Positions 1-64,000 of a DNA stretch of 64,000 nt are shown piece by piece. Each line of letters begins with the position of its first letter. Position 1 is the first letter of the stretch. Source of the stretch: Archangium violaceum (GTDB lineage Bacteria > Myxococcota > Myxococcia > Myxococcales > Myxococcaceae); contig NZ_CP069338.1 of the NCBI RefSeq assembly GCF_016859125.1, forward strand, positions 5,767,501 to 5,831,500, written 5' to 3'. Made by a program: the position numbers and the translations under genes. The notes under the pieces are model-generated. The model ran no database searches, was not told the origin of the DNA, and was given only the letters and a program-made list of their open reading frames with translations.

Positions 1-633
1 GAAGAACTGGCTGCCGTTCGTGTTCCGTCCCCGGTTCGCCATCGCCAGGATGCCCGGCTTGTCGAACGTCCGGCCGCTCTGGAATTCATCCTCGAACATG
101 TAGCCCGGCGAGCCCGTGCCCCTGCCCAGCGGATCTCCGCCCTGGATCATGAAGCCCGGGATGATCCGGTGGAAGAGGATGTCCCGGTACATCGGCGTGT
201 TCTGCTTCACCTCGCCCGTATTCGGATCCGTCCACGCCTGCTCGCCGGTGGCCAGGCCCACGAAGTTCGCCACCGTGACCGGAGCGTCCTTCGAGAAGAG
301 CCTCACCACGACGTTGCCGTGGTTCGTCTCCAGCGTGGCGTACAGCTCCTGGCCGTTCAGCGCCTTCTGCTGCCAGGGCCCCGGCTTCTCCGCGGGAGGC
401 CGCGAGCGGGGCACCGGGCTGGAGCCATGCACCTTCGGCTCCGTGTTCGTCTGGGCCGCCTGGGGCGCCGGATTCGCGGGCGCCTGCGTCCCCGTGTTGG
501 CCGGGGCGCTCTGCGTCGTCGCCTGGGGCGTCGTGCTCGCGGGGGGCGTGCCCTCCGCCTGCTTGTCCTTGTCCTTCGAGCAGGCCGTCAGGGAGAGGAG
601 GAGGAGTCCGGTCGTGAGGAGTCTCGTTCGCAT
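1..633 (-). CDS. Cyclophilin-type peptidyl-prolyl isomerase lipoprotein (3-prime end cut by window edge)
   Basis: Peptidyl-prolyl cis-trans isomerase expected to assist folding of exported proteins in the periplasm. The start at 633 gives an N-terminal signal ending in the lipobox LTAC, then about 70 residues of Ala/Pro/Thr/Gln-rich linker, then the cyclophilin domain. The domain shows NHGNVVVRLF, FVGLATG, FHRIIPGFMIQGGDP and NRGRNTNGSQFF, the hallmark core of bacterial cyclophilins. The window ends just after the SQFF motif, so roughly the last 60 residues and the stop codon are missing. It is divergent from the lipase-CHAT gene that begins at 865. Family assignment is secure; the cellular client is unknown. 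Confidence 0.93.
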   Translation of the reverse strand, partial: MRTRLLTTGLLLLSLTACSKDKDKQAEGTPPASTTPQATTQSAPANTGTQAPANPAPQAAQTNTEPKVHGSSPVPRSRPPAEKPGPWQQKALNGQELYATLETNHGNVVVRLFSKDAPVTVANFVGLATGEQAWTDPNTGEVKQNTPMYRDILFHRIIPGFMIQGGDPLGRGTGSPGYMFEDEFQSGRTFDKPGILAMANRGRNTNGSQFF

Positions 634-864
634 GGGGCGGGCATCCTACAGAGGGAAGGAGTGCTAGCAACCCATGCTCTCGGTGAATGAATCCCTCTGA
701 ACCCGTGTTCAGAACCGCTCACGTCGGCCTGGAGCGTTCAGTCCCGTACCGTTGCCCTTTTCCGTTGGGTCGGAAGGGAACCGTAGACTACCGGGGATCG
801 TCAGTTCTCCCGGTGCTCGCGCGTACGAGCGCCCGGGGGCGAGCCCCCTCTGCTGGAGGTAGTC

Positions 865-3800
865 ATGGCCGCCGTCATCAAGGATGTCGTCGTTCTTCTG
901 CCGGGTCTGCTCGGCAGTGTGCTCAAGCGGGACGGCAAGGAGATCTGGGGACTGTCCGGTAGTGCCATCTTCCGTGCCCTCTTCAGCGGCGCGGGCAGCG
1001 TGAAGTCCCTCACGCTGAAGTCCGACAGCGGGGGCGAGCTCGCCGACGATGGCGTGGAGGCCACCGCCGTCCTGCCCGACACGCATCTCATCCCCGGGCT
1101 GTGGAAGGTGGATGGCTACACCCGCGTGGCGGAGACGCTGGTGGGGAAGCTGGGGCTCATCCCCGGCGCGAACTTCTTCGAGTTCCCCTACGACTGGCGG
1201 CGAGACATCCGCTTCACCGCGAAGCGGCTCGCTCGCGAGTCCGAGCGGTGGCTCCATGCGTGGCGCAACAGCAACGGCGGCTCCAAGGATGCGCGCCTCA
1301 TCCTCGTGGGTCACTCCATGGGCGGCGTCGTGTCGCGCTACTTCCTCGAGTGCCTCGGGGGATGGAAGGACACGCGCGCGCTCATCACCTTCGGCACGCC
1401 CCACCGTGGCTCGTTCATGGCGCTGCAGGCGCTCGCGCTGGGCTTCCGCAAGAACCTGGGGCCGGTGAACCTCTTCGATCTGTCCGAGATGGTGCGCTCG
1501 CTCCCCTCGGCGTACCAGCTCCTGCCCACGTACCCATGCGTGCAGCTGCCCGATGGGAGCATCGTCCGTCCGGGCGAGGCCCAGGGCCTCGGCCAGCTCG
1601 ATGCCGTCAAGGCCGCGGCGGGACTCGCCTTCCAGCGGGAGATCGAGCAGGCGATCGAGACCAACGCGAAGAGCACCGGGTACCTCGACCCCAAGCGGGG
1701 CTACGCGCTCTACCCGGTGGTGGGCAGCACCCAGCCCACGCTGCAAGGGGTTCGCCTCACCGCGTCCGGAGCGCTGGAGATGCTTCACAGCGATCCGGAT
1801 GGCACGGACCACGGGGGTGATGGCACGGTGCCACGCGTCTCCGCGCTGCCGCTGGAGGAGCGCCACCAGGTGCGCGTCATGTACAGCCCCACGTCTCACG
1901 CCTCGCTGCAGAACGCCTTCGAGGTGCTGGCCCACGTGGAGGGCGTGCTCACCGGCCAGCTCATCAACCTCGACAAGTACCGGGACAGCCTGTTCGGGCC
2001 GTCGCCGCGGAGCCTCTCACTGTACCTCGAGGATGCGTTCGGGCACGACGAGCCGGTGACGGTTCGTGTCCGCCCCTCGGCCGAGCCCGTGTCGCTCCAG
2101 GCCTACGTCACGAACGTGAAGACGGGCCAGTCGTTCTCGACGGAGCTCACGCGTGACGCCGATGGCTTCCACGTGGGCACGTTGCGCCCGTTGCCTCCCG
2201 GCCTGTACCGCGTGAGCGTGAAGGGGGGCCCCGAGGTCATGCCCGTGACGGACGTCTTCGCCGTCTTCCACCGCGCGGGCCAGCTGCCGGAGGACGAGGA
2301 GGATGTGGTCGACCAGCTGGTGCGTTTCTCCTTGCCGCCGCAGGATCCGGAGCGGAAACGGTCGGTGGAGCCGCATTCCGCCTCGCTGGTGAAGCCTCCG
2401 CCGGAGGCGATCGATGCCCCGGCCGCGCTGGACGAGGGGCAGCGAATCACCCGCTACCCCTCGGTGGAGCCGGTGGTGCCCGCGCGCCCTGGACAAGCGC
2501 TTCCCCTGACGGTGGACCTGGCGCTGACGGAGGTGGGCTCGGCGACGGAGTCCGCGGGGGTCACCGTCTCCGGGCTGCCGCCCGATTGGAAGGAGCTCCC
2601 CATCAAGGTCCGTCTGCTCTGCACGGAGATGACGTTCCGGGCGGGGGCGGACACGGGCGTGGTGCTGGTGCAGCGCAACGCCGAGTCGATCCCCGCCACC
2701 CTCACGGGCACCGTCAACCCGGGCGCCTCGGGTGAGCTCACCGTGGTGGCCACCTTCGAGTATGGAGGCCGCTTCTGCGGCGCGGCCCGCCGGAGCATCC
2801 CCATCGAGTCCGCTGGCGCGGGGAGCGCGGATCCGTCCTCCTCGCGCTCCCCCTCGATGCCGCCCCTGCCCGGAACGGCGCCGGCTTCCGCCGGGGCGAC
2901 GGATGAGGGAAAGGGGACGTTCGTGCTCGAGGCCGGGGCCGAGAAGCCCCACCTGACGGTGCAGATCCACCGCCTGGACCGAGGCAACCCACGGCGCCTG
3001 TACTGGATGCTCCACGTGGCGGTGCCATGCGAGGGACTGCCGGCCCGGCTCTCCGGAGATCTGGACCTGGGCTCGGACCCGGCCGCCTTCTTCCAGAGCG
3101 TGGCCGCCACGGCGCGCGAGCTCCGCTCGGGCGAGCACTACAACTGGTTCCTCGGGCTGGGGAAGCTGCTCTACCAGCGGACGCCGAACGCGTTCCGGGA
3201 GACGTTCCGTGCCCTGCGCAAGCAGTACGGGCCGGGCTTCCCCATCCAGTTCATCACCGATGATCCGCACGTGCCGTGGGAGCTGATGGCGCCCACGGAT
3301 GTGCCGGACGCGGAGTTGCTGTGCATGGATCACCCGGTGGCGCGGTGGCTGCTCGACTACCAGACGTCGCTGACGACGCGCCTGACGCAGGGGGACATGC
3401 TCACCATCGCCCCGGACTACCAGTTCCACCCGCACCTCGCGCCCCTTCCGCAGGCACAGGCGGAGTCCCTGCAGCTCGCCAGGCGGTTTCGCGCGGTGCG
3501 CGTCGCGGGCCGGCGCCAGCCCGTGCTGAGCCTGTTGGGCGGGAGCTACGGCCGGCCCGTGGGGCTGGTGCACTTCGCCGGGCACGGCAAGTACAGCGCG
3601 AACAACGAGGTGTCGCCCTCGTGCGTCTACCTGGAGGATGGCGAGCTGCGGACGCTCGAGGTGCGCAACTCGATGACGATGCTGGGGCAGCGGTCCCGGC
3701 CGCTCGTCATCTTCAATGCCTGCGAGGTGGGCACGTCCACCGACATGCTCGGTGGCATCGGGGGCTGGGCCGAGACGTTCGTGAGCGAGCAGTTCTCCGG

Positions 3801-4026
3801 CTTCATCGCGCCCCTGTGGCCCGTGCAGGACGCGCACGCGCGCAACGCGGTGGAGCAACTGGTGGCGGACCTGAAGGTCAATCACCTCACCGTGGGCGAG
3901 GCGCTCCGGCGTCTGCGTCAGAGCGAGGCGAAGACGTCACCCACGTACCTCTCCTATGTGTTCGTGGGGGACGTGATGGCGAGCTTCGCCCAGGCGGTCT
4001 CCGCGGCTCGTAACGTCGCGGCGTAG
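865..4026 (+). CDS. LCAT/PGAP1-like lipase fused to a C-terminal CHAT caspase-like protease domain
   Basis: A 1053-residue two-enzyme fusion. Residues about 5-380 are an LCAT/PGAP1-like alpha/beta hydrolase: VVLLPGLLGS near the N-terminus, nucleophile elbow GHSMGG with Ser151, acid in GGDGTVP (Asp319) and a candidate catalytic His345 in TSHASL. Residues about 390-700 look like beta-rich linker domains. The last ~250 residues match a CHAT domain (caspase HetF associated with TPRs): VHFAGHG with His907 and FNACEVG with Cys953 form the expected His-Cys dyad, followed by the typical FIAPLWPV segment. No signal peptide is visible, so a cytoplasmic location is likely. CHAT proteins often act in programmed death or phage defence after a trigger; proteolytic control of the lipase is only an inference. 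It lies 73 bp before the toxin gene at 4100 on the same strand. Confidence 0.9.
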   Translation: MAAVIKDVVVLLPGLLGSVLKRDGKEIWGLSGSAIFRALFSGAGSVKSLTLKSDSGGELADDGVEATAVLPDTHLIPGLWKVDGYTRVAETLVGKLGLIPGANFFEFPYDWRRDIRFTAKRLARESERWLHAWRNSNGGSKDARLILVGHSMGGVVSRYFLECLGGWKDTRALITFGTPHRGSFMALQALALGFRKNLGPVNLFDLSEMVRSLPSAYQLLPTYPCVQLPDGSIVRPGEAQGLGQLDAVKAAAGLAFQREIEQAIETNAKSTGYLDPKRGYALYPVVGSTQPTLQGVRLTASGALEMLHSDPDGTDHGGDGTVPRVSALPLEERHQVRVMYSPTSHASLQNAFEVLAHVEGVLTGQLINLDKYRDSLFGPSPRSLSLYLEDAFGHDEPVTVRVRPSAEPVSLQAYVTNVKTGQSFSTELTRDADGFHVGTLRPLPPGLYRVSVKGGPEVMPVTDVFAVFHRAGQLPEDEEDVVDQLVRFSLPPQDPERKRSVEPHSASLVKPPPEAIDAPAALDEGQRITRYPSVEPVVPARPGQALPLTVDLALTEVGSATESAGVTVSGLPPDWKELPIKVRLLCTEMTFRAGADTGVVLVQRNAESIPATLTGTVNPGASGELTVVATFEYGGRFCGAARRSIPIESAGAGSADPSSSRSPSMPPLPGTAPASAGATDEGKGTFVLEAGAEKPHLTVQIHRLDRGNPRRLYWMLHVAVPCEGLPARLSGDLDLGSDPAAFFQSVAATARELRSGEHYNWFLGLGKLLYQRTPNAFRETFRALRKQYGPGFPIQFITDDPHVPWELMAPTDVPDAELLCMDHPVARWLLDYQTSLTTRLTQGDMLTIAPDYQFHPHLAPLPQAQAESLQLARRFRAVRVAGRRQPVLSLLGGSYGRPVGLVHFAGHGKYSANNEVSPSCVYLEDGELRTLEVRNSMTMLGQRSRPLVIFNACEVGTSTDMLGGIGGWAETFVSEQFSGFIAPLWPVQDAHARNAVEQLVADLKVNHLTVGEALRRLRQSEAKTSPTYLSYVFVGDVMASFAQAVSAARNVAA

Positions 4027-4099
4027 GCCCGGCGCGCTGGTGCTGACACGGGCCCTCACCGGGGACGGGAGAGGGCCCGGAGCTTCCGAGGGAGTCCCC

Positions 4100-5500
4100 A
4101 TGCGACCCGGATGGATGGCCGTGCTGTTGCTCCTGCTCGTCGGCTGCGGCACCGCCACCCGGGTCGTGCGTCTGGATACGGGACAGGGCACGCCTCTCGT
4201 CCACTCTCCACGTGGCGGCCATGGGGCGGTGCCGCTGCGCGAGGGCGAGCTCCGGGATGCGATGGAGGTGTTGGTCCGGGACGTGCGGCCCGCCTCGAGG
4301 CCCCTGCGATTCGCCCGGGCGTTGATGTTCGAGTCCTGGCAGGAGGAGGTGCATCTGGAGTGGACGGGCCGGCGGTTGGTGCCCGGTTCACCGGAAGCCC
4401 CGCGACTGCATCCGGAGCAGGACGGGTTGACACGCGGTTATGAGCTCTGGTGCGAGCGCGGGCGCCACACACGGGACTGCCTTTCGCTGTTGAGGGACAC
4501 GCCCTCGCTCGATGCGGATGGGCGGTACACGCTGGCGATGGCCATCGCCGTGGACGCGGTGTGGGACGAGACGAAAGCGGCGCTGGCGGAGATGGCGGAC
4601 CCGGAGGCCGTGCGGGCCAACATCGTGTCCGCGATGGCGATGTACATGATGTTGTGGTTGCTACCCGAGCCATTGTCGAAGGGACTTGCCGCGACGCTGA
4701 CGGCTGGGCTCATCGCGTATCTGGGCATCGACACGGTGTGGGGGTTGATTGGAGGCTGGATACGGCTGGTGGGGGAGGTGAACCAGGCCACGACCTTCGG
4801 GCAACTGCGAGCGGCGGGGGAGCGGTACGGCAAGGTGATGGGCAGGCACGCGGCACGGGCCTTCGTGCTGTTGGCGACAGCGGCCATCGGAAACACGGCG
4901 GGGCTGGCGACGAAGGGGCCGGGGCTGCCCGGCTACTCGCGGGCCGCGGTGTTGGCGGAGGCGCAGGGGGGCTTCCGGCTGGCGGCGGTGGGTGAGGTGC
5001 AATCGGTAGCGGTTTCCGCCGAGGGCGCTTTCACCATCGCGCTGGCTCCGGGCGCGGTCGCGATGACGGCCCAGGGGGGGCACTCACCTGGCAAAGGGTC
5101 TCTGACAGGGCGCCCGACTCGGCCTGCTCCCAATGATGACGACCCGGTCAATCTCAAGGCGATTGAGAGAGAGAACGAATCGGCACGAACCCTCGCGGAT
5201 GACGGTTACCAGGTGGAGCAAAACCCTCCGCCCAAGCCGAACGGAAAGGCACCCGACTATAAGATCAACGGAGAGTATTATGATTGTTATGCGCCAAGCT
5301 CCTCACGCGCTCGCAATATCGCCGACCGAATCTTGAAGTTCAAAGTCGAGCCTGGACAGGCGGATAGGATTGTTCTCAATCTCGATGACAGTGGGGTCTC
5401 GCTCGATGCGCTGAAACAGCAGTTCAAGGACTGGCCGATTCCTGGTTTGAAGGAGGTCATTGTTGTAAGAGGGGGCAAGGTCATACCGCTTTTCCCGTAA
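4100..5500 (+). CDS. SitA-like lipoprotein toxin with CdiA-type C-terminal nuclease (tRNase-like) domain
   Basis: Predicted 466-residue polymorphic toxin of the myxobacterial swarm-inhibition (Sit) type, delivered between kin by outer-membrane exchange. The ATG at 4100 is preferred over an upstream ATG at 4040 because it places a clean lipoprotein signal (LLLLLVGC) at the N-terminus. A central region around residues 170-260 has hydrophobic helices (MYMMLWLLPEP, AYLGIDTVWGLIGGWI). The last ~113 residues (ENESARTLADDGYQVEQ to VVRGGKVIPLF) resemble the CdiA C-terminal tRNase domain, with DYKINGEYYDCYAP and VLNLDDS landmarks. The toxin tip is lower in GC than the body, typical of a swapped module. 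The candidate immunity gene begins 40 bp downstream. The family call is by recognition; the exact RNA or DNA target is inferred. Confidence 0.85.
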   Translation: MRPGWMAVLLLLLVGCGTATRVVRLDTGQGTPLVHSPRGGHGAVPLREGELRDAMEVLVRDVRPASRPLRFARALMFESWQEEVHLEWTGRRLVPGSPEAPRLHPEQDGLTRGYELWCERGRHTRDCLSLLRDTPSLDADGRYTLAMAIAVDAVWDETKAALAEMADPEAVRANIVSAMAMYMMLWLLPEPLSKGLAATLTAGLIAYLGIDTVWGLIGGWIRLVGEVNQATTFGQLRAAGERYGKVMGRHAARAFVLLATAAIGNTAGLATKGPGLPGYSRAAVLAEAQGGFRLAAVGEVQSVAVSAEGAFTIALAPGAVAMTAQGGHSPGKGSLTGRPTRPAPNDDDPVNLKAIERENESARTLADDGYQVEQNPPPKPNGKAPDYKINGEYYDCYAPSSSRARNIADRILKFKVEPGQADRIVLNLDDSGVSLDALKQQFKDWPIPGLKEVIVVRGGKVIPLFP

Positions 5501-5540
5501 GGACTGTTCCATTGCCAGCCGTGTTCAGGCGGAGAGTGTC

Positions 5541-5996
5541 ATGAGTCTGGAGTATGGTCTTGAGTTGTCGACCGGTTTGAAGCCCCAGGAACTCTTGCGG
5601 CTGCTGGAGGCCCAGCTCGCTTTGTCATGGGGCAATGAGAAGTCATTGAGAGGTCCTGCGCTCTGGATTGATTGCGTGGAAGCCTCCCGTGCCGGACGTG
5701 AGAGCATCGAAGAGGGATTCCACTTCAGCCCGGACGTGCTCGTCATCTTCCGGCTCGATTCCAACAGCGGCGAATACGAAGAAGGCCACCGGGTCATGCT
5801 GCGCGCGACGATGCTCCTGCTGGAGCACGGCCAGGACGGTGTGCTGCTCTTCAATGGAGAGCACATCCTCCTGCAAAGGATCGCGGGACAGTTGGTGTTG
5901 AACGCGGACGCCAGGAACTGGACGGACGGGCTCCGGCTGGAGAATGAAATCCGGCTCCCTCACGAGAAGCGCTCCCTGCCGTCACCGCTGCTGTAG
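5541..5996 (+). CDS. SitI-like immunity protein for the upstream toxin
   Basis: A 151-residue soluble protein without signal peptide or membrane segment, starting MSLEYGLELSTGLKP. It resembles the SitI3-type immunity family (glycine/leucine helices early, then DVLVIFRLDSNSGEYEEG). Its place right after a SitA-like toxin gene on the same strand fits a toxin-immunity pair in which the cytoplasmic protein neutralises the toxin tip. The gene is convergent with the hydrolase on the minus strand and overlaps its 3-prime end by 15 bp (5982-5996). Confidence 0.8.
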   Translation: MSLEYGLELSTGLKPQELLRLLEAQLALSWGNEKSLRGPALWIDCVEASRAGRESIEEGFHFSPDVLVIFRLDSNSGEYEEGHRVMLRATMLLLEHGQDGVLLFNGEHILLQRIAGQLVLNADARNWTDGLRLENEIRLPHEKRSLPSPLL

Positions 5997-7013
5997 CCCT
6001 CCGGGAGTCTCGAGCGCCAGGGCCACCATCGTCTCGGTGATGTCGCTCGGGTAGTAGTTGGAGAAGCCGGGCACTCCCGTGAGCGCCGCCTCGGCATGGT
6101 CCATGTCGTTCAACCGCACCACGCGCGAGCCCGGGACCTCCGCGTCCACCGCGTTCACCATCCCGTCGCACGCCCAGCCGTAGCGCTCGTGCACGTAGGC
6201 GCACAACGGCCGCATCAGCGAGCGCCGTGACAGCCGTGACGTCGCCAGCGCCACCGTCGGGATGTCCGCGGGGTAGGGGTGCTGGCGCACGAACGCCATC
6301 CGCCTCGCGTACGACAGATCCTCCACCGAGGCCGCGTCCCCCTGGAACAACGAGGGGAAGGTCACATCCAGCAGCCGCCTCAGCGCGGGTGTCGTCACCA
6401 GGTCATTGGCGATGACCGAGCCGCCGAACGGTGCCTGCAGCGCCACCACCGCGCGTACGTGACGGCGCAGCTCCGGGTGGAGCGCCAGCGTGCTCATGGC
6501 CTCCACGCCTCCCTTGCTGTGGCCCACCAGCACCACCGTGCGGCGGAAGTGGATGGCGTCCAGCAGCGCGTCGCGCACCACCTCCACGTTGTCCAGGAGC
6601 CGCCCCTCGGTGTCCACCGCCACCTCGCGCGTCTCCAGCCCCCGCTTCTCCAGGCGCCGCTGGTTGTCCTCCAGGTAGCCGGGCACCTCGTCTCCCAGCA
6701 TCCCCTTCACCAGCAGGTACAGGTGGCGCTTCGCCTCGTCCGGCAATACCGGTTCGTCCTCGCGCACCCGCTGGTGCACCTCGCGGAAGCGGGCGGTGAT
6801 GTCCGTGGGCGGTGCCGTCTCGGCCTTGAACCACCCGGCCAGGCCCGTGCTCCCGGGGCCCGAATCGCTCCGGGCCTCGGGCAGTCCGCGCAACGAGCGC
6901 AGCATCCGCGCCACCGCGCCCGTGGCGGGGGTCCGGAGGGTGTTGGGGGCGGGGCGCTCCCCGTCGGACGGAGGGGGAGCGGGGGAGGGTGGAACGCGTT
7001 CCTTCTGCGGCAT
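5982..7013 (-). CDS. Alpha/beta hydrolase
   Basis: A 343-residue protein with an alpha/beta-hydrolase nucleophile elbow VLVGHSKGG about the middle and a candidate catalytic His in the C-terminal NDMDHAEA. The ATG at 7013 (MPQKERVPP) is chosen because longer versions run over the neighbouring promoter region and into the divergent SAM decarboxylase gene. The first ~60 residues are Pro/Ala-rich and lack a signal peptide. The substrate cannot be read from sequence; lipase/esterase or acyltransferase roles are possible. Only 73 bp separate it from the divergent polyamine operon. Confidence 0.85.
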   Translation of the reverse strand: MPQKERVPPSPAPPPSDGERPAPNTLRTPATGAVARMLRSLRGLPEARSDSGPGSTGLAGWFKAETAPPTDITARFREVHQRVREDEPVLPDEAKRHLYLLVKGMLGDEVPGYLEDNQRRLEKRGLETREVAVDTEGRLLDNVEVVRDALLDAIHFRRTVVLVGHSKGGVEAMSTLALHPELRRHVRAVVALQAPFGGSVIANDLVTTPALRRLLDVTFPSLFQGDAASVEDLSYARRMAFVRQHPYPADIPTVALATSRLSRRSLMRPLCAYVHERYGWACDGMVNAVDAEVPGSRVVRLNDMDHAEAALTGVPGFSNYYPSDITETMVALALETPGGLQQR

Positions 7014-7086
7014 ACGGACCCGGAGCGTATCAGGGCCGGGCCCGTTCGTTCTCCAGGCCACAGAAGGGAGGCGTCCGTGGTAGAAG

Positions 7087-7464
7087 GTGGACGTTCCACG
7101 CGGAGGAAGGACGCTGACGACCGGACAGGAATGGCTGGTGGATGCGAGCGGGTGCTCTGCGGAGCGCTTGAAGGACGCGAGTGTGCTCGCGGCCCTGTTC
7201 GAGGAGCTCATCGTGCTGTTGGAGTTGAAGGTGGTGGGTCAGCCGCAGTGGCACGTCTTCCCGGAGCCGGGCGGTATCACCGGCCTCACGCTGCTGGCGG
7301 AGAGTCACCTGGCCGTCCACACCTTTCCGGAGCACGGTTTCGCCGCGCTCAATGTCTATTGCTGCCGCCCTCGCTCGCGCCCGGACTTCGAGGCGCTGCT
7401 GGCGCGGCACCTGGGCGCGGCCTCCTGCCGTGTCCGTGAGTTGCCTCGGGGGGTGGGGGCGTGA
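7087..7464 (+). CDS. speD: S-adenosylmethionine decarboxylase proenzyme
   Basis: Makes decarboxylated SAM, the aminopropyl donor for spermidine synthesis. The 125-residue length is right for the small bacterial class, and the signature LLAESHLAVHTFPEHG is complete; self-cleavage between Glu72 and Ser73 would form the pyruvoyl cofactor. GTG at 7087 is the first possible start because an in-frame stop lies just upstream at 7081. Its 3-prime end overlaps the start of the next gene (GTGA), so it leads a six-gene, translationally coupled operon ending in the oxidase at 12901. Confidence 0.93.
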   Translation: MDVPRGGRTLTTGQEWLVDASGCSAERLKDASVLAALFEELIVLLELKVVGQPQWHVFPEPGGITGLTLLAESHLAVHTFPEHGFAALNVYCCRPRSRPDFEALLARHLGAASCRVRELPRGVGA

Positions 7465-9359
7465 CGCAGGGTAATTGCCCCTCGTGTGGGGCGCCGATCG
7501 AATTCACCGCGGGCACGGCGTTGGTGGTGGTGTGCGGCCACTGCCAGACGGTGGTGGCCAAGAAGGGCATCAGGCTCGAGGCGCACGGGAAGATTGGCGC
7601 CATCGTCGATACCGACTCGCCCCTGCAGCTCAACGTGGAGGGCCGCATTGGCCGGAGCGGCTACCGGCTGGTGGGCCACCTCCAGAAGGACCACGGCGCG
7701 GGGCCCTGGGACGAGTGGTACGTCGAGTTCGACGACGGGCGCACCGGCTGGCTCTCCGAGTCCGAGGGCGCCTTCCACCTCCTGATGGCCTCGGGCACCG
7801 AGCCGGGCCTGTCGTACGATGACTTCCCGCCCGGCTTCCGCTTCAGCCTGCGAGACCACCGGCTGGTGGTGGAGGAGCGCGGGCACGGCCGGGTGGTGGC
7901 CGCCGAGGGCCAGTTGCCCAGTGACGTGGACCCGAGCGCGGACAGCTACTACGTGGATGCCACGGGCCCGCGCGGTGTCTTCGCCACGCTCGATTTCGGC
8001 ACGGGGACGAGCGACCCCGAGGTGTACGTCGGCAAGAAGCTGAAGCTGGAGGAGCTGGGCATTCCTCCGGACCAGTTCCGGCCGAAGGTGAAGAGGGTGT
8101 CGCTGCAGCAGGCGCGCTGCTCCAACTGCAACGGCTCGCTGGAGCTGCGCGCGCCGGACCGGACGAAGCGCGTGGCGTGCCCCTACTGCGGCGCGCTGCT
8201 GGACGCCAGTCAGGGCAAGCTGGCCTTCCTCCAGCTGCTGGAGAAGCCGGACCACGCGCCGCTCATTCCCCTGGGAGCCCGGGGCAAGCTGAAGGACGCC
8301 GAGTGGGTGTGCATCGGCTTCCTGGTGCGCTCGTGCCACGTGGAGGGCGTCCGCTACCCATGGGAGGAGTACCTCCTCTTCAACCGGTCGCACGGCTTCA
8401 CCTGGTTGATGAACTCCAACGGGCACTGGGTGTTCCTCGAGCCGTTGGACGCGGGCGACGTGGCGGTGGCCGAGGGCATCGCCGCGCACCTGGAGGGAAA
8501 GCGCTACCGCGCCTTCCAGAGCGTGACGGCCGAAACCGAGACGGTGCTGGGCGAGTTCTACTGGGAGGTGGAAGCCGGCGAGACCGCGGAGGCGGAGGAG
8601 TACGTGGCGCCGCCGTACTCGGTGAACGTGGACCGCACCGAGAACGAGGTGTCGTACACGCGCGGCGAGTACCTCTCGCCCGAGGTGGTGCGGGAGGCGT
8701 TCCAGCTCAAGGAGCCCCTGCCCACGCCCCATGGCATCGCGCCCAGCCAGCCCGACCCGCACGCGAGCTCGCCCATCTGGAAGTGGACGGGTATCTGGGG
8801 CGCGGCGCTGCTCGCCGTGTTCCTCGTGGTGAACATGATGGCCGCCAAGGAGACGGTGCTGGTGCACGAGGTGCGCCTGCCGCCGAACGTGCGCTCCGGC
8901 ACTCCCGAGGCCATTCAGTTCAGCGAGCCCTTCGAAATCCACAAGCGCGGCAACGTGCGCGCCGAGCTGCTCGCGTCCGTCAGCAACAACTGGCTGGGTG
9001 TGCAGGGCGACCTGGTGAACGAGGCGACCGGCGAGGTGGTCAGCTTCTACGAAGAGGTGAGCTACTACTACGGCAACGACTCGGGTGAGTCGTGGAGCGA
9101 GGGTGGCCAGCAGGAGGTGGAGTACCTGTCCGTGGTGCCGCCGGGGCGCTACGTGCTGCGCACCACGGCGTACTTCGACGGCCTGTCCCACGGGCGCGAC
9201 TACAGGGTGACGCTCGTGAGCGATTCCCCGCGTTTCCTCTGGTTCTTCTGCGCGTTGGTGCTGCTGCTCATCGGGCCCCTGGTGGCGTTCTTCCGCTCCT
9301 CCAGCTTCGAGTCGGCGCGCTGGGCGGAGAGCAACCTGGGCTCGGACTCGGATGATTGA
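7461..9359 (+). CDS. DUF4178 protein with two zinc ribbons and C-terminal membrane segments
   Basis: A 632-residue protein starting at GTG 7461 inside the preceding stop codon. It has two zinc-ribbon pairs, CPSCG/CGHCQ at the N-terminus and CSNC/CPYCG near residue 215, each followed by a DUF4178-like beta-rich repeat (YRLVGHLQKDHGAGPWDEWY; a parallel segment near residue 285 containing WEEYLLFN). Membrane helices lie near residue 440 (GIWGAALLAVFLVVNMM) and close to the C-terminus (FLWFFCALVLLLIGPLVAFF), bracketing an extracytoplasmic domain. Function is unknown. The family is known to co-occur with DUF350 and polyamine synthesis genes, as here. Confidence 0.88.
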   Translation: MTQGNCPSCGAPIEFTAGTALVVVCGHCQTVVAKKGIRLEAHGKIGAIVDTDSPLQLNVEGRIGRSGYRLVGHLQKDHGAGPWDEWYVEFDDGRTGWLSESEGAFHLLMASGTEPGLSYDDFPPGFRFSLRDHRLVVEERGHGRVVAAEGQLPSDVDPSADSYYVDATGPRGVFATLDFGTGTSDPEVYVGKKLKLEELGIPPDQFRPKVKRVSLQQARCSNCNGSLELRAPDRTKRVACPYCGALLDASQGKLAFLQLLEKPDHAPLIPLGARGKLKDAEWVCIGFLVRSCHVEGVRYPWEEYLLFNRSHGFTWLMNSNGHWVFLEPLDAGDVAVAEGIAAHLEGKRYRAFQSVTAETETVLGEFYWEVEAGETAEAEEYVAPPYSVNVDRTENEVSYTRGEYLSPEVVREAFQLKEPLPTPHGIAPSQPDPHASSPIWKWTGIWGAALLAVFLVVNMMAAKETVLVHEVRLPPNVRSGTPEAIQFSEPFEIHKRGNVRAELLASVSNNWLGVQGDLVNEATGEVVSFYEEVSYYYGNDSGESWSEGGQQEVEYLSVVPPGRYVLRTTAYFDGLSHGRDYRVTLVSDSPRFLWFFCALVLLLIGPLVAFFRSSSFESARWAESNLGSDSDD

Positions 9360-9371
9360 GGGAGGGTGTCC

Positions 9372-9521
9372 ATGAAGTACATCGGTGGAGTCATCGTCAT
9401 CCTCTACGCCCTGATGGCGTTCTCGGGCTGCGAGCCCTTCACCCGCTCGGAGCGGGGCCGAGCGGGCGTGCTTGGCAGCGGAGTTCGCACCAGGACCGGC
9501 GGTTTCATGGGAGGGAAGTGA
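9372..9521 (+). CDS. Small lipoprotein of the polyamine operon
   Basis: A 49-residue protein, MKYIGGVIVILYALMAFSGC followed by a short basic, Gly-rich tail ending TGGFMGGK. The N-terminal hydrophobic stretch with Cys20 in a lipobox context (AFSGC) marks a lipoprotein. It starts 12 bp after the DUF4178 gene and its TGA overlaps the ATG of the DUF350 gene (TGATG). Small lipoproteins in this slot are seen in related operons; no function is assigned. Confidence 0.75.
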   Translation: MKYIGGVIVILYALMAFSGCEPFTRSERGRAGVLGSGVRTRTGGFMGGK

Positions 9522-9754
9522 TGCTTTTGGGTGTGCTGGCAGTGGTGGTGAACGTGGGCAACCTGCTGGCGAGCGTCGTGTACTCGCTGGTGGGCCTGGC
9601 GGTGTTCGTGGCGGGCCTCTTCGTGTTCCGCCTCATCATGCCCTTCGACGTGCACAAGGAAATCGAGGTCGACCAGAACACGGCGCTCGGCATCGTCATG
9701 GGTTCCTTCATCATCGGCCTGGCCATCATCGTGGCCGCGGCCATTTCGGGCTGA
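9521..9754 (+). CDS. DUF350 family membrane protein
   Basis: A 77-residue protein with two strongly hydrophobic helices (VVYSLVGLAVFVAGLFVFRL and GIVMGSFIIGLAIIVAAAI) joined by a short loop PFDVHKEIEVDQN. This is the DUF350 pattern. The start is the ATG overlapping the previous stop; a longer version in the same frame would run through the lipoprotein gene. DUF350 proteins often sit beside aminopropyltransferase genes, and a role in a membrane polyamine complex is plausible but unproven. Confidence 0.85.
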   Translation: MLLGVLAVVVNVGNLLASVVYSLVGLAVFVAGLFVFRLIMPFDVHKEIEVDQNTALGIVMGSFIIGLAIIVAAAISG

Positions 9755-9779
9755 CGCCCCGCCTCGGGCAGTACCCGCT

Positions 9780-11276
9780 TTGAACAAGACGCTCCTCTTC
9801 GTCACCGTCCTCGTCATCGCCACGTGTGGGCTCATCTACGAGCTCATCGTCGGCGCGCTCGCCAGCTACCTCCTCGGCGACTCCATCACCCAGTTCTCCA
9901 CGGTGATCGGCTGCTACCTGTTCGCCATGGGGATTGGCAGCTGGCTGTCGCGCTTCATCGAGCGCGGCGTGCCCCAGCGCTTCGTGGAGATAGAGCTGGG
10001 CGTGGCGCTGGTGGGCGGGGCGTGCGCGCCGCTGCTCTTCCTCACCTTCGCCCTCACGGACATGTTCCGGGTGGTGCTGTACGGGTGCGTGCTGGTCATC
10101 GGCACGCTGGTGGGGCTGGAGATTCCCCTGCTGCTGCGCATCCTCAAGGACCAGCTCAAGTTCAAGGACCTGGTCAGCCAGGTGCTGACGTTCGACTACC
10201 TGGGCGCGCTCGCGGCGAGCATCACCTTCCCTCTGCTCTTCGTGCCGAAGCTGGGGCTGGTGCGCACCTCGCTGCTCTTCGGGTTGCTCAACGCGCTCGT
10301 GGGCCTGTGGAGCACGTGGCTGCTGGCGCCGGTGCTGGCCCACCCCACGCGGCTGCGGGTGAAGGCCGTGGTGCTCAGCCTCCTGTTGGTGGTGGGCCTG
10401 GTGCTCGGCGACAGGTTGACCAACTTCTCCGAGGAACACCTCTACTCGGACGAGGTGGTGCACGCGACGAGCTCGCCCTACCAGCGCATCGTCGTGACGC
10501 GGGGCAAGCGGGGCTTCTCGCTGTACCTCAATGGCAACCTGCAGTTCTCCAGCGTGGACGAGTACCGCTACCACGAGGCGCTGGTGCACCCGGCCATGGT
10601 GCGGGCGGGCAAGGTGGAGCGGGTGCTGGTGCTCGGCGGTGGGGATGGGCTCGCGGCGCGCGAAATCCTCCGCTACCCCGAGGTGAAGACGCTCACGCTG
10701 GTGGACCTGGATCCCTCGATGACGGAGCTCGCCACGCGCTACGGCGAGCTGGCCACGCTCAACGCGCATGCGCTGGCGGACCCGCGCATGCGCGTCATCA
10801 ACACGGACGCGATGGAGTTCCTCCGCCAGGAGAGCGGCACCTGGGACGTCATCGTGGTGGACTTCCCGGATCCGAACAACTTCGCGCTGGGCAAGCTGTA
10901 CACCACGGGCTTCTACAAGCTGCTGAAGCGGCGGGTGGCTCCGGAGGGAGTGGCCGTCATCCAGAGCACCTCGCCCCTCTATGCCCGGCGCTCCTTCTGG
11001 TGCGTGGACACCACGCTGAAGGCGGCGGGCTTCTGGACGCAGCCGTACCACGCGTTGGTGCCCTCCTTCGGTGAGTGGGGCTACGTGCTGGTGGCCCACG
11101 AGGGCGTGCTGCCCCGCCGTCCGCTGCCCCAGGGACTGCGCTTCCTCTCGGACGAGACGCACGCCTCCCTCACCCAGTTCCCCATGGACATGGGGCCGCT
11201 GCCGGCGGAGGTGAACCGGCTGAACAACCAGGTGCTCGTCCACTACTACGAGGAGGAGTGGCAGCGGTGGAACTGA
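9780..11276 (+). CDS. speE: Membrane-anchored polyamine aminopropyltransferase (spermidine synthase-like)
   Basis: A 498-residue protein starting at TTG 9780. The N-terminal ~210 residues hold about seven hydrophobic helices (LLFVTVLVIATCGLIYELIV first). The C-terminal half is the spermidine synthase domain: SSPYQRIVVT, LNGNLQFSSVDEYRYHEALV, the SAM-binding VLVLGGGDGLAARE, DLDPSM and VVDFPDPNN. It would transfer an aminopropyl group from decarboxylated SAM made by the first gene of this operon. Such fusions are common in bacteria outside the classical soluble SpeE. Its 3-prime end overlaps the start of the oxidase gene. Confidence 0.92.
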   Translation: MNKTLLFVTVLVIATCGLIYELIVGALASYLLGDSITQFSTVIGCYLFAMGIGSWLSRFIERGVPQRFVEIELGVALVGGACAPLLFLTFALTDMFRVVLYGCVLVIGTLVGLEIPLLLRILKDQLKFKDLVSQVLTFDYLGALAASITFPLLFVPKLGLVRTSLLFGLLNALVGLWSTWLLAPVLAHPTRLRVKAVVLSLLLVVGLVLGDRLTNFSEEHLYSDEVVHATSSPYQRIVVTRGKRGFSLYLNGNLQFSSVDEYRYHEALVHPAMVRAGKVERVLVLGGGDGLAAREILRYPEVKTLTLVDLDPSMTELATRYGELATLNAHALADPRMRVINTDAMEFLRQESGTWDVIVVDFPDPNNFALGKLYTTGFYKLLKRRVAPEGVAVIQSTSPLYARRSFWCVDTTLKAAGFWTQPYHALVPSFGEWGYVLVAHEGVLPRRPLPQGLRFLSDETHASLTQFPMDMGPLPAEVNRLNNQVLVHYYEEEWQRWN

Positions 11277-12901
11277 CGCGGCGGGAGCTCGTCGCCGCGT
11301 TCCTCGGCTCGGCGGTGGCGGCCAGCGCGTGCCGGAGGACGGGCGCTCGCGAGCTGGTGCCCGGCGCCATCGTGGACCGGGCGGTGGACGTGGGCCACAA
11401 GCTGCGCGGGGGTCCGCTGCCGCGCGCGGCGGAAGCCCAGACGGTGGACGTGCTGGTGGTGGGCGCTGGCGTGGCGGGCCTGAGCGCGGCATGGCGGCTG
11501 GCGGCCGCGGGCGTGAAGGACGTGCGGGTGCTGGAGCTGGAGTCGGAGGCGGGAGGCACGTCGCGCTCGGGGCGCAACGCGGTGTCCGCATACCCGTGGG
11601 GCGCGCACTACCTGCCGGCTCCGCTGGTGGACTCCGGGCCGGTGATGCGGCTGCTGCGTGAGCTGGGCGCGGTGACGGGCGTGGACGCGCACGGCGCCCC
11701 GACCTTCGAGGAGGAGCTGCTCATCCGCGAGCCCGAGGAGCGCCTCTTCTACAAGGGCGAGTGGTACGAGGGCCTGTACCTGCGTGCCGGAGCGAGCCCG
11801 GCGGACCTCGCGGAGCTGGAGCGCTTCGAGGCGAGGATGAACGCCTTCGGGGCGGCGCGTGACGCGAAGGGGCGCAAGGCCTTCGCGGTGCCCACGGCGC
11901 TCTCGAGTGATGACGCCGAGTGGACGGCGCTCGACCGGGTGACGATGGCGCGGTGGATGGAGGCGGAGGGCTTTCGCTCGCCGCGGCTGCGCTGGCTGGT
12001 GGACTACGCGTGCCGGGATGACTACGGCACCACGGCCGAGGGCGTCTCGGCGTGGGCGGGCATCTGGTACTTCGCCGCGCGGCAGGACGGGAAGGGGGAG
12101 CGCAGCGAGGGCTTCCTGAGCTGGCCCGAGGGCAACGGCCGGCTGGTGCATCAACTGGTGTCCTCGCTGGCGCCGGGGCAGGTGGAGCGGGACGTGCTGG
12201 TGCACACGGTGGAGCCCGTGGAAGGCGGCTGCCGGGTGGACGCGGTGGAGGCGGGGACGGGGAAGCCTCGGGCGTACCGGGCACGGCAGGTGGTGCTGGC
12301 CTGCCCTCGCTTCGTGGCGGGGCACGTGGTGGCACCGTGGCGCGAGAAGCGCCCCGAGTGGCTGGGGGCCTTCCAGTACGGGCCGTGGGTGGTGGCGAAC
12401 CTGACGCTCTCGGAGCTGCCGGTGTCCTTCGGTTTCCCGCTGGCCTGGGACAACGTCTTCTACGAGAGCCGAAGCCTGGGCTACGTGGTGGCCACGCACC
12501 AGCGGTTGCGCATGGTCGAGCGCGGACCCACGGTGCTGACCTGGTACCTGCCCATGGCCGGGCTGGATGTGAAGGCCGAGCGCCAGAAGGTGCTCTCCGC
12601 CGGCTACGCCGAATGGGAGGGCCTGGTGATGGCGGACCTGTTGGCCGCGCACCCGGGTATCGCCGGACAGGCCCGGCGCCTGGAGGTGATGCGCTGGGGG
12701 CACGCCATGGTGCGTCCCTCTCCGGGCTTCATGTGGGGCCCGGCGCGCTTCGCGGCCCAGGAGAGCCTGGGTGACGCGCTGCACTTCGCGCACTCGGACC
12801 TGGGCGGCATGGCCCTCTTCGAGGAGGCCAATTGGTTCGGCGTGAAGGCGGCGGAGAGGGCCCTGAAGGGATTGGGCCGCGCGGATCCGAGCTGGCTCTG
12901 A
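11267..12901 (+). CDS. FAD-dependent amine-oxidase-like protein with Tat/lipoprotein signal
   Basis: A 544-residue flavoprotein starting at GTG 11267, inside the end of the aminopropyltransferase gene. The N-terminus TRRELVAAFLGSAVAASAC combines a twin-arginine motif with a lipobox-like Cys, so it is probably exported folded and lipidated. The dinucleotide-binding motif VVGAGVAGLSAAWRLAAAG is followed by LELESEAGGTSRSG, as in flavin monoamine oxidases. It closes the polyamine operon, suggesting oxidation of a polyamine or a product of it; the substrate is inferred from context. Confidence 0.87.
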   Translation: MELTRRELVAAFLGSAVAASACRRTGARELVPGAIVDRAVDVGHKLRGGPLPRAAEAQTVDVLVVGAGVAGLSAAWRLAAAGVKDVRVLELESEAGGTSRSGRNAVSAYPWGAHYLPAPLVDSGPVMRLLRELGAVTGVDAHGAPTFEEELLIREPEERLFYKGEWYEGLYLRAGASPADLAELERFEARMNAFGAARDAKGRKAFAVPTALSSDDAEWTALDRVTMARWMEAEGFRSPRLRWLVDYACRDDYGTTAEGVSAWAGIWYFAARQDGKGERSEGFLSWPEGNGRLVHQLVSSLAPGQVERDVLVHTVEPVEGGCRVDAVEAGTGKPRAYRARQVVLACPRFVAGHVVAPWREKRPEWLGAFQYGPWVVANLTLSELPVSFGFPLAWDNVFYESRSLGYVVATHQRLRMVERGPTVLTWYLPMAGLDVKAERQKVLSAGYAEWEGLVMADLLAAHPGIAGQARRLEVMRWGHAMVRPSPGFMWGPARFAAQESLGDALHFAHSDLGGMALFEEANWFGVKAAERALKGLGRADPSWL

Positions 12902-13086
12902 TTTGCATCGAGCGTCAGGTCCGCGAACAGGCGGCCCGTCTGGTGGCGGCCCTCGCCTCGCGGTGAGCCAACAGGCGGCGGTGTGGCACGGACCAGCAAC
13001 CGGGCTGGTTCCTCTCCATGTAACCACGTGTAGCCGCGGTCGGACCGATTGACACTCCGGGCCTGGGACTTCCAGCATTCGCCCTC

Positions 13087-14760
13087 ATGTCAATTCCTCC
13101 TTTCAGATCGCGGCTCGCGGGCCTCGTGCTCGCCTCGCTTTTCGTCTCGCTCATGTCCTGCGGAGGTGGTGACAAGAACCCACCAGGAGGAAATGACACC
13201 CAGTGCGGCGACGGCGTGAAGCAGGACACGGAGGCCTGTGACGACGGCAACGCGACGAGCGGCGATGGTTGTACGGCGCTCTGCAACGAGGTCGAGCCGG
13301 GTTGGGCGTGCGTGGAGCCCGGCCAGGCCTGCACGCAGGGGCTCGATTGCGGCAACGGTCTCGTGAGCGTGGGCGAGACCTGCGACGACCGGAACAAGAC
13401 CGACGGCGATGGTTGCTCCGCCGTATGCGTCACGGAGCCCGGCTGGGCCTGCCTGCCGACCGGCGGTCGCTGCTGGGCCGCCGCGTGTGGTGACTCGTTC
13501 ATCGCGGGTGACGAGGACTGCGATGACGGCAACGCGCAGGAGGGAGACGGCTGCGGTGCCACGTGCCGCCTCGAGTCCGGGTACAAGTGCGAGCAGCCCG
13601 GTCAGCCCTGCACGCCCATCGTCTGTGGTGACAAGGTCGTCGAGGGGACCGAGCAGTGCGATGACGGCAACCACGACATGGGTGATGGGTGCTCGCCCCT
13701 GTGCCAGCGGGAGCCCCGGTGCTCCAACGGCACCTGCCAGTCCGTGTGCGGGGATGGCGTGATGCTCCCCGGTGACACCACCGAGCAGTGCGACGACGGG
13801 AACACCCGTGCCAATGACGGCTGCTCGCCGACGTGTCAGCTCGAGGCGGGCTTCACCTGCAAGCTCATCGAGAGCGCTCCGCCGCCGACCGTGGAGATCC
13901 CCATCGTCTACCGCGACTTCATCGGCTTCAACCAGTCGGGGCACGTCGACTTCGAGAACGCCAACGGCTCGGAGAAGGGCATCGTCGCGGCAACCCTGGG
14001 CTCGGATGGCAAGCCCGTCTACGCGAAGGAGGGCGTCAGCTCCAACACCACCCACGGCAGGGCCGCGTTCGATCAGTGGTACCGGGATACGCCGGGCGTC
14101 AACAAGACGGTGGTGGGCACGCTGACGCTCGACCGTCAGGACAATGGTTCCTACCTCTTCAGGGACCAGACCTTCTTCGAGCTCGACAACGCGGGCTGGG
14201 TGGCCGAGGGCAAGGAGCAGCCGGGCAAGGACAGCAGCGGAGCCCCCCACAACTTCAGCTTCACGAGCGAGGCCCGCTACTGGTTCGAGTACAAGGGCAC
14301 CGAGGTGCTCACCTTCCTCGGAGATGACGACGTCTGGGTGTTCATCAACGGTCGCCTGGCGCTCGATCTCGGGGGCGTGCATTCGGCGGAGACGGGGACC
14401 ATCACCCTCTCCGAGAGGGCCGCCGAGCTCGGCCTGACGAAGGGGAAGATCTACGAGGTCGTCGTGTTCCAGGCCGAGCGCCACACCCTGGCGTCCTCGT
14501 ACCAGCTCACGCTCAACAACTTCGTCACGCGCCGCAGCGAGTGCGTGTCCGTCTGCGGCAACGGCAACGTGGACGAGGGCGAGCAGTGCGATGATGGCGT
14601 GAACGCCGGAGGCTATGGCGGCCAGTGCGCTCCGGGCTGTGTGTTCGCTCCCCGCTGCGGCGACAAGGTCTACCACCCGGACCACGGCGAGGAGTGCGAC
14701 GACGGGAACAACACCAGCAACGACGGCTGCAGCGCGACCTGCAAGCTCGAGATTCGCTGA
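13087..14760 (+). CDS. Lipoprotein with DUF4215 Cys-rich repeats and a fibro-slime domain
   Basis: A 557-residue surface lipoprotein; signal with lipobox SLMSC, then five Cys-rich repeats of the form CGDG..CDDGN....DGC...C (DUF4215, the myxobacterial Cys-rich repeat). Residues about 270-480 are a fibro-slime domain (IVYRDFIGFNQSGHVDFEN; FLGDDDVWVFINGRLALDLGGVH), a PA14-like carbohydrate-binding fold first seen in slime-mould proteins. Two more DUF4215 repeats close the protein. Probably involved in cell-surface adhesion or matrix. It stands alone, 185 bp after the polyamine operon; that gap shows no gene. A hairpin follows the stop. Confidence 0.9.
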   Translation: MSIPPFRSRLAGLVLASLFVSLMSCGGGDKNPPGGNDTQCGDGVKQDTEACDDGNATSGDGCTALCNEVEPGWACVEPGQACTQGLDCGNGLVSVGETCDDRNKTDGDGCSAVCVTEPGWACLPTGGRCWAAACGDSFIAGDEDCDDGNAQEGDGCGATCRLESGYKCEQPGQPCTPIVCGDKVVEGTEQCDDGNHDMGDGCSPLCQREPRCSNGTCQSVCGDGVMLPGDTTEQCDDGNTRANDGCSPTCQLEAGFTCKLIESAPPPTVEIPIVYRDFIGFNQSGHVDFENANGSEKGIVAATLGSDGKPVYAKEGVSSNTTHGRAAFDQWYRDTPGVNKTVVGTLTLDRQDNGSYLFRDQTFFELDNAGWVAEGKEQPGKDSSGAPHNFSFTSEARYWFEYKGTEVLTFLGDDDVWVFINGRLALDLGGVHSAETGTITLSERAAELGLTKGKIYEVVVFQAERHTLASSYQLTLNNFVTRRSECVSVCGNGNVDEGEQCDDGVNAGGYGGQCAPGCVFAPRCGDKVYHPDHGEECDDGNNTSNDGCSATCKLEIR

Positions 14761-14770
14761 GCAGCCTCGC

Positions 14771-14798
14771 TGGGGCGCGCCACGCCAGGCGCGCCCCA
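14771..14798. terminator. Terminator-like hairpin between convergent genes
   Basis: An 11-bp perfect stem (TGGGGCGCGCC / GGCGCGCCCCA) with a 6-nt loop lies between the convergent genes ending at 14760 and 14827. A second stem, GAGCCCCTGA near 14807 pairing with TCAGGGCTC to 14835, spans the stop codon of the minus-strand gene. No clear T-tract is present on either side, as is usual in GC-rich genomes. Confidence 0.6.
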
Positions 14799-14826
14799 GG
14801 TGAGCCGAGCCCCTGACCGCGGCGTG

Positions 14827-16212
14827 TCAGGGCTCGAGGACCGCGAGCCGGCTCCACGTCATGTCGGTTCCGGCGACGCAGTCCGGTCCATTCGGATCCT
14901 TCTTGATCCAACCGCCGCTCACGTCCCTCGACTGGTAGCCGACCCGCGCTCCGCCATCCTGGGTGAGCACGATCGAGGGCGTGTGGAGGAACCACGCCCC
15001 GACGTCGCAGTTGGGGTAGAGGAAGACCTCGTCCGGCTTCATGGCGTTCGCGGCTTCGACCACCTGGAGCGTCCACTTCGCCTCGGGCTTCTCGCATTGC
15101 GCCGCGTCGCAGCTCGCGAGCGCGATGTTGTAGTCGAGCGAGTAGACGACGCGGGGGTGCCCCTGCGCGTCGAGCGCGAGATCCACCCCGTCGGAGAGCT
15201 CCGGGTTGGTGCTCAGGGCGAGCCGGCTCCACTTCTCGTCGGCTCCGATGCACGACTCGTCGCAGGCCAGGTAGAGGACCTGCTTCTGCGACTCCGTGCT
15301 CCTGGCGAGCAGCAGGATGCGAGGCTTTCCGCTCGGGGTGAGGTCGAGCGCGATCGTCGGCTGGATGGCGATGGCCTCGTTCCCATCATAGTAGGCCGGC
15401 GCGAGCGGGAAGCCTTGCCACGCGGCTTCCTGGGTGCAGTCGCCGAGGCATTCGACATAGGCGCCGGTGTCGATCCACCCCTCGGCGTCGTCGTCGAGGC
15501 GCGCGATGGTGGCGACGCGCGGGTGGCCCTCGGCGTCGAAGAGGAGCTCGGAGCGGTGCCAGAGCTGCTCGGCGACACGGTACGTCTTCCACGCGCTCGG
15601 GTCGTGGCAGTTCGCGTCGCAGGTGACGTACTCGGTCACGGGATCTCCCATGCCGAGGCCGAAGGCCGTGCGGTAGGTGTGGAGCAGGAAGCGCGGGCGC
15701 CCCTGGGGATCGAGCGCGAACGCCGGCCCGCTCACTTCCTTCTTCCCACCATGATCGAGGACCGCCGTCACCTTCCAGTCGCTCGTCTTGGTGCAGCCGC
15801 TGTCACACGTGCCGTAGTAGACCTTGTCGAAGGCGGACAGCAGCACGCGCGGCTTGCCCTGCGCGGTGAGCGCGATCATCGCGTTGTTGGCCGTTCCGTC
15901 GGTTTCGAAGCGCACGAACGAAACGTCCGACGCGCGCTTGCAGCCGTTCGCACAGTAGGCGTAGTACGCGCCGCCTCCCGCGTAATTGGGATAGACCGCG
16001 TGTATCCCTCCCGCTCCATCCACTGCGAGTGAGGGCGCCGCGGTGTTGTCACCCGGCGCGGTCGGAAGGAAGAAGTGCGTGGGGGTATCGGAGTTTCCTC
16101 CACCTCCACTTCCTCCGTCCTTGCCGCCTCCGCCTCCGCTGGAGCAGGAGCAGGCGTTGAACAGGCAGGCCGCGAGAAGAACACCCAAGGAACGTGCAAC
16201 GGCAAATCGCAT
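14827..16212 (-). CDS. Secreted lipoprotein, probable beta-propeller-like repeat protein
   Basis: A 461-residue protein with signal peptide and lipobox LFNAC, followed by a Gly/Ser-rich low-complexity linker. The rest has a repeated pattern of about 50-60 residues: a Cys-pair phrase such as YYGTCDSGCT, CDANCHD, CLGDCTQE, CDESCIG, then a phrase like ALDPQGRPRFLL, FDAEGHPRVAT, ALDLTPSGKPRILLL, ALDAQGHPRVVYS. This regular alternation suggests blades of a beta-propeller stabilised by disulfides on the cell surface. No enzyme motif is seen. Convergent with the fibro-slime gene. Confidence 0.75.
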   Translation of the reverse strand: MRFAVARSLGVLLAACLFNACSCSSGGGGGKDGGSGGGGNSDTPTHFFLPTAPGDNTAAPSLAVDGAGGIHAVYPNYAGGGAYYAYCANGCKRASDVSFVRFETDGTANNAMIALTAQGKPRVLLSAFDKVYYGTCDSGCTKTSDWKVTAVLDHGGKKEVSGPAFALDPQGRPRFLLHTYRTAFGLGMGDPVTEYVTCDANCHDPSAWKTYRVAEQLWHRSELLFDAEGHPRVATIARLDDDAEGWIDTGAYVECLGDCTQEAAWQGFPLAPAYYDGNEAIAIQPTIALDLTPSGKPRILLLARSTESQKQVLYLACDESCIGADEKWSRLALSTNPELSDGVDLALDAQGHPRVVYSLDYNIALASCDAAQCEKPEAKWTLQVVEAANAMKPDEVFLYPNCDVGAWFLHTPSIVLTQDGGARVGYQSRDVSGGWIKKDPNGPDCVAGTDMTWSRLAVLEP

Positions 16213-16410
16213 TGGATTCCCCCGAAGAAGAGCCGGGACGCCACTTCTGGGGATGGGCCTAGCACTCCCACGGGCTGATGGGCCAGCGCCGCGTCACCTC
16301 ATGCCCTTCTCGGGGCCCGGAGGGACGTTGGCCCGTCATCTTCTTGGAAGGTGGGCATTCGAGAGAGCTCGCGCGGGAAGAGATTCGCGTCCAGCGGCGT
16401 TGACGGCTGG

Positions 16411-17856
16411 ATGAGCCAGGCCCGGAATGGTCGTGCGGAGTGGTTCGAGTTGTCGGAGGAGGGATGGAGGCGCTCCAATCGCGCCCGGCCGCTCGGTCAG
16501 CTCGTTCGTGAAGCGCTGCAGAACGCGTTCGATCAGAACGCGAGTCGGGTGAGGGTGCGTCTGGCCGAGGACGAGGTCCGCATCGAGGACGATGCGCCCG
16601 CGGGACTGGCGCGTGACGAGTTCGCCTTCACCGTCTTCCTCGGGGAGAAGGACACGCCCCCCACGTGGCGAGGGCGCAAGGGCCGTGGCCTGAAGGAGAT
16701 GATCGCCGCGAGCGACCACGCCGAGGTGGAGACGGTGGGGCGCACGCTCGTCTTCGATCACACCGGGCGGCACGTGAAGCCCAACACGCGTCTGGTGGGC
16801 ACGTGCCTGCGGCTCTTCCGTCGCACGAGTGTCAGCGAGCGCGAGGAGGCCGTCGGGTTGCTGCGCCTCACCATCCCACCGCCCGGGGTCGAGCTGATCA
16901 TCAATGGCCGCACGGTGCGGACTCCGCGGGTCAAGGAGTCGCTGGAGGACTGCGTGCTGGAGACGGTGGAGCTACACCGCGGAGTGGAGCGGTACGTCGA
17001 GCGCGCCACCCGGGTGGACCTCTACCATCCGCGCCCCGGTGAGACGCCGCACCTCTTCGAGCTGGGCCTGCCGGTGGAGCCGCACCACCTCCCGTGGCAC
17101 GTCGACGTGCAGCAGCGCATTCCGCTGGCGGCCGAGCGCGATGCCGCGAGAGATGCCTACAAGCGCACGCTGGCGGCCATCCTCCTCGAGTCGCTGGCGC
17201 CCGAGCTGAACCGTCAGGAGCTGTCGGGCGCATGGGTGACGGAGGTCCTCTCGCACTTCACCCTCAGCGAGGACGCGCTCGAGGCCTACGTGGCGAAGGT
17301 GCTGCCGCCGCGCGCGGTGCTGTCGGTGGATGCGCGGACGGATGACCGGGCGCGCCAGCTCGGGGCGAAGGTGGTGGACCTGCGGGGGATGCCGTTCACG
17401 GCGCTGGAGCAGCTCGAGACGATCGTCGAGTCCGCGGACGCGTACGTGGAGCGGATGGAGGGCCCACCGCGTGACGTCCTGGTGACCCCCGGGCCCCGCG
17501 CCGAGCGCTTCGTGGGCATGGTGCGCTGCCTCTCGCGAGAGCTCATCGGGCGGGAAGTGCGCGTGGAGTTCTTCGAGCGCAAGGTGCGCGACCCGAGCGC
17601 CCACGTGGACGCGGAGTACGACCGCGAGCGCCGCGTGCTGCGCGTGAACATGCGGGGGCAGGTGCGGCTGGATGATCCGCTGGCGCCGCAGACACTGGGC
17701 ATCGTCCTGCATGAGCTGGCGCACGAGGCGGGCGACGAGCACGACTTCGCCTTCATCGACAAGCTGGAGAGCTTCGCCGGCAGGGCGCTGCGCTGTCTGG
17801 TGGATCGGCCCGACCTGCTCGCGCCCTATGCGAGCCCGAAGAAGCGGGTGGGTTGA
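16411..17856 (+). CDS. GHKL-ATPase-like protein with C-terminal HExxHxxGxxH metallopeptidase motif
   Basis: A 481-residue protein without signal peptide. ATG 16411 (MSQARNGRAEWF) is preferred; an in-frame ATG 60 bp upstream adds a non-conserved basic tail. Residues about 28-110 match a GHKL ATP-binding fold: N-box-like LVREALQNAFDQNA, G1-like IEDDAPAG and G2-like WRGRKGRGLKEM. Near the C-terminus, GIVLHELAHEAGDEHDF contains His434, Glu435, His438, Gly441 and His444, a full metzincin-style zinc motif. The combination of an ATPase-like sensor and a protease-like end in one chain is unusual. The middle (residues 150-400) is not recognised. Each half is supported by motifs only; activity is not shown. 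It stands alone, flanked by repeats downstream. Confidence 0.75.
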   Translation: MSQARNGRAEWFELSEEGWRRSNRARPLGQLVREALQNAFDQNASRVRVRLAEDEVRIEDDAPAGLARDEFAFTVFLGEKDTPPTWRGRKGRGLKEMIAASDHAEVETVGRTLVFDHTGRHVKPNTRLVGTCLRLFRRTSVSEREEAVGLLRLTIPPPGVELIINGRTVRTPRVKESLEDCVLETVELHRGVERYVERATRVDLYHPRPGETPHLFELGLPVEPHHLPWHVDVQQRIPLAAERDAARDAYKRTLAAILLESLAPELNRQELSGAWVTEVLSHFTLSEDALEAYVAKVLPPRAVLSVDARTDDRARQLGAKVVDLRGMPFTALEQLETIVESADAYVERMEGPPRDVLVTPGPRAERFVGMVRCLSRELIGREVRVEFFERKVRDPSAHVDAEYDRERRVLRVNMRGQVRLDDPLAPQTLGIVLHELAHEAGDEHDFAFIDKLESFAGRALRCLVDRPDLLAPYASPKKRVG

Positions 17857-17886
17857 TCTCTTTCAGGTTGGTTCACAAGGCCATTT

Positions 17887-18022
17887 CCCCTCTCCCTCCG
17901 GGAGAGGGACGGGGTGAGGGTATCGGGTGAACCCGGGTTGAACCCCCTGTCCACACCGTGGGCCACGGGTTGAAGAACGGGCTCGGCTACCCTCACCCCC
18001 ACCCTCTCCCGAGGGGAGAGGG
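17887..18022. repeat. Pair of inverted REP-like elements
   Basis: Two copies of a GC-rich dyad, 17887-17920 on the plus strand and 17990-18022 on the minus strand, each with a CCCTCTCCC...GGGAGAGGG stem followed by ACGGGGTGAGGG or its equivalent. They face each other across about 70 bp between the metallopeptidase-like gene and the convergent DUF4390-like gene. This is the common REP/BIME type of intergenic repeat; it may also act as a bidirectional terminator. Confidence 0.75.
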
Positions 18023-18042
18023 AGTTGGCCGGGCGCCCGCTC

Positions 18043-18654
18043 TCACTTCGCGGTCTGGACGGTGCAGTGACCCTCGGCTCCTCGCGTGAGGTCCTCCGCC
18101 ACCGTGCGCAGCAGGCCCCGCGTCAGTGCCGAGCGCTTCGCCTCCGTCGTCTCCCCCTGCGTGAGCCATTGCGCTACCTTCCCCAGGCTCGCCGCCGTCA
18201 CCACTTGTAGCCGCACCCCGACCTCCACTTCGAGGGCCGTTGTCTCCTCCGGCTCCTCGTCGAGCGTCCACGCCACCCGCTCCAGCTCCAGCGTCCCCAG
18301 TCCCGATGCCAGCGGCCTTCCGTCCAGCAGCCAGCCGCCCGCCTTCGCCGAGTACGCCAGCACCTGCGTCAGCTTCGTCGCGTCCACTCGCGCGGAGAAC
18401 CACAGCGGCCGGTGGCGCAGCAGCGTCAGCTCCACCTCCAGCCTCCCCGCGAGCCCCAGCCGCATCAACCGCTCCAGCTCGGGTGCCACCAGCGCGAACG
18501 CCTCGGGCCGCACCACCACGCGCTTTCCCACCCGCGTCGCCGAGCACGTCACCCGGGGTGCGTCCTCCGCTCCGGCCCGGGGCGCGAAGAGGCCCATCGC
18601 GGCCACCAGGGCCGCGCCGAGCCTCCTCCTCGTGCCCTTGTCGAGACCCCTCAT
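18043..18654 (-). CDS. DUF4390-like exported protein
   Basis: A 203-residue protein with an N-terminal signal (GAALVAAMGLFAPRAGA) and a mostly beta pattern. Features such as LRHRPLWFSARVDATKLTQVLAYSAKAGGWLLDG and an even spacing of charged strands resemble DUF4390 periplasmic proteins, but the match is by feel. It starts 6 bp after the outer-membrane protein gene upstream on the same strand, so the two probably form an operon and act together at the envelope. Confidence 0.65.
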   Translation of the reverse strand: MRGLDKGTRRRLGAALVAAMGLFAPRAGAEDAPRVTCSATRVGKRVVVRPEAFALVAPELERLMRLGLAGRLEVELTLLRHRPLWFSARVDATKLTQVLAYSAKAGGWLLDGRPLASGLGTLELERVAWTLDEEPEETTALEVEVGVRLQVVTAASLGKVAQWLTQGETTEAKRSALTRGLLRTVAEDLTRGAEGHCTVQTAK

Positions 18655-18660
18655 GACGTC

Positions 18661-21021
18661 TCAGAAGGGCCGGACGAAGAGCAGCCGCGCCTCGGGGGTG
18701 AGGGACGCCCGCTCGTCCGTGCGCCACGCCACGCTCAGGTGCACCGAGTCACCGAAGTAGAACTGCGCGCCCACGCCCAACCGTGGATCCATCCAGCCCG
18801 CCTCGCCCCGGTGCACCGAGCCCACGTCCGCGAAGGCCCCGAGGAAACCCCACCGGTACTCCGCGCTCGCGAGCAGCGAGGCACCTCCCCGGAACTCCTT
18901 GAAGGCATAGCCACGCAGCGCGCTCCACCCTCCCAGGGCCTCCTGCTTCTGCAACGGCAGGTCCTCGCCCCCCGCCAGGCGCAAGCGCAGCCGCAGGCCG
19001 CCATGGCGGCTGGTATTCACGTACAGCGCGCTGTCGCTCACCACCTTCCAGAAGCGGAACTCCTCGTCACCGCCCAGCTCGGGGCTTCCCACCTCCACCG
19101 TCAGCAGGCTGCGCACCGCCGTGCGCTCCGGCCACTCCCAGTCGTCGCGCAGCAGCGACAGCTCGGGGTTGCGGAAGAGCGAACCCACGTTCTCCCCCCG
19201 GCCCGCGTCGCTCGCGTACTCGAGGCGGCCCACCACCGACGCCATCCGCCCCTCGTCCACCGGCGCGTTGGGGAAGGGCGCCGAGTCACGCCGGAAGAGG
19301 GAGAACGGCGGCGAGAAACTCACCAGCGAGTCGTACGTGTCCCGGCGGTACTCCGCTCCCAGCAGCCACTTCGGTCCGAAGCGCCAGGTGGCGAAGCCCG
19401 TGTACCCGCGCCGACGGAAGTACTCCGAGTCCGGACGGTTGAGCAGGGCGGAGTAGATGTACGAGTCGATCGCCCCGATGCGCCACCGGTCGAAGGTGTC
19501 CGTGAAGTCGTGGAACTGAACGCCCACCTCCGCGAGCCGCAGCACCGGCACCTGGAGCTTCGCCCCCGCCAGCCAGTTGAGCCGCCGCTGGAAGGCCGTC
19601 CGCTCCGGGTCACCCGGAATCCGCTGGCCTCCCCAGCGCAGCGGAATGGTCAGCGCCGCGTCCAGCCCCAGGTGCACCCGGTTGCGCACGTCCCACAGCT
19701 TCATCGAGCCCGACAGGCCAGGCGCGAAGCCCGTCACCTGCGTGTGCATGGGAATGAGGTCCACGTCGAAGGAGGGATCCCTCGGGCTCACGTGCACCAC
19801 CACGCGGCGCCCTCGCGTGGTGATGGCGTCCTCCGTCCCGTGCTTCCATCTCCCCGACAGCTCCTCCCAGGACAGCTCTACCTCCTCGTTCCTGAGCTTC
19901 CGCTGCCTCGTCCGCTCCTTCTCCTCCTCTGGCCGGTAGCGCCGCACGCCGCCCTCGTCGCGCTCCTCCACGAAGCGTGTGGCTGGCTCGGAGCCCGTCT
20001 CCACGTCGCGCAGCGACAGGAAGGGCATCTCCGTCTCCAGCCGCTCCTCCGCACGGCGCAGGTCGCTGCGCAGCAGCACGTCGCCGGGCTTGATGCCCAG
20101 CACCTCGCGCACCCGCGCCGCTATGTCCTCGTCCACGCCCTGCACCTCCACTGCCTCCACCTTCCCCTCGTCCACCCGCACCACCAACCGCCCGTCCGGC
20201 GTCAGCGTGGCCTCGAGGTTCGCGAGCTGGTAGCCCTCGTCCCGTATCTCGTCCAACGCGCGCTCCAGCGCTCCGGGCAGGCCCCGCCACACGAAGCCCG
20301 GGTGGAACTGGCCCTGCTTGTACGAGGCCAGCAACTGCCTCGGCGGGTACGGCGCCGGGCACTCCCGGTTCGTTGCGATGTGCACCCGGGCCTCACGCGT
20401 CTCGATGCGCACGCTCACCGTGGTGTCTTCATCGTCGTCTTCGCCTTCGTCGAAGGAGTAGGGCGGCAGCCGGAACAGCTCCTCCTGTACGTCCCGCAGC
20501 TCGTCCGAGCGCAGTCCTTCGATGTCCACGCTCGCGACGTAGGGCTGCTCCTCCAGCGTCACCACCAGCACTGGCGTCGAGCCCTCCGAGAGCCGCACCG
20601 CGGGCGTCACCTTCGCGAACAGCCCCGTGCGCGCCAGCCGCTGGAGGATGAGCGCGGCCTGCTCCGCGGAGATCGGGCCTTGGTCGGGAACACGGGCCAG
20701 CTCGCGCACCATTGGCTCGGGAAGGCGAGCGAGTCCCTCGAGCTTCACGTTCGCCAGCGCGCGGTTCTCCCCGTTGATGATCAGCCGCAGCGCGCCGAGC
20801 ACCTCGGTGTCCGCTTCGTCTTCCTCCTCGGCGAGGCAGGGGTCCTCCTCGCGCGAGGGAGGCGCTTCGGTGGCGGCCGTGGGCGGTGGCGCCGTGTCCA
20901 CGGGGGCGGGAGTGGGGGCGGCCGGGGCGTTGGCGTCAGCGGCCGGGGTGTTGGAGCCAGCGGTGTCCTGCGCGTTGGCCCCGAGCGAGAGGAAGCAGAG
21001 GAGGAGTGCGGTGCGGTTCAT
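18661..21021 (-). CDS. BamA/TamA-like outer-membrane protein with POTRA domains
   Basis: A 786-residue Omp85-superfamily protein. The ATG at 21021 (MNRTALLLCFLSLGANAQ) gives a normal signal peptide; longer in-frame starts do not. A Pro/Ala-rich spacer is followed by POTRA-like repeats (VLVVTLEEQPYVASVDIEG; DGRLVVRVDEGKVEAVEVQG) over residues about 90-350, then a C-terminal 16-strand barrel region with GGWSALRGYAFKEFRGG, SAEYRWGF and a final Phe as beta-signal. It would insert or export proteins at the outer membrane. BamA itself is usually in a different gene context, so a TamA-like or accessory role is more likely. Paired with the downstream DUF4390-like gene. Confidence 0.87.
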   Translation of the reverse strand: MNRTALLLCFLSLGANAQDTAGSNTPAADANAPAAPTPAPVDTAPPPTAATEAPPSREEDPCLAEEEDEADTEVLGALRLIINGENRALANVKLEGLARLPEPMVRELARVPDQGPISAEQAALILQRLARTGLFAKVTPAVRLSEGSTPVLVVTLEEQPYVASVDIEGLRSDELRDVQEELFRLPPYSFDEGEDDDEDTTVSVRIETREARVHIATNRECPAPYPPRQLLASYKQGQFHPGFVWRGLPGALERALDEIRDEGYQLANLEATLTPDGRLVVRVDEGKVEAVEVQGVDEDIAARVREVLGIKPGDVLLRSDLRRAEERLETEMPFLSLRDVETGSEPATRFVEERDEGGVRRYRPEEEKERTRQRKLRNEEVELSWEELSGRWKHGTEDAITTRGRRVVVHVSPRDPSFDVDLIPMHTQVTGFAPGLSGSMKLWDVRNRVHLGLDAALTIPLRWGGQRIPGDPERTAFQRRLNWLAGAKLQVPVLRLAEVGVQFHDFTDTFDRWRIGAIDSYIYSALLNRPDSEYFRRRGYTGFATWRFGPKWLLGAEYRRDTYDSLVSFSPPFSLFRRDSAPFPNAPVDEGRMASVVGRLEYASDAGRGENVGSLFRNPELSLLRDDWEWPERTAVRSLLTVEVGSPELGGDEEFRFWKVVSDSALYVNTSRHGGLRLRLRLAGGEDLPLQKQEALGGWSALRGYAFKEFRGGASLLASAEYRWGFLGAFADVGSVHRGEAGWMDPRLGVGAQFYFGDSVHLSVAWRTDERASLTPEARLLFVRPF

Positions 21022-21238
21022 GCGGGAGGGGATGAGCACGGAGCGTTCCAGGTCGCCTGGTGCGGCAAATGCGCGAAAACACGAGGCCCGAGCCGTGGCG
21101 AGGATGTCATTCCCACATCGTGATGTCGCGGGGTGATGTGCTGATGACATCGGAACGCGAGCACTACCCCGCCTGCTACGACGGTCGGGCTCCCTGGAAT
21201 ACAGTGGGGCCGGACCTGCCCTACACGGACGACTGACG

Positions 21239-21718
21239 ATGGCCACGCCCATGAGCCTCCTGCTCGAAGAGGTCTCCCGCGACCACTCCCCACTTCCTCC
21301 CGCCACGCCCGAGGAGATCGACGCGTTCGAGCAGTGGATGGGCTGGAAGCTGGACCCTGACCTCCGGGCTTTCTACCTGCATTGCAATGGCGCGAAGTTG
21401 TTCAAGACGCCCACGGACTGTCCGTACTCGATCCGCCCCCTGTCGAGGATCGTCCGGGCGCGGGTGGCCATTTTCGGGAAGCGAAGCGACGATGACGCGC
21501 ATGGCCCCGCATCGATGTACGCCCTCTGCGACCTGCAGGGCGGCAACTACGTGCTGGTGGACGTCGCCCAGCAAGACAACGGCCGCTATCCGCTCATCGT
21601 CGGCAATCCCAAGGCCTGGCCGGACCCGGCCGCCCGCGCGCGGATCGCCAGTTCCTTCTCGGACTTCCTGGAGCGGGTCCTGCGGAGCAAGGGGCGCCAG
21701 TTCTGGTTGAGCGGGTGA
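21239..21718 (+). CDS. SMI1/KNR4 family protein
   Basis: A 159-residue cytoplasmic protein with SMI1/KNR4 hallmarks: ATPEEIDAFEQWMGWKLDPDLRAFYL at the N-terminus (helix then Leu-Pro-like turn) and GNYVLVDV, NGRYPLIVGNP, SSFSDFLERVL toward the end. Bacterial members are often immunity proteins of polymorphic toxin systems, but no toxin gene is adjacent here. It is convergent with the NtrC-type gene, with only 15 bp between the stop codons. A related but distinct SMI1 fragment occurs at 56199-56384 next to a copy of the same NtrC 3-prime end. Confidence 0.88.
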   Translation: MATPMSLLLEEVSRDHSPLPPATPEEIDAFEQWMGWKLDPDLRAFYLHCNGAKLFKTPTDCPYSIRPLSRIVRARVAIFGKRSDDDAHGPASMYALCDLQGGNYVLVDVAQQDNGRYPLIVGNPKAWPDPAARARIASSFSDFLERVLRSKGRQFWLSG

Positions 21719-21733
21719 CGCCATCCTACGGGC

Positions 21734-23120
<1,387 letters not shown>

Positions 23121-23189
23121 GCGTGGAGGCCCACCGAGCCCTACCTTGCGGCGGTGCGGAGGTGACCGCCGAAGTGGGGGAAGTGGGCG

Positions 23190-23792
23190 ATGGAATACAT
23201 CGGCATCGATGTGCACAAGCGGGACAGCCAGGTGTGCATTCTGGGCGAGAGTGGAGAGGTGGTGCTGGAGCAGCGGGTGCGCACGCAACGGGAGCGGTTG
23301 GGGGAGCTGCTGAGCAAGCGCTCGAAGGCCCGGGTGCTGCTGGAGGCTTCCACCGAGAGCGAGTGGGTGGCGCGGTGCCTGGAGGAGATGGGCCACGAGG
23401 TGGTGGTGGCTGACCCCAACTTCGCGCCCATGTACGCCACGCGCAGCCGCCGGGTAAAGACAGACAAGCGGGACGCCCGCACCTTGGCGGAGGCGTGCGG
23501 GTTGGGGGCGTACCGGCCCGCGCACCGCACCTCGGACGAGCAGCGACACATGAGGGCGCAGCTGGCCGTGCGCGAGGCGCTGGTGCGCACGCGCACCCGC
23601 TACATTTCTCAGGTGCGCGCCCTGGTGAGGCGTGAGGGCCTGCGGGTAGCGGATGGAGAGGCGGAGTCCTTCGTCAAGCGGGTGGAGGCCCTGGCGCTGC
23701 CGGGCAGGTTGAAGGCGGAGATGGCCCCGCTGCTGAGCCTCCTGCTTTCGGCGCCGCTTGATGATGCTTTTCCTCCTGCACCGCTTCAGTGA
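23190..23792 (+). pseudogene. IS110 family transposase, N-terminal part only
   Basis: Encodes the DEDD/RuvC-like half of an IS110 transposase: MEYIGIDVHKRDSQV, VLLEASTESEWVAR, VKTDKRDARTLAE and the helical hairpin that follows. The reading frame ends after 200 residues, before the Transposase_20 half with its catalytic Ser; the family is usually 330-450 residues, so this copy cannot move by itself. The left end of the element lies near 23090-23189 and abuts the NtrC regulator gene. The right side passes into an unrelated tail at 23761. Confidence 0.88.
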
Positions 23793-23877
23793 TCCTCTTC
23801 GCCAGGTTCGAATCGAGAACTGGCCAGCTCGGGTGCGGACCTTGGAGGAGTTGGAGCGTTTGATCTGGCCGATTTAG
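23761..23877 (+). other. Unassigned 38-codon tail fragment
   Basis: Overlapping the broken end of the IS110 fragment, another frame reads MMLFLLHRFSDPLRQ and ends EELERLIWPI before a TAG two bases from the P450 stop codon. It looks like the C-terminal end of some other protein, perhaps another transposase, joined by the event that truncated the IS110 copy. The family is not recognised. Confidence 0.3.
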
Positions 23878-23878
23878 G

Positions 23879-25099
23879 CTAGAACGCCAGGGGCAGGCTC
23901 ACCAGCCCACGAGCCTGGGCACTCGGGCGCCACGCGAGCGCCTCGGGCGCCGTGGCCGAACTCAGTTCCGGGAGTCGCTCCAGCAGCAGTTCGAAGGCGA
24001 TGCTGGCCTCCAGCCGGGCCAGGGGCGCTCCCAGACAGAAGTGGATGCCATGGCCGAAGCCCACGTGCTTGTTGGGCGTGCGCCCCACGTCGAACCGGTC
24101 CGGCTCGGAGAACTGCTCGGCATCCCGGTCCGCGGCCAGGTAGTTCACCCGGATGGCCTCATGGGCCTGGATGCGCTGGCCGTGCAGCTCCAGGTCCTCC
24201 TTCGCGAAGCGCAGGATACTCAGCTCGAACGGGCCGCAGTAGCGCAGCATCTCCTCCACCGCCGAGGGGATGAGGGAGCGATCCTCCCGCAGCCGTTGGA
24301 GCTGATCCGGATGCTGCAACAGCGCCAGCAGGCCGTTACCCAACAGGTGTCCGGTCGTCTCATAACCGCCGACGAGCAACAGGAAGACCATGCTCGTTAG
24401 CTCCTCACTGCTCAGCCGATCCCCTTGCTCCTGCACGGCGAGCAACGCGCTGATCAGATCGTCCCTGGGCTGCTGACGGCGTTGCTCGAAGAGCTCCCCC
24501 AGGTACTTGAAGAAGCGCTGGTAGGCCTCGCGGGCCTTCTCCTGGGAGTCCTTCGACGGAGGGGCGAAGAACGTCTGCGTCCACTCGCGGAACCGGTCGC
24601 GGTCCTCCGGGGGAATCCCCAACAGCTCGGCGATGACGATGACAGGCAGCGGAAAGGCGAACAGCTTGAGGAAGTCTCCCCCGGAGCCGTGGGCCATCAG
24701 CCCCTCCAGCAGCTCCGAGCAGATCTCTCTGATGCGCGGGCGCAGCTCCTCGATTCGGCGCGGGGTGAAGGCCTTGGACACCAGCGAGCGCATCCGCGTG
24801 TGGTCCGGCGGATCCACGGTCAGCAGGTGCCGGCTGAGCGACCGCATCTTGTGGCCGAAGAACCGCTGCCGGACCTCCTCGGGCAGGCGGGTGGGATCCT
24901 GCGTGAAGCGCGGATCCCTCACCATCGAGACCACATCCTCGTAGCGCGTCAGCAGCCAGAAGTGCTGCCCCAGCTGCGGGTCCGTGATCCGGGCGACGGG
25001 GAAGTCCTCCCGCATGCGCTTGTAGAGGGGGAACGGATTGGCGCGCACGTGGGGAGACCACAGCGTCTCTCCCTCCGCGAACAGGGGACTGGCCGTCAT
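23879..25099 (-). CDS. Cytochrome P450
   Basis: A 406-residue class I bacterial P450. I-helix motif LLLVGGYETTGH, K-helix EEMLR (ExxR) and heme-binding FGHGIHFCLGAPLAR with Cys355 as thiolate ligand are all intact; DPPDHTRMRSLVSKAFTPRR is the usual N-terminal signature. ATG 25099 is selected because it matches the family N-terminus; an upstream in-frame start adds 58 non-homologous residues over the promoter. The CYP107/CYP-like macrolide or fatty-acid oxidising clade is likely, but the substrate is unknown. No ferredoxin or biosynthetic partners are nearby. Two palindromes lie in the promoter region between it and the gene at 25330. Confidence 0.93.
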   Translation of the reverse strand: MTASPLFAEGETLWSPHVRANPFPLYKRMREDFPVARITDPQLGQHFWLLTRYEDVVSMVRDPRFTQDPTRLPEEVRQRFFGHKMRSLSRHLLTVDPPDHTRMRSLVSKAFTPRRIEELRPRIREICSELLEGLMAHGSGGDFLKLFAFPLPVIVIAELLGIPPEDRDRFREWTQTFFAPPSKDSQEKAREAYQRFFKYLGELFEQRRQQPRDDLISALLAVQEQGDRLSSEELTSMVFLLLVGGYETTGHLLGNGLLALLQHPDQLQRLREDRSLIPSAVEEMLRYCGPFELSILRFAKEDLELHGQRIQAHEAIRVNYLAADRDAEQFSEPDRFDVGRTPNKHVGFGHGIHFCLGAPLARLEASIAFELLLERLPELSSATAPEALAWRPSAQARGLVSLPLAF

Positions 25100-25170
25100 G
25101 GAGCGCTCCTTCACAGGGATGGCTCCGATCCTAGAGCTTCGATGCCTCGTATGCACGCCCGGGTATCGAG

Positions 25171-25184
25171 CGCAACGCGTTGCG
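25171..25184. promoter_or_regulatory. Palindrome CGCAACGCGTTGCG upstream of P450 gene
   Basis: Perfect 14-bp palindrome, 72 bp upstream of the P450 start. Its half-site GCAAC is shared with the palindrome at 25256, suggesting one regulator binds both and controls the divergent genes. Inference from symmetry only. Confidence 0.4.
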
Positions 25185-25255
25185 TTCGAACGCTGCTCGC
25201 CCCTGCGCGGTGGAAGTTTGGTTCCCAGGTGGTGCGGAAGCTCGCCACCTTGACC

Positions 25256-25286
25256 TGCAACATACTGTTGCACGGACTGTTATAAT
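25256..25286 (+). promoter_or_regulatory. Operator-like palindrome and -10 box before the small membrane protein gene
   Basis: A perfect inverted repeat TGCAACATACTGTTGCA at 25256-25272 is followed 8 bp later by TATAAT at 25281-25286. In this GC-rich context a consensus -10 box is notable. No good -35 box is seen at the usual spacing, as with activated promoters. The dyad lies where a -35 box would be, so a bound regulator could activate or block the rightward gene at 25330. Confidence 0.5.
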
Positions 25287-25329
25287 TCTGTCACAAGCCG
25301 TGAATAGACTCGGGTACGAAGGGGTGGCC

Positions 25330-25608
25330 ATGACGTGGATACTCCAAGCAGCAGTGGTGCTGGCAGTTCCGTTGACGCTCCTGGGCGCCGTCAAGACAGG
25401 CGTTCACCTTCTTCGTAAGGCCAGGAAGGACAGAACAGGCTCCGTGGCAACGGCCATCGAGCTCCAGTTCAGCAGCATGCCCGGTATCCGCCACTTCAAG
25501 GACTGGTTGGCGGACCTGGTCGATGGAACGTCGGACAGCGGCGATTCAGTGAGCGGTGATGCAGGAGCCGGCGGGGGCGCAGACGCGTCCGACGCAGGCG
25601 TTGACTGA
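25330..25608 (+). CDS. Small single-pass membrane protein
   Basis: A 92-residue protein starting MTWILQAAVVLAVPLTLLGAV, one N-terminal membrane helix, then a basic patch HLLRKARKDRTGS, an amphipathic segment and an Asp/Gly/Ala/Ser-rich acidic tail. ATG 25330 lies just after GAAGGGGTGG, a ribosome-site-like run. A longer in-frame start would run through the promoter dyad. No family recognised. Confidence 0.6.
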   Translation: MTWILQAAVVLAVPLTLLGAVKTGVHLLRKARKDRTGSVATAIELQFSSMPGIRHFKDWLADLVDGTSDSGDSVSGDAGAGGGADASDAGVD

Positions 25609-25637
25609 GCGCCGCCGCCTCCCCTGGGTCGCGCCAG

Positions 25638-25979
25638 TCAATCCTTCCAGGACAGCACGAACTGCTCGGTCGCCTCCAGGTTGTCGCGGATGGCTCCGAG
25701 GATCTCCCGAGCGGGCTGGGCTAGGTCCACGTAGCCTTCAATCTGGAACTTGTGCGTTTCAGGATCCCGTGTGAGCTGGCCGCGGGCGTCGCGCTTCAAC
25801 CTGCTGAACCCCTGGCCCTGCACGAACAGGCGCTCGGCCAGCAGGTTCGTCACCCAGTCATAGAGGACGTCGTCGTCGCACTTCACCTGGAGCGTGCCGC
25901 CTGGCGCCACACTGATCTCCGAGGGCGCGCCCTGTGGGTAGACATCACTGGCTTTGGGAATGGCGAGAAGGGTGGGCAT
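25638..25979 (-). CDS. Hypothetical protein
   Basis: A 113-residue soluble protein, MPTLLAIPKASDVYPQG, ending LEATEQFVLSWKD. No signal peptide, membrane helix or known motif. It follows the gene at 26366-26031 on the same strand with a 51-bp gap, so both probably form one transcript. The first residues and segments SVAPGGTLQVK suggest a beta-rich N-terminal half. Function unknown. Confidence 0.65.
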   Translation of the reverse strand: MPTLLAIPKASDVYPQGAPSEISVAPGGTLQVKCDDDVLYDWVTNLLAERLFVQGQGFSRLKRDARGQLTRDPETHKFQIEGYVDLAQPAREILGAIRDNLEATEQFVLSWKD

Positions 25980-26030
25980 GGAGAAGTCTCCTGAAGAAGG
26001 AAAAAGGAAGTCGTGGAGCGGGGGGCACTG

Positions 26031-26366
26031 CTAAATGGTGGGCACGCCCATGTTGTCCCCGGCCATGTTGTAGAAGAATTTGCGCTTGTCCTCATTGGCG
26101 TTGAGGTTGCTCGAGACTGTCTCATCGGCCCGCAGGGCGAGGTGGGCCGGATTGTTGGAAGTGCGTCCCAGGGACTGCCGCTGCTGCTCGAGGAACCTGG
26201 TCTGGCCCTCGAAGGAGAGCACCTGCACGGAGTGGCCGGAGCCCAACGTCGTGTTCAGGCGGGTCTGCATGTCGGAGACCCTGTCCACCGGGACGAACAC
26301 GCGCTGGAGGTTGTCCTTGAACATGGCGGGACCGTGCACGGCGACCTCTCCCGGCCCCATGCCCAT
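26031..26366 (-). CDS. Hypothetical protein
   Basis: A 111-residue soluble protein. The ATG at 26366 (MGMGPGEVAVHGP) is chosen because upstream in-frame sequence is Pro-rich and unlike a protein. The C-terminal part has an amphipathic helical pattern (FEGQTRFLEQQRQSLGR; NLNANEDKRKFFYNMAG). No family recognised. It is the upstream member of a two-gene unit with 25638-25979. Confidence 0.6.
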   Translation of the reverse strand: MGMGPGEVAVHGPAMFKDNLQRVFVPVDRVSDMQTRLNTTLGSGHSVQVLSFEGQTRFLEQQRQSLGRTSNNPAHLALRADETVSSNLNANEDKRKFFYNMAGDNMGVPTI

Positions 26367-26991
26367 GGTGTTACCGCGCAGGTTTGTTGATGGGGATGTG
26401 AGCACGCTTGCTGATGGACTCTCCTTGGTGGCTCTATCGCCACACTGGGAGATGGGGAGGGGTCCGGGGAGGGGCGGCCCAGGGGTTGCAAAGGGGAGGC
26501 GGCCGACCCTCATGAGGAAGGGCACGGGATAAGGTGAGGGGAATCGGGCGTCGCTCGCGCAGCCCATCCAGGCCATCCGGAGTGCTGGATGTCCCGAGCG
26601 CGGGAGGCAGCGACTGCATGCACCGCGCGAGGTCGATTCCGAAGCGGTCGAGCACCAGCACGGAGTCAGGTGGGTTCATTGCCCGGTTGCCGCAAGTCCG
26701 CTCCACGCGACGGGAAGAGCCGTCTTCCGGCAACCTCGATGGAGGCCGAAGGAGCGGAGGGCGGCAGCGGAGAGGCATCGGCGCTCGGCCCCGCGGCAAT
26801 AAGTGCTGGAGCTGGCCGGAGTACGCAGCCAAGCCAGTCGCGGGGCAGACCTGTCCCCTCCAGCCTCGCTGTCCGACGCGGGCCCAGAGGTGTGGGCGTG
26901 CGTCGACAGGCCGGACTCGAGCGCCGTATGCGCAACGGCTACCCCCAACCCGGTGGGCGGTTCGGGGCCGTTGCTGGCGCCTGGGTTCCCA
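26367..26991. other. 625-bp stretch without a supportable gene
   Basis: Several overlapping open frames exist on both strands, all with Pro/Arg/Ser-rich shadow composition. It presumably contains the promoter of the gene at 26366 and decayed DNA between it and the DUF6431-like gene. A minus-strand phrase MNPPDSVLVLDRFGIDLARC looks faintly protein-like but has no support. Confidence 0.4.
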
Positions 26992-27597
26992 TCAGTTCAC
27001 ATGGCAAGCCCCGGCGAACGCCTGGTGGGGCAACCCGGCTGCCCGTGCCCAGGGCGGTGCCCGGCCGCACAAGGCCTGGGCGACACGTGCCGCCACCTGC
27101 CTGGGTGCACCCTGGGCCCGCGAATCCAGCGAGGCCCACAGCTTCCCATCCGCCACCTGCCGGGCCCAGCGCGCCAGTGTCCGCCATCCTCGGGGCTTTC
27201 CCTCCGGTGGCAGCTGTCCACCGACCACGGCGCGTACCTGGGCCGCGCTCCAGCCGCACAGGCCCCAGAGCGTCAGCGCCAGCGCCATGGCCGCTCCCGA
27301 GAAGTGCTTGCGGGCCAGCGCGGACGCAGGCACCACCGTCAGCACGGCCGTACACGCTTTGCAGCGGTAGCGACGACAGGATACCTCCCGCTTCACCGTC
27401 ACCTTTCCGGGTGCCTCGGGCCCTCGCTGCTGCCGCTGTACCACGCCATGCCCGTGTATCCACACCTCGCCCCCTTCGAAAGCCGGCTGGCCGCACCGCG
27501 GACACGTGCGCGGGCGGGCCTCGTCGGTGGTGGGCGGCGACACACCGCTCTGCCCTCTCATGCGGAGGACTCCCCCGGTTTCTGTCTTCTGCTCCAT
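26992..27597 (-). CDS. DUF6431-like zinc-finger protein of mobile elements
   Basis: A 201-residue protein starting MEQKTETGGVLRMRG at 27597. It has a zinc ribbon CPRCG (N-terminal) paired with CRRYRCKAC about 45 residues later, then a helical region LALTLWGLCGWSAAQVRAVV. This matches the DUF6431 type found in recombinase/transposase gene clusters, where it is usually next to an integrase. No intact integrase partner is visible here, so it is probably an orphan relic. An alternative is a helper of a lost transposon. Confidence 0.6.
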   Translation of the reverse strand: MEQKTETGGVLRMRGQSGVSPPTTDEARPRTCPRCGQPAFEGGEVWIHGHGVVQRQQRGPEAPGKVTVKREVSCRRYRCKACTAVLTVVPASALARKHFSGAAMALALTLWGLCGWSAAQVRAVVGGQLPPEGKPRGWRTLARWARQVADGKLWASLDSRAQGAPRQVAARVAQALCGRAPPWARAAGLPHQAFAGACHVN

Positions 27598-27889
27598 GTT
27601 CGTCTTGTCGCGGAGCCCAGGTGGTGGGGGCGGGTCTGTCCACCGCGAACCCACTCCTGCTCGTTGCCATGCTGCTCCGTCCTCCTTTCGCACCCGCTCT
27701 ATCCCCGCTCCTGGGCGTTGACACGGACCGGCAGGGGCGGACATGCACGGGCAACCCTGGGGCTCTTCCCTCGCCAAGCTTGCTGATGGAATCCTGGCCC
27801 CGCCCAGAGGCCTCTCCATCATTCTGCCTGCTCGTCCGGGCCCACTTCTCCCTCATCCAGCGTGCTCGGTAACAATGGACGCCCAGAGG
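27598..27889. other. Intergenic stretch upstream of DUF6431-like gene
   Basis: About 290 bp with no supportable gene. The minus strand contains an open frame with MREKWARTSRQND that could be the last residues of a lost recombinase; it is too short and unlike anything to call. Confidence 0.3.
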
Positions 27890-28140
27890 CTCCCCCAAGC
27901 AGGTGCGGAAGAGGGAGGCGAGCGAGACACCCCAGGCAGCGGTCAGCAAGGAGCCGATGAAGGAGAAGACGCCGCGAGGAGACTTTCGCCGAGTTGCCCA
28001 GGAGGACGTTCGACTTCGACGTGTTCGTCTGCATGCGGTGTGGAGGAAGGCGGCGGGTGCTGGCGTACGTGAAGGGAGCAGGAGGGGTGAGAGCGATTGT
28101 GAAGAACCTGGGCCTGCCCACGGCAGGCAGGATTGATCCA
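27890..28140 (+). mobile_element. IS91-like transposase C-terminal fragment (copy 1)
   Basis: The plus strand encodes the linker and C-terminal zinc finger of an IS91-like transposase: LRRTFxxDVFVC-type stretch, then CGGRRRVLAYVKGAGGVRAI and LGLPTAGR. The same block recurs at 33.4, 45.0, 48.8, 52.4, 61.3 and 63.95 kb. Here the usual tail after LGLPTAG is absent and the frame enters other DNA, so this copy is cut at both ends. Confidence 0.75.
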
Positions 28141-28327
28141 AAGTCCGTAGGAGAGGTTTTGAAGAGGCGGAGAGCAAGTCCAGACATTCACAGGCAAAGA
28201 GGGAGCATCCCTCCGGACGGCGCCTGAAAGAGGGGCGCCGTGGAAGGACAGGAGTGAAGGTACACAGGCCGAACAGCCAGGGGAGAAGAGGCGCGGGAAG
28301 GCCGGAGCGGGAGCAGCTGGCGGGCGC

Positions 28328-29640
28328 TCAGGCAAGTGTGGCCAGACTCTCGGGCAGCACGGCCAGACCCAACAGGCCCTGGTAGAGCACCTCCATGGTG
28401 CGTGCGAAGCTTTGGGGCCGTTTGTCGCGAGTCGGCAGGTGCGTGCGCACCAGGGCCAGCAGGTTGTAGGCCAGCAAACGCAGCCAGCTGAGCACCAGGG
28501 GTGCATTGCCTCGCAGGCTGGGCGAGGCGCTGTCCTCCTCCAGCACCACGTCCGCTGTCCAGTTGGGCCCGTTCTCAATCCCCCAGTGCCGGCGTACCAA
28601 CGTCAGCATCCGCTCCGGGGACAGTTGCCCTGTGGGAATGGAGGTGAGGAACAGCCGCGTCTCCACCTTCGGCAGCTCGCCGTCTCTGGTTCGCGTCTGC
28701 CTCACCCATACCCATTGCTGGGCGCCGGGAAAGTCCTCCTCTGGCGGCTTGTCCACCACCCTCAACTCCCTCTCCACCCACTCCCCGCTCGTCCGCTCGC
28801 GCGTGCGCACCTTCACTGGCGCCACCGCCAGCGCCACCCACGCCTTGTCATGTAGCCGGTGGAAGTTCTCCTTGAGCGCCATCAGGTAGTGCTTGCCCGC
28901 CTCCCTCACCACCCGCGCATTGGCCGCGCTCGTCATTCCCGCGTCCACTGTCACGTACTCGAAATGCCGCCCGAACTTCTCCACCACCCGTTTGAACAAC
29001 TCCGGGAACGCCGTCGCCTCTCCCTGCTTGCCTTCCAGCAACTTCTGGTCGAGCACCGGCTGGGCCGCGCTGCTGGTGAGACTGGCGCGCAGCGCGTACG
29101 GGTACCAGTACTCCCGCCCCTGCTCATCCTTCGTCGTGTGGCTCGGCTCGCACGGCGGCTGCCCCGGCGTGCTCTCCCCGCCTTCCCGTCAATGCTGACG
29201 ACGCCCCGGGCGAAGAGCTCATGGCGTATCAGCCCCACTTCCAGGCCTCGGTGCACCATCTGGTGCACCTCCTGCTCCAACCCCTCTGGCTCCAACTTCC
29301 CCAGCAGCCTATCCAACGTCGTGTCGGACACCGGCCGCTTCAGCCCCTCGGGCGCCGTGCCTTCGCGCAGCATGTCCTCCCCCAGCGCCTCGGCATGCCT
29401 CAACACCCGCCGCCCCACCGCAATCGCCTGCACCAGCAGCATCAACATCGCCGCCAGCGGGTGCCTCTGTCCCCGGCGGGCCCGGGGGTCCTTTACCTCC
29501 TTGAATGTCAGCCCCAGGCTCGCCATCATCCTCTGCACGCGGGAGGGGGTTTCCTGCTCGTCCTTCTTCCCCTTCCCGTTTCCCGCTTGGGGTGTGGAGG
29601 GCCCGCCAGCCCTCCCGCCCCGGTTTTTCTTCCCACTCAT
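28328..29640 (-). pseudogene. ISAs1/IS4-type transposase with one frameshift
   Basis: An almost complete ISAs1-like transposase. Frame one starts at 29640 (MSGKKNRGGRAGG), includes LTFKEVKDPRARRGQRHPL, SDTTLDRLLGKL and VVSIDGKAG, then slips; frame two continues GREYWYPYALRASLTSSAA, VTVDAGMTSAANA, YLMALKEN, HWGIENGPNWTADVVL and ends at 28328. The catalytic Asp residues and the YREK-like region are therefore split over two frames. The shift lies near 29175-29185 in a GGGGAG run, which could be a simple one-base loss, or a -1 slippery site. Terminal inverted repeats were not identified. Confidence 0.85.
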
Positions 29641-29804
29641 CCTTCTCCTCCCCGGACCTGTCCGGCCCGTCTCCGGCTCTGTGCTGGCGCTCCCCCTCGC
29701 GATCAGCCCGCGGCTGCTCGCCTCCGGTGGGCGCCTGTAGGCGGGACTATACTTCAGCCGTAGGCCCGGGTGGGATGACCTCTCCCGTGGGACTTTGAAT
29801 CAAG

Positions 29805-30072
29805 CCTGGCCCACGGCAGGTGTGAGGCTGGCCCCGGCGCGCGGGCCCCTCCACGCCTCGTGGTGTTGACGCTCAAGCGGCCAGCGCCAACAGAGCCAGG
29901 CCCCTGCCGTGCACCTCATGGGAGGGCGGCCTGGGCCGGCGTGTACCCCAAGGGGCTGCGCGGCTTCTCCACCCGCCTGGCTCACTGCTTGGGCGGGCCC
30001 CCTTCAGCGGCCCTCCTCGGCTCCTCCGCTCCAGTCCGCCACCTCTCACCAGGGCTCCTATCCGTCCTATAC
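29805..30072 (+). mobile_element. IS91-like 3-prime end (copy 2)
   Basis: Begins within the last codons of the IS91-like transposase (CCCACGGCAGGTGTGAGGCTGG) and continues through the noncoding tail to the terminus CTATCCGTCCTATAC. It is nearly identical to the tails at 52540-52806 (same strand) and 63702-63960 (opposite strand). The rest of the element is missing, as expected for one-ended IS91-type products or decay. Confidence 0.75.
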
Positions 30073-30131
30073 TTTCAGGCAAGGTGCCGCTCGGCCATGC
30101 TGGGAGCGTATCCGCAGCGTGCAGTCGTTGG

Positions 30132-30572
30132 TTATACGCGCTTGCTCATCTCACTGTAGCTACCTGCCTCGAGCTTCCAGTCGCCATAGCACCCCGTTAG
30201 CCCGCACGAGGTGCACCGGCAACCGAGGAAGAGCCATCGGATGTCATCACTGTCCGGGAAGGTGGCGAAACCCACCGTGAGCTGAAATGTCTGACAACCA
30301 CAAATGCACTCACACTCTTCCAAGTCTGCATCGTCGAGGTAGTCTGCGGAGTCGCAAATGGCATGCGCTCGAGTGCAGGTCTGGCAAATGCGAAGCGCGG
30401 CGCCTTCCTCCTCGTCCAGCAGGAGCTTGAAGCACATACCGCCACAGATGCAGCTCGCGTCGGCGTAATGCTCGGTGACGTAACCTGTATCCCTGCTGTA
30501 TTGCTCCAGTGCGCTGCGAATATCGGTTTGGGAGTCGCTGTAATCGTACTCACCCTTCCTGTAAAGACCCAT
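30132..30572 (-). CDS. Cys-rich hypothetical protein of a toxin-immunity operon
   Basis: A 146-residue soluble protein rich in Cys: CICGGMCF, CQTCTRAHAICDS, CECICGCQTF and CRCTSCGLTGCYGDW, probably forming two zinc-binding knuckles. The pattern DDADLEECEC with LGCRCTSCGLTGCYGDWK recalls small proteins found beside polymorphic toxins. It is the last gene of a four-gene minus-strand operon, 45 bp after the immunity gene. A second immunity role is plausible; nothing shows it directly. Confidence 0.7.
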   Translation of the reverse strand: MGLYRKGEYDYSDSQTDIRSALEQYSRDTGYVTEHYADASCICGGMCFKLLLDEEEGAALRICQTCTRAHAICDSADYLDDADLEECECICGCQTFQLTVGFATFPDSDDIRWLFLGCRCTSCGLTGCYGDWKLEAGSYSEMSKRV

Positions 30573-30617
30573 GCCATCTCCACAATCGCTGCCTTGATGG
30601 TCCTTCAGTCTGGGGGA

Positions 30618-31136
30618 TCAGCTCGGATTGGGAATGAGTTGTCGCTCATCATCCAGGTTCAGTTTGAGGTGGAGGCCGAGAGCAGCCAGCTCCCTCTCCC
30701 AATAAAACTCATCGTACCGTTGGGCTGTCCCCAAGATCTTCATGCCCTGCTCGCAGTGGCTTGAGATTGTACGTCGAAGTACGGTGAAGAGGGGACCAAC
30801 CTTCGATTTCTTGGCGACCTTTTGGAGCGTCCACAGCTCCAGCGCCTGTTTGTTGGATCGCCCCCCGGACAGAGAGAGCGCCTCCTCTTCGATGGAGGGG
30901 AAATTCCAGTCCTGCGCTTGAGTCGGACGCTCACGGAGGGTCAAAAACACTTCCGAATACCCACCATTGACGTAGATGGTGGCCATGTCTTCACTTGGAT
31001 CGACGACCCGCAGCCCGGCCTCGTGACCGTTCGATTGAAATCTGCGAAAGACTATCACTGTTCCGTTCTTCCTTGCGGTGTCAGCAAGGTTGGCGAACAG
31101 CGTGTGGGGCCTCATAAAGAACCAGAACTCGCTCAT
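30618..31136 (-). CDS. Candidate immunity protein
   Basis: A 172-residue soluble protein, starting MSEFWFFMRPHTLFANLAD. Its ATG overlaps the TGA of the upstream toxin gene (ATGA), so translation is coupled, the usual arrangement for toxin and antidote. Composition is acidic/aromatic and GC is lower than in surrounding genes. No named family was recognised; the immunity call rests on position, size and coupling. Confidence 0.65.
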   Translation of the reverse strand: MSEFWFFMRPHTLFANLADTARKNGTVIVFRRFQSNGHEAGLRVVDPSEDMATIYVNGGYSEVFLTLRERPTQAQDWNFPSIEEEALSLSGGRSNKQALELWTLQKVAKKSKVGPLFTVLRRTISSHCEQGMKILGTAQRYDEFYWERELAALGLHLKLNLDDERQLIPNPS

Positions 31137-31618
31137 GGGTAGGCCTCGAAGATGATGTTGCGGTCCGTTGGGGGAGCAAGATTCTGGATGTCATCAAAAG
31201 CGTCCTGCTCACGCTTGATCTTGGCCCCTCCTCTCTTTTTGACCTTGCCAACGTTGTAATGAATGATTTTACCAGTTTTGGGGTCACGGAACGAAATGTC
31301 CGCTCGGCGATATGGCTTTTTTCCACCAGGAGTAAAGATGGTCTTCTCGGTCTTGTTTCCGCCTCCTATATGGATGAGCCCATTTTTCTTTTCCCGAGCG
31401 ATGATCTCATAGATCTTCTTGTTTTGCCCCTCATTTTTTTTCGTCTTGGGTCCCGGCTTCCTGTAGGGCCTTCCACTCTTGGTAATCTTGTTTTTCCATC
31501 TCTGAGTCCCCTTGGCGTTGCAGGGGACGATCGCGCCCGGGGCGGCATTTGGCAGGAGTTGCCCAGTGCTGATGGCGTTGGCCGCCTTGGTCCCCGGTGT
31601 CCGGCTGGCCTTTTTCAT
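31133..31618 (-). CDS. Candidate effector toxin, short and AT-rich
   Basis: A 161-residue very basic protein, starting MKKASRTPGTKAANA. The C-terminal half, KKPYRRADISFRDPKTGKI followed by IHYNVGKVKKRGGAKI and EQDAFDDIQN, looks like the nuclease tip of a polymorphic toxin (Asp/Lys-rich strand layout of restriction-like folds). There is no N-terminal delivery domain (PAAR, Rhs, VgrG) or signal peptide, so this is an orphan tip or an effector loaded by the upstream accessory protein. GC content drops sharply over this gene, a sign of transfer. Activity and target are inferred. Confidence 0.6.
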   Translation of the reverse strand: MKKASRTPGTKAANAISTGQLLPNAAPGAIVPCNAKGTQRWKNKITKSGRPYRKPGPKTKKNEGQNKKIYEIIAREKKNGLIHIGGGNKTEKTIFTPGGKKPYRRADISFRDPKTGKIIHYNVGKVKKRGGAKIKREQDAFDDIQNLAPPTDRNIIFEAYP

Positions 31619-31643
31619 GGGCAGTGCTTTCTCTAATTTTTTT

Positions 31644-32108
31644 TCAGGAGGCTTGAGTCAAATTGAGGCTAGCGGCCGATGACTCCCATTCACGTTCTTC
31701 AAGGAGCGCCTCCGCCTGGCTGCTGGTAAGTCCCCATATGCTCACGTCGTAAGCTCGCCCAGCCTCTGTCCAGACGGCGTCTGGAATACGATCGGCGAGC
31801 AGTCCGATGCGCTCGTCGGGTGGGATGTCCGGCATGCTGAGGAACCTGTGGATGACCGGGTGCTCGTCGAAGTTTGGCGCAATCTCGAACATGAGGGCCA
31901 CGAACGCGGCGATGGAGGACTGCCAGGTCAACCCCATGCTTCGAGCGCGAATGATACCCTTGTCTATCATCATGCGCAGGGTGTCGTCTGGCAGCCCGCC
32001 AAGCGTGTGTTCGTGGCGTGCTCTCAAAAGCGAAAGGAGATTCTCTTGAAAGCCATGGTCCGCAGCGGCCTGGAATGCTCGTATCTGTGTAGAATCGATT
32101 TTCAGCAT
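31644..32108 (-). CDS. Effector-associated accessory protein (T6SS cluster type)
   Basis: A 154-residue helical protein starting MLKIDSTQIRAFQAAADHG. The arrangement, LLSLLRARHE, then a GIIRARSMGLTWQSSIAAFVALMFEIAPNFDEHP segment (split here: GIIRARSMGLT and FVALMFEIAPNFDEHP), then LLADRIPDAVW, matches a family of small proteins that sit between VgrG/PAAR and effector genes in type VI clusters. No VgrG or PAAR gene is in the window. It is the first gene of the operon, 25 bp before the toxin. ATG 32108 is preferred because the longer frame runs into the repeat at 32119. Confidence 0.65.
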   Translation of the reverse strand: MLKIDSTQIRAFQAAADHGFQENLLSLLRARHEHTLGGLPDDTLRMMIDKGIIRARSMGLTWQSSIAAFVALMFEIAPNFDEHPVIHRFLSMPDIPPDERIGLLADRIPDAVWTEAGRAYDVSIWGLTSSQAEALLEEREWESSAASLNLTQAS

Positions 32109-32118
32109 GACGGAGCTT

Positions 32119-32240
32119 GTAGTGGAGTGTCCACGAAGTTCTTGGACATAGTCGTGAGCATGCACCCTCTTTCCCTCCGAGTGGGCGGGACACCATCGGT
32201 CCACGGACTATGTCCAACGACTTCGTTTACAGTCCAGTAG
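32119..32240. repeat. MITE-like element with long imperfect inverted repeats
   Basis: The core 32133-32153 (ACGAAGTTCTTGGACATAGTC) is inverted at 32206-32226 with two mismatches, and weaker pairing continues outward to about 32119 and 32240, giving ~35-bp arms around ~50 bp of unique DNA. The same end sequence (27 of 28 bases) is at 54830-54858. No coding capacity. It lies directly upstream of the toxin operon and probably carries or replaces its promoter. Confidence 0.65.
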
Positions 32241-33192
32241 TTGGCGGGGGGCTCTGCTGCGTCGCAATGCTTGCGCCCTATGTTCAATGGGCGATGGAAT
32301 AGAACCACACGACAAAGGCCTCCATCTTCTCCCTCGGTGAGACTACAGTCTCTGCCTGTCGGGTCAAGTACGGCCACCGATGAGCGTGTGGGCAGGGTGT
32401 CTCCCATCGTGCGGCGCGAAGAGAACAAGGCTGCTGCGAATGCTGACCGTGTACTCGTCTGGTTGTAAGTGCTTGTAGGAAGACGGGTTCCCCTGCAAGT
32501 GGCGGCTGGTGCATGGGAGTCAACGAGGTTCTTGAGTCTTGAATCAGGGCGTTGCGGACCCCGGTCAGTGTGTCCACTACGGAGGCGGCCGTGTTACTTC
32601 GGTGGGGCGTCCGCGATGTACGCGCGGCCCGCGTCGGCGAGTTCCCCGGGAGAATCTCCCAGGAGCATGTCATCCGCTGCCTGCAGCAACTCGAGCGGAG
32701 GGGTGTATCCAGTGGAGGGAGGAGGGGTGCTGCTGGGCAGAACGGACATGGTGCGCTCCAGGGTGGACTGCGAGGTGACACCCCCGAGAAGGGGCGTGGA
32801 GTGCGCCGTTTTGCTCCTTTCTGCACCCCCTCCCGGGCGGAGGCTCGGGCGTGATTTCGGGCAGTTAGAGGCCGGGGTAGGGCCCTCCACCCCGATTTTT
32901 CGGGGGGTCGTCCGACAGTTTCCGTCCAAAGCTTCGGTGGGGGAGCGTGGGGTAGCCGCGAGCACGAGATTGCACCGCGCCAAGCAATCGTCCGCTGGGC
33001 CGCACTCGCGGTTTTGGGGGACTCAAATAACGGTAGGGCTCTGTGGGCGGGAGTGCTGCATGTGTGTTGTGCGCACACCGACGCTCCCATGCGACCGCTG
33101 CAGTAAGCAGGAACCCAAGAGCAACCTCGTCGTCGTCCCGCTCGATTGGAAGATTGGGACGCACTCGACACGTGTCGAAGTAGCCCTGTGAC
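32241..33192. other. About 950 bp without a convincing gene
   Basis: Long open frames exist on both strands, but all show Arg/Ser/Pro-biased composition typical of shadows of GC-rich noncoding DNA. The one segment with protein-like character is listed at 32594-32749. No structural RNA or repeat other than the flanking elements was recognised. Confidence 0.4.
32594..32749 (-). CDS. Possible small protein
   Basis: A 51-codon frame, MSVLPSSTPPPSTGYTPPLE, ending AYIADAPPK. The second half (LLQAADDMLLGDSPGELADAGRAY) has an amphipathic helix pattern unlike the shadow frames around it. No ribosome site stands out and no family is known. Weakly supported. Confidence 0.25.
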   Translation of the reverse strand: MSVLPSSTPPPSTGYTPPLELLQAADDMLLGDSPGELADAGRAYIADAPPK

Positions 33193-33660
33193 GTATAGGA
33201 AGGACTGGGGGTAGAGGGAGGGAGCAGAGCGGGAGGTGAGGGCCGCAGACGGGTAGCCCATGAAGCGCACGCCGGGCCGGCGCAGAACCGATTCATCTCC
33301 AGGGGACACACGCCTGCCTGGCCCAGGCCACCATCCCTGGCGGTGCGGGGCACCGGCCCCTGCAGTGGCTCAGCACCACGTGCTTTGGGGTGGCCCCTGA
33401 GCCGGGGCCAGCTTCGCAGGGCGCGTGGGCAGTCCCAGGTGCTCCAGAATGGAGAGCACCCCGCTGGGTGCTGTCACGTACGCCAACACCTGGCGCCAGC
33501 CTCCACACCCGGCAGAGGCGAAGACGTCCAAAACGAACGTCCGGCGCAGCAGCCCGGCCCAATCCAGTCGCGGCATGCGCTCCTTCTTCGCTTCCGCCTT
33601 CGCCGCTGCCTCGGGCGGTGCGCTCGCCTCTTTTTCTTTCGGCTCTGCCTCCGTCAGGGG
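33193..33660 (-). mobile_element. IS91-like transposase 3-prime part and terminus (copy 3)
   Basis: On the minus strand, the transposase C-terminus reads LDWAGLLRRTFVLDVFASAG, CGGWRQVLAYVTAPSGVL and ends STWC before the stop near 33375; a noncoding tail follows to the terminus GTATAGGAAGG at 33193. It is near-identical to 44735-45245 apart from small deletions. The 5-prime side stops inside the linker at a 25-bp sequence (33636-33660) that reappears at 36993-37017, where the N-terminal part of a related transposase resumes. Confidence 0.8.
33636..33660 (+). repeat. 25-bp direct repeat, left copy
   Basis: Contains CTGCCTCCGTCAGGGG. The right copy is at 36993-37017 with one mismatch, and a third at 45221-45245 in IS91-like copy 6. 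It encodes part of the transposase linker and marks where the cargo genes 33698-36880 interrupt the element. Confidence 0.7.
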
Positions 33661-33697
33661 CTGTGAGGGCCCTCCTCCAGCTTGGCACGCTTCTCCT

Positions 33698-34414
33698 CTA
33701 ATAGACGGTGTCGATCGCCACCATCATCCGGGGCGCGTCCACTCCCGCGCTTTCGACGAGACGCATGAACGTGGAGAGCATCTCGGCGCTATAGGTTTCC
33801 AACCGGATGAGCATCGCCTGCATGGACATCCCGTTCAGCTCGCGCAGGGTCACTTGATAGGTGACATCCGCGATGCTCCCGGTGATCTGGGGTGGAGGCG
33901 TCGAGGCCCAGCGCGCAAGGCGCCCACTCGTGTCGGCTGTCAGCCGGATTGGCTGTCCTTCACGCATCGCGCGCACGGCCGCGTCCGCCTCACGCTCAAT
34001 GGAGTCCCCAGGTGAAGTGGGCGCCAGCCCCGCAACTCGAGGAGGTACCCCTTTCTGCTGCACCACATGCGCGAGCTCGTGCGTGAGCACCTCTCGTCTT
34101 GAGGGGGTCCCCGGAGCGAAGCGGCTCTCGCCCAGGACGATGTGATGCCCCCAGGTGTACGCGAAGGCACCGAGCTCGTGCGCCGACTGGGCCGCGGCCT
34201 CATCGTGATGAACGCGGACCCGGCTGAAGTCGTGATGGAACCGGGCCTCGAATGGGGCGCGCACCTCAGGCTCCAGAGGCCTCCCTTCCGACCCGAGCAC
34301 CTGGCGGGTGTGCTTGCCGAGAACCTCGGGACTGGACCCTCGGGCGTTCCCGGTGCGCGCAGGGCCGGGCCCAGATGAAATGGGTGGGTTCGGGAGCGGC
34401 TTCCGATCGAACAT
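33698..34414 (-). CDS. DUF4157 (eCIS-type) protein with HELAH motif
   Basis: A 238-residue protein. Residues 40-130 carry the DUF4157 signature: FEARFHHDFSRVRVHHDE, AYTWGHHIVLG and VLTHELAHVVQQKG with the metal-binding HExxH. DUF4157 domains are common at the N-terminus of effectors exported by extracellular contractile injection systems and of some polymorphic toxins. The C-terminal ~90 residues (TADTSGRLARW onward) are not recognised and could be a toxin or carrier region. A decayed second DUF4157 copy lies just upstream at 34519-34665. No injection-system genes are in the window. Confidence 0.82.
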   Translation of the reverse strand: MFDRKPLPNPPISSGPGPARTGNARGSSPEVLGKHTRQVLGSEGRPLEPEVRAPFEARFHHDFSRVRVHHDEAAAQSAHELGAFAYTWGHHIVLGESRFAPGTPSRREVLTHELAHVVQQKGVPPRVAGLAPTSPGDSIEREADAAVRAMREGQPIRLTADTSGRLARWASTPPPQITGSIADVTYQVTLRELNGMSMQAMLIRLETYSAEMLSTFMRLVESAGVDAPRMMVAIDTVY

Positions 34415-34518
34415 GGTTCAGGTCCCATCCTGCGTGAGGTTCTCGGTGGCCGCGAGTCGGGGCCGGGGTGGTGGTGGGGAGGGTGGCGTCACCCCTGCGG
34501 CAGGATCGGGTGACGGAT

Positions 34519-34665
34519 GAGCAGGGGTTTGCTTGAGCGCCGTGCGGCGCGTACTGCCCGCCCTCGAAGACGATGTTCTCCCCCTTCGTATATGCAAGTG
34601 CCTGGACCACGCGCGGACTCGGCCGCCCGGGCATCCGTGTGCACTCGCACCGTCGATGCCGATCC
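34519..34665 (-). pseudogene. DUF4157 fragment
   Basis: The minus strand reads RVHTDARAAESAR in one frame and VVQALAYTKGENIVFEGGQY in the next, two adjacent halves of a DUF4157 domain separated by a two-base loss. It ends before the expected HELAH segment. It is distinct from, and upstream of, the intact copy at 33698-34414, so this spot has held more than one eCIS-type gene. Confidence 0.65.
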
Positions 34666-34736
34666 CGACGGGATTCGAACCCGTGGGCAGGGCGATAGAA
34701 AAACCTAAGCAGGACGCGCAGTTACCCGCTATCGCC
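34659..34736 (-). other. tRNA 3-prime-end-like sequence, possible attachment site relic
   Basis: The minus strand has a canonical T-arm, ACGGGTTCGAATCCCGT (34668-34684), followed by an acceptor-like CGGGATCG. The 5-prime half of a tRNA is not found; instead an 8-bp stem GGCGATAG/CTATCGCC encloses 30 nt at 34691-34736. Integrative elements often leave such tRNA ends as attachment sites. It adjoins the decayed DUF4157 gene. A complete tRNA is not supported. Confidence 0.4.
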
Positions 34737-35088
34737 TTGATTTCCCTCGGGTTCGTCATCCCTCCCCATCCCACGCCGTTCCCCCGTGTGCAGCCTCTAA
34801 CCCTGCTGGAGGGGCACACTGAGGGCACATGCGCCCCACCTCCCCGTCTGCTGCCCACCCCACCGGGCGGTGTGCTACTGGCGGGGTGCAGCTTGCTCCC
34901 TGGTGCCTGGTGCCTGGGTCCTGCCCGCTGGCACCACTACCGCCCTGGGAGCCCTCCACAGGCCCGAGCTGCGGCTGACGTGTGCCGCTCCCCCCGCGTG
35001 CTCGTCCCTTGCTGTCGGTGCGCGCCGTCATACTCCGAATGGCCCCGCCAGGACCCGATAGGTCCTGACTCGATTGGCGGACGTAGCC
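34737..35088. other. Intergenic stretch upstream of lipoprotein gene
   Basis: About 350 bp with no supportable gene; short repeated phrases such as CTGGTGCCTGGTGCCTGGG near 34903 stand out. It presumably includes the promoter of the lipoprotein gene at 35089. Confidence 0.35.
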
Positions 35089-36123
35089 ATGCGTTTCCGA
35101 GCGTGCATCGCAGTTCTGATCTTTCTCTCAGCCTGCGCTAGCGCGCCTACCCCGCAGTCGATGCCGCGGCCCCACGCCTTCGCGTCGACTCTCACTTCGG
35201 GCCCGCGCATCCGGCTCGTTTCCGCGCCGATGGAGCCGACACCGGATCGGTCGTGGATTGGAAAGGCGGACCTGGACAAGGCCAGGGCACTGCTGTCTCG
35301 GGCACGCAAAGACATCGAGCCGCGTCAGTGGGAACAGTTGGACCGCAAGCTCACCGCAGCGGAACGGGCCTTCGAGCGCTTCTCCCGAGCCGCGAAAGCG
35401 AGCGGGCAGGCCGCCGAGGTGGTGAGGGGGGCGGAGGGCGTCGCGCAGGCGGGACGCGCCAGGACGTTGGCTGAATTCCTCCCCCGGGTGGGCCCGTTGC
35501 TCGTGGGCCTCGTCCTGCTCTACCCCTTCAGCACCGTCGGGTCGGAGATCGACCGTCGCCCGGAGTGGGTCGACTCTCAGCGGGAGTACGAGGCGCGGCT
35601 GCTGGACGTAGCGGAGGAGTCGCGGCGGCTCATAGAGGAATTTGAGCGTCAGGAAGCAGAGGAGGTCGTGCCGGACGTTGATTCGGACCCGGTTGCGGCG
35701 GTCGCGGCTCCCACCCATTGGCGGAAAAAGACCAATCCGGCGACGGGTAGGAACTACACCAGCGTGGAGGAGTACGACCGGGTCCCCCGCCACGCGGATC
35801 AGACCTGCAAGAACAGCCGGCTCGACGAGCTTCAGGAGGAGAAGGATCTGCTCAACCGGTCAGTCCCACCCCTCGCTCCGAAGTCGCCCGGATCATGGAA
35901 CGATAAGAAGATGGCCAAGGTGCCGTGCTCTAGGATCCGGCAGCGTCTTGAAGCTCAGAAAAAGCTCCTGGAGAAGCGGTGGCAGATTCAGAAAGAATGC
36001 TTTGGAGGCAAGCCCGACCCGAGCCATGAGAACGCAATCACCGAAGTAGAGAAGGCCTTCGCGAATACCAGGAAGCTTGAAGACCAGAATTGCGCCCCTG
36101 GTCATCCGATGGCGGAGCTATGA
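35089..36123 (+). CDS. Lipoprotein with toxin-like C-terminus (candidate Sit-type or Ntox16-like toxin)
   Basis: A 344-residue lipoprotein; ATG 35089 gives signal MRFRACIAVLIFLSAC. A coiled or helical region covers residues 60-130, one membrane-like helix FLPRVGPLLVGLVLLYPF follows, then a charged linker. The C-terminal ~130 residues hold spaced Cys and a phrase WQIQKECFGGKPDPSHENAI, then EVEKAFANTRKLEDQN and a last Cys. The CFGG-x-PD-x-x-H pattern recalls a toxin tip (Ntox16-like by memory) used in polymorphic toxins. The following ankyrin gene starts 3 bp later, in the position of an immunity gene. The toxin role is an inference from architecture and context. Confidence 0.65.
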   Translation: MRFRACIAVLIFLSACASAPTPQSMPRPHAFASTLTSGPRIRLVSAPMEPTPDRSWIGKADLDKARALLSRARKDIEPRQWEQLDRKLTAAERAFERFSRAAKASGQAAEVVRGAEGVAQAGRARTLAEFLPRVGPLLVGLVLLYPFSTVGSEIDRRPEWVDSQREYEARLLDVAEESRRLIEEFERQEAEEVVPDVDSDPVAAVAAPTHWRKKTNPATGRNYTSVEEYDRVPRHADQTCKNSRLDELQEEKDLLNRSVPPLAPKSPGSWNDKKMAKVPCSRIRQRLEAQKKLLEKRWQIQKECFGGKPDPSHENAITEVEKAFANTRKLEDQNCAPGHPMAEL

Positions 36124-36126
36124 GCT

Positions 36127-36756
36127 ATGTCGAAAGAACTCTTCGCAGCGATCGAACAGCACGATGCGTCCCGGGTCAAGGCGCTGCTGGCCGGTGGTGC
36201 CGATCCGAACGAGCCGCAGGCGCAGTGGCCAGGTTTGCGTCCGCTGCATGTGGCCATCAACGAACTCGCAGAGAGAGGCGGGCTCGACGTGCTCATGGCG
36301 CTCCTTGAGCACGGCGCGGACGTCAACGCATGGAACGTCGGGCGGGACGTGACCCCCTTGTTGGTGGCGGTCTTCGAAGGCCAGCAGGCGGCAGTCGAAG
36401 CGCTCCTGAAGGCGGGAGCTGATCCCAACGTGCGTAGCAGCGAAGGGGACACGCCGCTGCGGGCGTGCGCGGGCGTGGGCGATCTGGGCATCGCCTCTCT
36501 CCTCCTGGGCGCGGGGGCCGCTAGGACGATCAACGAATGGGGCGGGCAGGCCGGATACACTGCGCTCGGGCTTGCGGCATCGCGGCTGGACATCCCGATG
36601 ATGAGGCTGCTTCTCGACGCGGGCGCCGATCCAGAGGCCCCGGACGAGGACGACCGGCCCGCCCGCGACCGCCTACCGCCGCGCGGTGCATCCGATTCCC
36701 AAATATGGGACGCCGCGTTCGAACTGCTCCAGGGAGCGCAGGGCCGCAACCCGTAG
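36127..36756 (+). CDS. Ankyrin-repeat protein, candidate immunity protein
   Basis: A 209-residue soluble protein of about five ankyrin repeats; LLAGGADPNEP, LLEHGADVNAW, LLKAGADPNVR, LLLGAGAARTI and LLLDAGADPEA mark the repeat ends. Its ATG is 3 bp after the stop of the lipoprotein gene, so translation is coupled. Ankyrin proteins occur as antidotes in several polymorphic toxin systems, which fits this place. No signal peptide, as expected for a cytoplasmic antidote. Confidence 0.85.
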   Translation: MSKELFAAIEQHDASRVKALLAGGADPNEPQAQWPGLRPLHVAINELAERGGLDVLMALLEHGADVNAWNVGRDVTPLLVAVFEGQQAAVEALLKAGADPNVRSSEGDTPLRACAGVGDLGIASLLLGAGAARTINEWGGQAGYTALGLAASRLDIPMMRLLLDAGADPEAPDEDDRPARDRLPPRGASDSQIWDAAFELLQGAQGRNP

Positions 36757-36757
36757 A

Positions 36758-36880
36758 ATGTGGGGCGCGCACCTCCGGCTCACCGATGCGCCGCTCGATC
36801 TCGACAACCCCGCCCACCTGGACGCGCTTAAACGGGCCTACGAGCGCTTCCCTGAGATCGGCGGGCGAGCCACCCCTTGA
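36758..36880 (+). CDS. Small protein or gene fragment
   Basis: A 40-residue frame, MWGAHLRLTDAPLDLDNPAH, ending FPEIGGRATP, one base after the ankyrin stop codon. Its composition is protein-like. A further protein-like tail, [19 protein letters not shown], ends at a stop near 36990 in another frame, so the two may be parts of one broken gene. Family unknown. Confidence 0.4.
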   Translation: MWGAHLRLTDAPLDLDNPAHLDALKRAYERFPEIGGRATP

Positions 36881-36992
36881 GACTCGGCGCGGCTCGCAGT
36901 GGCCATGCTCAAGGTTCCGCCTTCGGGCTCACCGTCGTGGTCGAGGCTATCGAGCCGCGCTTCAACGTGGTCGTTCGTAGCGTGCGGTAGAT

Positions 36993-37017
36993 CTTTCGGC
37001 GCTGCCTCCGTCAGGGG
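36993..37017 (+). repeat. 25-bp direct repeat, right copy
   Basis: Matches 33636-33660 with one mismatch. On its right side (higher coordinates) the 5-prime part of an IS91-like transposase resumes on the minus strand; on its left is the end of the toxin/ankyrin cargo. Confidence 0.7.
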
Positions 37018-37760
37018 GAGCAGAAATGGCCTTACGTTTCGTGCCTGGAGGGAAGACGCCATGAAACCTCGAGAGGTGCGCCCGAGGTGGAGGCACCAGG
37101 GATGCCACGCGCCGTAAGAGTTCCAGCCCGGTGAAGAAGAGGTGTGTAGTGCCGTCCGGCAGAGGGCGCTTCATCCGGTAAGCGATGTGGCCGTCCTCGG
37201 CTCGGGACAACCGCTCCAGCGCCAGCGCGCCACGCGCCCCGTAACGGCACAGCCGCTCCAGGCCCTGCCTGTCGTTGGCATGCAGGTGCGTATTGGCGTG
37301 CAGGGAGAAGCCCTCCAGGAAGGCGCATCGGGGCTGCTTTCGGGGAGGGGGGCCGCACGTCCACCTACAGTTCCAGCCCGGTGAAGAGCAGGTGCGTGGT
37401 GCCGTCCGGCAGCGGGCGCTTCATGCGCCAGGCGATGCGGCCTTCCTGCGCTCGTGACAAACGCTCCAGCGCCCTCCTACCTGCCTACCCCGCGGGCCCT
37501 GCCGCTGTGCCCTCCGACGCCGCAGGGCAAACACCGCGAGCAGGAAGACGGTGAGGACGTCCGAGAGCAGTCCCACGTCCTTGGGCAGCACCCACCGGAC
37601 CCGGTGCGGAAAGGACAGCGTCCTCTGCCGGAAGGGCACGTGCGGCAGCACCCGCTGCACCAGGTGCACCAGGTGCACCGCTGTCACCTGCGCGCGCTTC
37701 GCGTTGCAGGACGTGCACACGCCGTGGGCGCCGTGTCGTACGGCCCGAACATCCACCCCG
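37018..37760 (-). pseudogene. IS91-like transposase, N-terminal and central parts (copy 4)
   Basis: Reading down the minus strand: CTSCNAKRAQVTAVHL and VLPHVPFRQRTLSFPHRVRW (N-terminal region, about 37730-37600), VGLLSDVLTVFLLAVFALRR, then after a deletion a short central block [19 protein letters not shown] (about 37440-37370), then a second, longer copy of the same central block: [39 protein letters not shown] and [16 protein letters not shown] (37330-37040). The HUH catalytic part is missing. It stops at the 25-bp repeat; the matching C-terminal part lies on the same strand beyond the cargo, at 33660-33193. Confidence 0.75.
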
Positions 37761-38726
37761 GCAGGACCTCCATCACCTCCATGGGACGCAGCTGCGGCGC
37801 GAGCGCGTCCTGGCCGAACCGGACTCTTGCAGGGAGGAGGGGGCAGGGCCAGCAAGGCCGTGGGCTGCGCCGGTGTAGGGGTCAGAGCACTCCGTGGGGC
37901 ACACGGCGGCCCTGGCCACCCTTGCTCGAGGAGAGCGGCGGGGAGTTGTTGGTGGTAGGTGCGCCATCCGCCCCGGACGTGGATGTTCCACGCCGCGGGG
38001 CGACACGTAGAGTGCACATTCCAGGACGATGGGCGGGAACAACACAGCGGGGCCGTGAAAGGAATCACAGCCCCAGGCCGGCTCATCTCCGCTCGTTCCA
38101 GACGCGCGTCCCGGGCACCTCATCTCTCCTTCTGTGAAGCGGCCCCCCGAAGCAGGCACCTCGCCCTGTTGCACTTTCAACAACAGACATCCCTCCCCAA
38201 GTACCTTCCTTCGGCCCCTCGTCGCCGCTACCTGGTGCGGCCCGCTGAAACGCTATACGCCCCTGCTCAACCGGCTGTAGCACCCGATGCTGGCGGCAAT
38301 GACGGCCACCGCGGAGAGCAGCCTCCCAAGGCGGTGCTGAGTGAGCCACAAACGCCACTGCATCCCTCCGCCCCCTCCTGATTCTATCTGCAGTCCTCGC
38401 GAACCTACCTCTCTCATAAAAATATTATTTCGGAGGTGTTCATGTAAGCAGTTTATTCTTGGATGCCTCCGGAAGAACTGCCACCCTGCTCTGAGGAAGC
38501 GCGCACCGGAGGCTCGCGCACGTTCGAGCCCTGAGGAAAGCACCGGTGCGAGCTGTCTCGGCCAGGCCCTCGTGAAGGGAAGGAAGCTCGAACGATGAGC
38601 AGGACTCTTTCGAAGCAAAGTCGCGCTGTACTCAGTGGACTCGTCGCGGCGACGTGGCTCTGTCAGTGGACGGCGGCCATGACCGCGTACAGGGCCACAT
38701 CGGCTCGACAACAGAGAGGTCGTCGT
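37761..38726. other. Long stretch without a firm gene, with an AT-rich patch before the GH31 gene
   Basis: About 960 bp. The left two-thirds shows only shadow frames. A patch at 38411-38460 is strikingly AT-rich (AAAAATATTATTT) and followed by a perfect ribosome-site-like GGAGGTG and ATG TAA at 38442. It may hold the promoter of the glycosidase gene. Confidence 0.4.
38253..38363 (-). CDS. Possible 36-residue membrane peptide
   Basis: A short frame, MQWRLWLTQHRLGRLLSAVAVIAASIG and a short basic end, with one hydrophobic helix (LLSAVAVIAASIG). Composition is more protein-like than its surroundings. No ribosome site or family was identified, so it may be spurious. Confidence 0.3.
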   Translation of the reverse strand: MQWRLWLTQHRLGRLLSAVAVIAASIGCYSRLSRGV

Positions 38727-41700
38727 ATGACGGTGCTCAGGAGAGGAGCGGGCCGCGCGCGTACATTCGCGCTGCTCGCAGCGATCGCGTCAGCCTCGGC
38801 GGCTTGCACCGCGCCCGCGACGCCCCCGGACGCCCCACAGCCCCCGGCCACCACGACGACTGTCACCTCGGGCAATGCCCGCTTCGAGGTGCTCAGCCCC
38901 ACACTCATCCGCACGGAGTACGCGGGTGACGCCCGCTTCCTCGACGCCCCGACCTTCAACGCCATCGGGCGGGACGGCTTCAGCAAGACGAGCTTCACGA
39001 CGCGTACCGAGGACGGCTGGCTCGTCATCGACACCGGCGCGCTGACGCTGCGCTACGAGGTGGGCTCCGGCCAGTTCACCGGCGAGAACCTCGTCATCAG
39101 GCTGAAGGCCGGCGCGCAGGACGTCGAGGCGCGCCCCTGGGCGAGCCGGGTCATCCCGACTTGCGCGCTCGGCGTGCTCTGCGAGGCAGAGGGCCTCGTG
39201 CTCGAAGGCATCAGCGAGGCGCGCGACCACACCGGCTTCACCGGCACCGGCTTCGCCGCGGGCTTCGAAGGGACCGGGACCCGCGTCACCTTCCAGGTCG
39301 CGCCCGAGGCGGGCGGCTCCTACGTCCTGGACCTGCGCTACGCGAACGGACTTGGCGACCCTCGCACGCTCACGCTCACGGTCGACGGCGGGTCGGCGCG
39401 CCAGTTCACGCTGCCGCGCACCGGCAATTGGGACTCCTGGGGCCACATGTCACTGCCCCTCGACCTGACTGCCGGGCCGCACGTGGTTGCCCTGACGCGC
39501 ACCAGGTCCGACACGGGCCAGCTCAACATCGACAGCCTCGCGCTGCTCAAGCCCGGCGACGCGTACCCGCAGTCGCCGAGGACCTGCGGTTTCGGCGAGC
39601 TCTGCGAGGCCGAGGACCTCGCGCTCAACGGCCGGATGCACCTGGCGACCGACCACCGCGACTACACCGGCAATGGGTTCGCCGCGGGCTTCGAGGGCGT
39701 GGGTGACTCGATTGGCTTCGGCATCGACGCACCCGCCGCCGGCGACTACGAGCTGACCGCCCGCTACGCCAACGGCTTCGCGTCGCAGGCCGGCGTGACG
39801 CTGACGGTCAAGGGCGGTTCGAGCACCCCCGTACCCATGCCGTCCACGGGCAGCTGGGACACCTGGAAGCCCGTCACCGTGCCGGTGCGCCTCGCGGCCG
39901 GCACCAACCACGTCACGCTCGTGCGGCAGGCGACCGACACCGGCAACGTCAACATCGACAGCCTGGCCATCGGCCCGGCAGGCACGGGCCTTCCCGCGCC
40001 TGCCAGCACGGCGGGTGAGGACTGCGGCTTCGGCAGCATCTGTGAGGCGGAGTCCGCGGGCCTGTCCGGCGGCGCGACGACCGCCAAGGACCACAACGGC
40101 TACAGCGGCAAGGGGTTCGCGGCTGGGCTCGACGTCGCCGGCTCGCGGATGACCGTGCGCGCGGTCGACGTTCCGGCGGCTGGCACGTACTCGCTGCAGC
40201 TGCGCTACGCCCGCGGGCTGAAGACGCCGGGCGCGGTGACCGTGCAGGCTGGTACGGGCGCGGCCTCCACCCTCACGCTGCCGCCCACGAGCGACTGGAG
40301 CAGCTGGCGGACGGTGCGTATGGACGTCACCCTCCCCGGCGGCACCAGCGACGTGCGCCTGAGCTGCCCGCAGGCCGGCGGGTGCGCGATCAACGTCGAC
40401 ACCGTGGCGCTGACGAAGACCGACGCGCCGCTGCTCGCGCCGCACGCCGCGCTCGGCGGCTACCGGCGTGGCCTCGACGCCTTCGACGGCAACAACGGCA
40501 GCCCGATCCTCAACCCGGGGCTTCTCTACCAGGACGGCTGGTCGCTTCTGGACGACACCGCCTCGGCGGAGTACGACCCGGCGTCGCGGAAGCTCACTCC
40601 CCGCGCCGCGCACCCTGGCGGCTACCAGGACGGCTACGTCTTCGGCTACGGCCAGGACTACCAACGGGCCCTCGGCGACCTCGCGAAGCTCACGGGTCCG
40701 TCGAAGCTGCTGCCGCGCTGGGCGTACGGCGTCTGGTTCTCCGAGTACCTCGACCGCACCGCGGCCGACTTCCAGGAGGACCTGCTCCCGACGTTCCGCA
40801 AGGAGGGCGTGCCCCTCGACGTCCTCGTCGTCGACACCGACTTCAAGGCCGGCAACGACTGGAACGGCTGGGAGATCGACACCAGCAAGTTCCCCGACCC
40901 CAAGGGGTTCTTCGAATGGGCGCGCTCGCAGGGCCTGCACACGACCCTGAACATCCATCCCAGCATCCTGCCGACCGACCCGCAGTTCGCGGCCGCGCAG
41001 GCGACCGCGAAGGGCAAGCTCACCAGGCACACCGGCGGCTGCTCGGGCGGTGCCTCCGAGTGCTACACCTTCGACTTCGGCGATCCTGACCAGTTGAAGG
41101 CGTTCTTCGGCTTGCACGACACGATGAAGCAGCAGGGCCCCGACTTCTGGTGGCTCGACTGGTGCTGCGACGCCAGCGAGGCCAACATCGACGGCGTCAC
41201 CGGCGACGCGTGGATCAACCAGCAGTACACCGACTACACGAACTCCAGCATCGGCCGCGGCTTCGCGTTCTCCCGCGCGTTCGGCTCGCTGCAGGCGGGC
41301 GGCTACAGCAACCCGACCGCGGTGCCGACCGGGCCGTGGGCGGACAAGCGCACGACGCTGCCCTTCACCGGTGACACCACCTCGACGTGGGGGACCCTCG
41401 CGGCCGAGGTCGGCTTCACCTCCGGCGAGGGCGCTGCCACCGGCCTGTCGGCGATCAGCCACGACATCGGCGGGCACAACGGCGGCCTGTGGGGCATCCC
41501 CGGCTCGGACGTCGTCGACGGCCAGCGCACGGACAAGCTGCCCGACGACCTGTACGCCCGCTGGGTCCAGTTCGGCACCTTCCAGCCCATCGACCGCCTG
41601 CACAGCAATCACGGCGACCGGCTGCCCTGGCAGTACCCGGGCGCCGCGGGCGAGTCGGCGAAGAAGTTCCTCAACCTGCGCGAGGCGCTCGTGCCGTACA

Positions 41701-42404
41701 CCTACACGCTCGCGCGTGAGGCGGAGGCGACCGGTGTCCCGGTTGTGCGGCCGACGTACCTCGCGTACCCGACCGAGCAGGACGCGTACGCGACGGCCGG
41801 CGGCGAGTACCTGTACGGCTCGGACGTGCTCGTCGCGCCGGTGACCACGCCCGGGAACACCGCCACGACCACGGTGTGGTTCCCGCCGGGCAGCTCGTGG
41901 ACCGACTGGTTCACCGGCAAGACGTACGCGGGCGGCACGACCCAGGGCATCACCACCGGGCTGGACACCATGCCGGTGTTCGTCAAGTCCGGCGGGATCG
42001 TGCCCACGCGCAGCGAGGACGTCACCAACGACGTCCAGAACCCGCTGGACGCGGTCACGCTCACGGTGGCGGCGGGCGCGAATGGGCACGCCAGCCTCTT
42101 CGAGGACGACGGCACGACCTCCGACCGCAAGCAGAGCACCAGCACGGACATCCGCTACACCGAGGGCGACCACCGCGCGGCGCTCCGTGTCGACGGCCCT
42201 GTCGGGTCGTTCGCCGGGCAGGTGCAGAAGCGCGCGTGGACCGTGCGGTTCGTGGGTGCGCAGGAGCCGGAGTCGGTGACCATCGACGGCAAGGCGGCGC
42301 CGGCCGGCAGCTGGACCTGGGACGCCGCGAGCCGCGTCCTGACGGTCAAGGTGGCCGAGCGTCCGACGAGCCAGGGTGTGGACGTGGCCTACCGGTACAG
42401 GTAG
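38727..42404 (+). CDS. GH31 family glycosidase lipoprotein with three carbohydrate-binding modules
   Basis: A 1225-residue secreted enzyme. ATG 38727 follows GAGAGGT and gives a lipoprotein signal ending SASAAC; an upstream in-frame ATG at 38595 adds 44 residues without signal character. After an N-terminal GH31 sandwich segment, three CBM6/35-like modules are inserted, starting near residues 145, 286 and 432, each opening with CxxGxxCEAE and a conserved DHxGFTGTGFAAGF-type phrase. The GH31 barrel follows: LPRWAYGVWFSEY, nucleophile region FWWLDWCCD with Asp811, acid/base region FTGDTTSTW with Asp883, then HDIGGHNGG. A DUF5110-like domain ends the chain. It probably degrades alpha-linked glucans or xylosides outside the cell. 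The layout is reminiscent of actinobacterial enzymes. A hairpin follows the stop. Confidence 0.9.
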   Translation: MTVLRRGAGRARTFALLAAIASASAACTAPATPPDAPQPPATTTTVTSGNARFEVLSPTLIRTEYAGDARFLDAPTFNAIGRDGFSKTSFTTRTEDGWLVIDTGALTLRYEVGSGQFTGENLVIRLKAGAQDVEARPWASRVIPTCALGVLCEAEGLVLEGISEARDHTGFTGTGFAAGFEGTGTRVTFQVAPEAGGSYVLDLRYANGLGDPRTLTLTVDGGSARQFTLPRTGNWDSWGHMSLPLDLTAGPHVVALTRTRSDTGQLNIDSLALLKPGDAYPQSPRTCGFGELCEAEDLALNGRMHLATDHRDYTGNGFAAGFEGVGDSIGFGIDAPAAGDYELTARYANGFASQAGVTLTVKGGSSTPVPMPSTGSWDTWKPVTVPVRLAAGTNHVTLVRQATDTGNVNIDSLAIGPAGTGLPAPASTAGEDCGFGSICEAESAGLSGGATTAKDHNGYSGKGFAAGLDVAGSRMTVRAVDVPAAGTYSLQLRYARGLKTPGAVTVQAGTGAASTLTLPPTSDWSSWRTVRMDVTLPGGTSDVRLSCPQAGGCAINVDTVALTKTDAPLLAPHAALGGYRRGLDAFDGNNGSPILNPGLLYQDGWSLLDDTASAEYDPASRKLTPRAAHPGGYQDGYVFGYGQDYQRALGDLAKLTGPSKLLPRWAYGVWFSEYLDRTAADFQEDLLPTFRKEGVPLDVLVVDTDFKAGNDWNGWEIDTSKFPDPKGFFEWARSQGLHTTLNIHPSILPTDPQFAAAQATAKGKLTRHTGGCSGGASECYTFDFGDPDQLKAFFGLHDTMKQQGPDFWWLDWCCDASEANIDGVTGDAWINQQYTDYTNSSIGRGFAFSRAFGSLQAGGYSNPTAVPTGPWADKRTTLPFTGDTTSTWGTLAAEVGFTSGEGAATGLSAISHDIGGHNGGLWGIPGSDVVDGQRTDKLPDDLYARWVQFGTFQPIDRLHSNHGDRLPWQYPGAAGESAKKFLNLREALVPYTYTLAREAEATGVPVVRPTYLAYPTEQDAYATAGGEYLYGSDVLVAPVTTPGNTATTTVWFPPGSSWTDWFTGKTYAGGTTQGITTGLDTMPVFVKSGGIVPTRSEDVTNDVQNPLDAVTLTVAAGANGHASLFEDDGTTSDRKQSTSTDIRYTEGDHRAALRVDGPVGSFAGQVQKRAWTVRFVGAQEPESVTIDGKAAPAGSWTWDAASRVLTVKVAERPTSQGVDVAYRYR

Positions 42405-42416
42405 GACGCGTTCGCC

Positions 42417-42437
42417 CCGGGTCAGCCCCTGACCCGG
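42417..42437 (+). terminator. Hairpin after GH31 gene
   Basis: CCGGGTCAG and CTGACCCGG pair across a 3-nt loop, 12 bp after the stop codon. No T-run follows, so termination strength is uncertain. Confidence 0.55.
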
Positions 42438-42465
42438 TGACCAACAGCCCCCCGGTCCCCGGTGC

Positions 42466-42622
42466 GATCCCCCAAGCAGGTGCGGAGGAGGCGAACGAGG
42501 CGCTTCGGCTCGGCGCTGCAAGTGACGCCTCACTTCCACTCGCTGGTGCCGGACGGCGTCTTCGTGCCGCGGGGGGGGGCGGCGTGCGCTTCGAGGCGTT
42601 GCCCCCGCCCACGTCGAGATGA
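42466..42622 (+). mobile_element. IS91-like transposase catalytic fragment (copy 5)
   Basis: The plus strand reads FGSALQVTPHFHSLVPDGVFV, with the HFH of the HUH metal-binding motif, then an interrupted GGVRFEALPPPT. The piece is preceded by the transposase linker sequence CCCCCAAGCAGGTGCGGAGG, so two non-adjacent transposase segments have been joined. A run of nine G at 42574-42582 breaks the frame. Confidence 0.7.
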
Positions 42623-42780
42623 CCACCGGGGGCCTGGGCGCGGCGCTGCTCTGGCCCTTCACCCAGGCCCGCTACTTCCTTCCGCCGCGCCCCATCCCCG
42701 TGGCCCCCATCGGCGCGGGAATGCTCTCCGCCCGGGGCCTCTACGTGGTGGGAGTGGAGCGGGGGCTGTCGAGCCTTTCT
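42619..42780 (+). pseudogene. Fragment of YdjM-like membrane-bound metal-dependent hydrolase
   Basis: The frame ALLWPFTQARYFLPPRPIPVAP, then GMLSARGLYVV, resembles the end region of YdjM/LexA-regulated membrane-bound metal-dependent hydrolases. Only about 50 residues remain between the IS91-like fragment and a TGTCACATTTCCGAGCCTCC sequence that resembles the terminal repeat of the IS at 53507-54827. Confidence 0.5.
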
Positions 42781-42980
42781 CCCGGATGTCACATTTCCGA
42801 GCCTCCCCACTCCACCGGAGGTCATGCCCAAGTCCCCATTGGTGGAACTGGAGCCGCTCCACCAGGTGTGCTGGCTGGGGCTCCTCTCCAGCCTCTTTCT
42901 GCGCCCCGGAGGGTGGCGGATGCCCGGATGTCATGTGTGAATAGTTAAGCGGCGGGGCGCGCAGCCCTTTCGCCCATGAG

Positions 42981-43013
42981 CGGGCCGTGTCTGGAAGAAC
43001 CAGACACGGCCCG
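42981..43013 (-). terminator. Strong hairpin downstream of GST gene
   Basis: A 14-bp perfect stem, CGGGCCGTGTCTGG and its complement, with loop AAGAA, ends 22 bp after the stop codon of the glutathione transferase gene on the minus strand. There is no T-tract. Confidence 0.7.
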
Positions 43014-43035
43014 TGGCATTTCGAAGCAGGCCGCC

Positions 43036-43749
43036 TCAGCTCACGGTTTTCCCCTGCGCGATGGCAACCACGGCAGGCGGATACTCGGGCGCTGCTGCGC
43101 TGGGCCGGAGGGAGAAGCGGCGGTACCAGGAGCTCAGCCGCTCGCAGTGGGGAGGAATCGTCTTCCCATACAACCCTTCGGCGAACTGCAGCAGCGACAT
43201 CAACATGCAGTCGGCAATCGTAGGCCGATCCCCCGTGAGGAACTCGGCGTCCCGGCTCAACTTGTCGATGAGCGAGAGCTGAGCGACGTAGGCCTGCCAT
43301 GCAATTTCGGCGGCCTCGGCGCTCTGTACCTCCTTGCCCGCGAAGAGTGGGTTGCCTTTGTGGCAGTACGTGCCGAAATGGACGTTCGCCTCGTTGATCA
43401 GACTGACCAGCTCCCGGGTGAAGGCGCGCTCCTCGGCCGTCTTCCCCAACAGAGACGGTTCTGGGAAACGATCCTCCAGGTACTCGAGGATCGCCGTCGA
43501 CTGCCGGATGAGCGTGCCGTCCTCGGTTTCCAGAATGGGTACGGTCCCCGCTGGGTTGCGAGCCCGGACCTCGCGCCATTCGTTGCTCCATCCGTTTATG
43601 TCTGTCGTGTCCGCGCGAACGGAGATGCGCTCGATGCCGGTCAGCCCCTTCTCCAGGAGATAGATGCTCACCCGTCGCGGATAGACACCGTAGCTCAGAT
43701 CATAGAACTTCATGGGGCGCCCCATGGGGCGTGTCTTGTTTTCGCTCAT
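43036..43749 (-). CDS. Glutathione S-transferase family protein
   Basis: A 237-residue cytoplasmic protein. The N-terminal thioredoxin-like domain has MKFYDLSYGVYPRRVSIYL, NPAGTVPILETEDG (cis-Pro) and STAILEYLEDRFPEP; the C-terminal helical domain ends with TGDRPTIADCMLMSLLQF. ATG 43749 (MSENKTRPMGRP) is used; ATG 43713 (MKFYDLS) is possible. It likely conjugates glutathione to electrophiles. Upstream on the same strand lies a truncated alcohol dehydrogenase, so a detoxification operon has probably been cut. Confidence 0.88.
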   Translation of the reverse strand: MSENKTRPMGRPMKFYDLSYGVYPRRVSIYLLEKGLTGIERISVRADTTDINGWSNEWREVRARNPAGTVPILETEDGTLIRQSTAILEYLEDRFPEPSLLGKTAEERAFTRELVSLINEANVHFGTYCHKGNPLFAGKEVQSAEAAEIAWQAYVAQLSLIDKLSRDAEFLTGDRPTIADCMLMSLLQFAEGLYGKTIPPHCERLSSWYRRFSLRPSAAAPEYPPAVVAIAQGKTVS

Positions 43750-43815
43750 GGGTGCATAGATACGAGCAGGTCCCCTTGCCCGGGAGAGCAAATCCTTTGC
43801 TCGAATCGGCGTATC

Positions 43816-44040
43816 TCATGGGAGGGCGATGACCACCTTTCCAAATTGAGCCCCGCTGGAGAGGTATTCGAACGCGGCTCTCGCCTCGTTGAACGGAAAG
43901 ATACGGTCCACCACCGGCCGAGCCCCGTACTCGGCGAGCGCTCGCCCGAGCGATTCCAGGTCGTCGCGGCTTCCCGTCGATATCGCCTGAAGTCGCACCC
44001 CCTTCTGCAACGCTCGCCTGAGATCAAACCGCACCGTCAT
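43816..44040 (-). pseudogene. Zinc-type alcohol dehydrogenase, C-terminal fragment
   Basis: About 75 C-terminal residues of an MDR-family NAD(P)-dependent alcohol dehydrogenase: KGVRLQAISTGSRDDLESLG, GARPVVDRIFPFNEARAAFE and GAQFGKVVIALP. The catalytic and Rossmann parts are missing; at 44040 the sequence switches to a LysR-type C-terminus on the other strand. It lies 67 bp upstream of the GST start. Confidence 0.8.
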
Positions 44041-44044
44041 GCTC

Positions 44045-44302
44045 TCCAAGAAGCCCACCCGGATTGTGGTGCGCACCAGTGCCACCACCCTCCTCATGAC
44101 CGCCTGTGCCGAAGGCCATGGGCTCGCCATGGTGCCAGAGTTGCTCGCCGCGCATGAGCCACGCCTGGTGCCCGTCCTTCTACGCGCCGCCGGGCTTCCT
44201 ACGGGAGAGCTATGGGCCGTCACCCACCCGGACCTGCGCCACAACGCTCGTGTCAACGCAGTGCTCGCGTGGCTGGTGCGGGTGCTCGCGCCGTCTCGCT
44301 AA
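44045..44302 (+). pseudogene. LysR-type regulator, C-terminal fragment
   Basis: About 85 residues matching the end of a LysR substrate-binding domain: EGHGLAMVPELLAAHEPRLV, ELWAVTHPDLRHNARVNAVL and AWLVRVLAPS. The DNA-binding half is absent. The junction with the truncated alcohol dehydrogenase at about 44040 marks one recombination point. Confidence 0.75.
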
Positions 44303-44305
44303 CCC

Positions 44306-44724
44306 TCACCACGACAGCGCGGACAGCAGCTCGAAGCTCCCGCCGCACGCCGGACAGCTCCCTGTCCCCTCCAGCTGCCGCAACCACTCCGCCACCTGGT
44401 GGTGCCCCACATGCGTGGCCAAGGCTCGCAGGGAAGCCACATCGACGTGATGCAGCAGGGAGGGCATCCAGGGAGGAGCACTCGATGAGGCAGGAACCAC
44501 GGGCGTCTTCTTCGCGTGTGGAGGAGGGGTGGGCTCCTCGGTGGTCAACTGGAAGGCCGGCGTCTCCACGAGGATCAAGAGGTGCGTCTCGCAATGCGGA
44601 CAGAGGCACTCAAGCTCTCGTCGTCAGGCTGCACCCGGAGTCGCGTGAGGAGCTCCGGGATGTCACTCGCGGCTCCATAGGCGTGCTGCAACACCGACCA
44701 CTCAGGAGAATCCAGGGAGATCAT
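44306..44724 (-). pseudogene. Frameshifted hypothetical protein with two CxxC pairs
   Basis: The minus strand starts MISLDSPEWSVLQHAYG, IPELLTRLRVQPDDES in one frame; near 44620 the frame changes and continues ECLCPHCETHLLILVETPAF, then HVDVASLRALATHVGHHQV and GTGSCPACGGSFELLSAL. The two parts fit one ~135-residue protein with a split zinc-ribbon-like CPHC/CPAC pair. The opening resembles small myxobacterial proteins that start with LDSP..HAYG. Either a real frameshift or a sequence error. An IS91-like terminus begins 10 bp upstream. Confidence 0.55.
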
Positions 44725-44734
44725 ACGGCACCGA

Positions 44735-45245
44735 CGTATAGGAAGGACCGGAGCCCTGTAGGGGGTAGAGGGAGGGAGCAGAGCGGGAGGTGAGGGACGC
44801 AGACGGGTAGCCCATGAACCGCACGCCGGGCCGGCGCAGAACCGATTCATCTCCAGGGGACACACGCCTGCCTGGCCCAGGCCACCATCCCTGGAGGTGC
44901 GGGGCACCGGAGGAGGACTGCAGTGGTGCTGGGAGCAGCAGCCCCTGCAGTGGCTCAGCACCACGTGCTTGGGGGTGGCCCCTGAGCCGGGGCCAGCGTC
45001 GCAGGGCGCGTGGGCAGTCCCAGGTGCTCCAGAATGGAGAGCACCCCGCTGGGTGCTGTCACGTACGCCAACACCCGGCGCCAGCCTCCACACCCGGCAG
45101 AGGCGAAGACGTCCAAAACGAACGTCCGGCGCAGCAGCCCGGCCCAATCCAGTCGCGGCATGCGCTCCTTCTTCGCTTCCGCCTTCGCCGCTGCCTCGGG
45201 CGGTGCGCTCGCCTCTTTTTCTTTCGGCTCTGCCTCCGTCAGGGG
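44735..45245 (-). mobile_element. IS91-like transposase 3-prime part and terminus (copy 6)
   Basis: Near-identical to copy 3 (33193-33660): C-terminus LDWAGLLRRTFVLDVFASAG, CGGWRRVLAYVTAPSG, stop near 44963, tail, and terminus GTATAGGAAGG at 44736. It keeps bases missing from copy 3 in two places. Its inner edge is the same 25-bp linker sequence (45221-45245), after which an IS5 relic begins, so copies 3 and 6 share a breakpoint. Confidence 0.8.
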
Positions 45246-45535
45246 GAACTAATTCATGAACAGGCCCTAACCGATGCGGAGTGGAGCCGAATCCAGCCGC
45301 TGCTAGGAGTGAGGTCCGGTCCGCCCTCGAAGCGGGGAGACCGAGACTTCATCAACGCCGTCATCTGGCGGGTGAGGACGGGCGTGCAGTGGCGGGACTT
45401 ACCGGAGCGGTTCGGCAACTGGAAGACGGTGCGGTTGCCACCCGCTACGACAAGACGGCACGCTGCTTCCTCGCCGCCCTCCACGTCGCTTCCATGCTTC
45501 TGTGGCTGAAATAATCAGGGACAGCCCCTAGTCTC
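45246..45535 (+). mobile_element. IS5 family relic with internal deletion
   Basis: The plus strand carries the N-terminal part of an IS5 transposase, LTDAEWSRIQPLLG, KRGDRDFINAVIWRVRTG, WRDLPERFGNWKT, joined in another frame to the C-terminal YDKTARCFLAALHVASMLLW. The central catalytic region is deleted. CAGGGACAGCCCC at the right end looks like its terminal repeat. Confidence 0.75.
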
Positions 45536-45637
45536 CCGCGGGCCCCGTGCGTCTCGGCCCCTCCCCGCACCCCACCGGGGCAATGCAGGAGTTGAAGCGC
45601 TCGGCTTAATCCTTTCACGCGTCATCTACGTTGACAC

Positions 45638-46006
45638 TCACCGATACCCCAGAACCTCCCGCTCCAGCGGAGTGAACACGTCCGACTCCCGCCACCGCGG
45701 GATCTCCCGCGCCTTGGCCACGTCCAATCCACGGTTGTGGGCCATGAAGTAGTTGAAGTCCAGGCACCACGAGCAGCCCACCAGGGACGCGACCGCCATG
45801 TGCGCGTACGACTTCAGGCTTTCGTCGCACCGGTCCCACTTCTGCAGCTTCTGCCCGAAGCCCATGCTGGCTTTGAGCACCGGCAGGTGGTGCCACATCA
45901 CGCCGAGCGACTCCGGGACCTGGCCGAACGTCCTTCCGGCGAACTTCTTCACCATCGCACCGTAGAGCCCGGTGATCTCCTTCGGGGGGATTCTGGTCGA
46001 GGTCAT
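45638..46006 (-). CDS. Carboxymuconolactone decarboxylase/AhpD-like protein, probably truncated
   Basis: A 122-residue protein starting MTSTRIPPKEITGLYG. The redox motif GCSWCLDFNYFMAHNRGL is present, as in AhpD-like CMD proteins. Related proteins run about 180-190 residues; this one ends at PLEREVLGYR, just where the second helical half should begin, so the 3-prime end seems lost to the element on its left. The remaining domain could still fold. Likely an alkylhydroperoxidase-like detoxification enzyme originally. Confidence 0.75.
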   Translation of the reverse strand: MTSTRIPPKEITGLYGAMVKKFAGRTFGQVPESLGVMWHHLPVLKASMGFGQKLQKWDRCDESLKSYAHMAVASLVGCSWCLDFNYFMAHNRGLDVAKAREIPRWRESDVFTPLEREVLGYR

Positions 46007-46451
46007 GTCTTCTCCTGGTGTCTGTATCGGGTTCCGCCGACCTGGAGACACCGGGCGCCTGCGGGATGTGACATCCGGGCCGGAGATTCTCGTCACCCGC
46101 GGCCGACGCTGGGTTCCGCGACTCCGACCTCCGCCCACCAGTAAGGAGGACACCCCACCGATTGAGCACGACCGAGAGGGTCTCCGCGGCTCCGGCGCTT
46201 CGTCGCGCAGAAGCTTCAGGAGGACGGGTCCCCTGAGCAGATCTCCGGAGCACTACAAGGGCGCCATCTCGATTCTGGCGCGGCCACCGGAGGTGGAGGA
46301 CCGGGCGGCGCCCGGCCATCGGGATGGCGACCTGCTGTCCGGAGTCTCATCGAGCGCGGGGGGCGAGCTCGAGCAGGAAGAGGTCGACCCGGAGCACTAC
46401 AGCCCGGCCGGCTCGCCGCGCTGAACCTCCCGTGGAATCTCGGTCTGAAGG
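46007..46451. other. 445-bp stretch without a supportable gene
   Basis: Open frames exist on both strands but have shadow composition. It separates the truncated CMD gene from the SDR gene, both on the minus strand; a promoter for the former is expected here. Confidence 0.4.
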
Positions 46452-47225
46452 TCAGCGCGCCGTCATTCCGCCGTCAACGCGGTAGTTCACGCCGGTCAGC
46501 CACTTGCCGCGTTCCGATACGAGCAGCGCGACGACCTCTGCGATGTCGTCGGTGCCACCCCAGCGGCCGAGCGGCACCGCCTGGAGCCATGCCTCGGCGG
46601 GAACACCCATCGCATCGCCGAGCGTCTTCCGGATTGCGTCCGAGCCCACGGTCACCACCGGCCCGGGGGTCACGACGTTCACGCGGATATTGCTCGGCGC
46701 GAGTTCGACGGCAAGGACGCGCGAATAGGCGTCGAGCGCCGCTTTCGCCGCGCTGTAGTGGGCGAAAGGGCCTGCCCCGGCCCCCATCGTCGCGGCCGTC
46801 GAGGAGATGTTCACGACCGCCGCCGCCTTGGATTCGCGGAGCGCCGGCAACACCGCCTGGGTGAGGCGGACCGAGGAGAAGAGGTTCAACGCGAAAACCT
46901 CCTGCCACGCCTCTTCCGGGATGGAGGCGGCGCCTTCCGGGAACCCGTACGCTCCCCCCGCATTGTTCACGAGGATGTCGAGCCCCCCGAGGGCCGCGAG
47001 CGCCCCCGAGGCGATCGCCTTCACTCCTTCGCTGGTGCGGACGTCGCCGGCAACGAACGTCGCCGCGGCGGGCGTCTCCTCGTTGCGCGACCGCGCGGAG
47101 ACGACGACCTTCGCGCCGGCGTCGAGAAGACGTTGCGCGATCGCCGCGCCGATGCCGCGCGAGCCTCCGGTGACGAGGGCACGGCGACCGATGAGCTCCT
47201 TCGAGAAATCGAGCTTGCTGGACAT
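46452..47225 (-). CDS. SDR family oxidoreductase
   Basis: A 257-residue classical short-chain dehydrogenase: cofactor motif TGGSRGIGAAIA, NNAG (LVNNAGGAYG), catalytic Ser in VVNISSTAATMG, YSAAK and the C-terminal VDGGMTAR. It would reduce or oxidise a small carbonyl/alcohol with NAD(P)(H). It is divergent from the TetR gene at 47343, and three palindromes lie between them, so it is very likely the repressed target. The substrate is unknown. Confidence 0.93.
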   Translation of the reverse strand: MSSKLDFSKELIGRRALVTGGSRGIGAAIAQRLLDAGAKVVVSARSRNEETPAAATFVAGDVRTSEGVKAIASGALAALGGLDILVNNAGGAYGFPEGAASIPEEAWQEVFALNLFSSVRLTQAVLPALRESKAAAVVNISSTAATMGAGAGPFAHYSAAKAALDAYSRVLAVELAPSNIRVNVVTPGPVVTVGSDAIRKTLGDAMGVPAEAWLQAVPLGRWGGTDDIAEVVALLVSERGKWLTGVNYRVDGGMTAR

Positions 47226-47269
47226 GGTGTTCCTTTCGTCAGGAACGGCGCCTGACCGGTTATGCTTCT

Positions 47270-47324
47270 GGAGCAGTGCTCCTAATTACCGGAGCACTGC
47301 TCCATATATTCGGAGCGGTGCCCC
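47270..47324. promoter_or_regulatory. Three tandem palindromic operators between SDR and TetR genes
   Basis: GGAGCAGTGCTCC (47270-47282), GGAGCACTGCTCC (47291-47303) and GGAGCGGTGCCCC (47312-47324) are 13-bp inverted repeats whose starts are exactly 21 bp apart, two turns of B-DNA. The first two are perfect apart from the centre; the third is weaker. They fill the divergent promoter region and fit TetR-dimer sites arranged on one face of the helix. Confidence 0.85.
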
Positions 47325-47342
47325 GCTTGTCAAGGGAGTCCC

Positions 47343-47936
47343 ATGCGTGCTGACGCCAAGAAGAACTACGACCACCTGCTCGCCGTCGCGCGGGCCGTCG
47401 TCAAGGAGCAGGGGGTCGACGCATCACTGCGCGACATCGCCCGCCAGGCCGACGTCGGCCTCGGCACGCTGTACCGTCACTTCCCGACGCGAGAGGCGTT
47501 GCTGGAAGCGCTGCTTCGCACGAGTCTCGACGAGATGACGGCGCTGGCGGCCGAACTCGAGACCTCGGGCGCACCTGACGAGGCGCTCGTGACGTGGCTA
47601 CGCGATGCGGTCGCGTTCACGCAGACCTTCCAGGGCGTCACGGCGTTGCTGACGGCCGCCCTCGATGATCCGAAGTCCGCGCTCCACGCTTCGTGTGTCA
47701 CGGTGCGCGCGGCAGGCACGCGACTCCTCTCCCGTGCTCAAGCCGTGGGGAAGGCGCGAAGCGACATCGACGGCACGGAGTTGTTCGCGCTGATCGCGGC
47801 GCTGGCATGGCTCGGCGACCAGCCATCGCTCGGCCGACACGCCGATCATCTCTTCGAGATTGTCGCGAGCGCGATTCTGACGATTCCAGCGAGCGACGGT
47901 GGCCGAGCCCAACGCCGGCCCCGGACCCGGAGCTGA
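47343..47936 (+). CDS. TetR family regulator
   Basis: A 197-residue TetR: helix-turn-helix VDASLRDIARQADVGLGTLYRHFPTREAL at the N-terminus and a helical ligand/dimer domain after it. ATG 47343 lies 18 bp after the last of three palindromes and is preceded by AAGGGAG. It most likely represses both itself and the divergent SDR gene, with release by a small molecule. Confidence 0.92.
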   Translation: MRADAKKNYDHLLAVARAVVKEQGVDASLRDIARQADVGLGTLYRHFPTREALLEALLRTSLDEMTALAAELETSGAPDEALVTWLRDAVAFTQTFQGVTALLTAALDDPKSALHASCVTVRAAGTRLLSRAQAVGKARSDIDGTELFALIAALAWLGDQPSLGRHADHLFEIVASAILTIPASDGGRAQRRPRTRS

Positions 47937-47952
47937 AACCTTCGAGTCGCCT

Positions 47953-48642
47953 ATGCTTCGCTGGTCTCCCATGCACATGCCCGCACTTCGCGTCCACCCG
48001 AGGTTCCTCGTCTCCCGGTCCGTGGGAGGCGTGCTGCTCCTCCTCGCCGCAGTCGGTGTCGCTGCCGGCAGCGCCGTCCTGGTCTCCGGGATGGCCGCGA
48101 GCATTCTCGAAGACGGGCGCGTGTGGAGGACGGGCACGGTGTCGGAGCACGCCGAGGTCCAGGGCACGCAGACGACCAGCCGCTTCATCTTCAGAAACTA
48201 CGACTTGCAGGTGTCCTTCGCGGACGCCTCTGGCGAGGTGCGAAGCGCGACGGTGTCCTACGGGATGCTGTTCGGCTCGCTCGATGTCGACGCCCCGCTC
48301 GAGGTGCGCTTCGACCCCGCTGCTCCCGGGCGCGTCGCGCTGAGCTGGGCGCAGGATGTGCTCGTGGCGCGCTGGCTCCAGGTCCTCTTCGTCGGCGCCG
48401 TCATGGTGCTCGGCTTCGGAGGCTTCCTCGGCTGGGCGGGTCACAAGGCGCTGCAGCGCTTCCGGGATGTCCGCGCCGCGGCCGCACGGCCCGAGCTCCA
48501 GCTTCTCGGTGTGCTTGCGTATTCCGGCGAAGTGGAACACTCGTTCCGGGCGAAGTGGAACACCCGTTCCGGCCATGTGGAACAGTCGGAGCGTCAGCGA
48601 CGCTGGCCGGGGTTCACTTCGCCCCCTTCTTGGGACGGGTAG
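47953..48642 (+). pseudogene. DUF3592-like membrane protein truncated by an IS21 end
   Basis: Starts MLRWSPMHMPALRVHPRF; membrane helix GGVLLLLAAVGVAAGSAVLV, extracytoplasmic beta domain (FIFRNYDLQVSFADASGE, VSYGMLFGSLDVDAPLEVRF) and second helix WLQVLFVGAVMVLGFGGFLG, as in DUF3592 proteins. After LQLLGVLA (about 48514) the frame continues through IS21 terminal repeats (EVEHSFRAKWNTRSG) that are not part of the family, so the native C-terminus is replaced. An ATG at 47971 is an alternative start. Confidence 0.7.
48515..48633. mobile_element. IS21 family terminal end
   Basis: Contains repeated phrases TTCCGGCGAAGTGGAACAC, GGGCGAAGTGGAACACCCG and GGCCATGTGGAACAG, the multiple terminal repeats typical of IS21-family ends. 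No istA or istB sequence remains; the piece is cut by an IS91-like fragment at about 48634. Confidence 0.7.
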
Positions 48643-48957
48643 CCCATGAACCGCACGCCGGGCCGGCGCAGAACCGATTCATCTCCAGGGGACACACGCC
48701 TGCCTGGCCCAGGCCACCATCCCTGGCGGGGCGGGGCACCGGATGAGGACTGCAGTGGTGGTGGGAGCAGCAGCCCCTGCTGTGGCTCAGCACCACGTGC
48801 TTTGGGGTGGCCCCTGCGCCGGGGCCAGCGTCGCAGGCCGAGTGGGCAGTCCCAGGTGCTCCAGAATGGAGCGCACCCCGCTGGGTGCTGTCACGTACGC
48901 CAACACCCGGCGCCTGCCTCCACACCCGGCACAGGCGAAGACGTCCAAAACGAACTG
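48634..48957 (-). mobile_element. IS91-like transposase C-terminal fragment (copy 7)
   Basis: The minus strand encodes CGGRRRVLAYVTAPSGVRSI and LGLPTRPATLAPAQG, ending STWC, then about 130 bp of tail. It lacks the outer ~55 bp of tail and terminus seen in copies 3 and 6, and its inner edge is at 48957, so it is truncated on both sides. Confidence 0.75.
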
Positions 48958-49064
48958 GCGGCGGGGAGAATTCGCGGTGAGCGTCCCTCTCTACTCCTTC
49001 CCGCCGCGTGTCGTGCCGGATCGCGTCCCTCGAGTTCTTTGACACCCTCTCCGGCGCACGCGCG

Positions 49065-49958
49065 TCAGGAAAAGTACCCGCCTTCCCGCATGTCCGTCAG
49101 GAGGTCTGGTCCTCGTGGGCTCCATCCCAGTGTGTCGCGGGTGCGCGCGCTGGAGGTCGGGTTGTCGATGGCGACGAAGCTCGCGAGCCAATCGAAATGC
49201 GTGCGTGCTTCGTCCTCGCCAATGGCCCGAACAGGAACGCCGAGCCCCTTGCCGATCCCCTCGGCGATCGCGCGCAGCGTCAAGCCTTCTTCGGCGACGC
49301 CATGCAGGCACGTTCCAGGGGGGGCGTTCTCGAGCGCGAGTCGAAAGAGACGCGCGGCGTCCAGCCGGTGCACCGCGGGCCAGCGGTTCGCTCCATCGGA
49401 GACGAAGGCGGAGAGACCCGTGCGGCGTGCGATGCCGATCAGCGTGGGCACGAAGCCGTGATCGCCGGTGCCATGGACGGAGGGCGGCAGCCGCACGACG
49501 CTGGAACGCACCCCGCGACGGGCGGCCGCCAATACGGTCGCCTCCGACGCGGCACGTAGGCTGGCCGCGCTCCCGGGCGCGGGCGCGTCCTCTTCCGTGC
49601 CGATGCGGCCGGGCGCCAGCAGCGCGGTGCCGGACGTGGACACGAACGGCTTGCCCGACCCCTCCAGCGCGCTGGCCAGCGCCTCCACCGCACGCCGGTC
49701 CGTCTCGCAGGCGGCCGCATAGGAGGAGAAGTCGTGGACGAAGGCCGTGTGGATCACGCCGTCGCACGCCCGGGCGCCCGCGGTGAGACTTCCGGGATCC
49801 GTCAGTTCGCCCCGATGCGCCTCGCCGCCCAACCGCGCCAGGGCAGCGGCGGAGGTGTCGCTCCGCACCAGTCCGAGCACCTGGTGCCCCGCCGCGATCA
49901 GCTCGCGCACAATTGCTTCACCGATGAAACCCGTCGCTCCCGTCACGAAAACACGCAT
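49065..49958 (-). CDS. NAD-dependent epimerase/dehydratase family protein
   Basis: A 297-residue extended SDR: cofactor motif VTGATGFIGEAI at the N-terminus, VIHTAFVHDF, PFVSTSGTALL and VVRLPPSVHG. The catalytic Tyr is not in a standard YxxxK, as in many atypical members that act as oxidoreductases on small or NAD(P)-bound substrates. It is divergent from the XRE regulator gene at 50032 with 73 bp between, so the regulator is its likely controller. Confidence 0.88.
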   Translation of the reverse strand: MRVFVTGATGFIGEAIVRELIAAGHQVLGLVRSDTSAAALARLGGEAHRGELTDPGSLTAGARACDGVIHTAFVHDFSSYAAACETDRRAVEALASALEGSGKPFVSTSGTALLAPGRIGTEEDAPAPGSAASLRAASEATVLAAARRGVRSSVVRLPPSVHGTGDHGFVPTLIGIARRTGLSAFVSDGANRWPAVHRLDAARLFRLALENAPPGTCLHGVAEEGLTLRAIAEGIGKGLGVPVRAIGEDEARTHFDWLASFVAIDNPTSSARTRDTLGWSPRGPDLLTDMREGGYFS

Positions 49959-50031
49959 GTCTGCCTCCTGATGTCGTGGGCGTGTTATGGGGCGCGGCCG
50001 CGCGGCGGAAAAGTCGATATCTTATACGGGT

Positions 50032-50874
50032 ATGAGCACTAACACCGTGCCGGGTTCGGAACTCTCCTTGGGCGACTTCCTCCGCGACCGTCGGGCGCGC
50101 TTGTCACCAGGACCAGGCGCTCGGGGCCGGCGTCGAACGCCGGGGCTCAGGCGGGAGGAGGTGGCGACGCGGGCAGGCGTCAGCGTCACCTGGTACACGT
50201 GGCTCGAGCAGGGGCGTGGAGGCCCCCCTTCAGACGATGCGCTGGAGCGAATCGCCCGCGCACTGGAGCTCGACGCGGCGGGCCGCGAGGTCCTGTTCCT
50301 GCTCGCCCGGCAGCGGCCACCGCCGCTCCATCCAGCCGCGCCGCCTTCGGTCACGCCCTCCTTGCAGCGCGTGCTCGACGCCCTGCCGACCAGCCCCGCC
50401 TATGTGAAGACGCCGACGTGGGACATCGTGGCCTGGAACGCGGCGGCACTCGCGGTGCTGGCCGACTACGCCTCAATGCCGGTCCGCGAGCGCAACGTGC
50501 TCAGGCGCCTGTTCGGCGACCCGGCCGTGCGCGCCTCGCTGCCGGATTGGGAGGAGCATGCGCGCTTCGCGCTCTCGGTCTTCCGCATCGATGTCGCGCG
50601 CGCGGGAGGTGGCTCCGAAGCCGCCGCGCTCGTGGCCGAGCTCCAGTCAACCAGCGCCGACTTCCGCCGGCTCTGGGCTGAGAACGACGTGCGCAACCAT
50701 GGGGCAGGCCTGAAGCGCCTCCACCATTCCGTGGCTGGACCGATCACGCTCGAGTACTCGGCCTTCGCCGTCGATGGCGCGGACGGGCTGAGCATGGTCG
50801 TCTTCACGCCAGTCACACCGGCCGATGCTCGGGCGGTAGAGCTGCTTCTCTCACGCGGACCTCCGTCTGCCTGA
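50032..50874 (+). CDS. XRE-type regulator with MmyB-like ligand-binding domain
   Basis: A 280-residue regulator. The N-terminal helix-turn-helix reads LGDFLRDRRARLSPG, GLRREEVATRAGVSVTWYTW and LEQGRG; the C-terminal part has WDIVAWNAAALAVLADYA, typical of MmyB-like ligand-binding domains. ATG 50032 (MSTNTVPGSEL) is preferred; an in-frame upstream start lacks homologous residues. It probably controls the divergent epimerase-like gene, possibly by repression. Confidence 0.9.
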   Translation: MSTNTVPGSELSLGDFLRDRRARLSPGPGARGRRRTPGLRREEVATRAGVSVTWYTWLEQGRGGPPSDDALERIARALELDAAGREVLFLLARQRPPPLHPAAPPSVTPSLQRVLDALPTSPAYVKTPTWDIVAWNAAALAVLADYASMPVRERNVLRRLFGDPAVRASLPDWEEHARFALSVFRIDVARAGGGSEAAALVAELQSTSADFRRLWAENDVRNHGAGLKRLHHSVAGPITLEYSAFAVDGADGLSMVVFTPVTPADARAVELLLSRGPPSA

Positions 50875-50892
50875 GTCGGTGGTGGGCCGCTC

Positions 50893-51915
50893 TCAGGTGT
50901 GGCGGGCGATGAAGCGCCTGAGCTCCTCGTCGATCTCGTGGTTCTCGGGCGCGTCGCCGAAGCCGAAGCCGAAGCCGCGGTGGGGCATGGCCTCCCAGAC
51001 GTGCAGCTCGGCCTCGAGGCCAGCGCGCCGCAGCTTGCGGTGCATCAGCACCGAGTTGGAGAGGAACAGGTCGCGCGTGCCTGATTGGATGAAGGTCGGC
51101 GGGAAGCCGGGGCCGAAGTCGGCGAACAGCGGCGAGACGTAGGGCGCGGCGAGGTCGTGGCCTCCCGCATAGAGGGCGTTGCACTCCGGCAGCCCGCCCT
51201 TCAGCGTCACGTCCAGCAGCACGTTGGTCTGGAAGGTGTCGCCAGACTCCGTGAGGTCGACCTCCGGCGTCAGCAGCGCCACGGCGGCCGGCAGGGGCAG
51301 GCCCCGGTCGCGGATCATCAGGGTGGCCGCCGCCGCGATGTTGCCGCCAGCCGAGGCGCCGCCGATCACCACCTGGGCCGGGTCCCAGTCCTCGAGCAGC
51401 TCGCGGTAGACGGCGAAGCAGTCCTCGGGTGCGGCGGGGAAGGGATGGTCCGGCGGCATGCGGTAGTCGACCGACACGGTGGTGATGCCGAGCCGCTCGG
51501 CGTTCACCGCGGCCTCGGCCTTGGCGTAGGCCCCGCCGCCGAACACCAGGGCACCGCCGTGCAGATAGAGGTAGAGCCGCCGGGCCGCCGCCGCATCCAG
51601 GCCAGGCGGGATCGCGACGTAGCAGGTCACGCCAGCGATGGACCGGGTCTCGACCCGGCAGCGGGTCTCGCCCAGCATCTGCTCCACCATCGGCGCCCAC
51701 ATGGCGTTGCTGGCGGAGACCGCTCGGCGCCAGCCTTCGAGGTCGTCGGGGGCGGGGTGGCGCGCGGGGTGGACCTGGGCCGGCGTCGCCGCGCTGGCGG
51801 CGAGGGCGGCGCGGGCCTCGGGGCTGATGGTTTTCGGCGGGAAGAGCTCCCGAGCCGGCAGGGTGATGGGGACGAGCAGGGCGCGATCGGCTGTCTGGTC
51901 AGACATAGGCGCCAT
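50893..51915 (-). CDS. HSL-type alpha/beta hydrolase (esterase/lipase)
   Basis: A 340-residue hydrolase of the hormone-sensitive-lipase family: oxyanion motif LYLHGGALVFGGG, nucleophile elbow GGASAGGNIA, acid in IQSGTRDLFLSN and His in WEAMPHRGFG. All catalytic elements are intact and no signal peptide is present. It is convergent with the XRE regulator gene with 18 bp between the stops. Short-chain ester cleavage is likely; the natural substrate is unknown. ATG 51906 is an alternative start. Confidence 0.92.
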   Translation of the reverse strand: MAPMSDQTADRALLVPITLPARELFPPKTISPEARAALAASAATPAQVHPARHPAPDDLEGWRRAVSASNAMWAPMVEQMLGETRCRVETRSIAGVTCYVAIPPGLDAAAARRLYLYLHGGALVFGGGAYAKAEAAVNAERLGITTVSVDYRMPPDHPFPAAPEDCFAVYRELLEDWDPAQVVIGGASAGGNIAAAATLMIRDRGLPLPAAVALLTPEVDLTESGDTFQTNVLLDVTLKGGLPECNALYAGGHDLAAPYVSPLFADFGPGFPPTFIQSGTRDLFLSNSVLMHRKLRRAGLEAELHVWEAMPHRGFGFGFGDAPENHEIDEELRRFIARHT

Positions 51916-52141
51916 CTAAGGGCTCGTGGCCTATCCGGGTAAATGTGTGAGGTTATCCAGGTATATTGGCTAATAGCCTGCGGAGTCCTCCCCGTGGAGC
52001 GCCAGCACCCGTGGCTCGTCCCGGCTCACCGGGGAGGGACTATCTGTATCTACCCGGGGTCTCTTCATTTCAGGAGGGTTTGGGCCGTACGACTCCTGAT
52101 GGATGGAAGGCGTCGTGGTCAGTCACTCCGGGGGATTCAAG

Positions 52142-52262
52142 ATGTTGGACATTCCAGGTTACAGGCTCATGGGCACGCTGCGAGCCAATGGCTCGAACGT
52201 ACTCATCCACGCGGTGCGTGAGTCCGATGGCCTGTCGGTCATCATCAAGACGCCCGTGGTGG
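52142..52262 (+). pseudogene. N-terminal remnant of a large protein kinase/ATPase sensor
   Basis: About 40 residues, MLDIPGYRLMGTLRANGSNV, LIHAVRESDGLSVIIKTPV, match the opening of the myxobacterial trifunctional serine/threonine kinase-AAA-histidine kinase family. The frame then enters an IS91-like fragment at about 52265, which has removed the rest of what is usually a very long protein. Confidence 0.65.
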
Positions 52263-52279
52263 AACTCTCAGGCCAGCGA

Positions 52280-52806
52280 GAGAGCGCCCCCAAGCAGGTG
52301 AGGAGGAGAGGAGCGTGACGCGCCCCCAGGTAGGAGCAGAGGAGGCGAGCGTGGCGCCTGAGGCAGGGGCGAGGCAGGAGCCGAGGAAGGAGAGGACGCC
52401 GCCAGGAGACTTTCGCGGGGCTGCTGCGCGGGACCTTCGCGCTGGACGGGCTTCGCCTGCGTCAGGTGTGGAGGCAGGCGGCGGGTGCTGGCGGACGTGA
52501 ACGAGGCGGAGGGGTGCGAGCGATTCTGGAGCACCTGGGCCTGCCCACGGCAGGTGCGAGGCTGGCCCCGGCGCACGGGCCCCTCCACGCCTCGTGGTGT
52601 TGAAGCTCAAGCCGCCAGCGCCAACAGAGCCAGGCCCCTGCCGCGCACCTCATGGGAGGGCGGCCTGGGCCGGCGTGTACCCCAAGGGGCAACGCGGCTT
52701 CTCCACCCGCCTGGCTCACTGCTCGGGCGGGCCCCCGTCAGCGGCCCTCCTCGCCACCTCCGCTCCAGGCCGCCACCTCTCAACAGGGCTCCTATCCGTC
52801 CTATAC
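52280..52806 (+). mobile_element. IS91-like 3-prime fragment with terminus (copy 8)
   Basis: Begins with the transposase linker CGCCCCCAAGCAGGTGAGG, runs through a decayed C-terminal finger (CGGRRRVLAD-like stretch, GLPTAGARLAPAHGPLHASW, stop near 52604) and the 200-bp tail to the terminus CTATCCGTCCTATAC at 52793-52806. Tail sequence matches copies 2 and 10 closely. Confidence 0.78.
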
Positions 52807-52971
52807 TTTTCGTTCGAAGTAACCAACGCCATGCTTGTAGAGAACGACGCGGCGGATGGGCAACGACCGGGACATGCTCACGGCTCCGACAAGGAATGGG
52901 AGGATGGGATTTCACCCTGGTGTATCAGGTCCGCCATCTTCCTGGAGGGCGCCAGTTCGGCGCGAGCCTGC

Positions 52972-53506
52972 TCAGCCCGCAGGAGGGAGGAAGTAGGGAT
53001 AGGCCAACGTCGTGGCGCTCGCCGCCTCCAGACGGGCCACCTGCTCGGGCGTCAGGTTCCAGCCCACCGCCCCCAGGTTCTGCCTCAACTGCTCCTCGTT
53101 GCGCGCCCCGATGATGACGTTGGCCACCGTCGGCCGCTGCAACAGCCAGTTGATCGCCACCTGCGGCACCGTCCTGCCCGTCTCCTTGGCCACCTCGTCC
53201 AGCGCATCCACCACCCGGTAGAGGTACTCGTCCTCCACCGGCGGCCCCATCTGCACCGCCGCCGCCGAGCGCATGCGGCTCGTCTCCGGCAGCGGCTGGC
53301 CGCGGCGTATCTTGCCCGTCAGCCGACTCCATCCGAGCGGACTCCAGACGATGGCGCCCACGCCCTGATCGAGCCCCAGGGGCATCAGCTCCCACTCATA
53401 GCTGCGCCCGACGAGCGAGTAGTACGCCTGGTGCGCCACGTAGCGCGAGAGGCCGTACTTCTCGGACACGGCCAGCGACTTCATCAGGTGCCATCCCGGG
53501 AAGTTA
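52972..53506 (-). pseudogene. Aldo/keto reductase, N-terminus removed by an IS
   Basis: C-terminal ~178 residues of an aldo/keto reductase: YVAHQAYYSLVGRSYEWELM, GAIVWSPLGWSRLTGKI, VAINWLLQRPTVANVIIGAR and NLTPEQVARLEAAS. The cofactor-binding end is intact, but the first half with the catalytic Tyr is absent; the frame runs into the IS at 53507. The missing half is not found on the far side of the IS, so a deletion accompanied the insertion. Confidence 0.82.
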
Positions 53507-54827
53507 GGAGGCTCGGAAAAATAAATGTTCCATTGTGCGTGAAATTCAAACCACGTTGGGTATGAATACGTAGTTCCATTCCCCATGGAACTTGTTCCTT
53601 TTTATTCGGAGCGACTCCATCTCATGGTTGGTTACCTTTATGCCAAGAGGGTAGTCGTCCGTATCGAGTGCTGCCTGAATGTGTAGGCCCTTTTCGGTAG
53701 TCGTGCTCCCGATGAGGTTGACGACGATCTCTCGACTCTCCAGGGGACGCCCTCTCCAGTTGTGGGTGATGTGGCAGAACATCCGATGCTCTATCTTGTT
53801 CCACTTGCTCGTTCCGGGCGGTAGGTGGCTGACGCTGATTCGCAGCCCCATCTCGTCCGCCAGGTGCTGCAACTCCACTTTCCACAACCGAGCACGAGCG
53901 CTGTTGCTGCCACCGCTGTCTGCGATGATGAGCAACTCCTTCGCTCGCGCGTAGCGCTCTCGGCCCATCTCCAACCACCAGGTTCGGATGGTGGACGTGG
54001 CGAAGGCGGGCGTGTCGTGTGTCACCCCTACGCTCACCCATCCCTCATTGGCGCCCACGTCATAGACGCCGCACGGCAGGACTTTACCCAACTCCTTATC
54101 TACGAAGTCGTATACCCGAACCTCGGACGGCTTGGCTTTCGGGTGCCACTCCCTTCCTGCGTTCTTGAAGTCCCCCACCAACTCCTTTTTCTTGGCATCC
54201 ACCGAGATGACAGGCTCTCCGCGCCGGTGGAAGGCCCGCACCAGCGCGTTGATGTGCTCGAATTGTGCGTTTCGGTCGGGATGCTTGCCGCCCTCACGCG
54301 TTTTGCGGTTACTCTGGAGGCTGTAGCCCGTCTGGCGCAGAAGTCTCCCCACGGTGCTGGGATCGATGGCATGGCCTCGATGACTCAACTCAGCGGCCAG
54401 TTTCACGGTGCTCTTGCAAGTCCAGCGCAAGGGCGACATCGGATCGCCGCGCGTGGCTGGCTCCACCAACACCTCGAGGTCCGACAGCAACGTTGTGTCT
54501 TTCTCTGTCGCTTTCTTCCGGCCTCCACCATGGCGGCGTGCGCGGTGGATGTCGAGAGTCACCCCCTGTTCAAGCTCTTTCAACCCCCGCCGCATTGCCG
54601 ACCGGGACAGTCCTGTGGCCTTTGCCACCAAACTGATGCCTCCCCTTCCCAAGGACCTGGCCTCCGCAGCCGCCCAGCGCCGACGAACCGCCTCGTTCAT
54701 TCCCGCACGCAGCGCCTCGAATTTGCGTTGAACAGCCTCTATCGATGGCGTTACGTTCATCTGTCACCCGTCTGCTGAGTTCAGACACTCAACACGCCGT
54801 GTGGAACATTTATTTTTCCGAGCCTCC
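53507..54827. mobile_element. Complete insertion sequence with 26-bp inverted repeats, ISAzo13-like
   Basis: A 1321-bp element. The left end GGAGGCTCGGAAAAATAAAT at 53507 is inverted perfectly over 26 bp at 54802-54827. Both ends abut TA (53505-53506 and 54828-54829), consistent with duplication of a TA target as in the IS630/Tc1 and related groups. It holds one intact transposase gene and separates a truncated aldo/keto reductase from the end of another element. Confidence 0.88.
53546..54760 (-). CDS. Transposase, ISAzo13 family
   Basis: A 404-residue, apparently intact DDE transposase. The N-terminus has a helix-turn-helix (GGISLVAKATGLSRSAMRRGL); later come DPSTVGRLLRQTGYSLQSNR, the first catalytic Asp in VISVDAKKKELVG, a second in LLIIADSGGSNSA and the third acid in WNKIEHRMFCHITHNWRG. 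The pattern fits the ISAzo13/Rhodopirellula type. Complete repeats and frame suggest recent activity. Confidence 0.9.
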   Translation of the reverse strand: MNVTPSIEAVQRKFEALRAGMNEAVRRRWAAAEARSLGRGGISLVAKATGLSRSAMRRGLKELEQGVTLDIHRARRHGGGRKKATEKDTTLLSDLEVLVEPATRGDPMSPLRWTCKSTVKLAAELSHRGHAIDPSTVGRLLRQTGYSLQSNRKTREGGKHPDRNAQFEHINALVRAFHRRGEPVISVDAKKKELVGDFKNAGREWHPKAKPSEVRVYDFVDKELGKVLPCGVYDVGANEGWVSVGVTHDTPAFATSTIRTWWLEMGRERYARAKELLIIADSGGSNSARARLWKVELQHLADEMGLRISVSHLPPGTSKWNKIEHRMFCHITHNWRGRPLESREIVVNLIGSTTTEKGLHIQAALDTDDYPLGIKVTNHEMESLRIKRNKFHGEWNYVFIPNVV

Positions 54828-54829
54828 TA

Positions 54830-54858
54830 TGTCCAAAAACTTCGTGGACACTCCACTA
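54830..54858. mobile_element. Solo end of the MITE family seen at 32119
   Basis: CAAAAACTTCGTGGACACTC and flanks match the inner arm of the repeat at 32119-32153 in inverse orientation with one mismatch. It is cut on the left exactly at the TA next to the ISAzo13-like element, so that IS landed in an older element. It overlaps by three bases the next inverted repeat. Confidence 0.6.
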
Positions 54859-54992
54859 GTACTACAGCAGCACTTCGGCCTTCCCCCTCGTCTCTTCCTC
54901 CATGCATACCCCAGGTGCTGTGGCTCCTTGTCCAGCGAGCAGGCGCAACACGATATGGTGAGGCGGGCGACCATCTGCTGCTGTAGTACTAG
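54856..54992. repeat. MITE-like element with 16-bp perfect inverted repeats
   Basis: CTAGTACTACAGCAGC at 54856-54871 is inverted perfectly at 54977-54992, giving a 137-bp noncoding element. CTAG at both tips could be a target duplication. No copy of this repeat was seen elsewhere in the window. Confidence 0.75.
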
Positions 54993-55027
54993 ATTGTAGC
55001 CCGTCCTAATTCATCAAGGAGGGGAAG

Positions 55028-55074
55028 GTGTCGAAGGAATCGTTCTGACATCTCGTCTCCTACGAGTCTCTGAC
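55028..55074 (+). repeat. Imperfect direct repeat, left copy
   Basis: GTGTCGAAGGAATCG, then CTCGTCTCCTACGAG. About four-fifths of ~48 bases match 56065-56114 in the same orientation. The two copies flank the membrane-protein gene at 55159-55932. Confidence 0.55.
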
Positions 55075-55158
55075 ACGCTTCCTGCTCTCTCCATGGAAAC
55101 AGTGGACTCACGTACGTACGTATGTATGTAAGTGAAGCCCTCGGGGCACCTTCACTGA

Positions 55159-55932
55159 TCACTGCCCGAGCGACTGGGGCGGCGACTTAGCGCTGAAGGC
55201 GGGCACGTAGCACTCCCCCTGGTGCTCGTGGAGGGAATCCGGGCACGGGGCTTTCAGCCTGTGAGGTATCCAGCACGCGCCGATGAGTTCTACCTCGGTA
55301 TAGCGGGTACATGGAGGGCGTTTCTGTCCTTTGTAGGGCTCTTTCGGCAGAGGCCGGGCGAGCACGGTTTGCCCTTGGGGCGTTGTGGTATCCACGAGCC
55401 CCTTATCAATAAAAGGAACAGGCACCTCGGCTGCCGTGGGCACCTCGTGACTCATGGCCGCTGGCGAGGCGCCCGGGGGCGATGCCAGACGCACCAGCGC
55501 GAAGAGCAGGGCGCACACCGTGGCGGCGCTCACCATGCCCAACCCCAGGCGCCACCGGAGGCGGGGCTCGTGGGTATCGGCGACGTCTCGAGCCATGCGC
55601 CGCACTTCCTCGAGCACACTCTCCAATGTGAGCAGCAGCGACTCCGCCGACTGCTTGTCCCGGGCCCTGGCCCAGGCGGAGTGCTCCACTTCCATGGCGG
55701 AGTAGCCCCGTGAGGCCCAGGAGCCGAGGAGCACCCACCAGTCCCTTGGCGGTGCCGCGCCCTCCTCAGCGGCGTGCTTGCGCACCAGGGCCGTGGCCCC
55801 GCTCGTCTCGTGCGTGGCCAGGTAGAGTTCCACCTGGCTGTCATGAGATTGCTGCACCTGCTCCTGGAGCAGGTACGGCCCCAACCGCTCCGGTTCCTCC
55901 CCTACCGTTTCGGACTTCTTCTCCTCGTCCAT
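55159..55932 (-). CDS. Myxobacterial membrane protein of unknown function (kinase-associated type)
   Basis: A 257-residue protein: EPERLGPYLLQEQVQQSHDS opens like a protein-kinase leader (GxYxLxEQV), followed by ELYLATHETSGATALVRK; then a helical region, one membrane helix LGMVSAATVCALLFALVRLA near residue 140, and a C-terminal extracytoplasmic part with PPCTRYTEVELIGACWIP and CPDSLHEHQGECYVP, four Cys likely forming disulfides. The kinase catalytic motifs are absent. This layout recurs in myxobacteria but has no known role. It is flanked by imperfect direct repeats. Confidence 0.7.
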   Translation of the reverse strand: MDEEKKSETVGEEPERLGPYLLQEQVQQSHDSQVELYLATHETSGATALVRKHAAEEGAAPPRDWWVLLGSWASRGYSAMEVEHSAWARARDKQSAESLLLTLESVLEEVRRMARDVADTHEPRLRWRLGLGMVSAATVCALLFALVRLASPPGASPAAMSHEVPTAAEVPVPFIDKGLVDTTTPQGQTVLARPLPKEPYKGQKRPPCTRYTEVELIGACWIPHRLKAPCPDSLHEHQGECYVPAFSAKSPPQSLGQ

Positions 55933-56064
55933 GCGTGCTCCTCACTGGCCTCTCCGCATGCTGGAGGCCAGATGCTCTTGTTCGCATGGACCGGGCCCCA
56001 CATCCAGGAGGTACTCGGTTCGTCAGGTGGAGGCCTACTCACAGGTGCACTCTCGCGGGGATGG

Positions 56065-56114
56065 GTGTCGAAGAGTTCGGCTCGACACCTCGTCTCCTAC
56101 GAATCGTCTGATAC
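56065..56114 (+). repeat. Imperfect direct repeat, right copy
   Basis: GTGTCGAAGAGTTCGG, then CTCGTCTCCTACGAATCG, partner of 55028-55074. It ends about 10 bp before the duplicated NtrC 3-prime end begins. Confidence 0.55.
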
Positions 56115-56125
56115 CCATCCTGGGG

Positions 56126-56185
56126 CAGGTGGACCGGGGCAACCTGCACCGCCGCATCAAGGCGCTCGGCATCCCCGCAGCGTGA
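56126..56185 (+). pseudogene. Duplicate of the NtrC 3-prime end (helix-turn-helix)
   Basis: Reads QVDRGNLHRRIKALGIPAA and stop. Over about 59 bp it differs at one position from the complementary end of the regulator at 21734-21795. No upstream regulator sequence is present. As at the first locus, a convergent SMI1 gene end lies within about 13 bp. Confidence 0.8.
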
Positions 56186-56198
56186 AGCCAGGGACGTT

Positions 56199-56384
56199 TC
56201 ATTCCCCCAGCCAGTAGAGGCCGCGCCGGGTGCGCAACACCTGCTCCAAGAACTCCGAGAAGGAGTTGGCGACTGGCCCGCGGTAGTCCGGGTCCGGCCA
56301 TGTCTCATGACACCCATCAATGAGCGGATACCGCCCGTCTATCTGTCGGCTCACGTCCAGGGCGACATAGTTGCCGTCACGCAC
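56199..56384 (-). pseudogene. SMI1/KNR4 C-terminal fragment
   Basis: Sixty-one residues, MRDGNYVALDVSRQIDGRYP to LRTRRGLYWLGE, aligning over their full length with the end of the SMI1 protein at 21239-21718 (about half the residues identical). The N-terminal ~95 residues are lost; beyond 56384 the sequence is unrelated. Confidence 0.8.
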
Positions 56385-56658
56385 GTTCGGTCAGGTCCAA
56401 GTCCTTGGCCACCTGGGGCAGGCTCACCTTCCTCGAGGGCTGAAGAGCAGTCGATAAATCCCTCGCGGGAGCAGAGCGCGATCAGGAAGTGGAGGGGAGG
56501 GCGGAGGAAATCGCCCATCCCGAGGCGCGGAGTTGGAGGGGGGGGTTGTACAGGTGGGAAGCAGGCGAGAGCGGGATTCAACCACACAGCCCGGGGGCTC
56601 ATCGCCTGGTTGGAGCCTGAGAGGCCCGGTCACACCACACGCGGCAGGGGGCTGGCCG

Positions 56659-58062
56659 TCAGAAGCCAGCAGGCAAGGCGGTGACCTGGTCCACCGGCAC
56701 CGGACTGATGCCGCCACCGAGAGAGGCCGCGTTGCCTGGAGCCAGCTCGAGGAGGTGAGCCGGCTCGGCAAGCGCGCTCTGGCGCGCCAGCAGCGCATCC
56801 ACCAGAGGCTGGCCGTGTGCGGCCAGGTTGTGCGCCAGGGCCACCAGCAAGGCGACACACTTCACCTTGTCCAGCCCCCGCACCGTCACCTGCGTCAGGC
56901 CATAGCGCCCCTTCACCTGCGCGTTGACGTTCTCCACCAGGCCGGCGCGGGCCTTGTACTGCTCCTTGGCCTCGTCGGTGCGCATGCGCTCACGCCACGC
57001 CTCTACCTCGGGGGAATGGTCCCCCTGCTGCCCGGCCTGGGCCATGCGCTCGGGCACCGAAATGAGCGCTTCAACCCCCTTGGCCGCGCACTGCTTCACG
57101 TCTGCGCACGTGGCATGGCCGCCATCGGCCAGCACGCGCTCGGGCACCTGGCCCGTGCGTTGCTCAATCTGCTCCACCATGGGGCTCACGCTGCCCATGT
57201 CGCTGCCCTGGTTGGTGACTTCCACTCCCACAATCGTTCGCGGCCCTCCCAGCGCCTCCCCAGCCACCGCGAATTGCAGGTTGTAGGCGGGTCGGAAACC
57301 CCCATCGGCCATCTTCATCACCCGTGCATCCGCATCCGTGGAGGAGGCGCGCACCTTCTCCTTGTCCGCCCCCTTCTTCCTGGCCTGCTGTTGCTTTATC
57401 GCCTCCAGCGCCGCGTCCACCCGCGCCTGGTAGTCACGCGCCTTGGCCTCTCGTGTCGCCTGCTGCCCACGCGTCAGCTCCGGGTCGTCCTTCTGCGCCA
57501 GCACCGCTTGCAAGTGCAGCTCGGCCTGCTCCTGGCACTCCCGCAGCGACTGCTCCCGCCGGAACGAAGGCGCCGAGGCACTGGCCCTCACCCGCGTGCC
57601 GTCCTGCGCCACCTGCTCCAAACTCACCAGCCCCTGCTGCAACAGCACCGAGAGCACGTCGGTAAACACCTGCTGCAACACCTCCAGGTGCTCCACCCGG
57701 AACTGGCTCAGCTTGTCGTGGCTCACCTTCACTCCACCGGCCAGCCACTGGTACGCCCTGTCCTCCTCGCACCGGCGCGCCAGCTCCGTCGCCGTCCCCA
57801 CTCCCTGCTGAATCCCGTACACCCACAGCGCCAACAGCAACCGGGGACTTGTCACCGGGCGTCCCGCATGTCCCTCCACCGCCTTGGCCCCGGCCAGAAA
57901 GCCTCTCAGGTCCAACGCCTCCACCGCCGCCGCCACTACCCGCACCGGGTGCTCCGGCTCCACCAACTGCTCCGGCATCTGCTTGAACAGCCAGCCTTGC
58001 GACCTGTCCGGCTCTTTCGTCCGGACTCTTCCCTCTGCTGCCCGCGCTTTCTTCTGGCTCAC
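56659..58062 (-). CDS. Transposase, IS1182 family
   Basis: A 467-residue, apparently intact IS1182 transposase: EPEHPVRVVAAAVEALDL, SPRLLLALWVYGIQQGVGTA, VSHDKLSQFRVEHLE and VAQDGTRVRASAS (first Asp), RVLADGGHATCADV (second) and ARAGLVENVNAQVKGRYGL (Glu region). Terminal inverted repeats were not identified with confidence. Frame integrity suggests it was recently mobile. Confidence 0.9.
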   Translation of the reverse strand: MSQKKARAAEGRVRTKEPDRSQGWLFKQMPEQLVEPEHPVRVVAAAVEALDLRGFLAGAKAVEGHAGRPVTSPRLLLALWVYGIQQGVGTATELARRCEEDRAYQWLAGGVKVSHDKLSQFRVEHLEVLQQVFTDVLSVLLQQGLVSLEQVAQDGTRVRASASAPSFRREQSLRECQEQAELHLQAVLAQKDDPELTRGQQATREAKARDYQARVDAALEAIKQQQARKKGADKEKVRASSTDADARVMKMADGGFRPAYNLQFAVAGEALGGPRTIVGVEVTNQGSDMGSVSPMVEQIEQRTGQVPERVLADGGHATCADVKQCAAKGVEALISVPERMAQAGQQGDHSPEVEAWRERMRTDEAKEQYKARAGLVENVNAQVKGRYGLTQVTVRGLDKVKCVALLVALAHNLAAHGQPLVDALLARQSALAEPAHLLELAPGNAASLGGGISPVPVDQVTALPAGF

Positions 58063-58207
58063 TCCCCCTGCCTACTTCACATGGTACCTCTTGCACCCGA
58101 ACCCCAGGGGTGGGGCTTTGCCTTCCCCACCCACCTTTGGATCACCCAGCTTTCACTTCCTGGGATTTATCGAGCGCTCTTGAGGCCCGGCGCGCGGTCC
58201 TCCCCGC

Positions 58208-59464
58208 TCACCGGGCGGGGGGCGCTCCCGTGGGAACCTGGGCGGCGTCCATCTCCGCGAGCCCCGCGTAGACGGCATCCCGGATGGCGGCCGGGAACGC
58301 CCCGGGCAGGCCCTCGATGGCCGTGTTCGTCATCACGACGACGCTCAGGCGCTGCTTCGGATCGACGAACCAGTAATGCCCGTAGGCGCCTCCCCACTGC
58401 CAGGTGCCCACGGATTGGGGCGTGCCCGCCAGGGTGGCATCCACGAGCACCGCGGCGCCGAAGCCGAACGTCCACCCCGGGCTTCCGGGCATCTCCAGCG
58501 TGCCGATCTGCCCGGTCGACATCAGGGTGGCCGTCGCGGGCTTCAGCACCGGTGCGCCGCCCGTGCGCACCGCCTCCAGGAACTTCAGGAAGTCCCCCGC
58601 CGTGCCCACCATGCCGCCGCCCCCCGAGGGAAACGAGCGGGCGTTGAACACCCGTCCGGGAACGAAGCGCATGCTACTGGCGCCCCAGGGCACGACGTGG
58701 AGTTCACCCATGCGCACCGGCTCGGGCTTGCCGTCCGCGTAGGGCGTGGCGAGCCGCTTGCGGTCCTTCACCGTGAAGCCGGTGTCACGCAGGCCCAGCG
58801 GACGGGTGACCAGACGCTCGACGACCTTGGGCAGCGGGGCTCCTCCCGCGCGAGCCACCACCGCGCCCAGCACGTCCGTGGCGACGGAGTACCCCCAGCG
58901 AGTTCCAGGCTCGTACGACAGGGGCACCGAGGCGATGCGGCGCAGGTTCTCCTCCAGGCCCAGCCCGGGCGCATCCATCCCGTTCGAGACGCCCGCGCGG
59001 TGATAGGGGCCGTCCTCCGGCTCGAGGAAGCCGTAGTTGAGTCCCGCGGTATGCGTCAGCAACTGACGCACCGTGATGACGGCCTCGCGTCCATCCGCGA
59101 GCCGGGGCCGGAAGTCGGGCAGCCACCGCGTCACGGGATCCTCCAGCCCCAGCTTGCCCTGGTCCACGAGCGCCAGCGCGGCCGCGGACACCAGGGGCTT
59201 GCTCATCGAGGCGAACCGGAAGATGGCGTCCTCTCTCATGGGGGTATGCGCCTCGCGATCCGCCTCTCCCGCGGCCCGGTGGTAGATGACCTGCCCATCC
59301 CGAGCCACCAACACCACCGTGCCGACCACCCGCTTGTCGGCCAGCGCCTGATCAATGACCGCGTCCAACCGCGCCGACACCGCGCGCTCCTCGGCGACGG
59401 CCAGCCCGCTCAGCAGGAGCCCCAGCGTGACGGCGGTGAGTAGACTTCCAACCTTCGTGCGCAT
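58208..59464 (-). CDS. Class C beta-lactamase-like serine hydrolase
   Basis: A 418-residue exported hydrolase; signal VGSLLTAVTLGLLLSGLAVA. The SxxK motif is SMSK (Ser86, Lys89) in FRFASMSKPL, the Tyr motif is YSV (Tyr192), and a late GGAYGHYW segment replaces the KTG triad. This is the esterase EstB/penicillin-binding class C layout; true beta-lactamase activity is possible but not implied. It is divergent from a TetR gene, with a palindrome between them. Confidence 0.92.
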   Translation of the reverse strand: MRTKVGSLLTAVTLGLLLSGLAVAEERAVSARLDAVIDQALADKRVVGTVVLVARDGQVIYHRAAGEADREAHTPMREDAIFRFASMSKPLVSAAALALVDQGKLGLEDPVTRWLPDFRPRLADGREAVITVRQLLTHTAGLNYGFLEPEDGPYHRAGVSNGMDAPGLGLEENLRRIASVPLSYEPGTRWGYSVATDVLGAVVARAGGAPLPKVVERLVTRPLGLRDTGFTVKDRKRLATPYADGKPEPVRMGELHVVPWGASSMRFVPGRVFNARSFPSGGGGMVGTAGDFLKFLEAVRTGGAPVLKPATATLMSTGQIGTLEMPGSPGWTFGFGAAVLVDATLAGTPQSVGTWQWGGAYGHYWFVDPKQRLSVVVMTNTAIEGLPGAFPAAIRDAVYAGLAEMDAAQVPTGAPPAR

Positions 59465-59488
59465 CGACGAACCTCCCTATATTCGTAG

Positions 59489-59498
59489 TGAACGTTCA
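59489..59498. promoter_or_regulatory. TetR-type operator TGAACGTTCA
   Basis: A perfect 10-bp palindrome in an AT-richer setting (TATTCGTAGTGAACGTTCAG), 24 bp upstream of the hydrolase start and 40 bp before the TetR start. It is the only dyad in the divergent promoter region. Confidence 0.65.
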
Positions 59499-59538
59499 GA
59501 AAATAGAGGCGGGTCGGGGGAATTTCAAAGTGATCGTT

Positions 59539-60165
59539 ATGAAAAGAGCTAATTCCATGGAGGGCCGGGGCCGGGGTCGGCCTCGGGAGTTCGATCGGAG
59601 TGCCGCGTTGGAGCGGGCCATGGAGGTGTTCTGGGAGCGGGGCTACGAGGGCGCGTCCATCACGGATCTCACCGGGGCGATGGGCATCACCGCCCCCAGC
59701 CTGTATGGGGCCTTCTCCTCCAAGGCGGAGCTGTACCGGGAGGCCCTGGAGCTCTACCAGCGGACGCATGGGTCGGCGGGCGTGCCCGCCCTGGTGGAGG
59801 AGCCGACGGCGCGGGGTGCCATCACCCGCGTGTTGGAGGAGGCCGCGCGCGCGTTCGCCGACCCTCGGCATCCGCACGGGTGCATGGTCTCGACGGCGGT
59901 GCTCAACTGCGCGACGGAGAATCAACCGGTGGCCCGGTACGTGGCGGGGCTGCGCGAGGCCTCGCTGGAGCGGCTCCGGGCCCGGTTCCAGCGGGCCATC
60001 GCCGAGGGCGAACTGCCTTCCACCACGGATGTCGAGGGCCTCGCCCGGTTCTATGGCGCCATCCTCCAGGGCATGTCCGTGCAGGCCCGGGACGGCGCGA
60101 GCGAGGAGGAGCTGCGGAAGATCACCTCGCTCGCGCTGGCGTGCTTCCCCGGCAAGGGGGAATGA
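59539..60165 (+). CDS. TetR/AcrR family regulator
   Basis: A 208-residue TetR: GRPREFDRSAALERAMEVFW, GYEGASITDLTGAMGITAPS and LYGAFSSKAELYREAL form the DNA-binding domain; HPHGCMVSTAVLNC is typical of the TetR_C subgroup near AcrR/YcdC-like proteins. ATG 59539 is used; ATG 59557 is possible. It likely controls the divergent serine hydrolase through the palindrome at 59489. Confidence 0.9.
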   Translation: MKRANSMEGRGRGRPREFDRSAALERAMEVFWERGYEGASITDLTGAMGITAPSLYGAFSSKAELYREALELYQRTHGSAGVPALVEEPTARGAITRVLEEAARAFADPRHPHGCMVSTAVLNCATENQPVARYVAGLREASLERLRARFQRAIAEGELPSTTDVEGLARFYGAILQGMSVQARDGASEEELRKITSLALACFPGKGE

Positions 60166-60222
60166 ATGTCATGGCATCTCTTCGGATAAAGGGGGATGAA
60201 CTCAGCAAGGACGGTCATCCAT

Positions 60223-61017
60223 TGATGAAGCGAAACACCCGCGTTGAACCCCGCCCCGCCCCCTTCCCCAAGCGCCTGACGGTGGGCCTGCTGGCGCTGT
60301 CCCTGGGGAGTGGCGCGTGCTCCGACTCCTCGAATGCGGCCGCCAGCCGGGGGCCAACGTGCCCTGGACGGAGTACCAGGCGGAGGACGGCAGGACGAAC
60401 GCGACGGTGCTCGGACCCAGCCGGACGCGCTATGACCAGGCGCTCATCGAGGCCGAGGCCATCGGGCGCAAGGCGGTCCGCCTGGACGAGACGGGCGACT
60501 ACGTGGCCATCACCACGAAGAAGGCGGCCAATTCCATCGTCGTGCGTCTGTCGATTCCGGACTCGCCGGACGGCGGTGGCATCGATTCGACCCTGGGCCT
60601 CTATGTGAATGGCAAGCGCGTCAAGACGCTGGGGGTGACCTCGCGCTACTCGTGGGTTTATGGCGGCGAGGCGCTGAACACCCCAACACCCCCAGCGCTG
60701 GCGAGCCGCATGCCTTCTTCGACGAGACGCGGGCGTTGCTCGAGCCGATTCCGGCGGGCGCGGAGGTGAAGCTCCAGAAGGACGCCCAGGACACCGAGGC
60801 GTTCTACGTCATCGATCTGGAGCAGGTCGCCGCGCCGCTCGAGAAGCAACAAGGGGGCAGGCGATCCCCCAAGCCACGACAACGTCTACCGCTACAACAC
60901 GGTGCAGATGCCCTGGCGGGCCAACTGCTTCGCCCTCTACGGGGGCTACAACAACACCATCGAGAAGAGCGTGTGCGAGGACGTGCTCACCTACTCGGGC
61001 ATCCTCATCGGCGTATA
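60223..61017 (+). pseudogene. Broken secreted carbohydrate-active lipoprotein (CBM plus beta-helix)
   Basis: Starts with a lipoprotein signal, MKRNTRVEPRPAPFPKRL, LALSLGSGAC. Near 60350 the frame shifts into NVPWTEYQAEDGRTNATVLG and ALIEAEAIGRKAVRLDETG, a CBM6/35-like domain; near 60680 it shifts again to EPHAFFDETRALLEPIPAGA and QDTEAFYVIDLEQV; near 60855 a third break joins NVYRYNTVQMPWRANCFALY and NNTIEKSVCEDVLTYSGI from a parallel beta-helix domain. Two shifts and one internal deletion, then an IS91-like terminus at 61012 that supplies the stop. Relatives are large secreted alpha-1,3-glucanase or pectin-lyase-like enzymes. Confidence 0.75.
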
Positions 61018-61640
61018 AGAAGGATGGGAGGCGTGTTGAGGGAGAGGGCTGGAGCAGAGAGGTGGAGGAGGGCCGCAGACGGGGGCCGGCCGAGTGGTGC
61101 GCCAGGCCGGTGGAGAGGCCGCGCAGTCCCCTTGGGGTACACGCCGGCCCAGGCCGTCCTCCCAGGAGGGGTGCGGCAGGGGACGTGGGCCTCTTGGCTG
61201 TCTTGAGCCTCAACACCACGCGGCCCGAGGGGGCGCTCGCGCCGAGGCCAGGCACGCACTCTTCGTGGGCAACCCCAGGTGCTCCAGAATCGCGCGCACC
61301 CCTGTTTCTCCCTTCTCGTACGCCAACACCCGCCGCCTGCCTCCACACCTCACTCAGGCGAACACTTCCACCGCGAATGTCCTGCGCAGCATCTCTGCCC
61401 AGTCCACTCGCGGCGTCCCCCTCCTCGGTTCCTTCCTGGTCGCTGCCTCAAGCTCCTCGCTCGCCTTCTCTCCTGCTTGGGGGAGCTCCACAATGGCTCG
61501 CACCCCTTGGCGAGCCTTCACATACGCCAGCACCCGGCGCCTGCCCGCGCAACGCCAGCACGCGAACACGTCCAGCGCGAACCTCCTGCGTAGTCGCCCT
61601 GCCCAATCCAGCCGCGGCGGTCGCTGCCTCAAGCGCTGGG
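61012..61640 (-). mobile_element. IS91-like 3-prime fragments in tandem (copy 9)
   Basis: From a degenerate terminus GTATAAGAAGG at 61013, the tail runs to about 61205, then a transposase C-terminus (61270-61420: RVDWAEMLRRTFAVEVFA end) and directly behind it a second, related C-terminus (61480-61625: LDWAGRLRRRFALDVFACWR, CAGRRRVLAYVKARQGVRAI). So the zinc-finger block is present twice in the same direction. Confidence 0.72.
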
Positions 61641-61788
61641 GCTCGACGGGCTGGTGCGCCTCGAGACCGACGAGCGGCCTCCTTCGGTCGAGGTCTATCT
61701 GGTCTTTCACCGCGACGCCAAGAAGACGCCGCGGGTGCGCGTGGTGGTGCGCGAGCTTGAGGCCGAGCTTCGCCGTCACCTCGGCTGA
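61639..61788 (+). pseudogene. LysR-type regulator, C-terminal fragment
   Basis: Fifty residues, LGLDGLVRLETDERPPSVEV, YLVFHRDAKKTPRVRVVV, end of a LysR substrate-binding domain with its stop codon. It begins exactly where the IS91-like fragment ends. A different LysR end is found at 44045-44302, also next to rearranged DNA. Confidence 0.65.
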
Positions 61789-61953
61789 AGCGTCACGGCC
61801 GAATCGCCTCGAGCGGCGCCGCGAGCGCCGGGGCCGCCGCGCGCATCATGTCGATCAAGACACGCGGTTCAGCCTGTTCGGTTTTCATGGATGAAAAGCA
61901 GATTACCATGAATGCGCATTGAGGGCCACTGGCTCCAAAACAATAATGGCGGC

Positions 61954-63630
61954 ATGAAGATCGGACGCGGGATTCATGTGCTGTGCGCTGTATGGATAAC
62001 AACGGGCACGCTCCTGGGATGCGGAGACGACCAGTCTGGAGAAAACGACCAGTCCAGAAGTTGCGCCAGGCTCGCGAAGATGCGTTTGACAGCGGCCCAG
62101 ATTGGCTTGCCCACGAGTGGCGCAAAAATCGTATCGGCAGTGGAGGTTCCAGCGCGCACCGACGGGCAGGTCACGAAGCCGGAGCATTGCTTGGTCTCCG
62201 CAGAGGTGTTCCCCGTCGATTCGAGGGCACCGTCTATTCTCCTGGCAGTAGCCCTACCGACTCAGTGGAACGAGAAGGCGGTGTGGCTCGGTGGTGGCGG
62301 CTTCGACGGCGTCATTCCCGACGTCACGGGCAACTCACTCAACACGCTTGCACCGGCGCCGCTCGCGCGCGGATACGCCGTGTTCGCGAGTGATGGTGGA
62401 CACCAATCGACAGCCGCCTCGCCCGGCACGGATGCCTCCGCGCTCGCAAACGAGGAGGCATACCGCAACTGGCTCTCCGATGCCCCAAAGAAGGTGCGTG
62501 ACGTCGCGGGCCAGATCATCCGGACGTATTACGGGATCGACGCCGCGCGTTTCTACGCGGTGGGAAGCTCGACGGGCGGACGCGAGGCGCTGTTCGCGAC
62601 GGCGCGCTTTCCAACCGACTGGGATGGAGCGCTCGTGTTGTACCCGGCGCGCAACGTGATGAATACGATGCTTGGCCTCACCGCGATGCTCAAGGCGTTG
62701 TCGGCTCCAGGGGCGTTCCCGAACACGGCAAAACGCAAGCTCGTATGGGACGCGGTGCTGACCAAATGCGATGCTCTCGACGGTCTGGCCGACGGCGTGG
62801 TCGGCGACGTCGTGAGCTGCAGCAAGCAATTCGATGTGACGGCGCTGCGGTGTGCGGGCGGTGCGGACACCAGCGACGCGTGCCTATCTGACGCGCAGAT
62901 TCACGCCTTCGAGACCATCGATGCCCCCGTACAGCTGGCGTCGCCGCTCGCCAACGGCGACACCGAGTTCGCTGGTTACAACGTGTACGCGGCTGCACAG
63001 GGCGTCGGGACCGATTCGCCGCTGGAGCGTCACGTACAGGCCGTCGACCTTGGCTCGCACGCACCGAGCTTTCCTGTCGATCCGCTCACCAATTCGTTCG
63101 CGGCGGCCTTCGTCGACAGCTTCATGCGCCACGTCATCGTCAAGGATCAGTCCTTCGACTACCGGACCTTCGACGTGCGGACGTTCGGCCCCTATGCTGC
63201 GCGCGTGCAGGAGCTGTCGGCGCTCGACGTGGGCGATGCCGATATGGGTGGGTTTGCCGCGCGGGGCGGAAAGCTTCTGTTGCTTCATGGCACGGGCGAC
63301 ATGCTGACGAGCCCGCGGACGACGGAGCGCTACGTGGAAGAAGTGCAGGCGTCGATTGGCGCGACGGCCACCGACGCGATGCTGCGCTACTACGAGGTTC
63401 CTGGGTTCCAGCACGCCGCCAGCACCGTCTTCCAGGTGTCGTGGGATGGTCTCGGCGCGCTCGAGAAGTGGATCGAGACCGGCAAGGACCCTGGTGACGA
63501 CGAGGTCGTCACGGACCTGGCGGGCGTGGCGGGGCGCACTCGACCGCTCTGCAGGTATCCGACCTTTGCGAGGTATCGCGGGACGGGAGATCCGAACGAC
63601 GCTGCATCGTTCGAGTGCGCGGCGCCCTGA
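61954..63630 (+). CDS. Tannase/feruloyl esterase family lipoprotein
   Basis: A 558-residue secreted esterase. ATG 61954 gives signal MKIGRGIHVLCAVWITTGTL ending in lipobox LLGC. Family marks: VWLGGGGFDGVI, SDGGHQSTA, nucleophile elbow YAVGSSTGGREALF, the Cys near TKCDALDGLADGVV, LLLLHGTGDMLTSPR (acid) and YEVPGFQHAAST (His). It probably cleaves ester bonds of plant phenolics or related compounds. It stands alone between two IS91-like fragments; 165 bp upstream hold only a LysR fragment and a short minus-strand frame. Confidence 0.9.
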   Translation: MKIGRGIHVLCAVWITTGTLLGCGDDQSGENDQSRSCARLAKMRLTAAQIGLPTSGAKIVSAVEVPARTDGQVTKPEHCLVSAEVFPVDSRAPSILLAVALPTQWNEKAVWLGGGGFDGVIPDVTGNSLNTLAPAPLARGYAVFASDGGHQSTAASPGTDASALANEEAYRNWLSDAPKKVRDVAGQIIRTYYGIDAARFYAVGSSTGGREALFATARFPTDWDGALVLYPARNVMNTMLGLTAMLKALSAPGAFPNTAKRKLVWDAVLTKCDALDGLADGVVGDVVSCSKQFDVTALRCAGGADTSDACLSDAQIHAFETIDAPVQLASPLANGDTEFAGYNVYAAAQGVGTDSPLERHVQAVDLGSHAPSFPVDPLTNSFAAAFVDSFMRHVIVKDQSFDYRTFDVRTFGPYAARVQELSALDVGDADMGGFAARGGKLLLLHGTGDMLTSPRTTERYVEEVQASIGATATDAMLRYYEVPGFQHAASTVFQVSWDGLGALEKWIETGKDPGDDEVVTDLAGVAGRTRPLCRYPTFARYRGTGDPNDAASFECAAP

Positions 63631-63701
63631 CGCGGCCGATCGACCGCGCGCGGGCGGCTCGCTTTGCGTCCGCTGATGCCGCCGGAGCTGATGCCGCCGA
63701 A

Positions 63702-64000
63702 GTATAGGACGGATAGGAGTCCTGTTGAGAGGTGGCGGCCTGGAGCGGAGGTGGCGAGGAGGGCCGCTGACGGGGCCGGCCCGAGCAGTGAGCCAGGCGG
63801 GTGGAGAAGCCGCGTTGCCCCTTGGGGTACACGCCGGCCCTGGCCGACCTCCCATGAGGAGCGCGGCAGGGGCCTGGCTCTGTTGGCGCTGGCGGCTTGA
63901 GCTTCAACACCACGAGGCGTGGAGGGGCCCGTGCGCCGGGGCCAGCCTCGCACCTGCCGTGGGCAGGCCCAGGTGCTCCACAATCGCTCGCACCCCTCCC
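63702..64000 (-). mobile_element. IS91-like 3-prime end running out of the window (copy 10)
   Basis: Terminus GTATAGGACGGATAGG at 63702, then the same tail as in copies 2 and 8, reaching the transposase C-terminal codons (LGLPTAGARLAPAHGPLHAS-like) at 63920-63980 and continuing past the window end toward the zinc finger. Confidence 0.75.

Follow-up and report, generated by a model that had tools for sequence, protein, structure and literature searches.

A gene of the myxobacterium Archangium violaceum encodes a protein in which a GHKL ATPase module and a small zincin, i.e., a protease fold, are predicted to lie within one chain of 481 amino acids. This GHKL–zincin fusion is no one-off but instead is conserved and widespread, over phages, plasmids, and myxobacterial chromosomes, with the catalytic residues of both modules conserved as well. 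The reading toward which we lean, if by no great amount, is that of an ATP-gated metalloprotease, that is, of a dimeric clamp which would present a captured protein to the protease that it itself carries. Among the matches listed from the open-access literature, and to the extent of the text that those sources made available, no description of such a fusion was found.

The gene and its motifs

The ‘window’ is used here to mean the whole stretch of DNA that was analyzed, which is 64,000 nucleotides in length. The gene and its features, all found on the + strand, are as follows:

16411..17856, +, complete gene (GHKL ATPase, transducer, linker, and zincin), 481 codons plus stop
16441..17220, +, predicted GHKL ATPase domain and transducer, residues ~11-270, with Foldseek and VIA matches to TRAP1, topoisomerase II, MutL, and MORC2
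16510..16533, +, N-box EALQNAFD, residues 34-41 (E34 in 88/90 aligned sequences, with Asp in the other 2; N38 and D41 in 90/90)
16588..16605, +, G1 box DDAPAG, residues 60-65 (D61 in 84/90, P63 in 87/90, G65 in 90/90)
16669..16695, +, G2 box RGRKGRGLK, residues 87-95 (G88, G93, and K95, all in 90/90)
17110..17139, +, transducer loop QQRIPLAAER (Q235, K or R at 236, and R243, each in 90/90)
17221..17463, +, linker, helical and alpha/beta by the secondary structure of the model, residues 271-351
17464..17820, +, predicted zincin protease domain, residues 352-470 (to Wss1, Z 8.5 and rmsd 2.8 with 103 residues aligned)
17710..17742, +, zinc motif HELAHEAGDEH (H434, E435, H438, H444; conservation, in rows reaching the site, is given below)

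The start, at 16411, matches an ATG in 11 aligned relatives, with the nearest named relatives being those of Archangium, L001 (88% identity) and L002 (86%). Just ahead of the gene (16260-16410), the window copy has a rearranged or incomplete version of an upstream stretch of ~70-95 bp that accompanies the gene in most relatives, and it lacks the GGAGAG which precedes the ATG in L001, L143, and L144.

A first-pass annotation of this DNA had taken HELAHEAGDEH to fit the pattern HExxHxxGxxH, which is borne out at residues 434-444. The looser HExxHx5H occurs a single time across the window’s six frames and arose 13 times when the 481-aa protein was shuffled 20,000 times, while the full HExxHxxGxxH arose in none of those shuffles. 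A chance origin of the motif is rejected, given these counts along with conservation of the ligands among aligned relatives.

Conservation is described here from a 90-row alignment, one which includes the window protein and near copies but is without L046, L082 (same contig as L019), and the sixth plasmid (H6). The residues G18, N38, D41, G65, G88, G93, K95, F115, G130, E217, G219, P221, Q235, and R243 are invariant over all 90 rows. Counting rows that reach the zincin site, H434 is kept in 86/88, E435 in 87/88, H438 in 88/88, and H444 in 86/87. Homologues retaining the motifs of both modules, which the annotation had thought worth looking for, thus do exist, with N38, D41, G88, G93, and K95 in 90/90 and HExxH in 86 of the 88 rows reaching the zincin; that homologues keep the zinc ligands stands as well, save for two exceptions, L062 and L074, which are the two lacking HExxH. 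The literal HExxHx5H spacing is seen in 78/90 sequences. Twelve lack that literal spacing: two are truncated, two more (L062 and L074) are missing ligands, and in the remaining eight HExxH is retained and the third His is placed by alignment. Thinning at 85% identity yields a 68-row set in which every row has H438, with H434, E435, and H444 each kept in at least 90%. A further set, A6, was made without L062 and L074, and zinc-ligand invariance within it is therefore by construction.

A predicted GHKL ATPase with transducer

AlphaFold2, supplied with 68 rows, models the protein with a mean pLDDT of 91.1 and pTM of 0.78, with low values limited to residues 1-8 and 75-79, and both folds, i.e., the GHKL ATPase and the zincin, are seen in this model, as the annotation had anticipated. 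Foldseek comparison of the whole model with the PDB returns TRAP1 (E 5.5e-12), MutL (3.2e-7), and MORC2 (5.6e-7), and VIA-align scores TRAP1, topoisomerase II, MORC2, and MutL at Z 14-16, superposing ~240-320 residues at an rmsd of 4-6; for full-length Hsp90-type rows the superposition is poorer (rmsd 10-14). The N-terminal portion, as modeled, is thus a TRAP1/MutL/topoisomerase-like GHKL ATPase plus transducer. The annotation had located a GHKL ATPase within the N-terminal third of the chain; the fold itself is supported, but the module, inclusive of its transducer, instead reaches to about residue 270.

From a sequence perspective these similarities are fainter, with the single-sequence match to HATPase_c (E 0.0038) falling below cut-off and a whole-family profile matching PDB sequences weakly on both halves (MutL 0.02, WLM 0.047). 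The catalytic Glu and the Mg-binding Asn of the N-box are retained, as would be consistent with ATP binding and hydrolysis. In the transducer loop, Q235, R236, and R243 perhaps represent a gamma-phosphate sensor, presumably one like the QTK of type II topoisomerases. The G1 box is less typical in that Pro stands at the first Gly position of DxGxG in 87/90 sequences, with two aligned Picosynechococcus members carrying RDNGSG there.

A predicted small zincin, and whether it is a metzincin

Residues 352-481, folded alone, yield a pLDDT of 92.8. Foldseek places this domain nearest abylysin (E 0.011), selecase (0.011), and Wss1 (0.025, at probability 1.00), with no match to the domain at E <0.001. 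VIA-align gives Z of 8.5, 8.1, and 7.6 for Wss1, 7.4 for abylysin, and 6.3 for 6mdw, where rows within 1 Z are tied, where Z <8 may represent a common arrangement, and where just two PDB chains reach Z 8. The entry 6mdw, titled ‘Mechanism of protease dependent DPC repair’, we take to be SPRTN. The domain, as modeled, is then a small zincin nearest in fold to Wss1 and the minigluzincins, and because of those ties and that possible commonality of arrangement the label is kept to ‘Wss1/minigluzincin type’. Among predicted viral proteins the best fold match is A0A1B1ITP9, of 399 aa, which is unnamed (E 5.9e-26). By single sequence the match to Pfam’s WLM has an E of 0.12, that is, 12.9 bits versus a cut-off of 26, and the best relative’s WLM profile match has an E of 1.8e-5.

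The annotation had also described the zinc motif as ‘metzincin-style’. That a zincin domain is present is supported, but the metzincin label is doubtful and is not adopted. The motif Gly, though kept in the window protein and in 12/12 myxobacterial orthologues read, is present in just 12 of the 78 sequences possessing HExxHx5H and so is no family feature; within the window protein’s own sequence, where a Met-turn was looked for, no Met follows H444; and metzincins score below Wss1 and minigluzincins in fold comparison. The metzincin myroilysin, which shares HExxHxxGxxH with the window protein, nevertheless comes first, weakly, when the domain’s sequence profile is compared with the PDB (E 0.0027, followed by a WLM protease at 0.008 and Wss1 and proabylysin at 0.015), and is matched by the whole-chain profile as well (E 0.043), with Peptidase_M10 matched by 1/68 members (E 0.063). 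PMC4559962 describes the Wss1 fold as metzincin-like while being most similar to that of minigluzincins.

Matches to library models

None of the libraries searched (Pfam, NCBIfam, PHROGs, PADLOC) supplies a strong whole-chain model. At an E of 0.1, the Pfam models matching among 68 members are HATPase_c_3 (60), HATPase_c (41), SACS (19), and WLM (6), and more rarely YgjP-like (4), SprT-like (1), and the just-noted Peptidase_M10 (1). NCBIfam’s sacsin N-terminal ATP-binding model is matched by 12/12 members of a first set (best E 4.2e-8), with the window protein reaching 23.8 bits against a cut-off of 50. With PHROGs, phrog_6077 is matched in 25/68 and phrog_6203 in 21/68 (best E 5e-8), both of them of unknown function, the match in the window protein spanning residues 32-69. 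PADLOC’s TmtA models match up to 9/12 members (best E 3.7e-7).

A number of identities were considered and set aside. Membership in a PADLOC defence family is one, as the matches are to TmtA alone and in the window protein cover residues 30-106 of a 1486-position model (E 0.0022); the papers listed for ‘TmtA’ were unrelated ones. Shedu membership is another, DUF4263 not being among the 21 Pfam families matched (E 0.1, 68 members). With rIIA it is the GHKL part alone which matches, and this to one T4 sequence (hhalign probability 20, 141 columns). PDB matches of the single sequence to Vpu look like noise.

Distribution

Searching with the single sequence, genome contigs supplied 4 loci, two of them from MAGs at 47-49% identity. 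Matches were found as well in at least 14 of 195 Myxococcota genomes, 13 of which are full length, inclusive of the window’s own; these 13 genomes, among which are L001 and L002, represent one family and three genera. That search also yielded a relative in one 485-kb uncultured phage and relatives in six plasmid records (Bosea, Rhodovastum, Methylibium, and three of Picosynechococcus). A profile, A3, built without L052, L091, and L092 and also without database proteins and rows >85% identical, matched at least 44 of 193 Myxococcota genomes. Its 13 long matches are to the same 13 genomes, and the remaining listed matches cover part of the ATPase domain, except for that of G166, which covers the zincin region. 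An alignment search of IMG/VR gave 120 relatives, the best 80 of which were kept, and in 76 of those 80 loci the ORF is complete, at 466-521 aa; of the other four, L052, L091, and L092 are truncated by contig ends and L046 gave no complete ORF. This distribution is a lower bound, with genome contigs scanned by single sequence, and the balance of viruses to hosts within it is biased, with profile searches covering the viral collection plus Myxococcota.

In a tree of 87 rows (without L052, L091, and L092; quick search, SH-aLRT support, midpoint root), which carries a long-branch warning, the myxobacterial copy shares a group with Picosynechococcus and the MAGs, one that is separate from the phage clade. 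As long branches may meet in such a tree, no direction of transfer between phages and myxobacteria is claimed, and a phage origin of the myxobacterial copy is not adopted.

Among the myxobacteria, 12 equal-length sequences (with L017, of 486 aa, left out) yield a median dN/dS of 0.15 over 66 pairs, which is to say that the gene appears to be under purifying selection, with no sign of rapid evolution. Over ~6 kb to each side, 12 of the 13 myxobacterial loci (G090 being left out) display five flanking contexts, each confined to one subclade. The window’s flanks are common to no relative, save for 0.6 kb at 70% identity (L144) and 59 bases (L001), and the window’s BamA-like neighbor, named by eye, is elsewhere in relatives, ~1 Mb from the gene in G065. 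Also found in the window, at 13087-14760, is a protein with repeated CGDG...CDDGN segments and, as read by eye, an apparent fibro-slime-type region. Relative to G061, G062, and G064 the dS of the window’s gene is 0.42-0.52 versus 0.225-0.241 for mutL, while relative to genus g7 the gene is 86-89% identical and mutL 76-77%. Over 78 pairs the ratio of gene to mutL dS has a median of 1.02 (0.59-2.34), the distances correlating at a Spearman of 0.51. These comparisons suggest that the gene may have been transferred, or have moved, within the myxobacterial family, with uneven rates as the alternative.

Genomic setting in phages and plasmids

Subtracting 13 near copies or broken loci from the 80 leaves 67 phage loci, and in these no neighbor cluster, by ORF calls and BLAST clustering, is found in more than 6/67. 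The idea of a fixed phage operon partner is rejected on that basis. Of ten large phage neighbors chosen for Pfam comparison, three had no match and seven did (DNA polymerase A, SNF2 and ResIII helicases, an AAA ATPase, a C5 DNA methylase, DUF932, and DUF4419), i.e., five of the seven are DNA-related or AAA enzymes. The setting is not, however, purely one of early genes, as clusters that by eye are portal-like and terminase-like lie ~4.5 kb from the gene in 3 and 2 of the 67 loci, respectively, and a zincin-less relative in Vibrio phage K396 is found among tail genes.

On plasmids, a gene for a DisA-type diadenylate cyclase is directly upstream in 3/3 of those from Picosynechococcus, with CHAT-domain genes near, and it is possible that these are second-messenger conflict loci:

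L023:7407-9563, Picosynechococcus DisA-type/GHKL–zincin locus
L024:7388-9539, Picosynechococcus DisA-type/GHKL–zincin locus
L183:4387-6536, Picosynechococcus DisA-type/GHKL–zincin locus

The Rhodovastum plasmid carries a SIR2-HerA anti-phage pair ~3 kb upstream of the gene.

Two further families, A4 and A5, adjoin the gene in some phage loci:

L039:4085-5401, A4, second GHKL–zincin family (GHKL motifs plus C-terminal HExxH)
L035:3504-4883, A4, as above
L080:861-2168, A4, as above
L041:8319-9746, A5, third family (GHKL-like with EExxH)
L044:7241-8680, A5, as above
L058:7765-9210, A5, as above
L043:4445-5950, A5, as above

The three A4 sequences align with the main family over 385 columns, from N-box to zincin (hhalign probability 90, E 1.5e-6), and the fusion can thus be viewed as a recurrent design. 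Matches to A4 number 110 among phage records, with 80% of the query covered in one of these. Of five relatives from isolated phages that were read, four (from a Pseudomonas, two Vibrio, and a Xanthomonas phage) end before any zincin, which means that the ATPase module can do without a protease, while that of Moorella phage MTATph1 carries HETLH. One A4 relative is annotated as ‘RIIA lysis inhibitor’, and an A4 member matches phrog_6077 strongly (E 3e-64). The four A5 sequences have, by eye, G1- and G2-like boxes that precede the N-box, an order which circular permutation of a GHKL domain would produce, and a C-terminus that is degenerate but zincin-like, with EExxH replacing HExxH. The A5 alignment to the main family is not convincing (hhalign probability 3.8), and the A5 member of L058 matches phrog_8203, of unknown function. 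It thus seems that this ATPase module can be paired with a protease that is intact, with one that is altered, or with none at all.

A proposed mechanism and its alternatives

MutL, MORC, Hsp90, and type II topoisomerases dimerize via their GHKL domains upon ATP binding, and GHKL clamps of this type often handle DNA. By the gated-protease reading, binding of ATP, as the motifs would allow, leads two copies of the 481-aa protein to pair through their GHKL domains. Closure of that dimer, as judged from fold relatives, would then have the transducer and linker clamp a protein substrate, with closure either bringing that substrate to the C-terminal Wss1/minigluzincin-like protease or instead unlocking the latter. 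The zincin, presumably with zinc bound given its intact ligands and Glu, would then cut what has been captured, and ATP would be hydrolyzed. The likeliest substrates, by analogy, would be proteins on DNA, since GHKL clamps often handle DNA and since the nearest protease fold serves in DNA–protein crosslink removal. More tentatively, and as a suggestion that we would not press, there may exist a large and undescribed class of ‘clamp proteases’ in which GHKL gating serves to capture a protein, probably a DNA-bound one, for cutting by a built-in Wss1-like protease. Running against the gated-protease reading are the Pro that replaces the first G1 Gly in 87/90, the loss of zinc ligands in L062 and L074, and the absence of a zincin from four of the five isolated-phage relatives of A4. 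Further points against it are the EExxH of A5, the weak Foldseek E-values of the zincin domain (best 0.011), the small number of PDB chains, two, that reach Z 8 with that domain, the weak profile matches to PDB sequences on both halves, and the want of a fixed partner gene.

From a different perspective, the protein might serve phages and plasmids in counter-defence or as an effector against competitors. The GHKL portion would then sense a system of the host, or an invader, and what the protease destroys would be a restriction or defence protein of the host or, in the case of the myxobacterium, an invader’s protein. That relatives are common in viral contigs (120 places) and present on plasmids (6 records) speaks for this, though with the search balance biased as indicated, and the directly preceding DisA-type cyclase and nearby CHAT genes in 3/3 Picosynechococcus plasmids, the five different contexts in myxobacteria, and the TmtA matches of up to 9/12 members are in keeping with it too. 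The TmtA match in the window protein is confined, however, to residues 30-106, no partner gene is seen in more than 6/67 phage loci, and in myxobacteria it is purifying selection rather than rapid evolution that is seen. There is precedent in that the available text of PMC7824862 calls GHKL rIIA proteins, which have a variable C-terminus, counter-defence factors and suggests that SprT-like and ArdC-like zincins of jumbo phages cut host proteins, while ArdC, which binds ssDNA and has a metalloprotease domain, is described in PMC7213743 as overcoming restriction. On this evidence we view a counter-defence role as unlikely, though as well short of remote.

Some relatives are without, or have lost, the protease site, and Foldseek’s top matches are to Hsp90-type TRAP1 while the sacsin model matches all 12 members compared, so one may ask whether the protein is instead an Hsp90- or sacsin-like chaperone, or a DNA clamp, with its zincin serving for structure or binding and having scant protease activity, if any. 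Were it just a scaffold there would be no need of E435, kept in 87/88, nor of three His ligands that are nearly always present, and we consider this a poor bet. That the protein is a maturation protease, which during assembly would cut itself or a protein of the phage or plasmid, with the myxobacterial copy a relic, strikes us as very improbable: the myxobacterial copy is under apparent purifying selection and outside of the phage clade, and the seven chosen neighbors with a Pfam match are DNA-related or AAA enzymes, DUF932, and DUF4419. It would fit, on the other hand, with the portal-like and terminase-like clusters ~4.5 kb off in 3 and 2 of 67 loci, with the K396 relative’s place among tail genes, and with the suggestion, in PMC7824862, that a zincin conserved among group 1 jumbo phages has a part in virion maturation. 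In favor of the gated-protease reading are the two predicted folds, the retention of both sets of catalytic residues, a chain length and domain order that hardly vary (466-521 aa in 76/80 viral loci), the alignment of A4 with the main family, the dN/dS of 0.15 in myxobacteria, the DNA enzymes among the ten chosen phage neighbors, and the precedent of VcSduA, described below.

Known systems and significance

The present protein resembles Wss1/WLM, SPRTN, and the minigluzincins (abylysin, jannalysin, selecase) in its small zincin fold and in possessing HExxH plus a third His, and it resembles MutL, MORC2, topoisomerase II, and TRAP1 in its ATPase plus transducer fold. We know of no GHKL ATPase in chains of the former, nor of a protease domain carried by any of the latter. 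With Wss1 the ATPase, Cdc48, is a separate partner (PMC4559962) rather than, as here with GHKL, part of the same chain, and Cdc48-binding SHP and VIM motifs along with a regulatory Cys are said, in that same paper, to be conserved in WLM proteins.

Shedu’s VcSduA is similar in having an N-terminal GHKL ATPase, a clamp-like middle, and a C-terminal effector in one chain, with the effector there a PD-(D/E)xK nuclease and here a zincin; mutants of its ATPase site and of its nuclease site each abolish defence, and control of the nuclease by GHKL is hypothesized by the authors (PMC12137116). Phage rIIA likewise is a phage protein with an N-terminal GHKL ATPase, described as GHKL combined with a C-terminal domain that varies, and assigned to counter-defence (PMC7824862), but T4 rIIA is of 725 aa, has no HExxH, and matches only over its GHKL part. 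GHKL ATPases of the paraMORC type are fused to HEPN domains in restriction contexts (PMC3710099), and SprT-like proteins are reported in mycobacteriophages (PMC12363180). Both phrog_6077, which matches main-family members weakly, and phrog_8203 are phage GHKL families. Chains consisting of GHKL plus an effector, such as VcSduA and rIIA, thus are already known, with the present protein differing in having a zincin as its effector.

Bacterial ATP-dependent proteolysis normally is accomplished by AAA+ machines, i.e., Clp, Lon, FtsH, and HslUV. A GHKL clamp-protease within one small chain, if that indeed is what this protein is, would represent a different coupling of ATP to proteolysis and, in a single chain, would give prokaryotes a counterpart to the Cdc48–Wss1 pair of eukaryotes. 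The family is common in viral contigs yet is without a strong model in the libraries searched. From its study one might learn how phages remove or disable host proteins bound to DNA, and the family could serve as a compact model for crosslink proteases.
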